Assembly: GCA_029982615.1 (NCBI GenBank)
Contig: JARRBK010000003.1
Coordinates: 1-64,000 of the forward strand
DNA: 64,000 nucleotides
Direction of reading: 5' to 3'
From: Tepidanaerobacteraceae bacterium
GTDB taxonomy: Bacteria > Bacillota > Thermosediminibacteria > Thermosediminibacterales > Tepidanaerobacteraceae
The notes beneath the pieces were generated by a model. It had not been told where the DNA came from. It made no database searches and saw nothing but the letters and a program-made list of their open reading frames with translations. Below, piece by piece: positions 1 to 64,000 of this stretch; position 1 is the first letter of the stretch, and every line of letters starts with the position of its first letter. The position numbers and the translations under genes are program-made.

Positions 1-2
1 TA

Positions 3-143
3 TTGGTGGGTTACTGTAAGAAAAAGGGCATCATTCCCGTTTATTCCACTACGGAAAGAAAAGTCGTAGAAGAACATGTAGATGGTGAAGTGAGAACCTA
101 TAGATCCTTCCGGCATGTAAGGTTTAGAATTTATGGAAATTAA
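3..143 (+). CDS. C-terminal fragment of a hypothetical protein (truncated by window start)
   Basis: Open frame from window edge LVGYCKKKGIIPVYSTTERKVVEEHVDGEVRTYRSFRHVRFRIYGN ending TAA at 141-143, followed by a terminator. Confidence 0.5.
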   Translation: MVGYCKKKGIIPVYSTTERKVVEEHVDGEVRTYRSFRHVRFRIYGN

Positions 144-191
144 ATGTTGAACGCCATTCCTAGGCTTTATGCCGCGGGCTTAAAGTTTAAT

Positions 192-222
192 GCCGGTCTG
201 ATTACTCAGGCCGGCTTTTTTT
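192..222 (+). terminator. Rho-independent terminator
   Basis: GCCGGTCTGA-ttac-TCAGGCCGGC 10-bp stem (one G-U) followed by TTTTTTT. Confidence 0.85.
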
Positions 223-386
223 ATGCACCCGGCATGGGTTAGCTTTTACAGTGAAATTATGCTTGAAGGCTGGCAGCGGCGGCCATTGGCCAAACAGCAA
301 TGATGTGTTACGTGAGGTTTAGGTACCCACCGAAGGTGGGTGCTAAAGAAAGCTGCAAACAAAATGCAGCCTGAGGCGTGATTCGA

Positions 387-423
387 TGCTACAGTTGTTG
401 CAAATCAGTTGATGCATGCTACA
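387..423. promoter_or_regulatory. Candidate activator (UAS) half-site cluster upstream of the sigma-54 promoter
   Basis: TGCTACA-gt-TGTTGCA (387-402, imperfect inverted repeat), then TGATGCA (410-416) and TGCTACA (417-423); ATGCTACAGT repeated exactly 30 bp apart. Confidence 0.45.
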
Positions 424-498
424 GTATTTTCTATTTTTTAATTATAGAGCGAATATTAATTTTCAGTCGTACAATGCCATTATACAACTGACGTTATT

Positions 499-514
499 TG
501 GCACATAACTTGCT
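499..514 (+). promoter_or_regulatory. Sigma-54 (-24/-12) promoter of the aco operon
   Basis: TGGCAC-ataac-TTGCT matches consensus TGGCAC-N5-TTGC(A/T); about 100 bp upstream of acoA start; AcoR-like activator encoded at the end of the cluster. Confidence 0.85.
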
Positions 515-613
515 TTATTATATTTATAGTTCTGAATTTATAGTTCTGAAAGCCTACAAAGCTTTCGATGCATGAATTTGGATTAAAAATCTCATGAAAA
601 GGAGGAATGTATA

Positions 614-1576
614 ATGAATCTTGACAGGGAGAAGATGCTTAATCTTTACGAAAACATGGTCAAGATCAGGGAATTTGAAGAAAAGGCAAGGGAATTGATG
701 CTGGGCGGCAAATTAGCAGGTTTTTTGCATCTCTATTGTGGAGAAGAAGCCATAGCAGTAGGTGTCTGCGCAAATCTTAACGACAAAGACTGTATCACAA
801 GTACTCACCGCGGGCACGGACATATTATTGCCAAAGGCGGAAACATTGATAAAATGATGGCAGAACTTCACGGTAAAGCTACCGGTTATTGCAAGGGGAA
901 AAGCGGCTCCATGCATATCGCAGACCTTAATATCGGCATAGTAGGAGCCAATGGCATAGTAGGAGCCGGCCTGCCCATTGCAGTGGGTGTGGCTTTTGCA
1001 ATGAGATACAAGAAGATGGATAACGTAGTAGTGGCATTTTTTGGCGACGGTGCCTCTAACCGCGGCACGTTTCATGAAGCCCTGAATATGGCGTCTGTTT
1101 TGAATCTCCCTGTGGTTTTTGTGTGTGAAAACAACCATTTTGGCATGTCTACCCCTCAGAGTGTACACCAGAAAATAAAGGATATATCTGTAAGGGGAAC
1201 AGCCTATGACATTCCCGGGAAGACAGTTGACGGCAACGACGTGCTGGCAGTGTACGAGGCTGCAGCACAAGCTGTTAGCCGAGCGAAAAATGGGCAAGGG
1301 CCTTCTTTAATTGAATGTAAGACATGGCGGCATTACGGCCATTTTATAGGCGATCCTGAGCCCTATAAGGATCCTGAGGAACAGAAAAAATGGCTGGCAA
1401 GGGACCCCATCCCCAGGTTCGCCAAGCAGCTTATTGAGTTAAATTATGCTACACAGGCAGAACTGGATGCTATTAAGGACAGCGTGAAAGAAAAGATAGA
1501 AGCCGCAGTAAAATATGCCCAATCCAGCCCTGATCCTTTGCCAGAAGACGTCTTTTCAGATGTGTACGCGGAATAA
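614..1576 (+). CDS. acoA: TPP-dependent acetoin dehydrogenase (or related 2-oxoacid dehydrogenase) E1 alpha subunit
   Basis: 320 aa, TPP-binding signature GDGASNRGTFHEALN, SD ggagga; operon with E1b, E2, E3. Confidence 0.85.
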   Translation: MNLDREKMLNLYENMVKIREFEEKARELMLGGKLAGFLHLYCGEEAIAVGVCANLNDKDCITSTHRGHGHIIAKGGNIDKMMAELHGKATGYCKGKSGSMHIADLNIGIVGANGIVGAGLPIAVGVAFAMRYKKMDNVVVAFFGDGASNRGTFHEALNMASVLNLPVVFVCENNHFGMSTPQSVHQKIKDISVRGTAYDIPGKTVDGNDVLAVYEAAAQAVSRAKNGQGPSLIECKTWRHYGHFIGDPEPYKDPEEQKKWLARDPIPRFAKQLIELNYATQAELDAIKDSVKEKIEAAVKYAQSSPDPLPEDVFSDVYAE

Positions 1577-1607
1577 TTTGAATTTTATAAAGAAGGAGAT
1601 GAAAAAA

Positions 1608-2579
1608 ATGGCAAAAATGAGCTATATTGAAGCTATAAAAGAGACTCAGCGCGCGGAGATGCAGAGGGATCCCAATGTTTTTATAGCAGGAGAAGACGTA
1701 GGCGTTATGGGAAGTGCTTTTGGACAAACTGCAGGGCTTTTAAAGGAATTTGGGCCGCAGCGCGTTGTGGATACCCCTATCAGTGAGTCTGCCATTATCG
1801 GGCTTGGAGTCGGAGCAGCAGCCATGGGGCTGCGGCCTATCCTTGTAATCGATTTTATTGATTTTATGGCTGTATGTATGGATGAAGTTCTAAACCAAGC
1901 TTCCAAGCTCAGATATATGTTGGGAGGACAGGTCAAAATTCCTTTGGTAATTCGAACCCAAATCGGGGCTGGTATCGGCGCAGCTGCCCAGCATTCCCAA
2001 AGTTTAGAGGCCTTTTTTACTCATATGCCAGGCATGAAGACAGTAGCGGCTGCTACTCCAGCTGATATTAAGGGTTTGCTTACTGCAGCCATCCGCGATG
2101 ACAACCCGGTGATGTTCATCGAACATAAAACCTTAGCTAGACTTGAAGGTGACGTGCCGGAAGGCGATTATGTCATACCCATTGGAAAGGCAGATATAAA
2201 ACGCAAAGGCTCTGATGTAACCATACTTTCATGGTCCGCCATGGTACACAAGTGCTTGGCAGCGGCAGAATCTCTTGCCCAAGAGGGTATAAACGCAGAA
2301 GTTATAGATATTCGCTCGTTGGTGCCATTGGACAAAGAATGTATCCTGAATTCCTTAGGCAAAACCGGAAGATTGGTTATTGTGCATGAAGCGGTCGAAA
2401 CCTCAGGTTATGGTGCGGAAATTGCTGCTATGGTTGCAGATCAAGGGTTTGACCTTTTGGATGCCCCCATTAAACGTGTGGCTGCTCCCTTTACGCCGGT
2501 TCCTTTCAGCCCTGTTCTGGAAAAGGAATGGGTAGTTAGCGAGGAAAAGATCATCGATGCTGTAAAGTCGTTGTTTTAG
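1608..2579 (+). CDS. acoB: Acetoin dehydrogenase E1 beta subunit
   Basis: MAKMSYIEAIKETQRAEMQRDPNVFIAGEDVG transketolase-like E1 beta; start at 1608 after SD aaggagat rather than the longer ORF. Confidence 0.85.
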   Translation: MAKMSYIEAIKETQRAEMQRDPNVFIAGEDVGVMGSAFGQTAGLLKEFGPQRVVDTPISESAIIGLGVGAAAMGLRPILVIDFIDFMAVCMDEVLNQASKLRYMLGGQVKIPLVIRTQIGAGIGAAAQHSQSLEAFFTHMPGMKTVAAATPADIKGLLTAAIRDDNPVMFIEHKTLARLEGDVPEGDYVIPIGKADIKRKGSDVTILSWSAMVHKCLAAAESLAQEGINAEVIDIRSLVPLDKECILNSLGKTGRLVIVHEAVETSGYGAEIAAMVADQGFDLLDAPIKRVAAPFTPVPFSPVLEKEWVVSEEKIIDAVKSLF

Positions 2580-2628
2580 AGAAAAACATAGAATTTAAAG
2601 AAAAAATGTGTTATAGGGAGTGAAACTA

Positions 2629-3870
2629 ATGGCTACAGAAATCGTCATGCCCAAATTAGGATTAACAATGACAAAGGGAACGGTGGAAAAATGGCTGAAA
2701 AAGGAGGGAGATTTTGTTAAAAAGGGAGAGGACTTGTTGGAGATAAGCACTGAAAAAATTACAAATACTGTGGAATCTCCAGCAGAGGGTATATTGCTCA
2801 AGATTATAGCGTCAGAGGGAGATGAACTTCCTATCGGTGCACCTCTTGGATATATCGGGGAGGCAGGCGAGCAGATAGATACAGATAACAAGGTAAGCCC
2901 TTTAAATGATGACAAAAAAATAGAGTCGACAGAGTCGACATTGAAACCTAATAATCAGGAGACTATAGATGAACACAGAGTAAGAAAAAAGGTTAAAATA
3001 TCACCAGTTGCCCTTAATTTGGCAAAGGAGTTGAATATTGACTATACCCTTATTGCTGGAACTGGTCCTGGGGGAAGAATTACCAGGGAAGATGTAGAGA
3101 ATTTTGCAAAACAGAAGGAGACAGATGAAAAAGAAAAAAACAATAATCAAAGCGCAAGTGATAATAAAGGTATTCTTTCTTATGAAGCAATTCCTTACAC
3201 TGGCATGAGAAGGGTTATCGGGGATAAAATGAGCAAGAGCTGGGCAATTGCCGCAAAGGTTACAGAACACACCAGTGTAGACATTTCTATGCTCAACCAG
3301 CTTCGGACAATGATTAATGAAGGTCTTCAGGAGGGAGAAGATAAGGTTTCCCTCACTGAAATGTTAGTAAAAATTGTTGCCAGGGCTCTGGAAATTAAGC
3401 CGATGATCAATGTATCTCTGGATAGCGACAATATTAAGGTGATGAAAGACATTAACATCGGAGTGGCTGTAGCGCTCGATGATGGCTTGGTAGTTCCTGT
3501 GGTCAAGAATGTCAACAAGAAAAGCATTTACCAGGTCAGCAAAGAAGTTAAAGCTCTTGTCCGCAAGGCGAGGGAAGGCAATCTAAGTTTGGATGAAATG
3601 AACGGTGGCACATTTACAATTACAAATCTAGGCACCTATGGTTCGGTGGATTACTTTACTCCTATAATTAATCAGCCCGAGTCTGCCATTTTGGGAATAG
3701 GGAGGACTGTGGAAACACCTGTGGTAGTCGATGGACAGATTGTGGTACGGCCGATGATGGGATTGTCCTTATCTTTTGACCACAGGGTTATTGATGGGGC
3801 ACCAGCTGCTGAATTTTTAGCAGTGCTCATCAGCCTTATTAAAAATCCTTTAAGGGCAATCTTAAGCTAA
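2629..3870 (+). CDS. acoC: Dihydrolipoamide acetyltransferase E2 component
   Basis: N-terminal lipoyl domain (EISTEKITNTVESPAEG), E3-binding domain (ISPVALNLAKELNID), catalytic SFDHRVIDGAPAAEF. Confidence 0.88.
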   Translation: MATEIVMPKLGLTMTKGTVEKWLKKEGDFVKKGEDLLEISTEKITNTVESPAEGILLKIIASEGDELPIGAPLGYIGEAGEQIDTDNKVSPLNDDKKIESTESTLKPNNQETIDEHRVRKKVKISPVALNLAKELNIDYTLIAGTGPGGRITREDVENFAKQKETDEKEKNNNQSASDNKGILSYEAIPYTGMRRVIGDKMSKSWAIAAKVTEHTSVDISMLNQLRTMINEGLQEGEDKVSLTEMLVKIVARALEIKPMINVSLDSDNIKVMKDINIGVAVALDDGLVVPVVKNVNKKSIYQVSKEVKALVRKAREGNLSLDEMNGGTFTITNLGTYGSVDYFTPIINQPESAILGIGRTVETPVVVDGQIVVRPMMGLSLSFDHRVIDGAPAAEFLAVLISLIKNPLRAILS

Positions 3871-3914
3871 AAGGAAATACCATATTAAGCAATGGTTTTA
3901 GGGAGACGAGATAC

Positions 3915-5312
3915 ATGAGCAAACATGTAATAGTTATAGGTGGCGGTCCTGGCGGCTATGTCGCGGCAATAAGGGCAGCACAGCTTGGGGCCAAAGTTGA
4001 TTTAGTAGAGCGCGACGATTTAGGAGGGACTTGTCTTAATGTAGGTTGTATCCCCACCAAAACTCTTCTGCATACAGCGGAACTTTATCAGACATTAAAG
4101 AAAGAAACCCAAAGTGGCTTGGTGATTGATAATGTCAAAATTGATTGGAAATCACTACAAAAGCGTAAAACTGATGTTGTTAACCGTTTAAAGAGAGGAA
4201 TCATTGGCCTTTTGCAGGCAAATAAAGTAACAGTTCATAAAGGTCGGGCAATATTCCAGCAAAACCGGACTGTGCGCGTTGAGGGCAGACATCCTGTCGT
4301 ATTGAGTGCAGATATTATAGTTTTGGCGGTTGGGTCTGTACCGGTGGAGCTTAAAGTCCCAGGGGCAGATCTACCAGGGGTAATAGACAGTACAGAAGCT
4401 CTGAGCCTTGAAAAATTGCCTGCATCAATGGTAATTGTTGGCGGTGGTGTAATTGGAACGGAATTAGCGGCACTCTATAATGCCCTAGGAACCAAAGTAA
4501 CTGTGCTAGAGATGATGTCCCAGATATTACCTACCATAGACGGTCAAATTGCTGCCATGTTAAGAAAAGAATTAAGTAATGCCGGTATTGCGTTTTTTAC
4601 CAATTCTAAACTAATGGAAATTAGAAAGACTGAAAATGGTCTGAAGGTTAGGGCTAATGTTCAGGGCACGGAACAAGAAATTGCCTGTGAAAACGTGCTT
4701 ATTGCTGTAGGACGCCGGCCAAATACAGAGAACCTGGGATTGGAAGCATTGGGAATCAAAACTGAAAGAGGAGCAATTATAGTTGATCAACATTTTACAA
4801 CAAATATTCCCTGGATTTATGCTATTGGTGATTGTAATGGCCAAAACATGCTTGCCCATGCAGCTTCCGCTCAAGGCATAGCAGCAGTAGAACACGCTCT
4901 TGGAGAAATGGTAACTTACAAAGGTTATGTTATACCTAAATGTATATATACTAACCCAGAGGTAGCCAGTGTAGGGTTAACTGAAGAACAAGTTAAAAAT
5001 CAGGGATTACCCTATAAAATTGGTCTTTTTCCATTAGCCGGTAATGGGAAATCACTGATCGAAGGCTATGAAACTGGTTTGATCAAGATTATTGCCGACG
5101 CTAAATACGGGGAAATTTTGGGAGCCCATCTAATGGGCCCCCGCGTTACTGAGATCATCAGTGAAGTAGCTTTGGCTATAACTCTAGAAGCCACAGCACA
5201 GGACTTGGTTTCCACAATCCATCCCCATCCGTCTATAAGTGAGGCTTTAGCAGAAGCTGCCCATGGTGTTTTTGGAAATCCTATACATTGGCCACCTGGA
5301 ATTAATATCTAA
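3915..5312 (+). CDS. lpdA: Dihydrolipoyl dehydrogenase E3
   Basis: GGGPGGYVAAIRAAQLG, GGTCLNVGCIPTK redox-active disulfide, C-terminal HPHPSISEALAEAA. Confidence 0.93.
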   Translation: MSKHVIVIGGGPGGYVAAIRAAQLGAKVDLVERDDLGGTCLNVGCIPTKTLLHTAELYQTLKKETQSGLVIDNVKIDWKSLQKRKTDVVNRLKRGIIGLLQANKVTVHKGRAIFQQNRTVRVEGRHPVVLSADIIVLAVGSVPVELKVPGADLPGVIDSTEALSLEKLPASMVIVGGGVIGTELAALYNALGTKVTVLEMMSQILPTIDGQIAAMLRKELSNAGIAFFTNSKLMEIRKTENGLKVRANVQGTEQEIACENVLIAVGRRPNTENLGLEALGIKTERGAIIVDQHFTTNIPWIYAIGDCNGQNMLAHAASAQGIAAVEHALGEMVTYKGYVIPKCIYTNPEVASVGLTEEQVKNQGLPYKIGLFPLAGNGKSLIEGYETGLIKIIADAKYGEILGAHLMGPRVTEIISEVALAITLEATAQDLVSTIHPHPSISEALAEAAHGVFGNPIHWPPGINI

Positions 5313-5395
5313 AAATGGACATATAAGCTAAATAAAATACTGCCAAATTAGAAAAGAAAGGGAAAATTATTAAAAAAAGAAAGGGAGGTTCCTCT

Positions 5396-7273
5396 ATGCT
5401 AAAAGGTGGCTATATGGGTAAAATCCTGCGGGTGAATTTGACAAACCAAACCTATACGGAAGAAAGTACAACAGAAGAACTTGCTCGGAATTTTATCGGC
5501 GGTGCGGGCTTCGGCATTAGATTTCTGTTTGATGAAGTCCCGGCTGGAACTGATGCTTTAGGACCGAATAACAAGCTCATCTTTGCTCCAGGTCCTTTGA
5601 CAGGAACTTCTGCGCCCTGTGCCAGCCGTATGGCTGTAGTGGCAAAATCTCCATTAACAGGTGCTGTAGGGATGTGCACCACTGGCGGTTATTTTCCGGC
5701 AGAACTCAAATTTGCCGGATACGATGCCCTGATAATCGAAGGAAAGGCTGAAAGGCCCTTATACCTGTGGATTAATGACGGCAAAGTGAGTTTCCGCAGG
5801 GCAGACAAATTATGGGGGACAAATACCTTTGATTGTCAGCAGCTGATAAAAGATGAACTCGGTGACCAGAATATCCGGATTGCATGCATTGGGCCTGCTG
5901 GAGAACTTCAGTCCAAGATAGCAAGCATTATAAATGAACGAAGAGCTGCAGGCCGAAAAGGTTTGGGCGCGGTAATGGGAGCTAAGAATCTTAAAGCCAT
6001 AGCTGTAAGAGGGCATAAAACAGTCCCTGTTGCTAGCGAAAATGATTATAAACAGGCCAGGTCTCGGATGCTAAAGACCATGAAAGAAAGCCCGGTGCTT
6101 TATCCTGCTTTTGCCAATACAGGTACTCCTATGGTTGTAGAAGCAACATGGGGATTGGGAATTTTCCCGACTAGGAATTGGTCAGCAACAGGAGAATGGG
6201 ATCCTGTGGATAAACTTGGAATTAAGGCAAACGATTCAAGGAAAATTGGAAAGGAGCATTGCTACAATTGCCCTGTGGCATGCAGTCAGCTAAAGTTAGC
6301 TCGAGAAGGGATTTATACTGGCTCGCTTTCGGTTCCAGAATTTGAAACCATTTATGCTTTTGGAGGTCAAACTGGAGTAGGCAATTTGGATAGCATTATT
6401 GCAGCTGATCGCCTTTGTGACGAAATGGGCATGGATAGTATTTCCACCGGTGTGGCCATTGGATTTGCAATGGAGCTTTATGAAAAAGGGATAATAACAA
6501 AAGATGATACCGATGGAGTTGAGTTAAATTTCGGAAATCATGAGGCCATGTTTAAACTTGTTTCAAAGATTGGCTACCGACAGGGATTTGGTGCATTGCT
6601 GGCCGACGGGGTTAAAGATGCTGCGGCAAAGATAGGCAAGAATGCTGAAAAATATGCCATGCATGTAAAGGGATTGGAACTGCCTGGATATGATGTGCGA
6701 GGAGCAAAGGCACACGGGTTAAATTACGCTACGTCTTATACCGGAGCGGATCACAATAGAGGATATGCGTTTCAAGAGATTTTTGGCATTCCGGAGCCGG
6801 AAACTGTGGACCGCTTCGCATATGAAGGCAAGGGTAGATTGACTAAATGGAACCAGGATATCCGGACTGCTACCTGTGATTGTCCTACGATGTGTGCTTT
6901 CCTGTTGGATATGGCTTTTCCGGCCAATGCAGCCCTAAATTGTGCAGACATGCTCAGCAGTTTGACAGGGCTGAATTTTACACCAGCAGAGATTGAGAAA
7001 ATCGGAGAAAGGGTGAACAATCTGGCTAGAGCTTTTAACGTGAGAGAGGGTTTTACAAGAAAGGACGACAATTTACCGGAAAGAATCCTCACAGAGCCGT
7101 TAAAAGAAGGCGGATCTAAGGGGCAATACATTTCCCGGGCAGAATTGGATAAAATGCTAGACGAATATTATTATGAAAGAGGTTGGACTGCTGAAGGAAT
7201 ACCTACAAAACAAAAACTGCTTGATTTGGGTCTGGAGAATGCTGCTGAAGAGCTTGAAAAGATGGGAGCTTGA
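5396..7273 (+). CDS. aor: Tungsten-dependent aldehyde:ferredoxin oxidoreductase
   Basis: MGKILRVNLTNQ, GPLTGTSAPCASRMAVVAKSPLTG, Fe-S motif CYNCPVAC, AOR-family C-terminus. Confidence 0.92.
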   Translation: MLKGGYMGKILRVNLTNQTYTEESTTEELARNFIGGAGFGIRFLFDEVPAGTDALGPNNKLIFAPGPLTGTSAPCASRMAVVAKSPLTGAVGMCTTGGYFPAELKFAGYDALIIEGKAERPLYLWINDGKVSFRRADKLWGTNTFDCQQLIKDELGDQNIRIACIGPAGELQSKIASIINERRAAGRKGLGAVMGAKNLKAIAVRGHKTVPVASENDYKQARSRMLKTMKESPVLYPAFANTGTPMVVEATWGLGIFPTRNWSATGEWDPVDKLGIKANDSRKIGKEHCYNCPVACSQLKLAREGIYTGSLSVPEFETIYAFGGQTGVGNLDSIIAADRLCDEMGMDSISTGVAIGFAMELYEKGIITKDDTDGVELNFGNHEAMFKLVSKIGYRQGFGALLADGVKDAAAKIGKNAEKYAMHVKGLELPGYDVRGAKAHGLNYATSYTGADHNRGYAFQEIFGIPEPETVDRFAYEGKGRLTKWNQDIRTATCDCPTMCAFLLDMAFPANAALNCADMLSSLTGLNFTPAEIEKIGERVNNLARAFNVREGFTRKDDNLPERILTEPLKEGGSKGQYISRAELDKMLDEYYYERGWTAEGIPTKQKLLDLGLENAAEELEKMGA

Positions 7274-7277
7274 TAAA

Positions 7278-7577
7278 TTGATATCAGTTAAAGTAAAATC
7301 GATAATGGATATAGCCGATATCTTTGGCTGTCACGAACAGGTTATTTCATTGCCAGAAGGCTCACGGCTAAGCAGTCTCTTAGATGTTTTGGAAAAAAAA
7401 TACGGCCAGCCCTTTTCCGCGATTCGCGACAAAATCTATATGAGAAAAGAAGAAAATAACAGCAGAAAAATTAATTTATTTCTAAACGGTAGAAATATTA
7501 TTTTCCTTGACGGGCTCGAGACTCAGCTTAATGATGGTGATGAAGTGTTCTTTCTTTCTCCTGTTGGTGGTGGATGA
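7278..7577 (+). CDS. MoaD/ThiS family sulfur-carrier-like protein
   Basis: About 99 aa from TTG start; beta-grasp-like sequence ending in diglycine (FLSPVGGG); directly follows AOR. Confidence 0.75.
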   Translation: MISVKVKSIMDIADIFGCHEQVISLPEGSRLSSLLDVLEKKYGQPFSAIRDKIYMRKEENNSRKINLFLNGRNIIFLDGLETQLNDGDEVFFLSPVGGG

Positions 7578-7613
7578 TATATATAATATAAATTTTTAAA
7601 GGAGGTGTCCTTC

Positions 7614-8816
7614 ATGAAAAAAGCGTGGACTGTCATGTGGTCTGTTTATTTAGCAAGCATAGTTGTAGTGATCAATCAATTCAAAGTTCCTCCAGTTATG
7701 CAAGTAATCATGAAGGAGCTTAATGTCGATCTGGCTATGGCCGGATGGCTTATGTCAATTTTTGCTCTTGCAGGAATTATACTGGCTATCCCGGCAGCTT
7801 TTATTCTGGGTAAGTTTGGCCCGAAAGCAAGCGGGCTGGTGGCATTAGGATGTACTATTTTGGGTTGTGCTATTGGTGGATTGGCATCAGGCTCGACAAT
7901 GTTATTATTTGCGCGCTGTATCGAAGGAATAGGTTTAGGTCTGATAGGCGTTGTGGCACCTGCTGTTATTGCAATGTGGTTTGATTCTCATGAAGTGGGG
8001 TTACCCATGGGGATTTGGGCGACATGGGTGCCGATAGGTAGCTCTATAATTTTTAATATAGCAACTCCGTTGGAGTCTCACTTCGGCTGGAGAGGCATAT
8101 GGTGGTTTGGAGCAATATTGGGATTAATAGCTTTTATCGTCTATAGCTTAAACGTAAGCAAACCAGACAATTGTGATAATAGTCAGAATTCAGATGGAAC
8201 TATATCTCCGCAAATCTCTTATGCAGAAGGATTTAAAAATTCTAAGGTATGGCTCCTAGCTGTATGTTTTGCAGGATTAATGTTTTGTGTTGGCAGCTTC
8301 AGTACGTGGGCGCCTGCGTACTTTAATCAAGATTTTGGAATCGATGTTAAGATTGCTAATTTTTATACCAGCTTAGTATTTATGATAAACATTTTTGGCA
8401 ATGTAACTGCTGGCTGGCTTTTGGGTAAAGTAAAGAATCGCAATGCAGTGTTGGTTGTGGCGGTCCTCTTATCAACCATACTGTATCCGATTGGTTTTAG
8501 GCTAAATTCTCCGAATAATATACTGCCTTATATTGTAGTACTGGGAGCGATTCCAGCTTTTATACCCACAACAATTTTTACACTGGCTCCTGAAAGCATG
8601 CCTACTCCAGAGCTGGGGGGTCTGGCTATGGGAATAGTGAATTTAGGGAGCAATTTTGGCTTTATGATAGGCCCTCCCATTGTTGGTAGTGTTGTAAAGT
8701 CAGGCGGTGAGTGGACTTCTGCAAGCTATCCAATATTAGTTGTTATGATTATAGCTCTGTTAGCTTCTTTGATTTTTTCAAAAATAAAAGTAAGTAGATT
8801 AAATATATCTGCCTAA
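7614..8816 (+). CDS. MFS transporter
   Basis: About 400 aa with about 12 hydrophobic segments; SD aaaggaggt. Confidence 0.85.
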   Translation: MKKAWTVMWSVYLASIVVVINQFKVPPVMQVIMKELNVDLAMAGWLMSIFALAGIILAIPAAFILGKFGPKASGLVALGCTILGCAIGGLASGSTMLLFARCIEGIGLGLIGVVAPAVIAMWFDSHEVGLPMGIWATWVPIGSSIIFNIATPLESHFGWRGIWWFGAILGLIAFIVYSLNVSKPDNCDNSQNSDGTISPQISYAEGFKNSKVWLLAVCFAGLMFCVGSFSTWAPAYFNQDFGIDVKIANFYTSLVFMINIFGNVTAGWLLGKVKNRNAVLVVAVLLSTILYPIGFRLNSPNNILPYIVVLGAIPAFIPTTIFTLAPESMPTPELGGLAMGIVNLGSNFGFMIGPPIVGSVVKSGGEWTSASYPILVVMIIALLASLIFSKIKVSRLNISA

Positions 8817-8874
8817 TTTAGCTGCTACAATTTGCAGCTTTGAAATCCAAAATAATTTTAAAGGAGGAATTAAA

Positions 8875-9372
8875 ATGAAAAAACCTGTTTTTACGAAACT
8901 GCTTCAGATTTGTGTGGTAGTTGATGACCTTGATGCTTACATGAAAAGGTATAACGATGAATACGGAATAGGGCCGTGGATTGTTCTTAATTTTAATAAA
9001 GATACTGTAAGTGATATGAAGGTCAATGGAAAAAGAGTGGACTACTCTATGAAACTGGCATTATGTGACTTTTTCGACATCCAATGGGAGTTGATTCAAC
9101 CAACCGATGACAAGAGCATATATGCTGAATTTCTCAAAAAGAATGGGCCAGGGTTGCATCATGTGGCCTTTGAAACCCAGAGCTATGATCAAGCCATGAA
9201 GGATTTGGGTAGCCGGGGGTTCTACGAGATTCAGGGAGGAACCGATTCTGGCGGTATGCATTTTTCTTATGTTGACCTGACAAAAGACCTGGGCATGATT
9301 GTAGAACTTTATGATCGCCCTGATGATTTTGTTCCCCCACCACCCGAAAGAACTTACCCACCAAAAGAATAA
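8875..9372 (+). CDS. VOC (glyoxalase / methylmalonyl-CoA epimerase-like) family protein
   Basis: LLQICVVVDDLDAYMKRYNDEYGIGPW ... GPGLHHVAFET ... LGMIVELYD. Confidence 0.75.
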   Translation: MKKPVFTKLLQICVVVDDLDAYMKRYNDEYGIGPWIVLNFNKDTVSDMKVNGKRVDYSMKLALCDFFDIQWELIQPTDDKSIYAEFLKKNGPGLHHVAFETQSYDQAMKDLGSRGFYEIQGGTDSGGMHFSYVDLTKDLGMIVELYDRPDDFVPPPPERTYPPKE

Positions 9373-9390
9373 CTTAAAAAATAATTAAGC

Positions 9391-9426
9391 ATAGGAGGCG
9401 GCGATTCGGACCGGCCTCCTATTTTT
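9391..9426 (+). terminator. Rho-independent terminator
   Basis: ATAGGAGGC ... GCCTCCTAT followed by TTTTT. Confidence 0.8.
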
Positions 9427-9651
9427 AGAATCGTTTATAATTAAGGATGAACTGATATTATAATGAAAGTAGCAGTTAAATCCATAAGTTTATTGATTTT
9501 CAAAAGCATATATATTAAAATTATTACTAAGAACATTAATGCAAATCTAAAAATATTACTATTTCAGCAATATCACAAAGCACAGACCTTGATTTTCAGT
9601 CTATCCTGACTCGTCAAGCTCGATAGAGCCATTAGGAGGGTGGATGTTCTT

Positions 9652-11631
9652 ATGAAATGGTCAAATGAACAAGAAACTTACATCAGGAGGGTTTACAAAG
9701 ACTGGGAGAACTTTATTACGTCAGGCAAAACTGAGGGACTGACGGTTCGGGCTGAAATACTGGAGTCATGGCAGCGATGTTATAGAATTGGGATTCCCCC
9801 TGATCTATGGGCATCCCCCACTGTATTCGATGATGATAGACTTCAACAAGAGAAAGATTTAAACCGCAACCTAATTGAGGCTGCGTCGCCTTTAGTGAAA
9901 GAAATTAGTGGCCTATTGTATGGAACGGGTCAGGTAATAGTATTGTGCGATGCCAAGACTATAGTTCTTGAAATAGCAGGTGACACTATCGCCCTTCGGG
10001 ATGCAGCTAATGTAAATTTGTTGCCAGGCAGCGGTATAGGTGAACCGTATCACGGCACGACTGGAGTGGCTCTTGCTATGGCGAAAAGGGGCCCCGCTAC
10101 GATTCTGGCTACTGAACATTATTGCACCGGTCCTAAGGATTGGGCATGTGTAGCAACCCCAATTATGAATATAAACTCAAAAGATGTGGTGGGTGTATTA
10201 GCACTTACTGGGCGATATATGGATATGAATAAACACAGCCTCGGTTTAATTATTTCAGCAGCTAAAGCCATTGAAAACCGTCTCCTTGAACAGCATATGC
10301 GGCATCGGAATATTTTATTAAATGCATTCATGGAGAGCGTGTTGCGAAAGGCAGCAGACGTGATAATAGCTATAGATGTTAATGGCGATGTTGTCAGTGC
10401 TTCAAACCAAAGCCATCCTGTGCTTTTTGCCATGTCGCAAAGCTTAAAGTTGCTTCCGCCTTTAGAACAAATAATCAAGCAAATTCTTATAACCCCCTCA
10501 TTAGCCAGCAACCGGATTGATAGCATTGAAATTTCCATTGGAAAAAAATATACCGTTACCTATAATCCGGTTTTCAAAAATCAAACTTTGTGCGGCATAT
10601 TGCTAAATGTTTACGGCAATAGCACAAGTTCTAATATTGTTAATGGATCCAACATTTGCCCACCATCAGCAAAACGGGAGCTAAACCATCCGAACTTATG
10701 CATTGAACTGGTAGGGAATTCACCGGCTTTTACCAGTGTAATTGATATGGCAAAACGCGCTGCGTCCAGTGATTCCAGCGTTCTCATTCAGGGGGAAACA
10801 GGTGTGGGTAAGGAAGGAATAGCTAGGACTATTCACCTATCAAGTCACAGGGCCCGAGGTCCCTTCATCGCCGTTAACTGTGGTGGCCTCCCGAGGGATT
10901 TGATTGCAGGGGAATTGTTCGGTTATGCACCGGGAGCCTTTACCGGCGCATCATCTCATGGGAAAATGGGAAAGTTTGAAGCAGCGAGTGGAGGCACGCT
11001 GTTTTTAGATGAGATAGGTGAACTTTCGTTAGAGGCTCAGGCATATTTGCTCAGGGTGCTGGAAGAAAAAGAAATTGTCCGCTTAGGGAGCAACAAGCCT
11101 GTATCTATCGATGTAAGGGTTATTTCAGCTACTAACCGCGACCTTTTGCAGCTCATTCGAGAGGGGCGTTTTCGCGAGGATTTATATTTCCGCCTGAACG
11201 TGATCGAAATAAATGTTCCTCCGCTGCGCGAGCGCATTGAAGATTTGCCTGACCTGATTGCCCATTTCATGTCTAAATATGGAATGAATGGGAGGGCTAT
11301 AAGGAAAGAAACGATACAGGCCCTTTCGCTTTATCCGTGGCCGGGTAATATACGTGAGCTTAGGAATGTGGTCCAAAGAGCTGTAACTATGGGATGGGAC
11401 GTGGAGGAAACTTTATTAAAATATGTAGAACCATACATAAGAGATGCTGCACCTGCCTGTGGGCAGAAAAAACCGCTGGAAATAGACCCGATTATTCAGG
11501 CTTTGCAGGATTATGATGGAAATGTTACTCAGGCAGCCCGCAAACTTGGAGTGGCTCGCAGTACCATCTACCGTCATCTTAAGAAGAATAAGGTTAAGTT
11601 TAACCGTAACATTGAGCATGAGTATAATTAA
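9652..11631 (+). CDS. acoR: Sigma-54-dependent Fis-family transcriptional activator, AcoR-like
   Basis: AcoR-type N-terminus, AAA+ GETGVGKE Walker A, GAFTGA loop (YAPGAFTGAS), C-terminal Fis HTH; alternative GTG at 9640. Confidence 0.88.
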   Translation: MKWSNEQETYIRRVYKDWENFITSGKTEGLTVRAEILESWQRCYRIGIPPDLWASPTVFDDDRLQQEKDLNRNLIEAASPLVKEISGLLYGTGQVIVLCDAKTIVLEIAGDTIALRDAANVNLLPGSGIGEPYHGTTGVALAMAKRGPATILATEHYCTGPKDWACVATPIMNINSKDVVGVLALTGRYMDMNKHSLGLIISAAKAIENRLLEQHMRHRNILLNAFMESVLRKAADVIIAIDVNGDVVSASNQSHPVLFAMSQSLKLLPPLEQIIKQILITPSLASNRIDSIEISIGKKYTVTYNPVFKNQTLCGILLNVYGNSTSSNIVNGSNICPPSAKRELNHPNLCIELVGNSPAFTSVIDMAKRAASSDSSVLIQGETGVGKEGIARTIHLSSHRARGPFIAVNCGGLPRDLIAGELFGYAPGAFTGASSHGKMGKFEAASGGTLFLDEIGELSLEAQAYLLRVLEEKEIVRLGSNKPVSIDVRVISATNRDLLQLIREGRFREDLYFRLNVIEINVPPLRERIEDLPDLIAHFMSKYGMNGRAIRKETIQALSLYPWPGNIRELRNVVQRAVTMGWDVEETLLKYVEPYIRDAAPACGQKKPLEIDPIIQALQDYDGNVTQAARKLGVARSTIYRHLKKNKVKFNRNIEHEYN

Positions 11632-11698
11632 TCAGCAGACATATTGACAAAATAACTCTGTTTACTTGGCACCGGAATGCGGGTGAATACAATGGATA

Positions 11699-11740
11699 AA
11701 TCCAAAGGCGGTTGTAATACTAGATAACCGTCTTTGGATT
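11699..11740. terminator. Hairpin between convergent genes
   Basis: AATCCAAAGGCGGTT / AACCGTCTTTGGATT 15-bp stem (one G-U), 12-nt loop, weak U tract. Confidence 0.5.
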
Positions 11741-11764
11741 ATAATAAACCTTGAAAAACAAATA

Positions 11765-13210
11765 TTATATCTCATGTATATCAATTATCTCCATCATAGA
11801 TTCAAAATCATCGGAGTAGACATTTCCATCTGCGTATTCTATTTCTCCCACCTGGTTGTCGTAGGGGTCGGAACGCAGGAATGCCTTTTTCGGCGTAAAT
11901 TCCTGCTGAAATTCGGAGTTAGCTGGCATTCTGAAGGGGTCGATGTTTCCAAAATAGAAATCCCACACCTCACTACTGCCCTTTCTCAGCGCGCCTGCGC
12001 CGAAGGACGGATCTGCATACAGCCAGCCGTAGGGCTCTACATAAAATTGGGCCCAGTCGTGGCAGCCGATACGGTGGGGGTTGACATAGAGGCCCGACTG
12101 CCATTTTGCGGGGACGCCGGCAATCCTGCACAGAGTTATGAAAAGCAGGGCTTGGACGCCGCAGTCGCCCTTTAGATTCAGTGCTGCATATTCGGAGATA
12201 TTTAGTATTGTGGAATACGACCTTACATAAGAATATTTTACATTTAAGGTTATATAATCGTATATCATTCTTGCTTTTTTCAGAGGATTTTTTTCGCATC
12301 CCACAATTTTGGCTGCAAGGTTTTTTAGATATGGCGTAAAGGCAATATGCGGCAGCAGTTCATCGGTATAAAAATCTGGCTGGAGAGCTTTTACTTCATT
12401 GTAGTCTAACTTGGTATAGCTCACATGGTTTTCATACGAATATTCCACGGTGAATACATCGCCGCCTTTAAGATTTTCTTCAAAATAAACTGTCCTTGCC
12501 GGATGGTATTCGGGGGAAATAAAGGCGGGTTCGTGGGATGTACTTAATATTTTGATATTTTTAATTCCTTTTTCGGCGGTGGGTATGGGAAGGTAAACTC
12601 TGACGGTTTCCCCTACCCTTTCGGCTTCTTTTTTAAGTTTTACGCCAGTTTTTACATGTATGTAATATGATTTTTGACCTTGTTCAATGATATTTTTAAC
12701 GGTGGCATTCAGGATGTCCGATTCTTTATCGGAGTTTTCGTCGGAATTAATCAGCCGGCCCTTAATTTTCGGCAGGGTCTTTTTTATGTTTTCCAGAAAT
12801 CTCCGGTGGAACATCAATTTGCCGTTTACAAAAGCCCAGTCGGCATACCCTTCGTCTTTTAAAGATTCCAGCTCTTCCCGGGTAAAGTCCTTTATTTCGG
12901 AAGCGGCAAGCTTTAAGGCTTCTTCAAATGGGTATATGTATTCAGTTTCGAGCCTTTTTAGCCTTTCCTTTTCAAAAATCAGCCTGTCTTTCAGCATATT
13001 TCCGATATTCTTTTTTAGTTTCAAGTCGATAAGCCTGCGGGCACCCTCAAAATCACCGTAAGTTACGAGGTTTTGGATGTCTTCCGGTAGATTTACAGCC
13101 AGTGACTCGATGTTGAGCACATTATCATCCTTTCTATTTATAATTTGTTTGCCGGATTTATTAAAAAGTTTTAATTGGTTTATTCTACATAAAGGAATAT
13201 TTTCCTGCAT
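11765..13210 (-). CDS. Transglutaminase-like (transglutaminase core domain) protein
   Basis: AALNLKGDCGVQALLFITLCRIAGVPAKWQSGLYV ... CHDWAQFYVEPYGWLYADPSFG Cys-His-Asp pattern. Confidence 0.85.
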   Translation of the reverse strand: MQENIPLCRINQLKLFNKSGKQIINRKDDNVLNIESLAVNLPEDIQNLVTYGDFEGARRLIDLKLKKNIGNMLKDRLIFEKERLKRLETEYIYPFEEALKLAASEIKDFTREELESLKDEGYADWAFVNGKLMFHRRFLENIKKTLPKIKGRLINSDENSDKESDILNATVKNIIEQGQKSYYIHVKTGVKLKKEAERVGETVRVYLPIPTAEKGIKNIKILSTSHEPAFISPEYHPARTVYFEENLKGGDVFTVEYSYENHVSYTKLDYNEVKALQPDFYTDELLPHIAFTPYLKNLAAKIVGCEKNPLKKARMIYDYITLNVKYSYVRSYSTILNISEYAALNLKGDCGVQALLFITLCRIAGVPAKWQSGLYVNPHRIGCHDWAQFYVEPYGWLYADPSFGAGALRKGSSEVWDFYFGNIDPFRMPANSEFQQEFTPKKAFLRSDPYDNQVGEIEYADGNVYSDDFESMMEIIDIHEI

Positions 13211-13426
13211 AAAAATATATATAAGGCATAGTTATACATGTGTATAAAATATTGTGCTCGGCATTTTAGAAGTTGCTGCTATTGTGCTGGGATGGTTTTT
13301 CTGTTACAATTAATCAGCGGTGTGTGTATAAAAACATGTTTGGCTGTAATTTTTTGCTTTATGTAGTGAAAATACATTGCAGAAAAAAGTTTTAAAGACC
13401 GCTCGAGAAAATGAAAGGGGCAACAT

Positions 13427-14998
13427 ATGATACAAACAAAATTTGAAAATCTGGACATATCGAAGGAAATACAAAAAGCCATTGACGAAATGGGGTTTGA
13501 GGAGGCTACTCCCATTCAGGCTCAAGCCATACCGCATATTTACAATGGCGAGGACATCATAGGGCAGGCCCAAACCGGCACCGGCAAAACGGCAGCTTTT
13601 GGGATTCCACTGCTGGACAGGATAGACCCGGGGAATAAAAAAGTCCAGGCAGTCATCCTGACCCCTACCCGGGAACTTGCCATTCAGGTGTCTGAAGAAT
13701 TGAAGGCACTTTCTAAATACAAGCAGGGCATTGATATTTTGCCTGTTTATGGCGGACAGCCTATAGAAAGGCAAATCAGGGCGTTACAAAAAGGTGTTCG
13801 TGTAATTATCGGCACTCCGGGCCGGGTCATAGACCACATGAGGCGGCGCACCTTAAAAATGAATCAGGTCAGGGTGGTAGTGCTGGATGAAGCGGACGAA
13901 ATGCTGGATATGGGGTTCAGGGAGGATATAGAGAAAATTTTACAGGATATGCCCTGCGATAGGCAAACCCTCTTGTTTTCCGCTACAATGCCCGGGCCCA
14001 TTATGGAATTGGCGAAGAAATATCAGAAAAACCCGAGATTTATTAAAGTGGTTCACAAAGAACTGACGGTTCCCAGCATCGAACAGTTTTACGTAGAAAC
14101 CAAAGAAAAATCGAAATTGGAAGCCCTAACCCGTTTAATTGATTTTTATAATCCTAATCTGTCCTTGGTTTTTTGCAATACCAAAAAGAAAGTAGATGAG
14201 CTTTTACTGCAGCTTCAGGCCAGGGGATACTTGGCAGAGGGGCTCCATGGAGATTTATCCCAATCCCAGCGGGACAGGGCCATGGAAAAATTCAGGAACG
14301 GTTCCATAGATATACTGGTGGCTACAGATGTGGCTGCGAGAGGTCTCGATGTAAGTGGAGTAGATGCAGTTTTTAATTATGATATACCTCAAAACGAAGA
14401 ATATTATGTGCACAGGATAGGCAGGACAGGCAGGGCTGGAAGGCAGGGGAGAGCTTTCAGCTTAGTGGTGGGAAGGGATATTTACAAATTGAGAGACATT
14501 CAAGAATACACTGGGACTAAAATTGTTCGAAAAGACATACCTTCCCTTTCTGATATAGAAGAGACTAGGGCGAATTCATTGCTGAAAAAAGTAAAAAAAG
14601 TTGTAGAGGAAGGCGGCTTAGGGAAATATATGGAATTGATAGAGAAATTGATAGAAGAGGAATATACTTCTATGGATTTGGCCGCTGCCCTCCTCAAGAT
14701 GATGCTTGGAAAGGAGGAAAATGATAGTAAGGAAGAAGATTTTGAGAATCCAGGAGATGGCCGGGATATGGTGAGGCTTTTTATAAATATAGGCAGAAAT
14801 CAAAAGATAAGACCAGGGGATATCGTTGGTACCATTGCAGGGGAAACGGGTATGCCGGGCGAGTTGATCGGTACCATTGATATATACGATAAATTCACTT
14901 TTGTGGAAGTGCCTAAAAGATACGCAAAAGATGTACTTTGCAACATGAAGAACAATCAGATAAAAGGCAGAAAAATCAACATTGAACATGCCAGGTAA
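13427..14998 (+). CDS. DEAD-box ATP-dependent RNA helicase with C-terminal DbpA-like RNA-binding domain
   Basis: AQTGTGKT, VLDEADEMLDMGF, SATMP, HRIGRTGRAG; C-terminus VRLFINIGRNQKIRPGDIVGTI. Confidence 0.93.
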   Translation: MIQTKFENLDISKEIQKAIDEMGFEEATPIQAQAIPHIYNGEDIIGQAQTGTGKTAAFGIPLLDRIDPGNKKVQAVILTPTRELAIQVSEELKALSKYKQGIDILPVYGGQPIERQIRALQKGVRVIIGTPGRVIDHMRRRTLKMNQVRVVVLDEADEMLDMGFREDIEKILQDMPCDRQTLLFSATMPGPIMELAKKYQKNPRFIKVVHKELTVPSIEQFYVETKEKSKLEALTRLIDFYNPNLSLVFCNTKKKVDELLLQLQARGYLAEGLHGDLSQSQRDRAMEKFRNGSIDILVATDVAARGLDVSGVDAVFNYDIPQNEEYYVHRIGRTGRAGRQGRAFSLVVGRDIYKLRDIQEYTGTKIVRKDIPSLSDIEETRANSLLKKVKKVVEEGGLGKYMELIEKLIEEEYTSMDLAAALLKMMLGKEENDSKEEDFENPGDGRDMVRLFINIGRNQKIRPGDIVGTIAGETGMPGELIGTIDIYDKFTFVEVPKRYAKDVLCNMKNNQIKGRKINIEHAR

Positions 14999-15024
14999 TA
15001 TAATCTTGGAAAGTGGACTTAAAA

Positions 15025-15054
15025 AAGCGGGGAGCCGTATGTTGCTCCCCGCTT
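15025..15054. terminator. Hairpin terminator between convergent genes
   Basis: AAGCGGGGAGC / GCTCCCCGCTT 11-bp stem; preceding A run gives a U tract on the minus strand. Confidence 0.8.
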
Positions 15055-15068
15055 CGGGTATAGATTAT

Positions 15069-15998
15069 CTATGCTTTTCCGTCACAGCCCAGCACGTTTT
15101 TAATTTTATGCCGCACCATTTCCTTTATGGCATCCCGGGCCACGCCCAGATATTTCCTCGGATCAAATTCTGATGGATTTTCTGCTAAATATTTCCTAAC
15201 CGATGCGGTCATGGCAAGGCGTAAATCGGTATCTATATTTATCTTGCAAACTCCCATCCCCGCAGCTTTCTTGAGCATTTCTTCGGGGACTCCCTTTGCT
15301 CCGGGGATGCTTCCGCCGTACTGGTTGCAGGCCTCCACAAATTCCGGCAGGACACTTGAAGCTCCGTGGAGCACCAAAGGAAAACCGGGGAGCATTTTCG
15401 TCAATTTTTCCAGGCGTTCAAAATCCAGTTTCGGTTCGCCCTTGAACTTATATGCGCCGTGGCTGGTGCCGATGGCTACCGCCAGCGAGTCTACGCCGGT
15501 CCTTTCCACGAATTCCACGGCCTGGTCAGGGTCGGTGAAGGTGGCTTCCCTTTCGGAAACGTTTACATTGTCTTCTATACCTGCCAGTTTTCCGAGCTCT
15601 GCCTCAACTACCACGCCTCTTTCGTGAGCGTATTCCACGACTTTTTTGGTAATGGCTATATTTTCCTCAAAGGGGTGCTTGGAACCGTCGATCATGACCG
15701 AGGTGAAACCGTCGTCCACACAGGCTTTGCAGATTTCGAAATTTTCGCCGTGGTCCAGGTGCAGCACTATGGGAAGCCCCGTGTCTTCAACGGCTGCTTC
15801 CACCAGTTTCTTTAGGTATACGGGCTTTGCGTATTTTCTAGCGCCGGCCGATACCTGCAGGATTAATGGGGCTTTTTCTTCTTTTGCCGCTTCCACAATG
15901 CCCTGGATGATTTCCATATTGTTTACATTGAAGGCGCCCACGGCATACCCGCCTTCATAAGCTTTTCGAAACATTTCTTTGGATGTTACCAAAGGCAT
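15069..15998 (-). CDS. fba: Class II fructose-1,6-bisphosphate aldolase
   Basis: MPLVTSKEMFRKAYEGGYAVGAFNVNN ... HLDHGENFE ... GSKHPFEENI ... VLHGASSV. Confidence 0.93.
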   Translation of the reverse strand: MPLVTSKEMFRKAYEGGYAVGAFNVNNMEIIQGIVEAAKEEKAPLILQVSAGARKYAKPVYLKKLVEAAVEDTGLPIVLHLDHGENFEICKACVDDGFTSVMIDGSKHPFEENIAITKKVVEYAHERGVVVEAELGKLAGIEDNVNVSEREATFTDPDQAVEFVERTGVDSLAVAIGTSHGAYKFKGEPKLDFERLEKLTKMLPGFPLVLHGASSVLPEFVEACNQYGGSIPGAKGVPEEMLKKAAGMGVCKINIDTDLRLAMTASVRKYLAENPSEFDPRKYLGVARDAIKEMVRHKIKNVLGCDGKA

Positions 15999-16084
15999 GA
16001 CAAAACCTCCCAATTTTATTTTAAGACGCCAGTTATAAGTATATTACAAAAAACTTGAAAAGGAAAGATAAAAATAAAACAGTT

Positions 16085-17209
16085 TTAGCTCAATGAGTTT
16101 AAAAAAGATGAGAATATGGAAAGCCCTGTCTGAAACATCTTGCTGTCATTGCCAAATCCTATCCTCAAGTATCCAGGCATTTCAAAGCATTCTCCCGGCA
16201 CCATGAGAAGGCCTTCTTTTTCAAAAAGTTTTTTACAGAGTTCTTCGGTGGTCATTGGAATATTTTTTATGCGGGGGAAGGTTAATACCCCAGCTCTGGG
16301 AGTAACATAGTCAAAGAAGTGGGAATGCTCTTTAAACCATTTTAAAAGTATTTCTAGATTCTGCCGGGCAATACCAAGGTTTCTGTCCATTACTTTTTCG
16401 ATGTTTTTCAGGGCGAAAGCAGCCAGAAATTCGTTTATCGGGGAATTGCTGATAGTGGTGTAATCCTTCCAGCACCAGCATTGGTTGATCACGCCTTCAG
16501 GGGCTGCTATCCATCCCAAGCGCAATCCCGATAGACCATAGGCCTTAGACATGCTTCCTACGCTGATGGCTTTTTTACTCAAACTCCGCCCGTAAGGAGG
16601 CACTACGCCAGGCTCTAAAGTGAAATCGTGGTATACCTCGTCGCATAGCACCCAGAAGTTTCTTTCTTCAGCCCATGAAAGAATGGTTTTAAGCTGCTCT
16701 TCGGATATTACCGCACCGGTAGGGTTGTGAGGAATATTGAGAACAATCATTTTCGTATTATCGTCTATAAGGGCTTTGAGCTCTTGGATATCTGGTTCAT
16801 ATCCCTTTTCGATCCTCATGTTCCAGCGCTTAATTCGGGCACCCCGGGCTTCTGCTGTAGAATAAAGAGCTTGATAGGCCGGGAACTGAACGATGACTGT
16901 ATCTCCGGGTTCCACCAGGGAGTTGGTTACGAGAAAATCCGCTTCAATAGCTCCAGTGGTGATGAGGATATTTTCTGGCCCGGTATCTTCGTAAAAAGAC
17001 GAGATTATCTCCCGCAGGGATTGGCTGCCTGCGGTGGGATTATAGCTAATTTTTACGCGGAGCAGTTCATCCAGGACTTCAAATTTTTTCCCAAGGGACA
17101 GAAGTTCGTCAAGAGTGAAAGCCTTGGCATCGGTTTCTGCCAGATTGTAGAAAGCGCCGTGTTCATAGGAATTTATCCACCTTTCCACTCCGAAAGTCTT
17201 GATGTTCAT
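16085..17209 (-). CDS. PLP-dependent aminotransferase class I/II
   Basis: NIPHNPTGAVISEEQ, CDEVYHDF, SVGSMSKAYGLSGLRLGW; SD ggggggtt before MNIKTFGVERW. Confidence 0.88.
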   Translation of the reverse strand: MNIKTFGVERWINSYEHGAFYNLAETDAKAFTLDELLSLGKKFEVLDELLRVKISYNPTAGSQSLREIISSFYEDTGPENILITTGAIEADFLVTNSLVEPGDTVIVQFPAYQALYSTAEARGARIKRWNMRIEKGYEPDIQELKALIDDNTKMIVLNIPHNPTGAVISEEQLKTILSWAEERNFWVLCDEVYHDFTLEPGVVPPYGRSLSKKAISVGSMSKAYGLSGLRLGWIAAPEGVINQCWCWKDYTTISNSPINEFLAAFALKNIEKVMDRNLGIARQNLEILLKWFKEHSHFFDYVTPRAGVLTFPRIKNIPMTTEELCKKLFEKEGLLMVPGECFEMPGYLRIGFGNDSKMFQTGLSIFSSFLNSLS

Positions 17210-17465
17210 ATATATCAACCCCCCTGTCAGGTATGGCATGCACGGTTTTTAAAGAACTTGTATTCATATTTTAATTCATTATATGCCAAAATTAATGATT
17301 TCACAAGGATAAATTTTGCAAAACAGCTTCAATGCGCTTTAATCAATGTTTTTAAAAAATTGGCGCATATTTTTGCAAAAAGCAGGATTTTATAAAATTA
17401 TGTCGAACGTAATTATAATAAAACAAAGTTTCATAATATGAATCATAATAATAAAGGGAGATGGT

Positions 17466-17852
17466 ATGATGTTAAATCTGGAACACGTGGGGATATCTGC
17501 GCGAGATACAATAGCGCTGAAAGATTGGTATGTGAAGCTTTTTAATCTCAAGGTTGTATATGATAACAAAAAGGAAAAGCCCACTTACTTTCTCAAATTG
17601 CCGGATGGAGGCTTGCTCGAAATCTACCCTGCGCAAACCCCGGGGCAAAGTGCTGACAATGGGTGTCAAGGTATAAGGCACTTGGCTTTTGGCACAGACG
17701 ATATCGAAAAGGAGTATGAAAATCTTGTGAAGAACAACGTAGAAATCGTGACCGAATTGAGCACGAATGCAAAGGGCATCAAAACCGTGTTTTTCAAAGA
17801 TTTAGAGGGTAACATAATTCACTTTATACAAAGGCCTCAGCCCTTATGCTGA
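17466..17852 (+). CDS. VOC family (glyoxalase-like) protein
   Basis: LEHVGISARDTIALKDWYVKLF ... GIRHLAFGTDD ... FFKDLEGNIIHFIQRP. Confidence 0.8.
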   Translation: MMLNLEHVGISARDTIALKDWYVKLFNLKVVYDNKKEKPTYFLKLPDGGLLEIYPAQTPGQSADNGCQGIRHLAFGTDDIEKEYENLVKNNVEIVTELSTNAKGIKTVFFKDLEGNIIHFIQRPQPLC

Positions 17853-17867
17853 TATATCTTATATGCC

Positions 17868-17908
17868 TTCTCCTGCCGTAGAAGCCGGCCCGGCAGGAGA
17901 AATTTTTT
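17868..17908 (+). terminator. Rho-independent terminator
   Basis: TTCTCCTGCCG / CGGCAGGAGAA stem followed by TTTTTT. Confidence 0.88.
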
Positions 17909-18061
17909 AATATATTTTGGCTTTTATTAGGTACTCTGACAGTAGAAAAGAGACTTTACGTATTATGAATAAAAATTTTTATTCAAAAAAAAGAAGGAAT
18001 ATTATAAAAAAAGTAGAATATAAATAATATAAAAATGAAACACAAATTAATATTTTTATAA

Positions 18062-18150
18062 ATGTTCTCCGAGCCCATGAAAGCCGGGGAAGGTTTTATG
18101 GGCCGTTAGGGCATGCGGGAGTAATCCCCATACCTGCCGGTTTGCATCTG
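18062..18150 (+). ncRNA. Structured leader, candidate Moco/Tuco (molybdenum/tungsten cofactor) riboswitch
   Basis: GCCCAT-G-AAAGCC-ggggaa-GGTTTT-ATGGGC 12-bp stem (73-103), GGGA-GTAA-TCCC GNRA hairpin (18117-18128), ATGC/GCAT closing pair; upstream of a W-dependent AOR operon. Confidence 0.55.
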
Positions 18151-18214
18151 CTTTTAGCTTAAAAGTGGATGAACTTTTTTACTTAAATACAAAAATTAAA
18201 AGGAGGAGTGAAAG

Positions 18215-18694
18215 TTGAGCAAGATACTGACAATTTCTCCAGACAAATGCACCGGCTGCAGGAGCTGTGAACTCATATGCTCCTTCAGCAAGATGCAGGC
18301 GTTTAATCCCAAAAGTTCGCGGGTTTCGGTGCTGGCCTTTGAGGATATGGCGGTATCGGTGCCCATCATGTGCATGCAGTGCGAAGAACCCTCCTGCATG
18401 AAGGTGTGCCCGGTATCGGCAATATCGAAGACGCCAGAGGGCACAGTGTTCATTGACGGTGACAAGTGTATAGGGTGCAAAATGTGCGTAAGCGCTTGTC
18501 CTCTTGGCAATATCAGTTTCAGCACTGTGGAGGGAAAGATTGTAAAATGCGACCTGTGCGAGGGTGATCCAAAATGTGCAAAATACTGCCCGTCAGGGGC
18601 TATTCAGTACAAAGAGGCAACTCCATCAAATCTATCCCGAAGAAAGCTTATTGCTGAAAAATTCAAGGAGTTATTTGGGGAGGTGACTCAATAA
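18215..18694 (+). CDS. 4Fe-4S ferredoxin-type electron-transfer subunit of AOR
   Basis: Multiple CxxCxxC clusters ([52 protein letters not shown]); TTG start after aggagg; overlaps AOR start. Confidence 0.9.
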
Positions 18695-20496
18695 TGTTCG
18701 GATGGACTGGCACTGTACTCAGGGTGAATTTAAGTGATGGCACAATAAAAAAGGAGGCTATTAACTCGAAGGACGCCACCCTCTATCTTGGTGCCAGAGG
18801 ATTGGCCACAAAGATAATGATGAATGAAGTGGATCCGAAGGTTGACCCGTTGAGCCCGGAAAACAAACTCATTTTCATGACCGGTCCTCTTACGGGAACT
18901 TTTGCGCCTACTTCAGGCAGGTATGTGGTGGTGTCTAAAGCGCCTCTTACAGGTACCATCGGGTCATCCAATTCCGGAGGCCACTTCGGGCCTGAGCTGA
19001 AGTTTGCAGGATACGACGGAATTATCTTTGAGGGAAAATCAGAAAAGCCTGTATACCTCTGGATAGATGATGACCGCGTAGAATTGAGAAGCGCAGAACA
19101 CCTGTGGGGCAAAAATGTTTTTGAAACCACTGATGAGATTTTAAAGGAAACTGCAGAGGATGCCAGGGTTGCTTGTATAGGCCCTGCCGGGGAAAAATTG
19201 GTGCTCTTTGCCACTGTAATGAACGACAAGCACAGAGCAGCAGGCAGATCCGGTATGGGAACGGTCATGGGTTCCAAAAACCTTAAAGCAGTGGCTGTAA
19301 AGGGCTCTAAGTCGGTAGAGGTAGCTAAGCCCGACGCTTTTTTAGAAGCCTGCGAGGATGCCAGAAAGAAAATAAAGGAGCATCCGGTGACCGGAACGGG
19401 TTTGCCCACATATGGGACCGAGATCTTGGTAAATGTAGTGAATCAAGTAGGAGCCCTTCCCACCAGGAACTGGAGAGATGGAGGCGTATTTGAATACGCA
19501 GAGGATATCAGCGGTGAAGCGCTGCGGGAAAAATACCTTGTGAAGAATAAAGCATGTTTCGGATGCCCCATAGGTTGCGGCAGGGTTACCAGGATACCCG
19601 AAGGCCGGTTTAAAGGATTCGGCGAGGGGCCGGAATATGAGCCTGGTTGGGCATATGGAGCCAGCTGCGGTGTAAGAGACCTGGCTGCTATATGCAAAGC
19701 CAACTTTATCTGTAATGAGCTGGGCCTAGACCCTATTACAATGGGTTCCACAATAGCATGCGCCATGGAGCTGTACGAAAGGGGAATCATTTCCCGGGAA
19801 ATCGCCGGAATGGACTTAGTATTCGGAAATGCGGATGCCATAGTGGAGCTTACCAGAATGACGGGTATGCGTGAAGGATTTGGCGATAAACTGGCGTTGG
19901 GGTCCTACAGGATGGCGGAAAGCTTCGGGCATCCAGAGCTTTCCATGTCGGTAAAGAAACAGGAAATGCCCGCCTACGACGGCAGAGGAGCCCAGGGAAT
20001 GGGCCTTGAGTATGCCACCTCCAACAGGGGAGGTTGCCATGTAAGAGGCTATATGACTTCGCCAGAGATTTTGGGGATACCCGAGAAGCTGGATCCCCTG
20101 GTGACTACTGATAAAGCGGCGTGGCTAAAGACTTTCCAGGATTTGACCGCAGTAGTGGATTCTTCGGGTATTTGCCTTTTCACAACTTTTGCCATAGGGC
20201 TTGCGGAAATTTCATCCATGCTGAGGGCAGCAGTGGGCTGGGACATTTCCGATGAAGAGGTATTAAAAGCAGGAGAAAGAATTTGGAACGTGGAAAGATT
20301 ATTCAACATTGCTGCAGGCTTTACACCCCAGGACGACACTCTGCCGCTCAGGCTTTTGAAAGAGCCTCTGCCTTCAGGACCGGCGAAGGGCAAAGTGGTG
20401 GAGCTGGACAAAATGCTTCCCGAATACTACAAGGTGCGCGGCTGGAACGAAGAAGGCATTCCCACTGAAGACAAAAAGGCTGAACTTTCAATCTGA
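18694..20496 (+). CDS. aor: Tungsten-dependent aldehyde ferredoxin oxidoreductase (second paralog)
   Basis: [16 protein letters not shown] ... [24 protein letters not shown] ... CFGCPIGC. Confidence 0.92.
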
Positions 20497-20607
20497 ATCC
20501 ATATAAACTGGCTGGGGCTCAGAAGCAATAGTTTGATATTTGGGCCCCTGCCGCTCAGAAAATACGAATTTTAGGTTCGGGTACCTCTTCAAATGGAGGA
20601 TAACAGC

Positions 20608-20877
20608 ATGAAGGTTAAATTTTTCGGCAATATAAGAGATATAACAGGAACAAAGGAAATCCAAATCAATGGCGCGGCAAGCCTGAGGCAGCTGTTGCAA
20701 CAGCTCTGCGATAAATACGGCAAAACCTTCAATGAAAAAGTATACAAGGACAATAACATAACGGGCGAGGTTATTATCCTTGTAAACGGTAGAAATGTAT
20801 ATTTTACGGGCGGGATTGAAACCGCTCTGTCTAAAGATGACGAAGTATCTATATTTCCTATAGTGGCAGGAGGATAA
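20608..20877 (+). CDS. MoaD/ThiS family protein
   Basis: MKVKFFGNIRDITGTKEIQINGAASLRQLLQQLCDKYG ... FPIVAGG, diglycine C-terminus. Confidence 0.85.
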   Translation: MKVKFFGNIRDITGTKEIQINGAASLRQLLQQLCDKYGKTFNEKVYKDNNITGEVIILVNGRNVYFTGGIETALSKDDEVSIFPIVAGG

Positions 20878-20881
20878 TCTC

Positions 20882-21370
20882 ATGGAACTGAAGGATTTTT
20901 CCTATGCAAGAACCATATTGGAACAGTATCCACCGGAACGCCGTTTCCTGCTGGCAATACTGCAGGATATACAGAAGCATTATAACTATATACCCAGGCC
21001 TATCCTCGAAATGCTCAGGGATTATCTAGACGTCCCTTTGAGCAAGCTTTACAGCGTAGCCACGTTTTACAAGGCTTTAAGCTTGAAGCCCAAGGGCAGG
21101 TATGTTATCAAAGTATGTGACGGTACTGCGTGTCACTTGAAGTCCTCTCAAAGCATCATCGATGAAATAAAAAAAGTTCTGAAAATCGTCCCCGGAAGCA
21201 CCACCGGGGACGGCAAATTTTCATTGGAGACTGTTAATTGCCTCGGTTCTTGTGCTGTTTCACCGGTTATGGTAATAAATGACAGGTTTTACGGCAGGGT
21301 TACGCCGTCCAGGGTAAGGGAAATCCTGGAGGAATACGGGAGGCTTGAAAATGAGCAAACATGGAAATAG
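20882..21370 (+). CDS. NuoE-like [2Fe-2S] thioredoxin-fold subunit
   Basis: CDGTACHLKSSQ ... VNCLGSCAVSPVMVIND, NuoE/HydC/HoxE family motifs. Confidence 0.92.
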   Translation: MELKDFSYARTILEQYPPERRFLLAILQDIQKHYNYIPRPILEMLRDYLDVPLSKLYSVATFYKALSLKPKGRYVIKVCDGTACHLKSSQSIIDEIKKVLKIVPGSTTGDGKFSLETVNCLGSCAVSPVMVINDRFYGRVTPSRVREILEEYGRLENEQTWK

Positions 21371-23174
21371 AACCATTCTGGTATGCTGCGGCCCGGGGTG
21401 TCTTTCTAACCACAGCATGGATGTTTACGAAGAGCTGAAAGCGAGGATTAGTCAGGCTAAAATAAAAGCTGAAGTAAAAACAGAGGTAAAGGCCACCGGA
21501 TGCCATGGGCTCTGTGAAAAAGGGCCTCTGGTAAGGATTGAGCCTGACGACATTTTTTACACCGGCGTAAAAGTTTCCGATGTGCCGGAGATAGTAGAAA
21601 AAACCCTTTTGAACCATCAGGTCGTTGAGAAGCTCCTTTATCATGAGCCTTCTGTGGGCAGAAAAGTGATTTCGCCGAAACAAACCAGATTTTATAAAAA
21701 GCAGATGAAATTGGCGTTGCGAAACGTAGGCGAGATTGACCCTTCCAGCATAGAAGATTATATCCATAGGGGCGGTTATAAGGCGCTGGGCAGGGTATTA
21801 TCCGAACTCAGCCCGGATGAAGTCATCACAGAGATAGAAAAGTCGGGCCTTCGGGGCAGAGGAGGGGCAGGATTTCCTACCGGCTGGAAATGGCGGCAGT
21901 GCGCCCGCATGCAATATTATCCCAAATATGTGATATGCAACGGAGACGAAGGTGACCCGGGGGCTTTTATGGACAGGTGTATAATGGAAGGGGACCCGCA
22001 CAGCGTCATCGAAGGAATGGTGATCGGTGCATATGCGGTAGGTTCTCACGAGGGTTTTATTTATATAAGAGATGAATATTTTCTTGCCATCCGCAACATG
22101 TCCCATGCTATTGAGCAGGCGCGCGATAAAGGATTTTTAGGGAAAAATATTCTGGGCTCGAATTTTGATTTTGACGTGCAGATAGTAAGAGGCGGAGGGG
22201 CTTTTGTGTGCGGGGAATCTACCGCTCTCATGGCTTCAATAGAAGGAAAGGTGGGAGAACCTAGGGCAAAATATATTCGCTCAGTAGAAAGGGGGCTGTG
22301 GGGGAAACCCACAGTGTTGAACAATGTGGAAACCTGGGCCAATGTTCCCGTGATAATGGACAGGGGGGCCGAATGGTTCAGCTCCATAGGTACTGAAAAT
22401 AGCAAGGGGACTAAAGTGTTTTCACTGGTGGGCAAAGTGCAAAATACCGGCCTCATCGAGGTCCCCATGGGAATGACCCTGAGGGAAATTATTTTTGATA
22501 TCGGAGGAGGAATAGCAGGCGGCAGGAAGTTTAAAGCTGTCCAGACCGGTGGGCCTTCTGGAGGATGCATACCGGAAAGCCTAATTGACCTTCCGGTGGA
22601 TTTTGACTCACTGAATAACGCTGGTTCCATGATGGGGTCTGGCGGTATGATAGTAATGGACGACCGGACTTGCATGGTGGATGTGGCAAGATTCTATCTG
22701 ACTTTTTTGTCGGAAGAATCCTGCGGCAAGTGTGTGCCCTGCCGGGAAGGTATTCGAAGGATGCTGGAAATATTGAACGAAATATGTGAAGGTCGTGGGC
22801 AGCCGGATGATTTGGATACACTTGCAGAATTAGGAGAAATGCTAAAGGAAGCTTCTTTATGCGGGCTGGGCAAGTCAGCTCCCAATCCGGTGCTGACAAC
22901 CCTGAGGTATTTCAAAGATGAATACCTGGCCCATGTGAATGAAAAAACATGCCCTGCCGGTGTGTGCAAAAATCTTACAGTATATTATATCGATGAATCC
23001 CAGTGCAAAGGGTGTGGGCTTTGCCAGAAAAACTGTCCGTCGCACGCTGTTGAGGGGCAGCGGGGGCAACCCTTTGCCATTGATGAAACAAAATGCATCA
23101 AATGCGGAAGCTGTATGGATGTCTGCAGATTTGGCGCGGTTAGGATTAGAGGGAGGGATAAATCATGGAAATAA
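21351..23174 (+). CDS. NuoF-like FMN/NAD(H)-binding subunit with extra ferredoxin domain
   Basis: GLRGRGGAGFPTGWKW, CNGDEGDPGAFMDR, ESCGKCVPCREG plus two C-terminal 4Fe-4S motifs. Confidence 0.93.
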   Translation: MSKHGNRTILVCCGPGCLSNHSMDVYEELKARISQAKIKAEVKTEVKATGCHGLCEKGPLVRIEPDDIFYTGVKVSDVPEIVEKTLLNHQVVEKLLYHEPSVGRKVISPKQTRFYKKQMKLALRNVGEIDPSSIEDYIHRGGYKALGRVLSELSPDEVITEIEKSGLRGRGGAGFPTGWKWRQCARMQYYPKYVICNGDEGDPGAFMDRCIMEGDPHSVIEGMVIGAYAVGSHEGFIYIRDEYFLAIRNMSHAIEQARDKGFLGKNILGSNFDFDVQIVRGGGAFVCGESTALMASIEGKVGEPRAKYIRSVERGLWGKPTVLNNVETWANVPVIMDRGAEWFSSIGTENSKGTKVFSLVGKVQNTGLIEVPMGMTLREIIFDIGGGIAGGRKFKAVQTGGPSGGCIPESLIDLPVDFDSLNNAGSMMGSGGMIVMDDRTCMVDVARFYLTFLSEESCGKCVPCREGIRRMLEILNEICEGRGQPDDLDTLAELGEMLKEASLCGLGKSAPNPVLTTLRYFKDEYLAHVNEKTCPAGVCKNLTVYYIDESQCKGCGLCQKNCPSHAVEGQRGQPFAIDETKCIKCGSCMDVCRFGAVRIRGRDKSWK

Positions 23175-23908
23175 TCATAGACGGCAAAAAATGCGAGGCC
23201 CAATACGGAGAGTATCTCCTGGACATTGCCAGGAAAAACGGCATCCATATCCCCACCCTTTGCCATTCTGACGCCCTTCCTGGTCAGGCCACCTGCCGAC
23301 TTTGTATAGTGGAGGTGGTAGAAGGCAGCCGAAGAAGAGTCGTCACTTCGTGCGTGTTTCCCGTCACGAGAGAAGTGGAAGTTTTCACCAACTCCGAAAA
23401 AATCCGGCGCATGAGGAAAAATATAATACGGCTACTTTCAGCCCGGGCGCCGAAAAACGAATTTATCCAAAAGCTTCGAGAAGAGTACGGCCTATTGCAG
23501 GAGACCAGATTTGCGGTGGATGAGAAAGAAAACTGCATTCTGTGCGGCCTGTGTGTCCGCGCCTGCGAAGAGATGGGTATATTTGCCATCTCTACTGTGA
23601 ACCGCGGTATTGAAAAGAAAGTATCCACACCTTTTGACGAAGCTTCAGACGTATGCATCGGGTGCGGCGCGTGTGCCTTCGTATGCCCAACAAGGGCCAT
23701 AAACATAATGGATGAAAATGGTGTAAGGCATTTGTGGAATAAGGAGTTTCAACTCGTAAAGTGCCAAAAATGCGGCGAGTATTTTACCACCCGGGAGCAT
23801 CAGGAATACATGAAGCAAAAATTTGGAGAGGATAATAATTATACGCTCTGCGAAAAATGCAGGAAAAAGGCAGCCGGAGAGAAAATGGCAGAATGCTATC
23901 GAATATAA
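23165..23908 (+). CDS. NuoG-like N-terminal Fe-S protein (2Fe-2S plus 4Fe-4S) with C-terminal CxxC...CxxC motif
   Basis: CHSDALPGQATCRLCIVEV, CILCGLCVRACEEMG, CIGCGACAFVCPTRAI, CQKCGEYF...CEKCRKK. Confidence 0.88.
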   Translation: MEIIIDGKKCEAQYGEYLLDIARKNGIHIPTLCHSDALPGQATCRLCIVEVVEGSRRRVVTSCVFPVTREVEVFTNSEKIRRMRKNIIRLLSARAPKNEFIQKLREEYGLLQETRFAVDEKENCILCGLCVRACEEMGIFAISTVNRGIEKKVSTPFDEASDVCIGCGACAFVCPTRAINIMDENGVRHLWNKEFQLVKCQKCGEYFTTREHQEYMKQKFGEDNNYTLCEKCRKKAAGEKMAECYRI

Positions 23909-23929
23909 GACCTTTTAAGGTCTTTTTTT
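23907..23929 (+). terminator. Rho-independent terminator
   Basis: AAGACCTT-tt-AAGGTCTT followed by TTTTT; overlaps upstream stop codon. Confidence 0.8.
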
Positions 23930-24068
23930 ATACCCGTTTTACATGGATGCTGATGTCAACACCAAGAAATTGTCTTTTCAAAAAAGGAATTCTTATTCCT
24001 ATAGCGAAAGTTATTTCATGAAAAAAGATTGCTCAGATTATAACCGTAAAGGAAGGGAGAGCCAATTT

Positions 24069-25376
24069 ATGGACAAGCGGAGTGGTGTAAAGAATTTTTT
24101 AAAAAGTTACGGTATGGATTACGAAACCATAGATATGGAACAAAGCTGTAGAACTTTTATGGAGGAGATGGAAAGGGGCCTTGAAGGCCAGAATAGTTCC
24201 CTAAAAATGCTGCCCACATATATAACAATGGATGGCGAGATACCGTTAGAAGAGCCGGTAATAGTGATGGATGCAGGCGGAACCAACTTTAGAATGGCTG
24301 TTATCCGTTTTAACAAAGATAAAAAGCCGGTTATGGAAGATTACAGATTATACCCTATGCCTGGAACTCGAGGAGAAATACCAAAAGAACAATTTTTTAC
24401 AACTATTGCTGGATATATTGAACCATTGTTGAATAAGAGCCGTAAAATAGGTTTTTGTTTCTCGTATCCGGCTGAAATGCTCCCTAACAAAGATGGAAGG
24501 CTGCTACAGTTGAGTAAGGAAGTTAGAGTTAGGGATTTGATAGGAGAGGTTATAGGCGAAAACCTTCTGAAAACAGCGAAAATCATGGGATGCAATATAG
24601 GGGATAAAAAAATTGTGCTGCTCAACGATACAGTGGCCACATTGCTGGGAGGCAGAGCAGCCTATCCGGATAGGGTGTTTGAAAGTTATATAGGTTTTAT
24701 TCTGGGAACAGGGACAAATACATGCTATACCGAGAAAAACTGCAATATAAAAAAAGCCCCGGATTTATTGTGCCGGGATGGCTGTACCATAGTAAACATA
24801 GAGTCAGGGGGATATGATAAAATACCGCAAGGCTTGATAGATAAAGAATTTGACAATGAAACTGCCAACCCCGGTGCATACAAATTCGAAAAGATGGTGG
24901 CAGGCAAATATCTGGGCGGCCTCCTGCTGAAAGTCATAAAAAAGGCCGCTGAAGACGGATTATTCTCATCGGAGTTTACTCGCAGGATTAATTCTGCTGT
25001 TAATATCGATACAAAACATATTAATGAGTTTTTGTATTATCCCTATTCTGAAAATGTGCTTTCAAAATGCTGCTCTGAAGAAGAGGATTATCTGACTTTG
25101 TTCTATATCATAGATGCCGTTATGGAAAGGGCGGCAAAGCTTGCAGCAATAAACTTGTCTTCGATAATACTCAAAACTGGAAAGGGGAAAAACCCGTGTA
25201 AACCGGTGTGCATAACAGCTGAAGGCACCACTTTTTATAAATTTAAAATGTTTAAATCCAAACTCGAATATTACATCAAAATATTTTTAAATGATAATAA
25301 ACAAGCTTACTGTGAATTTGTAAAAGCTGAAAACGCTACGCTGGTGGGAGCTGCCATAGCAGCACTTATGAGTTAA
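24069..25376 (+). CDS. Hexokinase (eukaryote-type hexokinase family)
   Basis: VMDAGGTNFRMAVI, FCFSYPAEML, LLNDTVATLLGG, GFILGTGTNTCYTEK; SD ggaaggga before MDKRSGV. Confidence 0.8.
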   Translation: MDKRSGVKNFLKSYGMDYETIDMEQSCRTFMEEMERGLEGQNSSLKMLPTYITMDGEIPLEEPVIVMDAGGTNFRMAVIRFNKDKKPVMEDYRLYPMPGTRGEIPKEQFFTTIAGYIEPLLNKSRKIGFCFSYPAEMLPNKDGRLLQLSKEVRVRDLIGEVIGENLLKTAKIMGCNIGDKKIVLLNDTVATLLGGRAAYPDRVFESYIGFILGTGTNTCYTEKNCNIKKAPDLLCRDGCTIVNIESGGYDKIPQGLIDKEFDNETANPGAYKFEKMVAGKYLGGLLLKVIKKAAEDGLFSSEFTRRINSAVNIDTKHINEFLYYPYSENVLSKCCSEEEDYLTLFYIIDAVMERAAKLAAINLSSIILKTGKGKNPCKPVCITAEGTTFYKFKMFKSKLEYYIKIFLNDNKQAYCEFVKAENATLVGAAIAALMS

Positions 25377-25535
25377 AAAAATTATATTTGATTGACAGGA
25401 AATTTAGATGATCACGTCGAAGATAATATAGTCATACTGATTTTAGGGTTTATTCCGAGGCGCTCGAGCAGAGCCCAGGGCAGGCAAAAACTGAAGAATG
25501 CTAAAATATATAGAACTGCCGATGGAGGTATAAAG

Positions 25536-25988
25536 ATGAGAAAATATGGAAGAATAATAATTCTTACAGCAGCTGTTTTGTCGTTTGCTTTTTATGCACT
25601 GGCGGTTAAAGCCGATGTCGGCGCACCAGGTTCAGAGAGCGACCCACTTGTGACAAAAAGTTATGTAGAAAAACTCATTATGAACATGAAACAGTACGTG
25701 GATGCGAAGGCCTCGGGTCCCGACAACCTTGAGGTGGTCAATCTCAAGAAAGGAGAAAGCATAACTGGAGCCCAGGGCACGGAAATCATCCTAAGAAGCG
25801 GTCAGGCAGTAGTGATCGACAGTGCCGGTGGCGGTTTATCGGACTTGACAGGAGGAAAAGATTTAAAAAAGGGTGAAAAGATTCTTCCGAACCATCTCAT
25901 ATTGGTACCGAGGGACGACGGTCGAGGGCTTAAAGCCCAGAGCGATGCAGTCTTGCTGGTGAGGGGCAATTACACCATTGCAAGATAA
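25536..25988 (+). CDS. Exported/membrane-anchored hypothetical protein
   Basis: N-terminal signal/TM MRKYGRIIILTAAVLSFAFYALAVKA; SD ggaggt; about 150 aa. Confidence 0.65.
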   Translation: MRKYGRIIILTAAVLSFAFYALAVKADVGAPGSESDPLVTKSYVEKLIMNMKQYVDAKASGPDNLEVVNLKKGESITGAQGTEIILRSGQAVVIDSAGGGLSDLTGGKDLKKGEKILPNHLILVPRDDGRGLKAQSDAVLLVRGNYTIAR

Positions 25989-26055
25989 CTTTACTTTCGT
26001 TTGCAGTAATGTTACACTTTCTTTAGTAAATTTTCTCGAGAGAGAGGCTTTATTG

Positions 26056-27201
26056 ATGGAGAGGCTTACGGTACTGCTGGCCTTAATGGCGCTGGATGCC
26101 GGCGGAGCTGAAACTCATGCCGTTTCTTTGGCTCAACAATTGAAAAAACGTGGCATTCGCGTGCTCATAGCTTCTCATGGCGGAAAGTTAACAGCAGAGC
26201 TTGAAAAAAGCGGCATTGACCATTTCACTCTGCCTCTGCATAGCAAAACACCTGCGAGCCTGATTTATTCTGCCATGGGTCTTTCCGGTATTGTAAAAAA
26301 ATATGGTGTGGATATAATTCACGCCCATGCACGAATACCTGCATGGGTATCACAATGGGTTACATACTATACGGGGTGCCCTTACATTACCACTTCTCAC
26401 GGCATATATTCTACCAACTGGGGAATGGGCTTTCTGACCACTTGGGGTCGGAGGGTTATTGCTGTGAGCGAAGATGTAAAGGCACATCTTGTGAAAAATT
26501 TTAAGGTGGATGCCGGCAAAATCTCTATTATACCCAACGGAATAGATATGGAAAAGTTTAATCCAAGCGTAGATTCTGCCGCAGTTGCTAAAGATTTAGG
26601 AATAGGGCCTGAGGATTACATAATCGTATACGTCAGCAGGCTCATGGGGGCGAGGGGAGAGATAGCCCTCAGATTGATTGAAGCTCTTCCTGAGATTCAA
26701 AAAGATTTTTCATCAGTAAAGCTGATAGTGGTGGGAGATGGAGACAGGTATGAAGTCATCAGCTCCATGGCGGAAAAGTACAACAGCAGCGCCGGGGGCA
26801 AGAAAGTTGTGCTCACCGGAGCCCGGCTGGATACCCCTTGTCTGATGAATCTGGCCGACGTTGCGGTGGGAGTTGGAAGAGTTGCATTGGAAGCCATGGC
26901 AATGGAAAAACCGGTGATAATTGCTGGGGAAGCCGGGTTTTCTGGCATATTGACGCCGGAAAATTTTGAGGGGGCCATGAAACACAATTTTAGCGGCAGG
27001 GGTTCTGAACGAAAAACCGAGGCTTCCTTATTGGCGAAGTCGATAAAACAGCTTCTATCAAATGATGAAGAATGCCGCAGGTTGGGTAAGTTTGGAAGGC
27101 AGGCTGTGAGAAAATATTTTTCTATTGAGGTTATGACCGATAAAATAATGGAAGTTTACCATCAGGTTTTAGAGGAGGAAAATCATGGTATTAATCGATG
27201 A
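26056..27201 (+). CDS. Glycosyltransferase family 4
   Basis: MALDAGGAETHAVSLAQQL ... SEDVKAHLVKNF ... IIPNGIDMEKF ... ALEAMAMEKPVI. Confidence 0.88.
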   Translation: MERLTVLLALMALDAGGAETHAVSLAQQLKKRGIRVLIASHGGKLTAELEKSGIDHFTLPLHSKTPASLIYSAMGLSGIVKKYGVDIIHAHARIPAWVSQWVTYYTGCPYITTSHGIYSTNWGMGFLTTWGRRVIAVSEDVKAHLVKNFKVDAGKISIIPNGIDMEKFNPSVDSAAVAKDLGIGPEDYIIVYVSRLMGARGEIALRLIEALPEIQKDFSSVKLIVVGDGDRYEVISSMAEKYNSSAGGKKVVLTGARLDTPCLMNLADVAVGVGRVALEAMAMEKPVIIAGEAGFSGILTPENFEGAMKHNFSGRGSERKTEASLLAKSIKQLLSNDEECRRLGKFGRQAVRKYFSIEVMTDKIMEVYHQVLEEENHGINR

Positions 27202-27670
27202 TAAGGGCAAGATTTTCGGGATTATTAACATTATCGATTTATTGGTAATTTTACTGATTGTGGGTGTGGTGGGCAGATATGCTGTGAAATCATCCATCAA
27301 ACTCGCCGGGGTCCAGACGAGAAATATACAGCTGACGTTGTTGGTAAAGGATGTAAGAGAGGCCACCTCTAGTGTAATGAAAAAGGGAGATGTTGTCAGG
27401 GAAGCCAGGACAAACCTTGTGTTGGGAAAAGTGACAGGTGTTGAAGTGAAACCTGCTGATACCCTGGTGAATACCGCCGATGGACGGGTGGTGAATTATC
27501 CAAACCCAATACTGAAGGATGTGTATATAACTGTGGTGGGCACCGGGACTGCCGGAGAAAATGCCATTGTAGTGGGCAACAGTGAAGTCCGCATAGGCAC
27601 ACAGCTCAATATAAAAACTAATATCTATGCGGTTATCACCACAGTAATGGGTATAAAGGTGCTTGATTAA
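27185..27670 (+). CDS. DUF4330 family membrane protein
   Basis: MVLIDDKGKIFGIINIIDLLVILLIVGVVGRY, typical DUF4330 start. Confidence 0.7.
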   Translation: MVLIDDKGKIFGIINIIDLLVILLIVGVVGRYAVKSSIKLAGVQTRNIQLTLLVKDVREATSSVMKKGDVVREARTNLVLGKVTGVEVKPADTLVNTADGRVVNYPNPILKDVYITVVGTGTAGENAIVVGNSEVRIGTQLNIKTNIYAVITTVMGIKVLD

Positions 27671-29606
27671 TATAATTAAATTTGATGGGGAGTTTTCTAC
27701 CGTGGAAACGATAGAACGTTGGTTCAAAGGGAGCTTGGCAATAAAAATACTGAGCTTGATTTCAAATTCAAAAGTATATGAAGGAAGTTTTTTTTGCAAT
27801 TTTTTAGTTCTGATTTTAAGAAACATGTCAAATGTGATGGGCGGGAGCTTTTTTAAGTTCCTATCACTAGGAAATCATTGGGAAAAGTCCGCTATAGACG
27901 ATAGCAGGTTTATAAGGTGGATATCTGCAGCAGCCCCTTTGTATATAAAAGGCATAAATCTTATAAACCGGACGATAAGAGCCAGCCTTTTATTCCAGGT
28001 CGCTTGGAGATTCAAAAGCATTTTTATAGAAAGGCCCCTGAAAGTTACGGGATACATCACGTTTTTTGCTCTGTTTTCTTCGACGGCACTGAAGGCTCTT
28101 TTTTCCAGTTTTACTTTGAAAGCACTGGTTTTTCGATTCGCATTGATGGCTGTGTCGTTTGCTTTAACTTTTTTAAACACACCTCTTGATTTGCTCTTGA
28201 GCAAAAGCGCATTAGCAAAGTTTATATGCTTTGCTGCATATGAAAGCGATAAAGTCATTTGTAAAATCGGCTCTCCGCATAAGAATATTGCTCTTGACAA
28301 AACTGTTCGGTTTCTGCTGGCGGCTGCTGGAATTATAATCGGTTCGTTCTATTATTTTCTACCTTTAACTACTTTTATAAAGCTATTCGGGCTTATATTT
28401 TTATCCGTGCTCATATACATCAAGCCCATGTGGGGGCTATATATTGCAATATTCATACTGCCTCTTGCATCCACCGTATACAGTGTGGCAGTCATAGGCT
28501 TGGTGTTTGCAAGCCTTATGCTGAATAGGGATAATTTCAACCTGGATGTGCCTTCAGCTATAGTGCCTGCCCTCGCATTTGTTATTGTGGCAGCACTGGC
28601 GGCGGTATTTTCTGTGATAAGGGGTGACAGCCTAAAAACTCTCCCCCTATATGCAGCGTATTTTATGGTGTTTTATTCATCTGCGATTTTGTTGAAAGAC
28701 AAGGCGATATTGAAGACAGCGCTTTTATTTCAGATATTGTCGGCTCTATTGCTTTCGTTATACGGCATTTATCAGTACTTTTTCATCAAAATACCCACAG
28801 CCATAGCATGGGTGGATGTAAAGCAATTTCCGGAACTTTCCACCAGAGTCTATGCTACTCTGGAAAACCCAAATGTATTGGCGGAATATCTGGCCCTGTC
28901 GATACCGGTGGTTTTGGGAGTATTGATGGGGAGCAAAAGTGCCATTCGAAAATTGATTTTTTTTATAATACTTATAGTGCTTTTAATTTGCCTGGTGCTT
29001 ACCTTTTCCAGAGGAGCATGGTTGGGACTTGCTCTTGCCCTGGTGGTATTTGCTGCTTTAAAAGAGCCGAGGCTCTTGGTATGGCTGATTTTATTGGGTT
29101 TCATATCCCCACTTTTCATGCCATCTGTGGTTATAAACCGGGTGGCCAGTATAGGCAGTCTGGAGGACAGCTCCAATGCTTTCCGGGTTACCATTTGGAT
29201 TGCGGCAATCAGAATGATAAAGGATTACTGGATTACCGGCGTAGGCCTGGGCCTTACGGCATTTTCCAGAGTATATAGGGATTATATGATAGCCGGAACG
29301 CCAGCCCTTCATGCCCATAATCTTTATCTGGAAATAGGTATTGAAATGGGCATAGCAGGACTTTTGACATTTATCTGGATGATAATTGCCAGCTTCTCCA
29401 GTGCGATGAATTGCATTAAAAATGACAATTGGCATTCTTTTGTACTAGCGGGAGTTGTTGCAGCTCTCGCAGGCCACCTTTTACACGGCATGTTTGACTA
29501 TGTATGGTTCAGCCCCAGGATTGTAATGGAATTCTGGATGTTCCTTGGCATGATGTCAGCACTGCCTTCGAAAGAAGAAGCTTTGAACAAGGGAGAAATG
29601 GTATGA
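27663..29606 (+). CDS. O-antigen ligase / polymerase family membrane protein
   Basis: Polytopic; Wzy_C-like segments (LTFSRGAWLGLALA ... GVGLGLTAFSRVYRDYM...AHNLYLEIGIEMGIAGLL). Confidence 0.8.
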   Translation: MINIIKFDGEFSTVETIERWFKGSLAIKILSLISNSKVYEGSFFCNFLVLILRNMSNVMGGSFFKFLSLGNHWEKSAIDDSRFIRWISAAAPLYIKGINLINRTIRASLLFQVAWRFKSIFIERPLKVTGYITFFALFSSTALKALFSSFTLKALVFRFALMAVSFALTFLNTPLDLLLSKSALAKFICFAAYESDKVICKIGSPHKNIALDKTVRFLLAAAGIIIGSFYYFLPLTTFIKLFGLIFLSVLIYIKPMWGLYIAIFILPLASTVYSVAVIGLVFASLMLNRDNFNLDVPSAIVPALAFVIVAALAAVFSVIRGDSLKTLPLYAAYFMVFYSSAILLKDKAILKTALLFQILSALLLSLYGIYQYFFIKIPTAIAWVDVKQFPELSTRVYATLENPNVLAEYLALSIPVVLGVLMGSKSAIRKLIFFIILIVLLICLVLTFSRGAWLGLALALVVFAALKEPRLLVWLILLGFISPLFMPSVVINRVASIGSLEDSSNAFRVTIWIAAIRMIKDYWITGVGLGLTAFSRVYRDYMIAGTPALHAHNLYLEIGIEMGIAGLLTFIWMIIASFSSAMNCIKNDNWHSFVLAGVVAALAGHLLHGMFDYVWFSPRIVMEFWMFLGMMSALPSKEEALNKGEMV

Positions 29607-30718
29607 AAAAAGTGCTCCATATCCTTACTGATACGAATATAGGCGGCGCTGGAAGATATTTTTTAAACCTTGTTTCTGCATGGAATTTTAAACGTTATGA
29701 ATTGATGGCAGCCTGCCCTGCTGGAGGAAAGTTGGAAAGTCAGTTGCGAAAAGCAGGTATAAAAGTCTTTGCTATTTCCGGCGGGGAAAGTTCAATGAAA
29801 CTGACGCATATTAAGGAAATAAGAGACATTATTTTAGCAGAAAAAGTTGATATTGTGCACACCCATGCCAGTTTTGCAGGTCGCATAGCCGGAAGGCTTT
29901 CTGGATGCAAAGTAGTGTTGACGCGCCATGGCCTTGGAACAGGAAGAAGCGGTATGGTAAAACGGGTAGCCACTTCAATTATTTCTAGAATTTTTACGGA
30001 CTGTATCATAGCTATTTCCCGAGCGGTAAAAATAAATCTCATTGAAAGCGGTGTTCCTGCGGATATGATAAAAATAGTATACAACGGTATAGACCTGTCG
30101 AAATTCAACGGTGTTAAACCCAGATTAAAAAGGGAGTTGGGCCTTGGGGACGGTCCGATAATCGGAATAGTCGCCAGGCTGGTACCCGAAAAAGGTTACG
30201 AGTACGCCCTTTTTTCCATGGCCAGGGTTTTGAAACGCTTTCCCAATGCTCTAATGGTCATAGTGGGTGACGGACCGCTGAGGCAAAAACTAAAGGATAT
30301 GGTTGATGAACTACAAATAATGCGCAATGTGATTTTTTTGGGTTACCAAGAGAATGTTGAAGGCCTGGTGGCCGACTTTGATGTGTTTATACTCCCCTCG
30401 GTCAGCGAAGGCATGGGCCTTGCGTTGCTGGAAGCCATGGCTCTGGGGAAGCCGGTGGTGGCTACGGAAGCCGGCGGGATTCCCGAAGTGGTAAAAAACG
30501 GCGTGAACGGGCTATTGGTGCCGCCAAAAGATGAGGGTTCTTTGGCAGAGGCCATAATAACTATATTGACTTCTGGGCAGAAGGCTTTTTCGCTGGGCCA
30601 GGCTGCAAAGACCACCGTCTTTGAGAAATTTTCTGCCAAAACCATGGCTGAAAAGACTATGGAGATATATGATAAAATATTTTTGCAAGACGGAAGAATA
30701 ATAACAGGAGAAGTATAG
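29603..30718 (+). CDS. Glycosyltransferase family 4
   Basis: MKKVLHILTDTNIGGAGRYFLNLV ... VYNGIDLSKF ... PSVSEGMGLALLEAMALGKPVVATEAGGIPEVV. Confidence 0.9.
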   Translation: MKKVLHILTDTNIGGAGRYFLNLVSAWNFKRYELMAACPAGGKLESQLRKAGIKVFAISGGESSMKLTHIKEIRDIILAEKVDIVHTHASFAGRIAGRLSGCKVVLTRHGLGTGRSGMVKRVATSIISRIFTDCIIAISRAVKINLIESGVPADMIKIVYNGIDLSKFNGVKPRLKRELGLGDGPIIGIVARLVPEKGYEYALFSMARVLKRFPNALMVIVGDGPLRQKLKDMVDELQIMRNVIFLGYQENVEGLVADFDVFILPSVSEGMGLALLEAMALGKPVVATEAGGIPEVVKNGVNGLLVPPKDEGSLAEAIITILTSGQKAFSLGQAAKTTVFEKFSAKTMAEKTMEIYDKIFLQDGRIITGEV

Positions 30719-32644
30719 ATGAAAACATTACAAAGAGCGCTGGCTGGTCTGCTTGTTATAGCTGCTTTTTTATCTACATATTTGCTGTCTATAAAGATTT
30801 CTGCTGAGGCAAGGGCAAAAACTGTGGAGATTTCCGTGCCTGCCAGGGAAGTTTCTATGCTGGCGACAGCGGTCCATAAAAACCCGGTAGATGTGCTGAA
30901 AGAGTTGAAAGAGTCAGGCCTTACAAGTCTTGCGGTGGAAGAGACTACAGTAAAGGACCTGCAGAACAGCGGCAGGATATTGATTTTGAGCGGATGGCAG
31001 GTACTTGATCATGAAAGATTTCTCGGAGTGGATTCTCAATTCCTTCAGGGCTGGCTTTCGAGAAAGGATTTCAATCCTAAAAGCTATTATGTGTTTACAA
31101 AAGATGTAGATATTTTTAATAAGCTGTTTTCCTTTATGAGAGCCCGGGGCTATGAGATTAAATCCTATACAGATCGAAATCTTTACATCATTCAGGAGGT
31201 AAAGGGCACCGGAGGATTTTCGTCCATAGGAATGGGTTTTGACCAAAAACTTCTGGACATGGCTGAGGCTATGGGTCTTAGCACGATAGTAATGGTTAAG
31301 GGTCTGAAACAAAAAACCCCCATTGAGATGAACAGTTTAAAAACTCAGCTTGCGAGCAGGAATATTTCAATATTGATTTCCCAGGGCAATGAAGCTCCTT
31401 CAAACACGGAAAGCGCGCGTATCTTGAGAAATTATATGGCTTCTTACGGAATAAAGCTGGGATTTGATGAATTCTACGAGTCAGAGCAGCTCAAAGAAGC
31501 AATAGAAAAACTTGATTATTCTGCCGTAAGGGTGTACAACCGTCCACCGCATAAATGGATGGATGAATATCTCCTGGCAGTGAGGGACAGGAATGACAGG
31601 CTATTGTACCTGCACCTTTTTCTGTCAGGGCATAAAGACATATTGGCATATGACAAGGAGCATATCGCTCAAATCAGGGATATGATCGTATCCAATGGCT
31701 TTAAGCTAGCGGTTTATCCTGATAGGGCCGCTGGTTTCACGCCCTTTGCGGCGAACAAACTGTTTTCAATCCTTTCTGCTCTGGGAATCTTATGGGTTTT
31801 GGAGAAAATCATGAAGATGGCAGAGTTAAATCAAGCCTTTTCTTTAAAAATGATTCTGATATTTTCTGCGCTGTTGATAGGGCTTGCAATTTGGGATTTT
31901 ACGTTGTTTAGGGATATTGCAGGATTGCTGGCGGCAGTGAGCTTTCCCGTTCTGGGAATATACGCGGAAATGAAAAGGGAAAACCCGCCTGCTGATAAAG
32001 GCTTTTGTCGTGCGTGGTGTATTGCCATATACGGATTTTTGCGGGCTTCTGCCCTTACTTTAATAGGTGCTGCAGTTCTGTGGGGGATTTATGGCGGTAT
32101 CGGTTCATTATTAGGCTTGGAGAAATTTCGCGGTATAAAGGCGTTATATATTTTATCATATGGAATTATTTTTATTCTCTATTTAAGGGAAAATTACAGC
32201 GGATTATCTTTGAAAAAGCCCATCCTGTCTATTTGGAACATGATTTTTATGGCAATATTTGGCATAATGCTTTTTGTGCTTATTAACCGAACAGGAAATT
32301 TTTCAGTCATACCCATACCCAAATGGGAACTTTCTTTCCGCATATGGCTGGAAAATACGCTCTGGGTAAGGCCCCGCACGAAGGAATTCCTTCTGGGGTT
32401 CCCTGCGCTGATAGTAGCTGGAGGATTGGGCGCCATGGGGTATAATAAATGGGCAGGCTGGCTTTACATGGTGGCGCTGGTGGGGGAAGTTTCCATGATG
32501 AATACCTTCAGCCATTTTCATGTAGCAGCCCTGGTATCCGTAATCAGGTCTCTGGAGGGGATGGTTTTGGGAGCCATTCTTGGGTCTGCGGTGCTGGGAG
32601 GTTTCTATCTATATGAAAAAAGGAGAAAAGGATACCATGCATAA
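30719..32644 (+). CDS. DUF5693 family membrane protein
   Basis: Polytopic; N-terminus and position next to csaB match DUF5693-type proteins. Confidence 0.65.
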   Translation: MKTLQRALAGLLVIAAFLSTYLLSIKISAEARAKTVEISVPAREVSMLATAVHKNPVDVLKELKESGLTSLAVEETTVKDLQNSGRILILSGWQVLDHERFLGVDSQFLQGWLSRKDFNPKSYYVFTKDVDIFNKLFSFMRARGYEIKSYTDRNLYIIQEVKGTGGFSSIGMGFDQKLLDMAEAMGLSTIVMVKGLKQKTPIEMNSLKTQLASRNISILISQGNEAPSNTESARILRNYMASYGIKLGFDEFYESEQLKEAIEKLDYSAVRVYNRPPHKWMDEYLLAVRDRNDRLLYLHLFLSGHKDILAYDKEHIAQIRDMIVSNGFKLAVYPDRAAGFTPFAANKLFSILSALGILWVLEKIMKMAELNQAFSLKMILIFSALLIGLAIWDFTLFRDIAGLLAAVSFPVLGIYAEMKRENPPADKGFCRAWCIAIYGFLRASALTLIGAAVLWGIYGGIGSLLGLEKFRGIKALYILSYGIIFILYLRENYSGLSLKKPILSIWNMIFMAIFGIMLFVLINRTGNFSVIPIPKWELSFRIWLENTLWVRPRTKEFLLGFPALIVAGGLGAMGYNKWAGWLYMVALVGEVSMMNTFSHFHVAALVSVIRSLEGMVLGAILGSAVLGGFYLYEKRRKGYHA

Positions 32645-33737
32645 GGTGCTGGTCTCAGGGTATTACGGCTTTGGAAATACCGGCGATGAGGCTATATTGG
32701 CAGCTATTGTGGAATCCCTGAAAAAATTGAATAATAATATAGAGATTACCGCCCTCTCCGCTGATCCTGATATGACCAGAAAACTCCACGGCATATCCGC
32801 GGTAAAAAGGACTAGCCCTTTAAATATTTTAAAGGAAATAACTAGGTCCGATCTGGTAATAAGCGGAGGCGGGGGGCTGCTTCAGGATGTTACCAGTTCA
32901 AGGTCTATCCCTTATTACCTTTTCATAGTTTATATGGCAAAAAAGATGGGGAAAAAAGTAATGTTCTATGCCAATGGCGTAGGGCCGGTCTACCGCGAAA
33001 TAAATAAGCGGATGATAAAATTGGTAGGAAACACGGTAGACCTCATTACAGTGCGAGATAATGCTTCAAAAGAGCAATTGGAAAACCTAGGAGTAAGAAA
33101 GCCTCCGCTGCTGGTAACGGCTGACCCGGCATTTGTCCTTGAACCTGTAAAGGATGAAAAAGGTTTTTCAATTCTGAGGGAGAATAAAATTATGCTGGAT
33201 GATGCCCGAATTAAAGTAGGGATTTCACTGAGGCCATGGAATCTTGGCAGGGGTCGCGAGATAATAGCCAAGGCCTGTGATTATATGGCAAAGACTTTCA
33301 GTGCCGATATAGTTTTTCTGCCCATGCAGTTTCCCAAGGATTATAATGAATCTCTTGAAGTTATGAAACTCATGAAGCAAGAGGCGCATGTGCTGGAAAA
33401 ACCTATGGGCCCCAGGGAACTGCTGTGGGTCAGCGGAAAAATGGACCTCATCTTCGGCATGAGGCTTCATGCGTTGATATTTGGTGCCATGATGGGGGTT
33501 CCCCTGTTGGGATTGATATACGACCCGAAGGTGGAACATTTTCTGGATATGGTAAAACAGCCATCCGCTGGAAGGCCTGGCGAACTGGATATAATAAAGC
33601 TATGCAGCCTGCTGGAAGAAGTTCTAAAACACAAGGAAGAAACCAGAAGTTTTCTTCTGAAGATTAAAGAAGAACTCAGAGAGAAAGCTCTTAGAAATGC
33701 CGAGCTGGCGCTGGAACTGCTGGAGGGGCATATATGA
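32637..33737 (+). CDS. csaB: Polysaccharide pyruvyl transferase CsaB
   Basis: VLVSGYYGFGNTGDEAILAAIVESL ... VISGGGGLLQDVTSSRSIPYY ... GMRLHALIFGAMMGVPLLGLIYDPKV. Confidence 0.9.
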   Translation: MHKVLVSGYYGFGNTGDEAILAAIVESLKKLNNNIEITALSADPDMTRKLHGISAVKRTSPLNILKEITRSDLVISGGGGLLQDVTSSRSIPYYLFIVYMAKKMGKKVMFYANGVGPVYREINKRMIKLVGNTVDLITVRDNASKEQLENLGVRKPPLLVTADPAFVLEPVKDEKGFSILRENKIMLDDARIKVGISLRPWNLGRGREIIAKACDYMAKTFSADIVFLPMQFPKDYNESLEVMKLMKQEAHVLEKPMGPRELLWVSGKMDLIFGMRLHALIFGAMMGVPLLGLIYDPKVEHFLDMVKQPSAGRPGELDIIKLCSLLEEVLKHKEETRSFLLKIKEELREKALRNAELALELLEGHI

Positions 33738-34483
33738 GTTGGAGCAAGGAAGACAAAATAAATATTATGGGAATAATTCTTGATCGACTGGATTATAACG
33801 GCGCTTTGGAAAGAATCGCGAACTTTTTAGAATCCGGCGGTTTAAAAGTAATAGTGACGCCCAATGCAGAGATTATTATGGCTGCACAAACCAATGAAAA
33901 ATTGCGGAGGGCAGTTAATAGCGCAGATATTCGGTTTCCAGACGGCATCGGGGTTGTTCTGGCATCCCGGATAATTGGGAAGCCTCTTTACGGCAGGACT
34001 GCGGGTTATGATTTGATGGAGCGGATTCTTGATATGGCTGCCCAGCGCAATTTATCGGTTTTTCTACTGGGAGGAAGGCCAAAAGTGGCGGAGGAAGCCG
34101 CGACCAATATAAAGCTTAAATTCCCTGGCATCGCAATAGCCGGCACTCATCATGGATATTTTGATGATAATGAAGAAAAAGCGATTGTGGAGAAAATAAA
34201 CAGTTCCGGAGCCGATATTCTCCTGGTGGCCATGGGCGCCCCAAGGCAGGAACTTTTCATGATGACAAACCGTTCCAGCTTACAATGCACCTTAGCTATG
34301 GGAGTGGGCGGCAGCCTTGATGTGCTGGCAGGAAGAGTGCGGCGGGCGCCGGTCTTTATGCAGAAAGCCGGTCTGGAATGGTTGTACAGGCTTGCCACTC
34401 AACCGGCGAGAATAAAAAGGATGAGCGTGCTTCCCCTTTTCTTAATAGAGGTGGTATTGTATAAATTGAAGCAGCGTGGATAA
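33734..34483 (+). CDS. tagA: WecB/TagA/CpsF family glycosyltransferase
   Basis: VTPNAEIIMAAQTNEKLRRAVNSADIRFPDGIGVVLASRIIGKPLYGRTAGYDLM. Confidence 0.9.
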   Translation: MSWSKEDKINIMGIILDRLDYNGALERIANFLESGGLKVIVTPNAEIIMAAQTNEKLRRAVNSADIRFPDGIGVVLASRIIGKPLYGRTAGYDLMERILDMAAQRNLSVFLLGGRPKVAEEAATNIKLKFPGIAIAGTHHGYFDDNEEKAIVEKINSSGADILLVAMGAPRQELFMMTNRSSLQCTLAMGVGGSLDVLAGRVRRAPVFMQKAGLEWLYRLATQPARIKRMSVLPLFLIEVVLYKLKQRG

Positions 34484-34637
34484 AAAGCTTTACATTAAAG
34501 CCGGGCAAGGCTGCTTAGGGTAAACAGCAAAAAAGCCATAATAACGATAACTTGTGCCGGGGTGTAAAATTCTCGACAGCTTGTAATTTTAGTTTGGACA
34601 TAATAAAATAAATTTTAAGGGGATGAGGGTGATTTAA

Positions 34638-35483
34638 GTGAGAAAAAAATCTTATTTAATAGAATACTTACAAATAGCCGTAGGTTCTTTTATAGCCTCC
34701 CTTGGGCTTAACATGTTCCTCGTCCCCAACAAAGTGGCAGCTGGCGGTGTTAGCGGCCTTGCCACTGTGCTGCATTACCTTTTTGGCTTGCCTGTAGGCT
34801 GGACCATGCTGGCTTTGAATATCCCGCTTTTTGTGGCCGGAGTGGTTTTTTTGGGGAAGGGGTTCGGCGCGAAAACCCTGGTAGGAGCCCTGCTGTTTTC
34901 GGTTTATACAGAGGCTACAAAAAATTTTCCAGCGCTCACCAATGACTTAATGCTTTCTACGGTGTACGGCGGACTCATTTTGGGTGCGGGGCTGGGCATA
35001 GTTTTCAGGGCAAGAGGCTCTACAGGGGGTTCGGATCTGGCAGCCCTGCTCATAAATCATTTCATTCCGGCAGTGAGTATAGGTCAGGGCATATTGCTGG
35101 TAGATTTTTTTGTCATAGCTTTGGATGGCGTATCCTTCAATTGGGAACTGGCTATGTATTCCTGGATAGCGCTGTTTGTCAGCAGCAAAGTGATAGACAT
35201 AATACAAGAAGGTGTGAATTATGCCAAAGCCGTATATATAATTTCTGATGAAGCCGAAAGCATCTCCCACAAAATTCTTAGCGAGATGGAGCGGGGGGTG
35301 ACGTTTCTGGGAGCGCGAGGGGCGTATACAGGAGAGAATAAAAACATGCTCATGTGTGTGGTAACGCGCATGGAACTTTCCCGCCTGAAAAATATGGTCC
35401 ATGAAATTGACCCAAAGGCTTTCGTAATTGTCCATGACGTACATGAAGTTTTAGGGGAAGGTTTCAGCTTTAATAAACCTTAA
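34638..35483 (+). CDS. YitT family membrane protein (C-terminal DUF2179)
   Basis: GSFIASLGLNMFLVPNKVAAGGVSGLATVLHYLFG ... GVTFLGARGAYTGENKNMLMCVVTRMELSRLK. Confidence 0.9.
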   Translation: MRKKSYLIEYLQIAVGSFIASLGLNMFLVPNKVAAGGVSGLATVLHYLFGLPVGWTMLALNIPLFVAGVVFLGKGFGAKTLVGALLFSVYTEATKNFPALTNDLMLSTVYGGLILGAGLGIVFRARGSTGGSDLAALLINHFIPAVSIGQGILLVDFFVIALDGVSFNWELAMYSWIALFVSSKVIDIIQEGVNYAKAVYIISDEAESISHKILSEMERGVTFLGARGAYTGENKNMLMCVVTRMELSRLKNMVHEIDPKAFVIVHDVHEVLGEGFSFNKP

Positions 35484-35521
35484 AATTTTAGTAACTATTA
35501 AAAAAAAAGAGGAGTGATATT

Positions 35522-36343
35522 ATGAGTATAACTCAGGAAAAAATTGAAGAATTGACTTCCATAGCCCGCAAAGTGCGCCGCCACATTATCGAAATGACGG
35601 CGGAAGCGGGTTCTGGGCACCCGGGCGGGTCTCTGTCCTGCTGCGATATCCTGACAGCTTTGTATTTTGACGTGCTCAATGTGGACCCAAAACGACCCAC
35701 CTGGTCAGAAAGAGACCGTTTTGTGCTTTCAAAAGGCCATGCAGCCCCAGCTCTTTATGCGGTATTGGCTGAAAAGGGTTATTTTGCAAAGGAGGAACTC
35801 ATGAGACTCAGAAAAACTGGAGCCATGCTCCAGGGCCATCCAGATATGAAGGGCACTCCTGGCTTGGATATGACCACTGGTTCTCTCGGGCAGGGGCTTT
35901 CTGCTGCCAATGGCATGGCGCTGGCCGGGAAACTTGATAAAAAGGATTACAGAGTATATGTGCTTTTGGGGGATGGCGAAACCGAGGAAGGTCAGGTGTG
36001 GGAGGCAGCCATGGCCTCGGCCCACTACAAGCTGGACAATCTCACGGCATTTGTGGACCACAACGGTCTACAGATTGACGGCCCTATCACCCAGGTCATG
36101 TCACCGGAAAAGATACAGGATAAATTTAAGGCATTCGGCTGGCACGTGATCGATATCGATGGCCACAACTTCAGGGAGATTTTGGATGCAGTGGAAGAAG
36201 CAAAAAACACCAAAGGCAGGCCTACAGCAATAGTAGCCAAAACCGTCAAAGGCAAAGGCGTACCCTTCATGGAAAACGTAGTGGACTGGCACGGCAAAGC
36301 CCCCACAAAGGAGCAGGCCGAAGAAGCGCTTAAAGCTCTATAG
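35522..36343 (+). CDS. Transketolase N-terminal subunit
   Basis: [34 protein letters not shown] ... [15 protein letters not shown]. Confidence 0.92.
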
Positions 36344-36467
36344 TTTATATAGGATATCAGATGGATTAGGATTGGAGAGCCGCAAATCCGCTTTCTCCAT
36401 GTCTGCGGCTTAAGACTTCTTATCTTTTTTGTTGAAAGATTAAAAAATTGATATAGGAGTGATTAAA

Positions 36468-37397
36468 ATGCCGAAAATTGCAACCCGCGAGGCTTACGGC
36501 CAGGCTCTGGCGGAGCTCGGTGAGGAAATAAAAGATATAGTGGTCCTGGATGCAGACCTTTCTAAGTCCACAAAGACCAGCGTTTTTGCAAAAAAATACC
36601 CTGAAAGATTTTTTAATATGGGCATTGCGGAACAAAACTTGATGGGCACAGCAGCAGGATTTGCCACATGCGGCAAGATACCGTTTGCCAGCACTTTTGC
36701 GGTATTTGCTGCAGGCAGGGCCTTCGAGCAGATAAGAAATTCCATTTGTTATCCAAACTTGAATGTTAAAATTGCTGCTACCCATGCAGGCATCACCGTT
36801 GGAGAAGATGGAGCCACTCATCAATCGGTGGAAGACATAGCATTAATGAGGTCAATTCCCCATATGATTGTGATAAATCCTGCTGATGCCGAAGAAGCGA
36901 AGCAGGCGGTGAGGGCTGCAGCCATGCATAAAGGCCCGGTATACCTGAGATTCGGCCGTCACCCGGTGGAGACCATATTCGATAACAACTACAAGTTTGA
37001 AATAGGAAAGGGAGTTATCCTGAAAGAAGGCAAAGACGTGGCCATAATTGCCACGGGAACAATGGTGGGAGAAGCTCTGAAAGCTGCAGAATTGCTGAGC
37101 AAGAAAGGTATCGAGGCCATGGTAGTTAATATCTCTACAATAAAACCCATCGATAAAGAAATTATAATAAAAGCGGCAGAATGCGGCGCCATAGTTACGG
37201 CAGAAGAACACAACATCATCGGAGGGTTGGGCAGTGCAGTGGCCGAAGTGCTGGCGGAAGCTAGGCCTACCCCCATGAAAAGGATAGGTATAGCTGACGA
37301 ATTTGGGCAGTCGGGAAAACCGGAAGAACTTTTGAAGTTGTACCACCTAACAGCTGATGACATAGCAAAGGCGGCAGAGGAATTGAAAAAAGGATAA
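36468..37397 (+). CDS. Transketolase C-terminal subunit
   Basis: MPKIATREAYGQALAELGEEIKDIVVLDADLSKSTKT ... FFNMGIAEQNLMGTAAG. Confidence 0.92.
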   Translation: MPKIATREAYGQALAELGEEIKDIVVLDADLSKSTKTSVFAKKYPERFFNMGIAEQNLMGTAAGFATCGKIPFASTFAVFAAGRAFEQIRNSICYPNLNVKIAATHAGITVGEDGATHQSVEDIALMRSIPHMIVINPADAEEAKQAVRAAAMHKGPVYLRFGRHPVETIFDNNYKFEIGKGVILKEGKDVAIIATGTMVGEALKAAELLSKKGIEAMVVNISTIKPIDKEIIIKAAECGAIVTAEEHNIIGGLGSAVAEVLAEARPTPMKRIGIADEFGQSGKPEELLKLYHLTADDIAKAAEELKKG

Positions 37398-37413
37398 TTT
37401 CAATTACTAGGCA

Positions 37414-37457
37414 AACGATCGAACCCATGGTTTGTAAAAACCATGGGTTCGATCGTT
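37414..37457. terminator. 20-bp perfect hairpin between convergent genes
   Basis: AACGATCGAACCCATGGTTT-gtaa-AAACCATGGGTTCGATCGTT; overlaps stop codon of the minus-strand gerC-type gene; no clear U tract. Confidence 0.6.
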
Positions 37458-38604
37458 ATCTCAAAAGCAAGCCCACCTGATTTATTCTGCAGTTGACCTT
37501 TACATTTACGGGTAATTCTGTGAAAATTTCATCCCTCCATTTGCCTTCAATGGATTTCCACAGCTCGGGAAATTTATAGTGAATGTGATTGCCGAATCCA
37601 AAGACATCGGAATGGAAGCGCTTGGCAGCTATCAGCGATGCTTCTATTTCCCGCTTTATAACTTTTTCTTCAAGTGTTTCCACATTTTTTATGATATCGG
37701 GCTTTTGTAAGTCCGGCTTGGAAAACATTGATGCGATATTTCCTGTCTGGTTGACTGTAACGTTAATACCTATCTTTCCATTGCTTATAAATGGTTCAAT
37801 AGTGCTGGATGCTTTTATAATCTCTACGGAAATTTTGCTTTTTGATTCATCATCCTGCCAGGGGATTACTACAACACCACTTTTTACCCTGCCGAGCACC
37901 CATAAGACTCCTCGGCTTTCTATTTCGTTGAAGTAACCGGCGAACTTCCCGCTTTTAAAAGCTGCCGAGCCGGTAATATAAGGGCGATTGTTTTTATCTT
38001 TTTTAACCACTGGTAAAGCTATATCTTGGCCTCTTGTCTGTAAAGTTTGATATACATGAAGCAAGTCATTTGATATAGTTTTTGACTTGTAAGTGTTGGC
38101 TTTTATCTCATCTGCAATCGCTTTGGATGGAAGCATTTCGAGAGGATGGTCTGTATTTAAAATATCAAAGGCGCTATGGGGGGTAATCAGCACCCAGTTT
38201 CTTTCCCTAAATTCTGGGTCTCTGACAAAAAAGTCCAGGAGTTCATCCATGTTGTATTTTTTCGATGCTTCTTCGCTTATTATAATAATGCTGTTGTAAC
38301 CGTAAAATAGTTTTCTAGAAGTAAAGTCCAAAATTTTTCTGACTGCATAAAAAGTGGTTTCAGCAGTGGCAGAAAAAGTAGTATAAGGTTTGCCCTTGCT
38401 TCCGCCTCCTCCGGTATGACCTGTTGTCTTTATGTTAGAAGGGAGGACCACCTCTGTGGACAAAAGAATGTTGTTCTTTTCTGCGGAGTCGATGCCAACT
38501 CCCACGACCAGGCCTATTTCATTTAATTCCCGACGGTCCCAGCAGCCGGAAACAAACAGAGTTGCAAATATAATAAAACAAATTAATATCTGTTTTGGAT
38601 TCAT
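37456..38604 (-). CDS. gerC: Ger(x)C family spore germination lipoprotein
   Basis: Lipobox FVSGCWDRRELNEIGLVVGVGID typical of GerC; operon with GerA and GerB. Confidence 0.92.
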   Translation of the reverse strand: MNPKQILICFIIFATLFVSGCWDRRELNEIGLVVGVGIDSAEKNNILLSTEVVLPSNIKTTGHTGGGGSKGKPYTTFSATAETTFYAVRKILDFTSRKLFYGYNSIIIISEEASKKYNMDELLDFFVRDPEFRERNWVLITPHSAFDILNTDHPLEMLPSKAIADEIKANTYKSKTISNDLLHVYQTLQTRGQDIALPVVKKDKNNRPYITGSAAFKSGKFAGYFNEIESRGVLWVLGRVKSGVVVIPWQDDESKSKISVEIIKASSTIEPFISNGKIGINVTVNQTGNIASMFSKPDLQKPDIIKNVETLEEKVIKREIEASLIAAKRFHSDVFGFGNHIHYKFPELWKSIEGKWRDEIFTELPVNVKVNCRINQVGLLLR

Positions 38605-39695
38605 TCTAAATTCCTTTCCCTTCCTCCAAAAAGGATGAGAATCCAGAGGAACAGAGGAATAACCATCTCAAAAAAGAAATTATGCAGTGGCCATAAAGTA
38701 ATGAAAAATCTGTTTAATTGGGATACATTTTTAAAAATATTTGATAGAAGCAAAATAATGAACCCTGTTGGAAAAATCAGAGGTTTATAAGATTTGATGG
38801 CTAAAAATTGTGCAGAAATTAGACTTGCAGCGTAAATAAATAATGAGATTTGGACTACTTTGCTTAACACAAAAATGGAAAACCCTATGGGGTCTAAGTG
38901 TTCTACAAAATTGCCGTAACTTATGTAACGAAGGGCTATATAACCCCGGTATATTGTAACCTGGGCAAGATTAGGTCCCAGCACTCCTGTGATTATAGCA
39001 GTAGCAATAATCAGAAGAAAACCCTGGATTATACTTCCAATAGTAAGGGTCTTTTGACATTCTTCCGGCTTATTCACATAAGACAAAACCACCGGGACAA
39101 ACACAGTGAATACGAAACTGCTGGAAGATATAAAAGCCCCCTTGATCACAGGCGTCAAACCATTTTCCAGGACGGGTTTGAAATTATCCAATTTTACATT
39201 GGGCAAAAGCAGAAATAATCCGATTAAATAAAGTGAAATTATAGTAGGCAGGATTATTTCGTTGGTCCTCGCCTGAACCTCCAGGCCGTGAAAAGCCATA
39301 TAGCAGCTGGTGAGTATTATCATAAGGTCGATTACTACAGAGGGTGTTTGGACGTATATCATGGCAACGGCAAAGCTGGTGAGTTCTTTCAAAAATGCAG
39401 CTGATGAAAAAACAAAAAACCAAATGTACAAAACAATGACAATGCTGCCGACGATGCGGCCGCATATTTTTTTTATTCTACTTGAAAATTCCATGTCTTT
39501 GGAAAGCAAAGAAAACTTTAAAATCATTTGTAGCATGACCAGCTGTATTGCCAGAGAAAGTATTTCAGCAAGCCATGAATCCTGTCTACTACCTGCTGCA
39601 ATTGCAGTCTGAGAAAGGGGGATCAGCAAGGAATTACTTGTAGTTATCAGAAGCCACATCAATTGTCCTGCACGAATTTTCCCATGTTCTAACAT
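38601..39695 (-). CDS. gerB: GerB-type spore germination permease (GerAB/ArcD/ProY family)
   Basis: About 10 TM segments, IRAGQLMWLLITTSNSLLIPLSQTAIAAGSRQDSWLAEI. Confidence 0.9.
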   Translation of the reverse strand: MLEHGKIRAGQLMWLLITTSNSLLIPLSQTAIAAGSRQDSWLAEILSLAIQLVMLQMILKFSLLSKDMEFSSRIKKICGRIVGSIVIVLYIWFFVFSSAAFLKELTSFAVAMIYVQTPSVVIDLMIILTSCYMAFHGLEVQARTNEIILPTIISLYLIGLFLLLPNVKLDNFKPVLENGLTPVIKGAFISSSSFVFTVFVPVVLSYVNKPEECQKTLTIGSIIQGFLLIIATAIITGVLGPNLAQVTIYRGYIALRYISYGNFVEHLDPIGFSIFVLSKVVQISLFIYAASLISAQFLAIKSYKPLIFPTGFIILLLSNIFKNVSQLNRFFITLWPLHNFFFEMVIPLFLWILILFGGRERNLE

Positions 39696-39703
39696 GGTAT
39701 CAC

Positions 39704-41314
39704 CTATCTCTTATGAGGGCCCGGCTTTTGGCCAAATGGCTGTCTTTTGCTTTTAGAACCTATTAGATGGGGGCGCCACCGCATCATCCACCACGGTACC
39801 CTTACAATGCTATCCTGTAAATCGCGGGGTTTAAGCGGCCCAAGAGGTGAAAGATATGGCACCCCGAAAGAGCGGAGAGAGGCAAGATATGATAGTAAAA
39901 TAAGTGTGGCCAGCATAATGCCCATTAATCCCATGACCGCTCCAAGTATCAATAATAAAAATCTTATTATCACGAGTGTGATAACCATCTCGGGAGCGGG
40001 AATGGTGAAAATGGCAAGGCCAGTCAGCGCGGTGATAATTATTGTAGGGGGGCTGGTCAGTCCAGCGCTTACCGCTGCATCACCTATAATTAGGGTCCCC
40101 ACGATGCTTACGGCCTGACCTATGGTTCTGGGCATTCGGGTGCCCGCTTCCCGCAATATTTCGAAGACAAGCCCCATTAGTGCAGCTTCAACAAAAGTCG
40201 GAAACGGAACGCCTTCTCTGGTGGCGGCTATGGAAATTGCCAATGGAGTAGGTATCATCTCCTGATGGTAGGTGGTTACAGCAACATAAAGCGCAGGGAG
40301 GAAAACGGCTATTAATAGGGATAAAAACCTTATCCAGCGGGTGAAGCTGCTGAAAATGAAAATCAAATAGTAATCTTCACTGCTGATAAAAAATTCGGTG
40401 AAAACAGCGGGAACTATAAGTGCAGAAGGCGAACCGTCGACCAAAATTGCCAATTTTCCGGATAAAAGTTCAGCTGCTACAACGTCGGGTTTTTCGGTGC
40501 GATGAATGAGTGGGAACGGGCACAAAGGGGCATCTCTAATGAGTTCATCTATATAATTGGTATCCAGGATACCATCTATATTTATACGTGAAATTCTTTT
40601 CCTTGCCTCCTCCAGAATCTTATTGTTGACAACACCATCTATATAAAACAAACCTACCTGAGTTTTGGTGATGCTGCCAATTTCTAGAAACTCTGCTTTT
40701 AGTTTTGGGGATTTAATTTTCCTGCGGATTAAAGCATTATTTACTCGGAGAGCTTCCGTAAAGCCTTCCCGGGGGCCGCGGATTACCGGTTCTACCTCAG
40801 GTTCTTCCACATTTCTGAAATTATATCCCTCATAATCCACAATGAGGGCTTTGTTCAAACCGTCAATAAAGATTGCTGTAGAACCGGAACACACAGATTG
40901 GATGACTCTTTCCATCTCAGAAATTTTCTTTAAATCCGTTGAAGCCAGCAAATGGTTTTCTATGTAATCAAAGGCGTTGTTTTTTAGAAAATGATTTATA
41001 TTTTCTTCTTGAGACTTCACCATTAAAGGAATCATTACGGATTTTTCCAGGAGCTCTCTATCCACCAAACCGTCCAAAAACACAACAAAGGCCGGTATTC
41101 CCGGTTTTTTGCCTATCTTGAAGGGCCTTACGATGGCATCCTGGCAGTTTTTCATGACTGTATTGACATAATTTAGATTTTTTTGCAAGCTTTTACTTAC
41201 AGAGGTTTGTACTTCCGGAATTTTCCCCTGAAGGCCATCATTTAAAATTTCGTTTTTATTAAATTTTTTTATAAACGAAAAAGGCCACAATTTTTTAAGC
41301 AACGGAATCACCAA
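39704..41314 (-). CDS. gerA: GerA family spore germination protein
   Basis: PFKIGKKPGIPAFVVFLDGLVD ... LLSGKLAILVDGSPSALIVP ... TREGVPFPTFVEAALMGLVFEILREAGTRMP. Confidence 0.93.
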   Translation of the reverse strand: MVIPLLKKLWPFSFIKKFNKNEILNDGLQGKIPEVQTSVSKSLQKNLNYVNTVMKNCQDAIVRPFKIGKKPGIPAFVVFLDGLVDRELLEKSVMIPLMVKSQEENINHFLKNNAFDYIENHLLASTDLKKISEMERVIQSVCSGSTAIFIDGLNKALIVDYEGYNFRNVEEPEVEPVIRGPREGFTEALRVNNALIRRKIKSPKLKAEFLEIGSITKTQVGLFYIDGVVNNKILEEARKRISRINIDGILDTNYIDELIRDAPLCPFPLIHRTEKPDVVAAELLSGKLAILVDGSPSALIVPAVFTEFFISSEDYYLIFIFSSFTRWIRFLSLLIAVFLPALYVAVTTYHQEMIPTPLAISIAATREGVPFPTFVEAALMGLVFEILREAGTRMPRTIGQAVSIVGTLIIGDAAVSAGLTSPPTIIITALTGLAIFTIPAPEMVITLVIIRFLLLILGAVMGLMGIMLATLILLSYLASLRSFGVPYLSPLGPLKPRDLQDSIVRVPWWMMRWRPHLIGSKSKRQPFGQKPGPHKR

Positions 41315-41366
41315 TATATAGCTTTCTGTTTATATAGAATGTCCCTGAATAAAATATATATACAAA

Positions 41367-41402
41367 AAACCGCTTTCCTGCCTTTCAGCCTGAAAGCGGT
41401 TT
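41367..41402 (-). terminator. Hairpin terminator (minus-strand polarity)
   Basis: AAACCGCTTTC / GAAAGCGGTTT stem; A run at 41364-41369 gives the U tract on the minus strand. Confidence 0.7.
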
Positions 41403-41564
41403 GTTGTCTTCAATTGTTAATCTTTCTATCTTACTACAAGAGGTGCCAGTATCCATGCCAGTGCAAATGAGATATTATTCTGATTATCATTCCAACTATA
41501 GAAGCCTGCATGGCTTCACCCGCCGATAAATCGGAATTCTAGGCCCATACAGCTGGAACCTGAA

Positions 41565-41933
41565 TTACGGGTTTTCCCTTGCAAGATATTCCTCCACCGG
41601 TTCAACAGTTATGACAATTGTGCCTGCCAGCTGATTGACGGGATCATAATCTTTCAGCACGCTCCTCAGCTTTAATCCGAAAAATTCTTCAAAATATGTT
41701 TTAAATCGAACTTTAAACTCATTTAGAAGCGCAAGGTCCATCAGCCTGGCAGTGAGGGAGTCTTTTTCGTCGATATGCTTGAGTACTGATATCCTGCGGT
41801 TCAAAGCAAGTATTAATATCTTGTCGCCAATTATTTCGATTTTTTGCCAGTCCAAACCTCTTCCGTACATCTCTTCGTTTACCTGATTGTTTATCTTAAT
41901 GATTTGCTGTTTGAACTCTCCCAGGGTTTTCAC
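41565..41933 (-). CDS. DUF2294 family protein
   Basis: Sequence type KTLGEFKQQIIKINNQVNEEMYGRG ... FEEFFGLKLRSVLKDYDP; SD ggaggt. Confidence 0.65.
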   Translation of the reverse strand: MKTLGEFKQQIIKINNQVNEEMYGRGLDWQKIEIIGDKILILALNRRISVLKHIDEKDSLTARLMDLALLNEFKVRFKTYFEEFFGLKLRSVLKDYDPVNQLAGTIVITVEPVEEYLARENP

Positions 41934-42135
41934 GGTTTTTACCTCCCTCTTTGGTGTTAAAAACCTGAAGAAATTATTATAATTTATATTCTATGCATTC
42001 TGGATTATTCCTTCTTAATTAAATTTGACAATAAAAGTTATAATTTTTTGGAACCGATTGATGGCCTATTGAATATACAGCCAACTAACAGGTATTTTCG
42101 AGGCGGATGCGGCGATTCCAATAGAAATATTATTT

Positions 42136-42372
42136 TTGGATGGTGAGGATGACATAAAGCTGTGGATAGAAACCAATATCTGGCTGGACCCAGGAGAACT
42201 GATACAGTGCCTTTATTTAAAACTTTTCTCGGAAAATGCGGCGATAGAGATTCAGCTTATACAGCCAGATGTTAAAATAGAGTGGCCTAGTAGGGGGCGC
42301 TTTGTAGTAGATATTGCTGATTATGTCAAGATATTATATAACAGAAGGCGCAAAATTAGAAGGATATTTTAA
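42136..42372 (+). CDS. Small hypothetical protein, possibly a remnant
   Basis: Open frame with protein-like composition but only a TTG start and no clear SD; frame stays open upstream to the stop at 42070. Confidence 0.3.
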   Translation: MDGEDDIKLWIETNIWLDPGELIQCLYLKLFSENAAIEIQLIQPDVKIEWPSRGRFVVDIADYVKILYNRRRKIRRIF

Positions 42373-42640
42373 AATAAAACTAATAATAACCATTATTTTT
42401 AAAGATATCGCCTTGAAAATAGCTCAGGACGGTTTTTCTTTTGATTGCTCTCCATTGTTAAGGTTGAACGGACTTTGAATTGATGGTAAAATTATCTTGA
42501 ATAAAGAAATATCAGACAATGAACAATTTGAGATATTCCAATCTGGATAATATAGGGCTTAATATAAAATAATATTAATATGACATAGGACATGCAAGAA
42601 AAAAAATAAAATAATAATAATATAGAGAGGGGATGGGCAT

Positions 42641-43795
42641 ATGAATCTAGCTATACTATCTACTTACCCTCCGAGAGAATGTGGAATTGCATCTTTTGCA
42701 AGAGATCTGAAAAACCATCTTGCCATGTGGGGGCAAAATGTTTCCGTTCTGGCCATTACTGATAAAAACTCTTCTTACAATTATCCGCCGGAGGTAGTGT
42801 TTGAACTGAGAGAAGACAAAAAGGACGACTACCATATTGCGGCGGAGTTTTTAAACTCTGCAGAAGTTGACGCGGTTTTCGTAGAGCATGAATACGGTAT
42901 TTTTGGAGGGCGGGATGGAGAATTTGTTCTTGAATTTGCATCCAATTTGAATAAACCTTTTATACTGAATACCCATACTGTTTTACCTACTCCGGGATTC
43001 CGCCAGAGAGGCATTCTTGCAAAGCTTGGGAAAGAGGCACTCGCGGTGTTTTGCATGACCAGAAGGTCTTCAGAACTTTTAAACAGAGTGTACCGAATTC
43101 CGATGGAGAAAATATATGTGATTCCGCATGGAGTTCCTGTTTTCGAGGAAAAGCCTCGCGAAACATTGAAGAAATCTTACAACATTTCGGGAAGGCCGCT
43201 GGTTACCACATTCGGGTTTATAGGCCCTGGAAAAGGGATAGAATTAGGGATAAAGGCCATATCACTTTTAAAAGAAAAATATCCAGATATAATATACCTG
43301 GTGGCAGGTGAGACTCATCCAAATCTGAAAAAGAAAATGGGAGAGGCATATCGCGATTCTCTGCTGGATTTAATTGAAAAACTTAAAGTGGAAGATAATA
43401 TAAAATTCATCAACAGGTATATAAGCTTAGAAGAATTGGGTGAAATATTGTATATGACCGACGTATACCTTACGCCTTATCCCCACCGAAATCAGGCTGT
43501 AAGCGGAACGCTATCCTTTGCAGTGGGGTGCGGCAGAGCCATCGTGTCTACGCCGTATGACTATTCGCTAGAAATCTTAGGGGAGGGCAGAGGTCTGGTA
43601 GCGTCGGAGGCAGACCCGGCGGAATTGGCAGGTCTGATTGACAGAATATTATCAAACCCGCAGTTGCAGGCGCAACTTGAGAAAAGGACCATGAAACTTG
43701 GCAGAACCATGTTGTGGCCTGAAGTGGCGAAAAGTTATGTTAGCATTCTGCAGGGAATTCTTCAACAAGTAGATGTGGAGAGGAAGGTGTATTAA
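42641..43795 (+). CDS. Glycosyltransferase family 4 (mannosyltransferase-like)
   Basis: MNLAILSTYPPRECGIASFARDLKNHL ... VIPHGVPVFEEK ... TFGFIGPGKGIELGIKAISLL. Confidence 0.88.
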   Translation: MNLAILSTYPPRECGIASFARDLKNHLAMWGQNVSVLAITDKNSSYNYPPEVVFELREDKKDDYHIAAEFLNSAEVDAVFVEHEYGIFGGRDGEFVLEFASNLNKPFILNTHTVLPTPGFRQRGILAKLGKEALAVFCMTRRSSELLNRVYRIPMEKIYVIPHGVPVFEEKPRETLKKSYNISGRPLVTTFGFIGPGKGIELGIKAISLLKEKYPDIIYLVAGETHPNLKKKMGEAYRDSLLDLIEKLKVEDNIKFINRYISLEELGEILYMTDVYLTPYPHRNQAVSGTLSFAVGCGRAIVSTPYDYSLEILGEGRGLVASEADPAELAGLIDRILSNPQLQAQLEKRTMKLGRTMLWPEVAKSYVSILQGILQQVDVERKVY

Positions 43796-44818
43796 ATGTA
43801 TCGACATTTTTTGAACATGACCGATGCCACTGGCATAATACAATTTGCCGATAAATCAAAGCCGAAAAAAGAAAGTGGTTATACTGTGGATGACAATGCA
43901 AGGGCGCTGCTTGTGGCGCTGGATATGGAAGCGGAAGAAAGGGAAAGGCTTATAAACATATACGCCCGTTTTATGGATGAAGCGCAGGATTCCAATGGCA
44001 TATGGCAGAATTTAAAGGTGGATGGGAAATTCCTGCCTGTCATAAATTCGGAGGACAGTATGGGCAGAGGCATACTTGCGGCGAGTTTCGCAGTGGATTG
44101 CGGCATATCTGAGACTGAAAAATTGGCAGAAAAAATGCTGAAAAAAGCTTTGCCCAGGGCATTCCAATTCGATTCTCCAAGAGCCATATCCTATGCGCTA
44201 ATCGGAATTGCAAACTTGATAAATGGGGGAAGGTATTTACGGCTGCTGCCCTATGCAAAGCAGATGGCAGACAAATTGATAACGATGTACGAAATGAACC
44301 GAAGCCCTAAGTGGCTGTGGTTTGAAGACAAATTGACTTATTGCAATGCAGTGATACCTCATGCACTTTTCAGTTATTACAGGGTGAGCGGGGATAATAG
44401 AGCCCTGAAGGTTGCAAAAGATACGCTCAACTTTCTAACGGATTCTCTGTTTAAAAAAGGATATTTAAGTATTGTGGGAAATCAGGGATGGTGGCACAAG
44501 CAAAGTTTTATACCTCCGTTCGATCAGCAGCCGGTGGACGCAGCCTCAGTAGTGCTGGCATGCCTTGAGGCCTTTACTGTCACCGGAGAATCGGAATACA
44601 TGCATAAAGCAAAAATTGCATATGACTGGTACTGGGGAAAAAACATCAACGGCTTACCAGTGTATAACAAAGACACTCAGGGGTGCCATGATGCACTGGT
44701 TCCCAACGGTGTTAACCTCAATCAGGGCGCTGAAGCAGTGGTATCTTTTCTAATGGCCCATCAGGTCATAAAAGATGTAATGGAGAAAAAGAGGCAAAAA
44801 TTAATTCCTGCCGTTTAA
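43796..44818 (+). CDS. Conserved protein with predicted helical (alpha/alpha)-barrel fold, glycan-metabolism associated
   Basis: MYRHFLNMTDATGIIQFADKSKPKKESGYTVDDNARALLVALDME ... WHKQSFIPPFDQQPVDAASVVLACLEAF, helical-barrel-like motifs; starts immediately after upstream stop. Confidence 0.65.
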   Translation: MYRHFLNMTDATGIIQFADKSKPKKESGYTVDDNARALLVALDMEAEERERLINIYARFMDEAQDSNGIWQNLKVDGKFLPVINSEDSMGRGILAASFAVDCGISETEKLAEKMLKKALPRAFQFDSPRAISYALIGIANLINGGRYLRLLPYAKQMADKLITMYEMNRSPKWLWFEDKLTYCNAVIPHALFSYYRVSGDNRALKVAKDTLNFLTDSLFKKGYLSIVGNQGWWHKQSFIPPFDQQPVDAASVVLACLEAFTVTGESEYMHKAKIAYDWYWGKNINGLPVYNKDTQGCHDALVPNGVNLNQGAEAVVSFLMAHQVIKDVMEKKRQKLIPAV

Positions 44819-44821
44819 GGA

Positions 44822-47800
44822 GTGGAACCGGTGAGCAAAAATGCAAAAATTAATTCAGAGAATTTCTTTTCTGAAATGTTGAATCAAGTGAAAAGTCAAT
44901 GGCATAATTTAGATGATATAGACATTATTATCGGCATTCCGTTTTATAATGAAGAAAATACTTTGATTGAAGTGGTAAGAGCAGCTTTGAACAACCTGAG
45001 AAAAAGTTCTGTCCGCAAGCTGGTGGTATGCGTCGGAGATCCTCGAGGTGCACATATACCCGAAATACTTAAAAAAGAATTTGAAGATGCACCTTTGGCT
45101 GCTTTTATTATGCCCCGAAAAATAAAAGGTAGAGGTTGGAGCATTAGAGCTATTTTCGAGTTGGCCCGCTGTCTGGAAGCTGATGTAACGCTGCTGGCAG
45201 CAGATTTGCAAAACTACGGTAATCAGGGCATAGAACCCGAATGGATCGATAAATTGACACAACCCATATTGAATGATTACGACTTGACGATTGCATGTTT
45301 TAAGCGGCACCCTTTTGAAGATCCGACGGGCGCGCTGCTGATAGCACCACTGCTGGCAGCTTTATACGGAGTGGAAATCAACGATCCTTTGAGCGGCGTT
45401 TACGCCTTTTCCCATGATATGGTAGAAGACCTTTGCGTGGAGTTCGACCAATTCCATGAACACGCTGGTGGTTATGGCTTTGACCCATGGCTTATTGCTA
45501 CTGCTTTGAAATGGAAGAAAAGGATTTGTGAAGTGAGTCTTGGCACCAAGCTATCCCCGCCTGATTTTTGTAAAAAAAATATTGTGTTTAAACAAAGAGC
45601 CCGCACATTGTTTGAATGTATAAAAAGAGATGAAGATATATGGTCGGACCGGAACCCTATTGTGCAATCCCTTGACGCAATCAGAGAAGAAAGCCAAGCG
45701 ACTCCGGATGAAGTAATGTGCAATTTTTATGATTTTGTGGATTCTTTCAAAGAAGGATATTATCATTACCAGAATTTTTTGCGCAGGGTGCTGAGCGATG
45801 AGTCGATTAAAGTGCTGGAAAAGGCGGTGGAGGAACCTCCTGAAAATGTCTATATACCGCCTAATGCCTGGGCTAAAATGGTGTATGAATTTTTAATAAG
45901 CTTTGGCTTTTTGGATAGGGCTGGCAAAAAAGACTCACTGGAATCTCTGATGACGGTTTATGAGGGTTTGATTGCCGGGATTATAGCAAAAACTGCAGGC
46001 CCAAAAAAAATATTGGAACAAAACGGCATAGAGACGAATTTGGTATTGCCTGCTATGATTCGAGATATATATAAAGAATACGCAGATGCATTTTTCGAAT
46101 TCAGGCAGGGCTTTATACAGAAATGGGGTAAAAAAGTTCAGGAGACGAGCCCTTTTATTATGCCCCTGGATTACCTGGAATTTATTCCAGGCGTACCTAT
46201 AGTCCTGCCGAAAAAGCTCACCGGTGCCAATAAAAGAGAGGTTTATACCGGGGATATATTTAAAAAATTACAAAAAAAATATGAGGCTGCATTTGAAAAT
46301 TTTATGCATAGCATCGGCATAAACAGCCGCGGTTTGTCCTGGGAAGTGTTTAAAGGCTATGAATCTTTTTTAGCAAGCCTTGAGAAAACTATAGATTCTT
46401 TGTTTCCGGGTGACCTGTATACTGAAGAAGGAACAAAGACAATGGTAAAAAGGCTTTTTGAAATTTTCCCGCACAGTAAAATCATTGCAGTAAAGTGGGA
46501 AATTCTCAGAAAGCTGTTGTATGAATTTCCGCCGAGGAATCTAATTGTAAGATTGGGTTTTAGAAATATGCGCCAGCTTTTGGACAATGTAGATGTTCGA
46601 GATATATTGACCCTTGCACAATTTACAGAGGACAAGGATTATTTCGACCGTATCTTTTATTGGCTAAAGGATAACCTGCGGCCCGATAGCTTTGAAGAAG
46701 TGGAGCTTTCGCCCATGGTGGTCAGCAGAAATAAATTTCCAGCACTGAATGAACTTCGAGAGATATCAGATCTCAACCGCCTTACTGCCAGAATAGCCGT
46801 AATGAACCTGGGCAAGGGGATGGGCGGCGATTATCCGAAACTACGATATTTTACAAGAGTTGCAAAAAGCATAGTGGAAGCCGAACATTTTTCCGATATA
46901 TGGAAGGCATATGCCCGAGAACGAAAGGAGGTTGGCAGGAAATTTGTAAATTCCATACTGGGGCATTACGGCAAAGCAACTTTTTCTGCCCATCATATAT
47001 TTGAAAACTGGCATCACCGGCAGTTCGCAGCCAGATTAAAAAAGTTGGCAGCAAAATTAGCGGATGAAAACCGGATGGAAGAATCGGCAAAACTGGCGGC
47101 AATGGCCGATGGGTACGGCCTTAGTTTGGTGCTGGAAGATGGGACCTTTTTTCCGTGCTCCGCGTGGACGTGGGCGAGCTACAGTTTCAAAGGTGGCGAA
47201 GGCATTCCTACTCCGCTGTCTTTGCACATAGAGAGAGACTGGTTTAATCATGATCTTTTGGAAGAGATTTATAAAGAAATGGGATACGATCCGAGAGAAA
47301 TACTGGAACAGGTGTTTCAGCTGATAAGTCTTGGTCGAGAGAGTAGCGATTTGACTGTGGTCCTTCTGGGAGTAAAACCTCCCAAGGAGGAAATAGTTAT
47401 TCAGGAACTGGAGAACTGGCCCAGAGCCCGGGAATTAAAGAGATATGAAAAAAATCCACTGCTTAGTCCGATAAAGGAGCACTGGTGGGAGAACAAATAC
47501 GTGCTAAATACAGCCGCTTTTCGGATCAAAGATAGAATATACCTGCTGTACAGGGCCTTTGGGCAGGATGGCATTTCGAGGATAGGGCTTGCAGTATCAG
47601 ACGGCTATAATATTATTGAGAGGTTAGATAAACCCGTATTTATCCCGGAAAGGGAGCAGGAAAGAAAAGGGTGCGAGGACCCTAGGGTTGTAATAATAGA
47701 CGATGAGATTTTCATGCTTTACACTGCTTATGACGGTGTGGTGGCCCAAATAGCGGCAGCGTCTATCTCTGTGGAAGATTTTTTGGATAGGAATTTCGAC

Positions 47801-48388
47801 AGGTGGAAAAGGAGAGGCTTTGCCTTCCCTGGCCTGTGGGATAAAGATGCCTTTTTGTTTCCGGAAAAAATCGAAGGCAAATACGTTATATATCATCGTA
47901 TAGAACCCAGTATATGGATAGCTTATTCTGACGAATTAGTATTTCCGTGGCCGAGAGATGGCCATAAAATAATCATGGGGCCGAGGTCTGGTATGATGTG
48001 GGACTCCTTGAAAATAGGAGCAGGCGCCCAGCCTATAAAAACTAAGTATGGCTGGCTCCTTATATATCATGGAGTGGATAGAGAAATGGTTTATAGGTTG
48101 GGGGTAGTCCTGGTGGATCTGAAGGATCCCGAGAGGGTGCTCTATCGGTCTCCGAATCCTGTACTTTCTCCTGAAACCGATTTTGAGATAGGAAAACCTG
48201 GCGAAAGCTGGGTGCCAAATGTGGTTTTCACCTGCGGGGCGGTGCCAGCGGTAGACAAGGACATCCTTGATGACGATGATGAGATATTGGTTTATTATGG
48301 GGCGGCGGATACGAACATATGCCTAGCAACGGGTAAGGTAGAAGATTTGATACCCGAGGAAGTGAGAAATAGGCTGCAAAAAAACTGA
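44822..48388 (+). CDS. Multidomain protein: N-terminal GT-A glycosyltransferase, unassigned middle, C-terminal GH130 phosphorylase/hydrolase domain
   Basis: GT-A: DIIIGIPFYNEENTLIEVV ... LLAADLQNYGNQGIEPEW. GH130: KRYEKNPLLSPIKEHWWENKYVLNTAAF ... LLYRAFGQDGISRIGLA ... KGCEDPRVVIID ... LLIYHGVD. Confidence 0.85.
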   Translation: MEPVSKNAKINSENFFSEMLNQVKSQWHNLDDIDIIIGIPFYNEENTLIEVVRAALNNLRKSSVRKLVVCVGDPRGAHIPEILKKEFEDAPLAAFIMPRKIKGRGWSIRAIFELARCLEADVTLLAADLQNYGNQGIEPEWIDKLTQPILNDYDLTIACFKRHPFEDPTGALLIAPLLAALYGVEINDPLSGVYAFSHDMVEDLCVEFDQFHEHAGGYGFDPWLIATALKWKKRICEVSLGTKLSPPDFCKKNIVFKQRARTLFECIKRDEDIWSDRNPIVQSLDAIREESQATPDEVMCNFYDFVDSFKEGYYHYQNFLRRVLSDESIKVLEKAVEEPPENVYIPPNAWAKMVYEFLISFGFLDRAGKKDSLESLMTVYEGLIAGIIAKTAGPKKILEQNGIETNLVLPAMIRDIYKEYADAFFEFRQGFIQKWGKKVQETSPFIMPLDYLEFIPGVPIVLPKKLTGANKREVYTGDIFKKLQKKYEAAFENFMHSIGINSRGLSWEVFKGYESFLASLEKTIDSLFPGDLYTEEGTKTMVKRLFEIFPHSKIIAVKWEILRKLLYEFPPRNLIVRLGFRNMRQLLDNVDVRDILTLAQFTEDKDYFDRIFYWLKDNLRPDSFEEVELSPMVVSRNKFPALNELREISDLNRLTARIAVMNLGKGMGGDYPKLRYFTRVAKSIVEAEHFSDIWKAYARERKEVGRKFVNSILGHYGKATFSAHHIFENWHHRQFAARLKKLAAKLADENRMEESAKLAAMADGYGLSLVLEDGTFFPCSAWTWASYSFKGGEGIPTPLSLHIERDWFNHDLLEEIYKEMGYDPREILEQVFQLISLGRESSDLTVVLLGVKPPKEEIVIQELENWPRARELKRYEKNPLLSPIKEHWWENKYVLNTAAFRIKDRIYLLYRAFGQDGISRIGLAVSDGYNIIERLDKPVFIPEREQERKGCEDPRVVIIDDEIFMLYTAYDGVVAQIAAASISVEDFLDRNFDRWKRRGFAFPGLWDKDAFLFPEKIEGKYVIYHRIEPSIWIAYSDELVFPWPRDGHKIIMGPRSGMMWDSLKIGAGAQPIKTKYGWLLIYHGVDREMVYRLGVVLVDLKDPERVLYRSPNPVLSPETDFEIGKPGESWVPNVVFTCGAVPAVDKDILDDDDEILVYYGAADTNICLATGKVEDLIPEEVRNRLQKN

Positions 48389-48743
48389 ATTTGGGAGTCT
48401 AATAGTTCAGGAAATAAGTTAAAGCAATCTTATAATGACTTATAAAAGAATATTAGTCGAATAAAAAAGGATTTGCTAAAAAAGCATTTCTTTTTTTTTC
48501 CTCAATATGGCATTGAGACAAATTTTTATGAATAATAACCGTTTTATTGAAAAAAATACAGGCTTTTTTTTATTTGAGGCATTATGCATCATCAGCCATA
48601 GTTGAGCTTTAGCATATTTTGATGATATACTATAAAAACTGGCGAAGTTTGATATTTCCCATATTTTTGTTGTTTTTCATGGAGGATTTTTTAGATTGGC
48701 GTCGAATTTAATAGAAGGGTGTGTACTTTGGGAGTGATTTGCT

Positions 48744-49430
48744 TTGATTGAAACGTATGGCGTTACAAAAATATACCCAGGGGGTCTTGTAGCCCTGAGG
48801 GATATAAATATAAAAATTTCCAGAGGCGAGTTTGTATTCATAGTGGGACCGAGTGGAGCCGGAAAGTCTACATTTATTAAATTGCTCTTTAGGGAAGAGC
48901 TTCCCACGAGAGGGCAAATTTTCTTCAACGGCAAGAATATCACAAGAATGAAGAACAGAGAAGTCCCTCTTCTTCGAAGAAGAATAGGTATTGTATTTCA
49001 GGATTTCAGGCTTCTTCCTGAAAAGTCTGCCTATGAAAACGTAGCTTTTGCTATGGAAGTTACAGAAGCCTCAAGCAGGGAAATAAAAAAAAGGGTGCCC
49101 TATGTGCTGGAAAAGGTAGGGTTGGCACATAAAGCCAGTGCAAAGCCATCGGAACTTTCGGGCGGCGAACAGCAGAGGGTTGCTTTGGCCAGGGCTCTGG
49201 TGAACAATCCGGATGTGCTGGTGGCTGATGAACCCACCGGGAACCTCGATCCTGACACTTCCTGGGAAATAATGAAGTTGCTGAACGACATAAATAAGCG
49301 CGGCACTACAGTGGTGGTGGCTACACATGCCAGGGAATTAGTGGACGGCATGAGAAAACGAGTCCTGCAGCTGGATAAAGGCGTACTGGTACGGGATGAA
49401 GAAAGAGGTGTTTACAGGAATGAGGCTTAG
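48744..49430 (+). CDS. ftsE: Cell division ATP-binding protein FtsE
   Basis: MIETYGVTKIYPGGLVALRDIN, GPSGAGKSTFIKLLFREELPTRG, LSGGEQQRVALARALVNNPDVLVADEPTGNLDP. Confidence 0.95.
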   Translation: MIETYGVTKIYPGGLVALRDINIKISRGEFVFIVGPSGAGKSTFIKLLFREELPTRGQIFFNGKNITRMKNREVPLLRRRIGIVFQDFRLLPEKSAYENVAFAMEVTEASSREIKKRVPYVLEKVGLAHKASAKPSELSGGEQQRVALARALVNNPDVLVADEPTGNLDPDTSWEIMKLLNDINKRGTTVVVATHARELVDGMRKRVLQLDKGVLVRDEERGVYRNEA

Positions 49431-50292
49431 GACGTTCAGTTATTTTTTCAGGGAAGCCTTTATCAGTTTCGCCAGGAACAGGTGGATGAGCTTGGCTTCT
49501 ATAGGTGCAGTGGCGTCAGCTCTTATTATATTTGGTTCTTTTTTGCTGATTTCAGTAAACTTCGATCACATATTAAAAGATGTGGAATCCCAAGTAGAAA
49601 TCACTGCATACCTGAAAGATTCTGTAGATACTGGAAGTATCGCGCGCCTGAATACGGAGATTTCTTCGATCAGCGGCGTAAAGCAGATCAAGTTTGTATC
49701 AAAAGAGGCTGCTTTGGAAGAATTTAAACAGCAGGTGGGTAAAGAACTACTGGAAGGCATTGATAACCCGCTGCCTAATTCCTTCAGGATAAAAGTAGAA
49801 AAACCCCAGGATGTGGCCCGCGTTGCAGGAGAAATTCAGAAACTTCAAGGAATAGAGGAGGTGAAATACGGCAAGGGAGTGGTAGAAAAATTGTTTAAAA
49901 TCATTTATTGGATACGAATACTAGGCGTGGCTATAATGGCTGTTTTTGCAGCGGTATCTATTTTTATTATTTCAAACACAATCAGGCTGACGGTATTTGC
50001 CAGGCGCAGGGAAATAAACATTATGAAATATATAGGAGCCACCGACTGGTTTGTTAGATGGCCGTTTCTCCTGGAGGGCATGATGCTTGGTTTTATCGGT
50101 TCAGCTATTGCCATAGGTATTCTTGCCGGTGGGTATAGTTACTTATACAATATAGTGAAACTGAACGTACCGATGATATCGCTTATACCAATAAATGAAT
50201 TCTATGAATATGCGTTAGGATTTTTAGCCATAGGCATGTTCATAGGAGCTTTTGGAAGCAGCTTTTCCATCAGGCGCTTTCTGCACGTGTAA
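49420..50292 (+). CDS. ftsX: Cell division protein FtsX
   Basis: RTFSYFFREAFISFARNRWMSLASIGAVASALIIFG; overlaps ftsE stop. Confidence 0.95.
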   Translation: MRLRTFSYFFREAFISFARNRWMSLASIGAVASALIIFGSFLLISVNFDHILKDVESQVEITAYLKDSVDTGSIARLNTEISSISGVKQIKFVSKEAALEEFKQQVGKELLEGIDNPLPNSFRIKVEKPQDVARVAGEIQKLQGIEEVKYGKGVVEKLFKIIYWIRILGVAIMAVFAAVSIFIISNTIRLTVFARRREINIMKYIGATDWFVRWPFLLEGMMLGFIGSAIAIGILAGGYSYLYNIVKLNVPMISLIPINEFYEYALGFLAIGMFIGAFGSSFSIRRFLHV

Positions 50293-50319
50293 GTGCATCT
50301 CAAAGGAAGGAGGATGGAA

Positions 50320-51462
50320 TTGATTAAAAGCAAATATAGATATTTGGCCATGCTGCTCACAGCGCTATTCATATTTAGCAATATAGCCACTGCCTCGGCA
50401 ATAAATTTGCAGGATTTGAAAAAGCAGCAGGAAATTATAAAGGCAAAGCTAGCTAATATACGAAGCAACCTTAAAAATGTAAATGACAAAAAGCAGGATG
50501 TGGCTTCGGAGTTGGAAGAAATAGAAAAAGAACTTGAAAAAGCGCAGCAGGAACTGGCAGCCACTGAAGCAAAACTAAAGGATACCCAGCAAAAGCTCGT
50601 CAATACCCAGCAGCAGCTGGAAGTCGCGCAGGCTCAAGTGGAAGACCAGGAGAAAACACTAAACATACGCATGAAGGCCATGTATATGACCGGACCGGTG
50701 GATTACATAGAAGTATTGATGGCATCTACCAGCTTTGCCGATTTTCTCACAAGGCTGGATATGGTAAAGCGGGTTATCGATTCTGATAAGAATCTGCTGG
50801 CAGAGTTTAAAGCGAAAAAAGAGCTTGTCGAACAGAAAAAGGCTGAGCTGGAAGAACAAAAAAGGCAGATTGAGGAGCAGAAAAAAAATATAAGCCGTCA
50901 GAGAGCCACCATAGCTTCCAGACAGGCTGATAGGGAGCGGCTTTATGCGGAGCTGGAAGCGCAGGAAAAAGAATATGAGAGGCAGGAAGAAGAGCTCCAG
51001 AAAGATGCGGCGCGCCTTTCAAAAATGATTCAGGAGCTTCAGGCCAAGAGCAAGAGAGCATATATGGGGACGGGAGAATTCAGATGGCCAGTGCCTAGCT
51101 CTACTAGGGTGACATCAGATTATGGCTGGAGGATACATCCGATTTTAAAGACCAAAAGATTCCATGACGGCATAGACATTGCCGCTCCGACCAGTTCTGA
51201 GGTGGTGGCGGCTGATGACGGCGTGGTAATCTATACAGGATGGTATGGCGGCTATGGAAATACGGTAATTATAGATCACGGCGGTCAGATTTCAACCCAG
51301 TACTCCCACCTTTCAAAGATTCTGGTAAACAACGGTGATAAAGTTAAAAAGGGAGATGAAATCGGCCAGGTGGGCAGCACTGGTCTATCAACGGGGCCTC
51401 ACCTTCACTTCGGAGTCAGAAAAAATGGACAAACTGTAAATCCGTGGAATTGGCTGAAATAA
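50320..51462 (+). CDS. Murein hydrolase activator EnvC-like, coiled-coil plus peptidase M23
   Basis: Long coiled coil, then RVTSDYGWRIHPILKTKRFHDGIDIAAPTSSEVVAADDGVV; TTG at 50320 has the best SD spacing. Confidence 0.92.
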   Translation: MIKSKYRYLAMLLTALFIFSNIATASAINLQDLKKQQEIIKAKLANIRSNLKNVNDKKQDVASELEEIEKELEKAQQELAATEAKLKDTQQKLVNTQQQLEVAQAQVEDQEKTLNIRMKAMYMTGPVDYIEVLMASTSFADFLTRLDMVKRVIDSDKNLLAEFKAKKELVEQKKAELEEQKRQIEEQKKNISRQRATIASRQADRERLYAELEAQEKEYERQEEELQKDAARLSKMIQELQAKSKRAYMGTGEFRWPVPSSTRVTSDYGWRIHPILKTKRFHDGIDIAAPTSSEVVAADDGVVIYTGWYGGYGNTVIIDHGGQISTQYSHLSKILVNNGDKVKKGDEIGQVGSTGLSTGPHLHFGVRKNGQTVNPWNWLK

Positions 51463-51570
51463 GAAAGTGGAAGATATTTATTGCAGAATGTATATTTATA
51501 ATGCATTTTAAAATAATAAGTGGTATAATATCATTAAAATGTTATGCACACTTTACGGGGTGGGGATCCT

Positions 51571-52818
51571 ATGCCGACCAATAGATGGAAAAACATTATC
51601 ATGGTGGCGGTGCTGTGTATGGCAGTATCGCTGTTTTCGTTTATTCTGGGGGCCAGAAGTGCAAACGTGCCCTCTTATGTTTTGGAAAAAATTCATAAAG
51701 ATGAGGCTTCGGTCGAAAAAACGGAAGAATTAAAGGATTTGGAAAAGCTAAAGCCCGTTGCTGAAGTTATGAAATTAATAAAAGCAAAATATGTGAAAGC
51801 GGCTGACGACGATTCGCTTGTGGAGGGAGCCATCAGGGGAATGGTTCAATCACTCAAAGACCCTTATTCAGTTTATATGGATCCCGCCGAGTTCGAAAAT
51901 TTTATGATTTCTGTTAACGGCTCCTTTAGTGGAGTGGGTATTTCTTTGGCTTCTGACGAAACATCGGGTGCAATTGTGGTTGTTTCACCCATAGAAGGGA
52001 CTCCAGCTCAGAAGGCAGGCATACTTCCCCGGGACAGGATAGTGAAGGTGGATGACGTCGATATGACGGGCAAAAGCATAGAAGATGCTGTAAGGCTCCT
52101 CAGGGGGCCTAAAGGCACAAAAGTAACTATATATATTGAGAGGCCTGGAGTAAAAACCCCGCTGAAGTTTGAGCTCATCAGGGACAACATAAGGCTAAAG
52201 ACCGTCTGGCATGAAATGCTGGATAAAAATATTGGATATATAAAGATATCATCCTTTGATTCTTACACTTCCGATGAATTCAACAGCGCTCTCAGTGATT
52301 TGAAAAAACAGGGTGCAAAGGGGCTTGTGCTGGACCTCAGGAACAATCCAGGCGGCTCTTTAAACGAATGTGTGAAGGTGGCCGATCGAATTCTTGGCAA
52401 GGGCCTTATAGTTTATACCGAAGACCGAAATAAAAACAGATTGGAAGAATACTATTCAGATGAAAACAAAATATCCATTCCATTGGTAGTGCTTGTGAAT
52501 GAAAACAGCGCCAGTGCATCGGAGATACTGGCGGGTGCCATTCAGTATTACAAAGCAGGTATATTGGTGGGGACAAAAACCTTCGGCAAAGGCTCTGTAC
52601 AGGAACTGGAGCCCTTTGAAAACGGCGGTGGCCTGAAGTTGACCATTGCGCGGTATTATATTCCCGGCGGAAAGTGCATCGATGGGATTGGAATTCAGCC
52701 CGATGTAAAAGTAGAACTTAACAAAGGATTAAACCCTGTATCGGTGCCTAAAGAAAAGGATAACCAATTGGCAAAGGCTGTAGAAGCCATACGGGCTTCC
52801 ATGAGTGCCGCGAAATAG
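51571..52818 (+). CDS. ctpA: S41 family C-terminal processing peptidase
   Basis: N-terminal TM, PDZ, catalytic NENSASASEILAGAIQ and GTKTFGKGSVQ. Confidence 0.94.
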   Translation: MPTNRWKNIIMVAVLCMAVSLFSFILGARSANVPSYVLEKIHKDEASVEKTEELKDLEKLKPVAEVMKLIKAKYVKAADDDSLVEGAIRGMVQSLKDPYSVYMDPAEFENFMISVNGSFSGVGISLASDETSGAIVVVSPIEGTPAQKAGILPRDRIVKVDDVDMTGKSIEDAVRLLRGPKGTKVTIYIERPGVKTPLKFELIRDNIRLKTVWHEMLDKNIGYIKISSFDSYTSDEFNSALSDLKKQGAKGLVLDLRNNPGGSLNECVKVADRILGKGLIVYTEDRNKNRLEEYYSDENKISIPLVVLVNENSASASEILAGAIQYYKAGILVGTKTFGKGSVQELEPFENGGGLKLTIARYYIPGGKCIDGIGIQPDVKVELNKGLNPVSVPKEKDNQLAKAVEAIRASMSAAK

Positions 52819-52830
52819 AGGAGATTGTGC

Positions 52831-54084
52831 ATGTTCCCGTTTTTTAAAATAATTTACCTTATACTGCAGGGGCTGCCCCAGGCTATTCTTAATCCGTTTT
52901 TCTGGATGGTAATTTTTCTTGTGTGGAATCAATACAGAAGGGCAGCAGAAATGGAAAAGAAAATGTTCGGCGCCGTAAAGATAAATCCGCAGGAAAAGGT
53001 GCTTTATGCAATTTTTTACGGATGCGTCGGCGGCCTGATAGGCAGCCTGGTGGTTATATTGCTCGGCATCAGCATAACTGAAGCAGGCCTTATATACGTA
53101 TGGCCTCTTGCGCTGGTACTGATGTTGATACATCCGCATCTCATGTGCTTTTCTTATGCGGGAGGCATAGTATCGATATGTTATCTCATATTCGGATATC
53201 CAAAGGTAGATGTGGCTGGCCTTATGGGGTTGGTAGCGGTGCTGCATCTTGTGGAAAGCACGCTCATATATTTTGCGGGGCATATAAATGCAGTTCCTAT
53301 ATTTATGAAAAGCGAACGATATGGAATTATAGGTGGCTTTTCCCTACAGGAATTTTGGCCTGTTCCGATAATGCTTTTAACGGTCATAACAGCCGAGATT
53401 CCGGCTCAGGCCCTCGTTCAGATGCCCGACTGGTGGCCATTGATACGGCCTTATTCCGATATTTTGAAAAACCCCAGCGCTATTTTTATGATGATTCCTG
53501 TGGTCGCCGCCCTGGGGTACGGGGACATTGCGCTGGCCGGAACCCCCAAAGAGAGGTGCAGGTCTTCAGCGAAAAACCTTTTGGCATTCAGCCTTGTTTT
53601 GTTGTTTTTGTCGGTGATGGCATCAAGAGCTAGGTTTTTTGCCTATGCAGCAGCACTTTTTGCTCCAACAGCGCATGAATTTCTAATAATTTACGGCAAA
53701 AAAACCGAAAAAAGCCGTAAACCTCTGTATTGCAGGCCTCAACAGGGGGAAAGGGTGCTGGATGTAGTGAAAGGTTCGCCGGCTGAGCGGTTGGGGCTCG
53801 GACCGGGAGACATAATTTTGTCGGTAAACGGCAGAGATATATTGCACCAGGGAGATTTGAATGAAGTTTTGTCGCAGTATCCGACTTACATCTGGATTGC
53901 AGTGAAAAAACCGGACGGCAGCATAAAAAATGCTGAAATGAACGCATACCCTCAAGGCATAAACTCTCTTGGCGCGATTCTGGTTCCGGAAAATGACGAT
54001 GCAGCATATGTTGTTATGGAAGAAGCGGGATTTTTTGAATGGATAAAACGGATCTGGCGCGGGCGACGGCATGGAAGCGAGTAA
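52831..54084 (+). CDS. Polytopic membrane protein with C-terminal PDZ domain, MinJ-like
   Basis: N-terminal TM helices and PDZ (GERVLDVVKGSPAERLGLGPGDIILSVNGRDI); position next to ctpA/ftsEX matches the B. subtilis minJ neighbourhood. Confidence 0.75.
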   Translation: MFPFFKIIYLILQGLPQAILNPFFWMVIFLVWNQYRRAAEMEKKMFGAVKINPQEKVLYAIFYGCVGGLIGSLVVILLGISITEAGLIYVWPLALVLMLIHPHLMCFSYAGGIVSICYLIFGYPKVDVAGLMGLVAVLHLVESTLIYFAGHINAVPIFMKSERYGIIGGFSLQEFWPVPIMLLTVITAEIPAQALVQMPDWWPLIRPYSDILKNPSAIFMMIPVVAALGYGDIALAGTPKERCRSSAKNLLAFSLVLLFLSVMASRARFFAYAAALFAPTAHEFLIIYGKKTEKSRKPLYCRPQQGERVLDVVKGSPAERLGLGPGDIILSVNGRDILHQGDLNEVLSQYPTYIWIAVKKPDGSIKNAEMNAYPQGINSLGAILVPENDDAAYVVMEEAGFFEWIKRIWRGRRHGSE

Positions 54085-54244
54085 AGACCGGCCGAATAAC
54101 AGGATTCTGCCGGTTAATTCATTTTATATATGCACATTCGCCACATATTTTATTTTAATGCTGGTTCAAAAAATCTATTGAATAATATTAAAAAATAATG
54201 TAATATATTGGAAAGCTATTTTTTTACCGGGAGGCGGAATTACA

Positions 54245-54997
54245 ATGAAAGTATTGAGATTCAGGTGTGAAAATGAGATAAAATACGGCGTTTTGGAAGA
54301 AGATACCATATATGAAATAACCGGCAGCGTTTTCGGCGATTTTCAATTGGGCTCTAAAAAGTATTATATTTCGGAAGTAACGTTGCTTTCACCGGTATCT
54401 CCTACTAAAGTAGTATGCGTTGGCAAAAACTACAAAGAGCATGCTTTGGAAATGGGTGAAGACATTTCCGAAGAGCCGGTAATTTTTTTAAAGCCTCCGA
54501 CAGCTGTAGTAAACCCTGGCGATGCCATAGTATACCCCGAAATGTCCAAAAGGGTTGATTATGAGGGAGAATTGGTGGCAGTAATAAAATCGGTGTGCAA
54601 AAATATTCAGCCTGCAAATGTTCCCAATTACATACTGGGATACACGTGCGGAAACGATGTTACTGCTCGGGATCTGCAGAAAAGGGATGGTCAATGGACG
54701 AGAGGAAAATCCTTTGATACCTTTTGCCCTTTGGGGCCTTGGATTGAAACTGATGTGAGCCCTGAATGCCTAAAGCTGCGCACGTATTTAAACGGTGAAC
54801 TGAAACAGGATTCTTCAACTGCGCTGATGATAACCCCCGTATTTGAATTGATAAGCTTTGTTTCTCGAATTATGACCCTTTTGCCCGGAGATGTGGTGAT
54901 GACCGGAACCCCGGCGGGCATAGGCCCGATGGACAGAGGCGATGTGGTAGAAGTACAAATAGAAGGAATTGGCAGTTTGAAGAACTATGTTATCTAA
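54245..54997 (+). CDS. Fumarylacetoacetate hydrolase family protein
   Basis: VVCVGKNYKEHALEMGEDISEEPVIFLKPPTAVV ... DYEGELVAVI ... VVMTGTPAGIGPMDRGD. Confidence 0.92.
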   Translation: MKVLRFRCENEIKYGVLEEDTIYEITGSVFGDFQLGSKKYYISEVTLLSPVSPTKVVCVGKNYKEHALEMGEDISEEPVIFLKPPTAVVNPGDAIVYPEMSKRVDYEGELVAVIKSVCKNIQPANVPNYILGYTCGNDVTARDLQKRDGQWTRGKSFDTFCPLGPWIETDVSPECLKLRTYLNGELKQDSSTALMITPVFELISFVSRIMTLLPGDVVMTGTPAGIGPMDRGDVVEVQIEGIGSLKNYVI

Positions 54998-55271
54998 GGG
55001 CTGTAAAGATTGACTTAAAAACTTGGAGTTATTTTGTATAAAAAACAATTTTTAAGGGAAAATAATAACAAGTTGAACTGAGTTATTAGATACAGAACAG
55101 TAAATATAATAGAATAAAATTAGAATATTTTACGATTTTTTTACAATATATACTTGAATGTAATTTTTCGGTGTGTTATAATGTTTGTGAAAGAACTAAC
55201 AGACTTTATAATTTTTGCACCTTTTGACTTGCTCATGCATATAAAAATTATGCGTAGAAGGAGGGAAAACT

Positions 55272-55469
55272 ATGACAAGAAGCGAATATTTAGACCGCGA
55301 GAGAGATATGCTGCTTAAAGCGTATACAACAGCAACCGGAGAAGAGAAGCGAGAGATAATGCTGAAAATAATGAACATAGATACTCAATCCGGCAATAAG
55401 GATACTTACGGCAGAAAATCCAGCGGTTTTTTCACGCGCCGCAGAAACAAAATCATCTACATGAACTGA
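55272..55469 (+). CDS. Small (65 aa) hypothetical protein
   Basis: SD aaggaggg before ATG and own terminator downstream. Confidence 0.65.
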   Translation: MTRSEYLDRERDMLLKAYTTATGEEKREIMLKIMNIDTQSGNKDTYGRKSSGFFTRRRNKIIYMN

Positions 55470-55499
55470 AAACCGGGGAACCCCCGGTTTTTCTTTTGT
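55469..55499 (+). terminator. Rho-independent terminator
   Basis: AAAACCGGGG-aac-CCCCGGTTTT then TTCTTTTG. Confidence 0.85.
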
Positions 55500-55544
55500 T
55501 TTTTTGTTATAATTAATAACGTTTTTTTATTAACGATGTTTTGG

Positions 55545-55558
55545 CGAACATATTTTCG
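55545..55558. promoter_or_regulatory. Candidate LexA/DinR (SOS) box upstream of uvrB
   Basis: CGAACATATTTTCG vs Gram-positive consensus CGAACRNRYGTTCG (one mismatch); TATAAT at 55591-55596 downstream. Confidence 0.55.
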
Positions 55559-55691
55559 TTTTTGCCCTTTTCATAAAATCACTATTGTGATATAATGTTT
55601 TAGAAATAAGTAAGGGAACGGATATCCTGGATTTGATTAAACAAAGGACTATTTATTATATCGTATATTTTTATGCAGAGCAGGGGTTGTT

Positions 55692-57728
55692 ATGGGGTTA
55701 TTTAAAGTAGTATCCGAATATACGCCTAAAGGCGACCAGCCAAAAGCTATCAGAGAGCTGGCTGAAGGAATTTCAAAAGGATATAAGTTTCAGACACTGC
55801 TGGGAGCGACAGGGACGGGAAAAACTTTTACCATAGCCCACCTTATCCAGGAGGTTCAAAAGCCTACTTTGGTCATTGCGCACAACAAAACTCTAGCAGG
55901 ACAGCTATGCAGCGAGCTGAAGGAGTTTTTTCCAAACAATGCTGTAGAGTATTTTGTGAGCTATTACGACTACTACCAGCCCGAGGCATACATACCCCAG
56001 ACCGACACATATATTGAAAAGGACTCTTCCATAAACGACGAGATAGACAAGCTGAGGCATTCGGCTACAGCAGCACTCTTTGAAAGAAGGGATGTGGTGA
56101 TTGTTGCCAGTGTTTCGTGCATTTACAGCCTGGGTTCGCCCGAAGATTATAAAAATCTTGTCATTTCCCTCAGAACCGGCATGGAGAGAGAAAGAGACGA
56201 AGTGGTGCGCAGGCTCATAGAAATACAGTACACCAGGAACGAATATGAATTCCAGCGGGGTACGTTTAGAGTGCACGGCGACGTTCTGGAAATATACCCT
56301 GCATCTTTTACGGAGAGGGCTGTGCGGATTGAGTTTTTCGGGGATACCATCGAAAGAATTACTGAAATTGATACTTTAACGGGTGAAATAATAGGCGAAA
56401 GGAATCATGTTTCCATATTCCCCGCCTCTCATTACACCACATCGAAGGACAAAATAGAAGCCGCTATAAAATCTATTCAAGAAGAATTAAAGCAGCGGGT
56501 AGCGGAGCTGAAAAAGATGAACAAGGAGCTGGAAGCGGCGCGGCTGGAGCAGAGGACCAATTACGATATTGAAATGCTCAGGGAGATGGGTTACTGCAAA
56601 GGGATAGAGAATTACTCCAGACATCTTACCGGCCGAAAACCAGGAGAAGCCCCCTTTACGCTTCTGGATTATTTCCCGAAAGATTTTCTTATAATAATTG
56701 ACGAGTCACATGTCACTCTGCCGCAGCTGCGTGCCATGTGGGCGGGTGACAGATCCCGCAAAGAGTCTCTGGTGGAACACGGCTTTAGACTGCCTTCGGC
56801 TTTTGACAACAGGCCACTCGTTTTCGAAGAATTCGAGGAACGCATAAACCAGGCGGTTTTTCTTTCAGCTACACCCGGCCCTTATGAATTGCAGAAGAGT
56901 TCCCAGGTGGTGGAACAAATAATACGGCCCACGGGTCTGGTGGATCCGGAAGTGGAAGTAAGGCCTGTGAAAGGGCAGATAGACGATTTGATTGCTGAAA
57001 TAAAAAAGAGGGCGCAGAAAGACCAACGCGTCCTAGTAACCACCCTCACAAAAAAGATGGCGGAAGATCTTACCGATTACCTTAAAGAATCGGGCATCAG
57101 AGTGAGATACCTTCACTCAGAAATCCATACCCTAGAGCGTTTGCAGATATTGAGGGATTTGAGGATTGGAAAGTTTGACTGCTTGGTGGGGATAAATCTT
57201 TTGAGGGAAGGCCTTGATCTGCCGGAGGTCTCCCTGGTGGCAATACTGGATGCGGACAAAGAAGGGTTTCTGCGTTCCGAGACATCGCTGATACAGACCA
57301 TAGGCCGGGCTGCACGAAATGCAGAAGGCAGAGTTATCATGTACGCCGATACCATAACCGAATCCATGGCTAAAGCGATAAATGAAACCAACCGGCGCCG
57401 CAAGATTCAGATGGAATATAATAAGAAACACGGAATAATTCCTCAAACGGTAAAAAAATCTGTGAGGGACGTTATAGAAGCCACAAAAGTGGCAGAAGAC
57501 GGCGCCGAGTATCTGCCTGAAAAAGATGTTACAAAAATGAACAAAAAACAGCTCAAGTCTTTCATTGAGAAACTCGAAAAAGATATGAAGCAAGCCGCAA
57601 AGAACTTGGAGTTTGAAAAAGCTGCCCATCTCAGAGACCTAATTTTTGAGTTGAAAGCTGAAGCTTTCAGTGTTGTGCGAAAAGCAGATGTCAGGGGCAG
57701 TAACCCCCAAAACAGTTCTTCTGGCTAA
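55692..57728 (+). CDS. uvrB: Excinuclease ABC subunit B
   Basis: [37 protein letters not shown] ... [18 protein letters not shown]-terminal UVR motif. Confidence 0.97.
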
Positions 57729-57792
57729 AAGTTTAGCTTTGAATTCTACACACTCTAGGGCCGGTGAAAATCTGCATTTGGAGTGATAATCA

Positions 57793-60678
57793 GTGTCAAC
57801 AGATAGAATCGTTGTCAAGGGTGCACGAGAGCACAATTTAAAAAATATAGATGTAGAAATTCCTAGAGATAAACTGGTGGTTATTACTGGGCTTTCCGGT
57901 TCAGGAAAATCCACGTTAGCTTTTGACACCATATATGCCGAAGGGCAGAGACGATATGTGGAATCGCTTTCGGCCTATGCACGTCAATTTCTCGGGCAGA
58001 TGGACAAACCCGATGTAGATTACATAGAAGGCCTTTCGCCAGCTATTTCAATAGACCAAAAAACCACTAGCAAAAATCCGAGGTCTACTGTAGGGACAGT
58101 AACGGAAATATATGATTATCTCAGATTACTTTTTGCAAGAATCGGAAAGCCACATTGCCCCAAATGCGGCAAAGAGATCACTCAGCAGACCATTGACCAA
58201 ATGGTGGATGCGGTTATGGAACTGCCTACTGGCACAAAAATACAGGTAATGGCTCCAGTGGTTAGGGGGAGAAAGGGCGAATACCAGAAACTTTTTGAGC
58301 AGATAAAAAAGAACGGTTTTGTGAGGATAAGAGTGGACGGCGAGATTAAGGATGTTGGCGAAGAAATAAAGCTGGATAAATACAAAAAGCACGATATTGA
58401 AATCATAGTGGACAGAATTGTATTGAAGCCCGGGATAGAGTCTAGACTGGCGGATTCCATAGAGATTGCCCTTTCGCAGTCAGAAGGGCTTGTGATAATA
58501 GATGTAATCGATGGCACACAGATGCTTTTTTCCCAGAATTTTGCATGTGCGGATTGCGGTGTGAGCCTTGAAGAACTCACTCCCCGCATGTTTTCTTTCA
58601 ACAGCCCTTACGGCGCATGCCCTGTGTGCAGTGGCCTTGGCATAAATATGGAAATTGATCCTGAACTGGTTATTCCCGACCGCTCCAAATCCATATCCGA
58701 GGGAGCGGTTGAGCCGTGGAACAGCACTCCCGAAGGCTATTATTTTCAAATGTTGAAGGCTGTGTTGAAACATTACGGATGCGATGTAAACACCCCCATA
58801 AAAGATATGCCCAAAGAGGCTGTGGATGCAATCCTTTACGGCTCCAATGAGCCCATAGAATTTATTTATGAAAGCAAGTTCGGTGGTAATGCCAGGCATT
58901 TTAAAGGATATTTCGAGGGCGTAGTGAACAATTTGAAGAGACGATATCAGGAGACGGATTCGGAATGGTCCCGGGAAGAGATAGAGGAATATATGAGCGC
59001 AAAACCGTGCCCTGCTTGCAGGGGAGCGAGGCTTAAGCCGGAAAGTCTGGCGGTGACGGTGGGCGGCAAGTCCATAGCCGAAGTTACGGCCTTTTCCATC
59101 AAGGAAGCCATAGATTTTTTTAATACACTTCCCCTTACTCCAAGAGAAGAAATGATAGCGCATCAGGTTTTGAAGGAGATAAAAAACCGCCTTAGATTTC
59201 TGGTGGATGTAGGGCTCGACTATCTCACCCTGGATCGGCCGTCCGGCAGTCTGTCTGGCGGAGAATCCCAGAGGATAAGGCTGGCCACTCAGATCGGGTC
59301 ACAGCTGGTGGGAGTGCTATACATCCTTGACGAGCCTAGCATAGGGCTTCACCAGCGGGACAATGAAAGGCTGCTCAAGACATTAAAAGAGCTTCGGGAT
59401 TTAGGGAATACAGTGCTAGTAGTGGAGCATGATGAGGATACCATGCGAGCGGCGGATTACATCATAGATATAGGTCCCGGCGCAGGAGAACGCGGAGGCT
59501 ATGTGGTGGCCGCCGGCCCTCCTGAAGCCATAGAAAGATGCGAGAACTCAATTACTGGCCAGTACCTCAGCGGAAAGAGAAAGATTCCGGTGCCTTCCAT
59601 AAGGAGAAAGCCCGGCGAAAAGTGGTTGGAACTAAAGGGCTGCAGGGAACATAATCTGAAAAATATCGATGTTAAGATTCCTCTTGGCCTCTTTGTGTGC
59701 GTGACCGGCGTATCAGGATCGGGCAAAAGCACTTTAATTAATGAAATTTTGCATAAAGCATTGAAGCAAAAGCTTTACCACGCCCGGACAAATCCTGGCG
59801 ATTACGATGAAATCCTGGGCACCGAGCATATAGAAAAAGTAATAGACATAGACCAGTCGCCTATAGGAAGGACTCCGAGATCAAATCCAGCCACTTATAC
59901 CGGCGTGTTTAACGATATCCGCGAAGTTTTCGCAATGACTCCTGAAGCCCGCATGAAGGGGTACAAACCGGGACGTTTCAGTTTCAACATAAAGGGCGGC
60001 AGGTGTGAAGCCTGCAAGGGCGACGGAATCATCAAAATAGAGATGCATTTCCTGGCGGATATTTATGTGCCGTGTGAGGTTTGCAAGGGCAAAAGGTACA
60101 ACCGGGAGACTTTGGAAGTGAAATACAAGGGCAAAAATATAGCTGAAGTTTTGGATATGACAGTGGAAGAAGCCCTGGAATTCTTTCAGAATATCCCCAA
60201 AATCAAGCGAAAGCTGGATACACTGAAAGATGTGGGATTGGGTTACATCAAGCTGGGCCAGTCATCCACAACTCTGTCTGGAGGGGAAGCCCAGAGAGTG
60301 AAACTTGCCACAGAGCTTTCAAGGAAAAGCAATGGAGGGACAGTCTATATTCTTGATGAGCCCACTACCGGTTTGCACACGGCTGATATCCAAAACCTGC
60401 TGAATGTGCTGCAAAGGTTGGTAGAAGGAGGTAGCACCGTTATTGTAATAGAACACAATCTAGATGTAATAAAGACAGCCGATTACATCATAGATCTCGG
60501 CCCAGAGGGCGGTGACAGAGGAGGAGAGGTAGTGGCTACAGGTACTCCCGAGCAGGTGGCTGAGAATATTAATTCATACACGGGTCAGTTTTTACGGAAA
60601 GTGTTGAACATAAACCCGGATGATTTGCCAAAAAAAATGCCTTTAATTCAAAATTCCCGAAAGAAAAAATTGGGATAA
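57793..60678 (+). CDS. uvrA: Excinuclease ABC subunit A
   Basis: [64 protein letters not shown] start. Confidence 0.97.
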
Positions 60679-60765
60679 AGCAACAGCATGTTTTTGCAAT
60701 AATGCTGCGATAGCTGTGGAATAAACGTTAAAGATAGATTTTTACACTGTTGTCAAGTGTACGAA

Positions 60766-60790
60766 ACCCTCATTTGAGGGTATTTTTTTA
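60766..60790 (+). terminator. Rho-independent terminator after uvrA
   Basis: ACCCTC-attt-GAGGGT followed by ATTTTTTTA. Confidence 0.8.
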
Positions 60791-60833
60791 TGTAATATTT
60801 GATTATTATTACTTAAAAAATATTGACAAATTG

Positions 60834-60862
60834 TTGTAAAGGGCATTGAATTTAAGTATAAT
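60834..60862 (+). promoter_or_regulatory. Candidate sigma-A promoter of the regulator gene
   Basis: TTGTAA-N17-TATAAT. Confidence 0.5.
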
Positions 60863-61000
60863 AAAAAAAAAGCAAAAATTAAACTGAAATTAAAGGAAAA
60901 ATTATTTTTATGTCGAACATCTATATATAGATTGAAAAAACAAAAACTTTTTAACCTTTACGGATTTGTAAATAGATTAACTAATAAGGGAGGGAATTTT

Positions 61001-61561
61001 ATAAGGAAAGATATTGGTCAAAAGATTAAAGAATTGAGGAACACTCGAGGCTTAACGTTAAAACAATTAAGTGAGAAATCAGACCTTTCGGTCGGATTTT
61101 TATCACAGGTAGAAAGAGGTGTTGCTTCTATAGCAATTACTTCTCTTGAAAAAATTGCAAAAGTGTTTGAAGTCGATTTATCATATTTTTTTACCCTTCC
61201 ACAAAAACATGAATCATTGATAATGCGGAGTTACGAACAAGAAGTTTTCTCTGTAGAAGAATCAAGAATATACCATAGATTAGCAAATGATACAGATGGC
61301 AAAATGCTTGAACCCATGTTGATAAGCATATTACCTAATCAGAGCAGAGAAGGCATAACACCCTATTCACATAATGGGGAAGAATTTGTTTATGTATTAG
61401 AAGGTATACTTACAGTCTTAATTGATGATGAGGAATACCAATTAAATCCGGGAGATAGCATTCATATGTTATCGACAATTCCTCATGAATGGGCCAATTT
61501 TACTAATAAATTAGTTAAGGTGTTATGTGTAAGTATACCACGAATTTTTGAACGAAAATAA
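61001..61561 (+). CDS. XRE-family HTH regulator with C-terminal cupin domain
   Basis: IGQKIKELRNTRGLTLKQLSEKSDLSVGFLSQVERGVASIAITSLEKIAKVF plus cupin EEFVYVLEGILTVLIDDEEYQLNPGDSIHM; ORF extends to TTG at 60932 but the SD points to 61001 (ATA). Confidence 0.88.
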   Translation: MRKDIGQKIKELRNTRGLTLKQLSEKSDLSVGFLSQVERGVASIAITSLEKIAKVFEVDLSYFFTLPQKHESLIMRSYEQEVFSVEESRIYHRLANDTDGKMLEPMLISILPNQSREGITPYSHNGEEFVYVLEGILTVLIDDEEYQLNPGDSIHMLSTIPHEWANFTNKLVKVLCVSIPRIFERK

Positions 61562-61605
61562 GAACTTGATTTTAAGAAAACATAAAAAGCAAGGAGGTAA
61601 TTTTT

Positions 61606-63687
61606 ATGGCTTGGAGAATAGGGGTAGATATTGGTGGAGCTTTTACAGATTTATACGCAGTTGATTTAGAGAGCGGAAAAAGTATTTGGGTAAAAGTCGA
61701 ATCGACACCACCTAATTTTGAAGAGGGTGTTATTAGAGGAATTGAAGAATTGGAAAAACAAGGAGTTTGTGTTAAAGATACAAGACAAGTAATTCATGGT
61801 CAAACTGTTGTTATTAACTCAATTATCACAAGAAATGGGGCGAATGTCGGGTTTATAACTACGGCTGGATATGATATTTTGGATATTCAAAGGGCTAATA
61901 GAAGAGACATATTTAATTTTAAATATAAAAAGCCTACCCCGTTCGTCTCTAGATACATGAGTGAATGGATAAATGAGCGTATAGATGCTGATGGCAGTGT
62001 GTATAAACCACTAAATGAAGAAGAAGTTAAAAAAGCTGCAGAAATATTAATAAAAAAAGGTGCTGAATCTTTTGCAATTGGTTTTATAAACAGCTATCAA
62101 AATACGTCCCATGAAGCAAAAGCAAAAAAAATAGTCGAACAAATCCTTATAGACAATGGTTTTGAAAAACCACTCGTTACGATATCGAGTGATTTAAGCC
62201 GTGAGTGGAGAGAATATGAGCGATTTAATACTGCTGTGCTAAATGCGTATGTTCAGCCTATATTTGTTAAATATATAGAAAAACTAGAAAAAACATTGAA
62301 AGAAAAGGGTTTCAATGGAGTCTTTTACCTAACCCTTGCCTCTGGAGGGATGGCAACTTCAGATTATGCTAAAAAATATCCAATTACTACAGTAGAAGGA
62401 GGCCCAATAGCTGGAATCATAGGAGGTACTATATTAGGGCGCCTGTTGAAAGAAAATAATATAATTATTATCGATGGTGGCAGCACAACAACAAAAGCGG
62501 GATTAGCTAAAGACTTAATATCCCAAGTAAATACAGAATATTGGATTGAACAAGACGAATGGAATCCAGGTTACCCAACAAGAGTGCCCGTAATAAATAT
62601 TACCGAGATAGGTACAGGGGGAACTAGTTTGGTATGGGTCGATGAAGCTGGAAACCTTCAAGTAGGGCCAAAGGCTGCTGGTGCAAGACCCGGACCTGCT
62701 TGTTATGGTATGGGGGGAGAAAAACCAACATTAACAGATGCATATGTCATTACTGGTTATTTGAATCCAGACTATCTGTTAGGAGGTAATCTTAAAATAC
62801 ACAAAAATTTGGCTGAAAAAGCATTTAAAAATATCGCAAAACGGTTAAATATTGATGTTAAAGATGCAGCTTATGGCGCTATTAGAGTAGCAAACGATAA
62901 CTCATCAAATCTAATAAGATTAATATCAATAAGGAAAGGATTTGATCCAAGAGAATTTACACTTATTGCCCATGGCGGTTCTGGACCGATGATGGCTCCT
63001 TTTATTGCTGAAGAACTATCAATACCTAAAGTAATAGTTCCAACAATCCCAAGCGGAGTCTTCAATTCATGGGGTATGATTGGATTGGATATCAGACATG
63101 AATTAGTTCAGACAAGTATCACACCAATTAAAGAAGATGAAAACTTTACAAAACTTATAAATTCCATTTTCGAAGAATTAGAAAGTAATATTAAAATGAC
63201 TTTTCAAAGCGAGAATATTGATCCGAAGGATGTTGAAATACAGAGATTTTTAGACATGAAATACGAAGGGCAGGCTCATACTTTAAAGATTTCATGTACT
63301 GAAAGGAAACTCGGGATAGAAGAGATTAAGGATATTACAAAGACTTTTCATGAGGCTCATTTTAGAGAATTTGGGTTTAATATGATAGAAAGTGGAATAG
63401 AAATAGTTAATTTCCATATAGTTGGCATACATAAAGTTAAACATACAAAAATTGAAAAACAAAATAATTTCGCTTCACTTATCGATGCACGCTTGGGTGA
63501 AAGAAAAGTGTACAACGGTATAGAAGAAATTTTAGTACCAGTATACAAAAAGGAAAAGATTCCAACAAATGCTGCCATTGAAGGCCCTTGCATAATTGAG
63601 GGAGATACTTCAACAATAATTGTTACTGAAAACTTCAAGGCAAATCATGACGAGTATGGGAATTTAATAATGGTAAGGAAGGGATAA
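61606..63687 (+). CDS. Hydantoinase/oxoprolinase family protein, HyuA-type subunit
   Basis: WRIGVDIGGAFTDLYAVD ... VIHGQTVVINSIITRNGANVGFITTAGYDILDIQRANR ... DGGSTTTKAG. Confidence 0.9.
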   Translation: MAWRIGVDIGGAFTDLYAVDLESGKSIWVKVESTPPNFEEGVIRGIEELEKQGVCVKDTRQVIHGQTVVINSIITRNGANVGFITTAGYDILDIQRANRRDIFNFKYKKPTPFVSRYMSEWINERIDADGSVYKPLNEEEVKKAAEILIKKGAESFAIGFINSYQNTSHEAKAKKIVEQILIDNGFEKPLVTISSDLSREWREYERFNTAVLNAYVQPIFVKYIEKLEKTLKEKGFNGVFYLTLASGGMATSDYAKKYPITTVEGGPIAGIIGGTILGRLLKENNIIIIDGGSTTTKAGLAKDLISQVNTEYWIEQDEWNPGYPTRVPVINITEIGTGGTSLVWVDEAGNLQVGPKAAGARPGPACYGMGGEKPTLTDAYVITGYLNPDYLLGGNLKIHKNLAEKAFKNIAKRLNIDVKDAAYGAIRVANDNSSNLIRLISIRKGFDPREFTLIAHGGSGPMMAPFIAEELSIPKVIVPTIPSGVFNSWGMIGLDIRHELVQTSITPIKEDENFTKLINSIFEELESNIKMTFQSENIDPKDVEIQRFLDMKYEGQAHTLKISCTERKLGIEEIKDITKTFHEAHFREFGFNMIESGIEIVNFHIVGIHKVKHTKIEKQNNFASLIDARLGERKVYNGIEEILVPVYKKEKIPTNAAIEGPCIIEGDTSTIIVTENFKANHDEYGNLIMVRKG

Positions 63688-63750
63688 GAATGAGAGTTTA
63701 TATAGGTAAATTTGTAACTTCTACATTAAATGACATTAGAGGTGATAGAA

Positions 63751-64000
63751 ATGACTAAAGATGCTGTATCGATTAGAATCATTAAAAATTCTTTAGATAA
63801 TATAGCTAAAGAGATGTTCTGGGCTACAATAAAAACGGCTATGAGCAGCATCATTTATGAGACATATGATTTTGCACCGGCACTTACTAATGCCAAAGGT
63901 GATTTAATTTCAATTGGAACAGGAATACCTGTATTTCTTGGGGTCATGCCTATTATTGCCAAGGCAGTGATGGAGGATATAGAAAAACACAACTTAGGAT
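63751..64000 (+). CDS. Hydantoinase/oxoprolinase family protein, HyuB-type subunit (truncated by window end)
   Basis: MTKDAVSIRIIKNSLDNIAKEMFWATIKTAMSSIIYETYDFAPALTNAKGDLISIGTGIPVFLG, open to the window edge. Confidence 0.85.
   Translation, partial: MTKDAVSIRIIKNSLDNIAKEMFWATIKTAMSSIIYETYDFAPALTNAKGDLISIGTGIPVFLGVMPIIAKAVMEDIEKHNLG

Follow-up and report, generated by a model that had tools for sequence, protein, structure and literature searches.

Within the window, the whole stretch of 64,000 nucleotides that was analysed, a fused protein is encoded by one open reading frame that lies third in an operon, in the order GT4 glycosyltransferase, alpha/alpha-toroid protein and fusion (Table 1). 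The gaps between these genes are 0 and 3 nt, the latter running from the toroid end to the GTG at 44822. No obvious signal peptide was found by inspection at the N-termini of the three proteins. The frame had been reported in an earlier note on this DNA, and it was confirmed here as a single ORF. As for its start, an AAGGAG sequence at 44817-44822 overlaps the first GTG and is placed 8 nt ahead of a second GTG, and the closest ortholog (L002) starts at the residue matching V4, which is encoded by this second codon. Because of the AAGGAG spacing and the ortholog's start, translation probably begins at V4 and not at the first GTG.

Table 1. Positions of the operon genes and of the modules of the fused protein in the window
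Feature	Position	Strand	Remarks
GT4 glycosyltransferase, first gene of the operon	42641..43795	+	
Alpha/alpha-toroid protein	43796..44818	+	weak matches to GH88/GH127/C5-epimerase C-terminal models
Fused protein, frame as first read	44822..48388	+	1188 aa; likelier start GTG 44831, giving 1185 aa
Module 1, GT-A with C-terminal helical part, residues about 4-430	44831..46111	+	MgS-like fold; AAD 126-128 at the DXD site, metal His absent
Module 2, conserved domain with no family match, residues 435-868	46124..47425	+	mostly helical; invariant W782, W784, P796, E804, W807
Module 3, GH130 domain of the beta-1,2-mannoside phosphorylase type, residues 870-1188	47429..48385	+	invariant E952, D953, R955, K1008, H1025, R1026, K1064, H1083, D1163

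Three genes located just upstream of the GT4 gene (37456-41314, minus strand) look, by eye, like a spore germination operon of the GerA type. No defence system was matched by PADLOC and no RNA feature was found in Rfam.

Three modules in one chain

The fused protein consists of three modules, not two. A conserved domain, about 430 aa long and lying between the halves, had gone unnoticed in the earlier two-part reading. Among 49 orthologs, the GH130 domain was the most conserved module, with a mean pairwise identity of 70%, compared with 43% for the GT-A domain, 26% for its C-terminal helices and 48% for the middle domain.

The assignment of the C-terminal part, from about residue 870, to GH130 with an EDPR segment proved right. 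Pfam GH130 (PF04041) matched residues 895-1177 with an E value of 7.6e-55 and 186.5 bits against a cut-off of 26. The EDPR segment (residues 952-955) and the other residues listed in Table 1 are invariant in the 49 orthologs. The E-D pair with the catalytic Asp, typical of the beta-1,2 group, is present in 49/49, so the catalytic residues have not been lost. The closest proteins were Teth514_1789 (E 3.4e-64) and Teth514_1788 (E 9.1e-62), the beta-1,2-mannobiose and 1,2-beta-oligomannan phosphorylases of Thermoanaerobacter sp. X-514. Foldseek shows them to have a GH130 of the same type along some 300 residues, at 37-42% identity. They share the ED pair, the Lys and the basic residues with the fusion's domain, and their genes are clustered with those for GT4, GH5 and GDP-mannose pyrophosphorylase (ManC) (PMC4264767). 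However, each of them stands alone as a protein of about 300 aa, whereas the GH130 of the fusion is accompanied by about 870 extra residues forming two other modules.

According to Cuskin et al. (PMC4599007), beta-1,2 specificity is tied to the Glu beside the catalytic Asp and to a conserved Lys, and the replacement of basic phosphate-site residues by Glu is tied to hydrolases. K1008 aligns with the NKDA-motif Lys of Teth514_1788/1789, and its putative equivalence to BT3780 Lys199, deduced from that study, was judged by pairwise alignment. Pairwise alignment also showed that H1025, R1026, K1064 and H1083 are common to proven phosphorylases, where they would be putative phosphate contacts. The best NCBIfam model was beta-1,2-mannobiose phosphorylase (NF052550) at 270.6 bits, below its equivalog cut-off of 450 bits, and the linkage could therefore differ. 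By its residues, the domain fits the beta-1,2 phosphorylase side, and the sequence comparisons strongly favour a putative phosphorylase of the beta-1,2 type.

The N-terminus had been read as a GT-A fold resembling glucosyl/mannosyl-3-phosphoglycerate synthases, which was also correct. Pfam gave a weak Glycos_transf_2 match at residues 37-167, and the AlphaFold model was confident for residues about 11-440. Module 1 aligned with the whole Rhodothermus mannosylglycerate synthase (MgS, GT78; 2bo7, 2y4j) at a Foldseek TM of 0.75 by target (E 1.4e-12, 415 columns), followed by GpgS (GT81), and its profile matched GT2/DPMS structures. Thus module 1 has the two-part GT-A fold with the MgS-type C-terminal part, although its identity to MgS is as low as 14-15% and it is, in contrast to MgS and GpgS, fused to a phosphorylase.

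In MgS and GpgS, the metal is bound by the second Asp of the DXD motif and a His, as described for Asp136/Asp102 and His217 (PMC2581804). The DXD and metal-His combination of GT78/GT81 is not found in the window's module 1, where both the first acid and the His are gone. The first position is occupied by E in 28 of the 49 orthologs, by A in 10, S in 4, K in 3, T in 2 and V in 1, and the metal His was found in a single protein. The last Asp (D128) is retained in 42/49 and E44 in 45/49. Free-standing relatives of module 1 (25-28% identity), which hit both the model and the structures of glucosyl-3-phosphoglycerate synthase, retain DSD and the His. The active site thus appears eroded; because the first acid and the metal His are missing in the window protein, transferase activity is doubtful rather than excluded, and with D128 and E44 mostly kept, the module does not look plainly dead. 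GpgS-like proteins that stand alone and have kept both DSD and the His are encoded at L059:5413-6699, L061:2880-4193 and L060:439-2424. The L059 and L061 genes adjoin a LacI regulator and an ABC sugar transporter, and that of L059 also a glucosylglycerate-hydrolase homolog.

The middle domain had no relative in Pfam, NCBIfam or PDB when searched with 14- or 44-row alignments. Its profile gave weak I-CreI/Ty Gag matches, which were rejected as chance matches. The separate model was mostly helical and weak (pLDDT 66) because it was built from close homologs only, and with this weak query a Foldseek search returned nothing below E 0.2 (cut-off E 0.001). Within the sampled genomes, the domain never occurred outside the fusion, and the shorter frames were contig ends or split matches. 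A plasmid origin was also considered and dropped, as no plasmid matched the domain.

Distribution and genomic neighbourhood of the fusion

A profile search with the middle region gave matches in 22/26 genomes of the window's class and 51/399 sampled genomes of its phylum. Three weak phylum matches (G149, G181 and G206) were left out, because what matched was only the C-terminal helices of GpgS-like proteins that occur unfused; hence 48/399 genomes carry the fusion. The earlier note had suggested looking for the same fusion across Firmicutes, and it was found in part of the phylum. Complete copies in both sets are about 1170-1275 aa long. Full-length relatives were present in named Thermosediminibacter, Tepidanaerobacter, Fervidicola and Thermovorax genomes, and the nearest relative (86%) belongs to a Tepidanaerobacteraceae MAG. 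Two copies each were found in G202, G299, G061, G190, G331, G100 and G215. Because full-length copies recur across many genomes, the fusion is a conserved architecture, and a chance fusion or a frameshift artefact was ruled out. No published description of this exact architecture, which the earlier note had named as grounds for refutation, was found in the open literature.

The partners of the fusion recur as well. The toroid gene was found in 43/48 fusion genomes against 48/351 genomes without the fusion, and ManC in 42/48 against 127/351, counts that ignore shared ancestry. Nearly every fusion is accompanied by a dedicated GT4. ManC maps no more than 15 kb from the fusion in 19 genomes, which represent five families, while in the window's own two families it is elsewhere in the genome. 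The L099 and L101 loci comprise ManC, phosphomannomutase (PMM), the fusion, a second GT4, a GH5-like protein, the toroid and GT4, and the L100 locus has the same set without the GH5-like protein. Beside the fusion, the second GT4 is itself fused to a mannose 6-phosphate isomerase (ManA) cupin at L100:10067-11425 (-) and L101:9845-11209 (-). The GH5-like protein, conserved and of about 410 aa, is found repeatedly next to the second GT4 in the vicinity of the fusion (L101:11276-12499 (-), L099:11964-13193 (-), L063 and L078); it has no Pfam or NCBIfam match and its label rests on a sequence pattern. Neither an exporter nor a sugar importer or secreted mannanase recurred in the fusion neighbourhoods inspected.

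Some genomes with GT4 and toroid genes but without the fusion carry a free GH130 there (L085, L086, L091 and L093, and partly L094). Unfused GH130 genes also stand beside GT4-toroid genes on plasmids of Sphingobium, Devosia, Rhizobium and Ilyobacter (Alphaproteobacteria, Fusobacteriota), with ManA in the Sphingobium and Devosia sets and ManC and PMM in the Sphingobium set. These plasmid operons have the same GT4, toroid and GH130 partners as the window. They differ in that GT4 and toroid are fused, whereas GH130 is free and both GT-A and the middle domain are absent. No published function for them was found in the open literature. Since the unfused partners co-occur in fusion-free genomes and on plasmids, the link between GT4, toroid, GH130 and GDP-mannose is probably older than the fusion.

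Two further gene arrangements were observed at such loci. ManC, ManA cupin and PMM are joined in one chain at L085:3721-6831 (-) and L086:8399-12490 (+), in ORFs of 1036 and 1363 aa that adjoin the GT4-toroid and free GH130 genes. On the conjugative plasmid pSES220 of Sphingobium yanoikuyae (L080:689-9942), groESL is directly upstream of ManC, ManA, GT4-toroid, GH130 and PMM, which suggests a stress-related island.

A proposed mannoside cycle and its alternatives

We consider it about an even chance that the protein acts in the cytosol as a GH130 beta-1,2-mannoside phosphorylase to which two N-terminal modules, a degenerate MgS-like GT-A unit and a conserved domain of a new kind, have been added, and that it works with GT4 and toroid in a GDP-mannose-linked cycle. 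The GT4 enzymes of the window and its relatives would convert GDP-mannose to beta-mannoside. The GH130 domain would then release mannose 1-phosphate from the beta-mannoside with phosphate, and this product may return to GDP-mannose via ManC or enter glycolysis via phosphomannomutase. For the GT-A and middle domains, the likeliest role would be glycan binding or anchoring, or the sensing of a nucleotide sugar, rather than sugar transfer. The intact phosphorylase, the mannose activation genes, the GT4 enzymes and the fact that no exporter or importer recurs across the inspected loci together suggest an internal cycle. What the analysis shows directly is the architecture, the module 1 fold, the intact GH130 residues and the linkage of the genes in operon and genome; the linkage of the substrate, the direction and product of the reaction, the intracellular store and the parts played by modules 1 and 2 are predictions.

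The earlier note had placed building and phosphorolysing activities on one polypeptide, an idea that is not supported by the AAD sequence in the window, the loss of the metal His in 48/49 orthologs and the intact motif of the free-standing relatives. A bifunctional enzyme of this kind, whose active GT-A primes or builds a beta-mannoside (perhaps glycerate-capped) for the GH130 to extend or phosphorolyse, is nevertheless favoured by the whole MgS fold, the mostly conserved D128 and E44 and the fact that no complete fusion was found without GT-A. In addition, some GT-A enzymes do without a DXD motif. However, the first acid is replaced with Ala in the window and with Ala, Ser, Lys, Thr or Val in 20/49 orthologs, the second Asp is lost in 7/49, and a dedicated GT4 is usually at hand. 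We therefore regard it as unlikely, and the building activity more likely resides in the partner GT4 and GDP-mannose genes than in GT-A.

The GT-A fold and its GpgS-like relatives could also point to compatible-solute metabolism, in which GT-A makes a mannosylated glycerate-type solute as a glucosyl/mannosylglycerate synthase and GH130 removes the mannose. Thermophiles are frequent among the named host species, and the free-standing relatives adjoin the glucosylglycerate-hydrolase homolog and sugar ABC transporter. But neither gene occurs in the surroundings of the fusion, the active site of GT-A is eroded and the GH130 resembles mannan-chain enzymes instead of those acting on glycerate glycosides, which makes this account improbable. 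Salvage alone, with imported beta-1,2-oligomannan phosphorolysed without an internal store, is the role proposed for the closest characterised enzymes in Thermoanaerobacter (PMC4264767). It appears quite improbable here, as the loci inspected show no recurrent sugar importer or secreted mannanase next to the fusion, and two GT4 genes and GDP-mannose genes are found there instead.

Returning to the GDP-mannose-linked cycle, the fusion protein is probably responsible for recycling in an internal, hitherto undescribed mannose store, as one half of its turnover. The storage or surface mannan suggested earlier is retained in its internal form; a surface mannan is less likely, because there is no visible secretion signal and no recurring exporter in the neighbourhoods inspected. 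The Leishmania GT108 mannogen enzymes, dual transferase-phosphorylases with a GH130-type fold, turn over beta-1,2-mannan (PMC8950772). This likeness concerns the way of working only, and the store in fusion hosts is putative. Moreover, one propeller domain performs both activities in GT108, whereas the fusion has a separate GT-A module attached. More tentatively, it is possible that these bacteria keep a cytosolic beta-1,2-mannan reserve, a bacterial 'mannogen', built by GT4 and toroid and then anchored and mobilised by the three-module protein to feed GDP-mannose. GT-A might then be a primer or sensor, the middle domain a new polymer-handling module founding a family of its own, and GH130 the phosphorylase.

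In the conserved operon, GDP-mannose synthesis and GT4 enzymes are linked with a fused phosphorylase for beta-1,2-mannosides, and such an operon offers a direct place to seek a bacterial glycan of this kind. The middle domain of the fusion, 430 aa long, well conserved and without a known family, was confined to the fusion in our sample.
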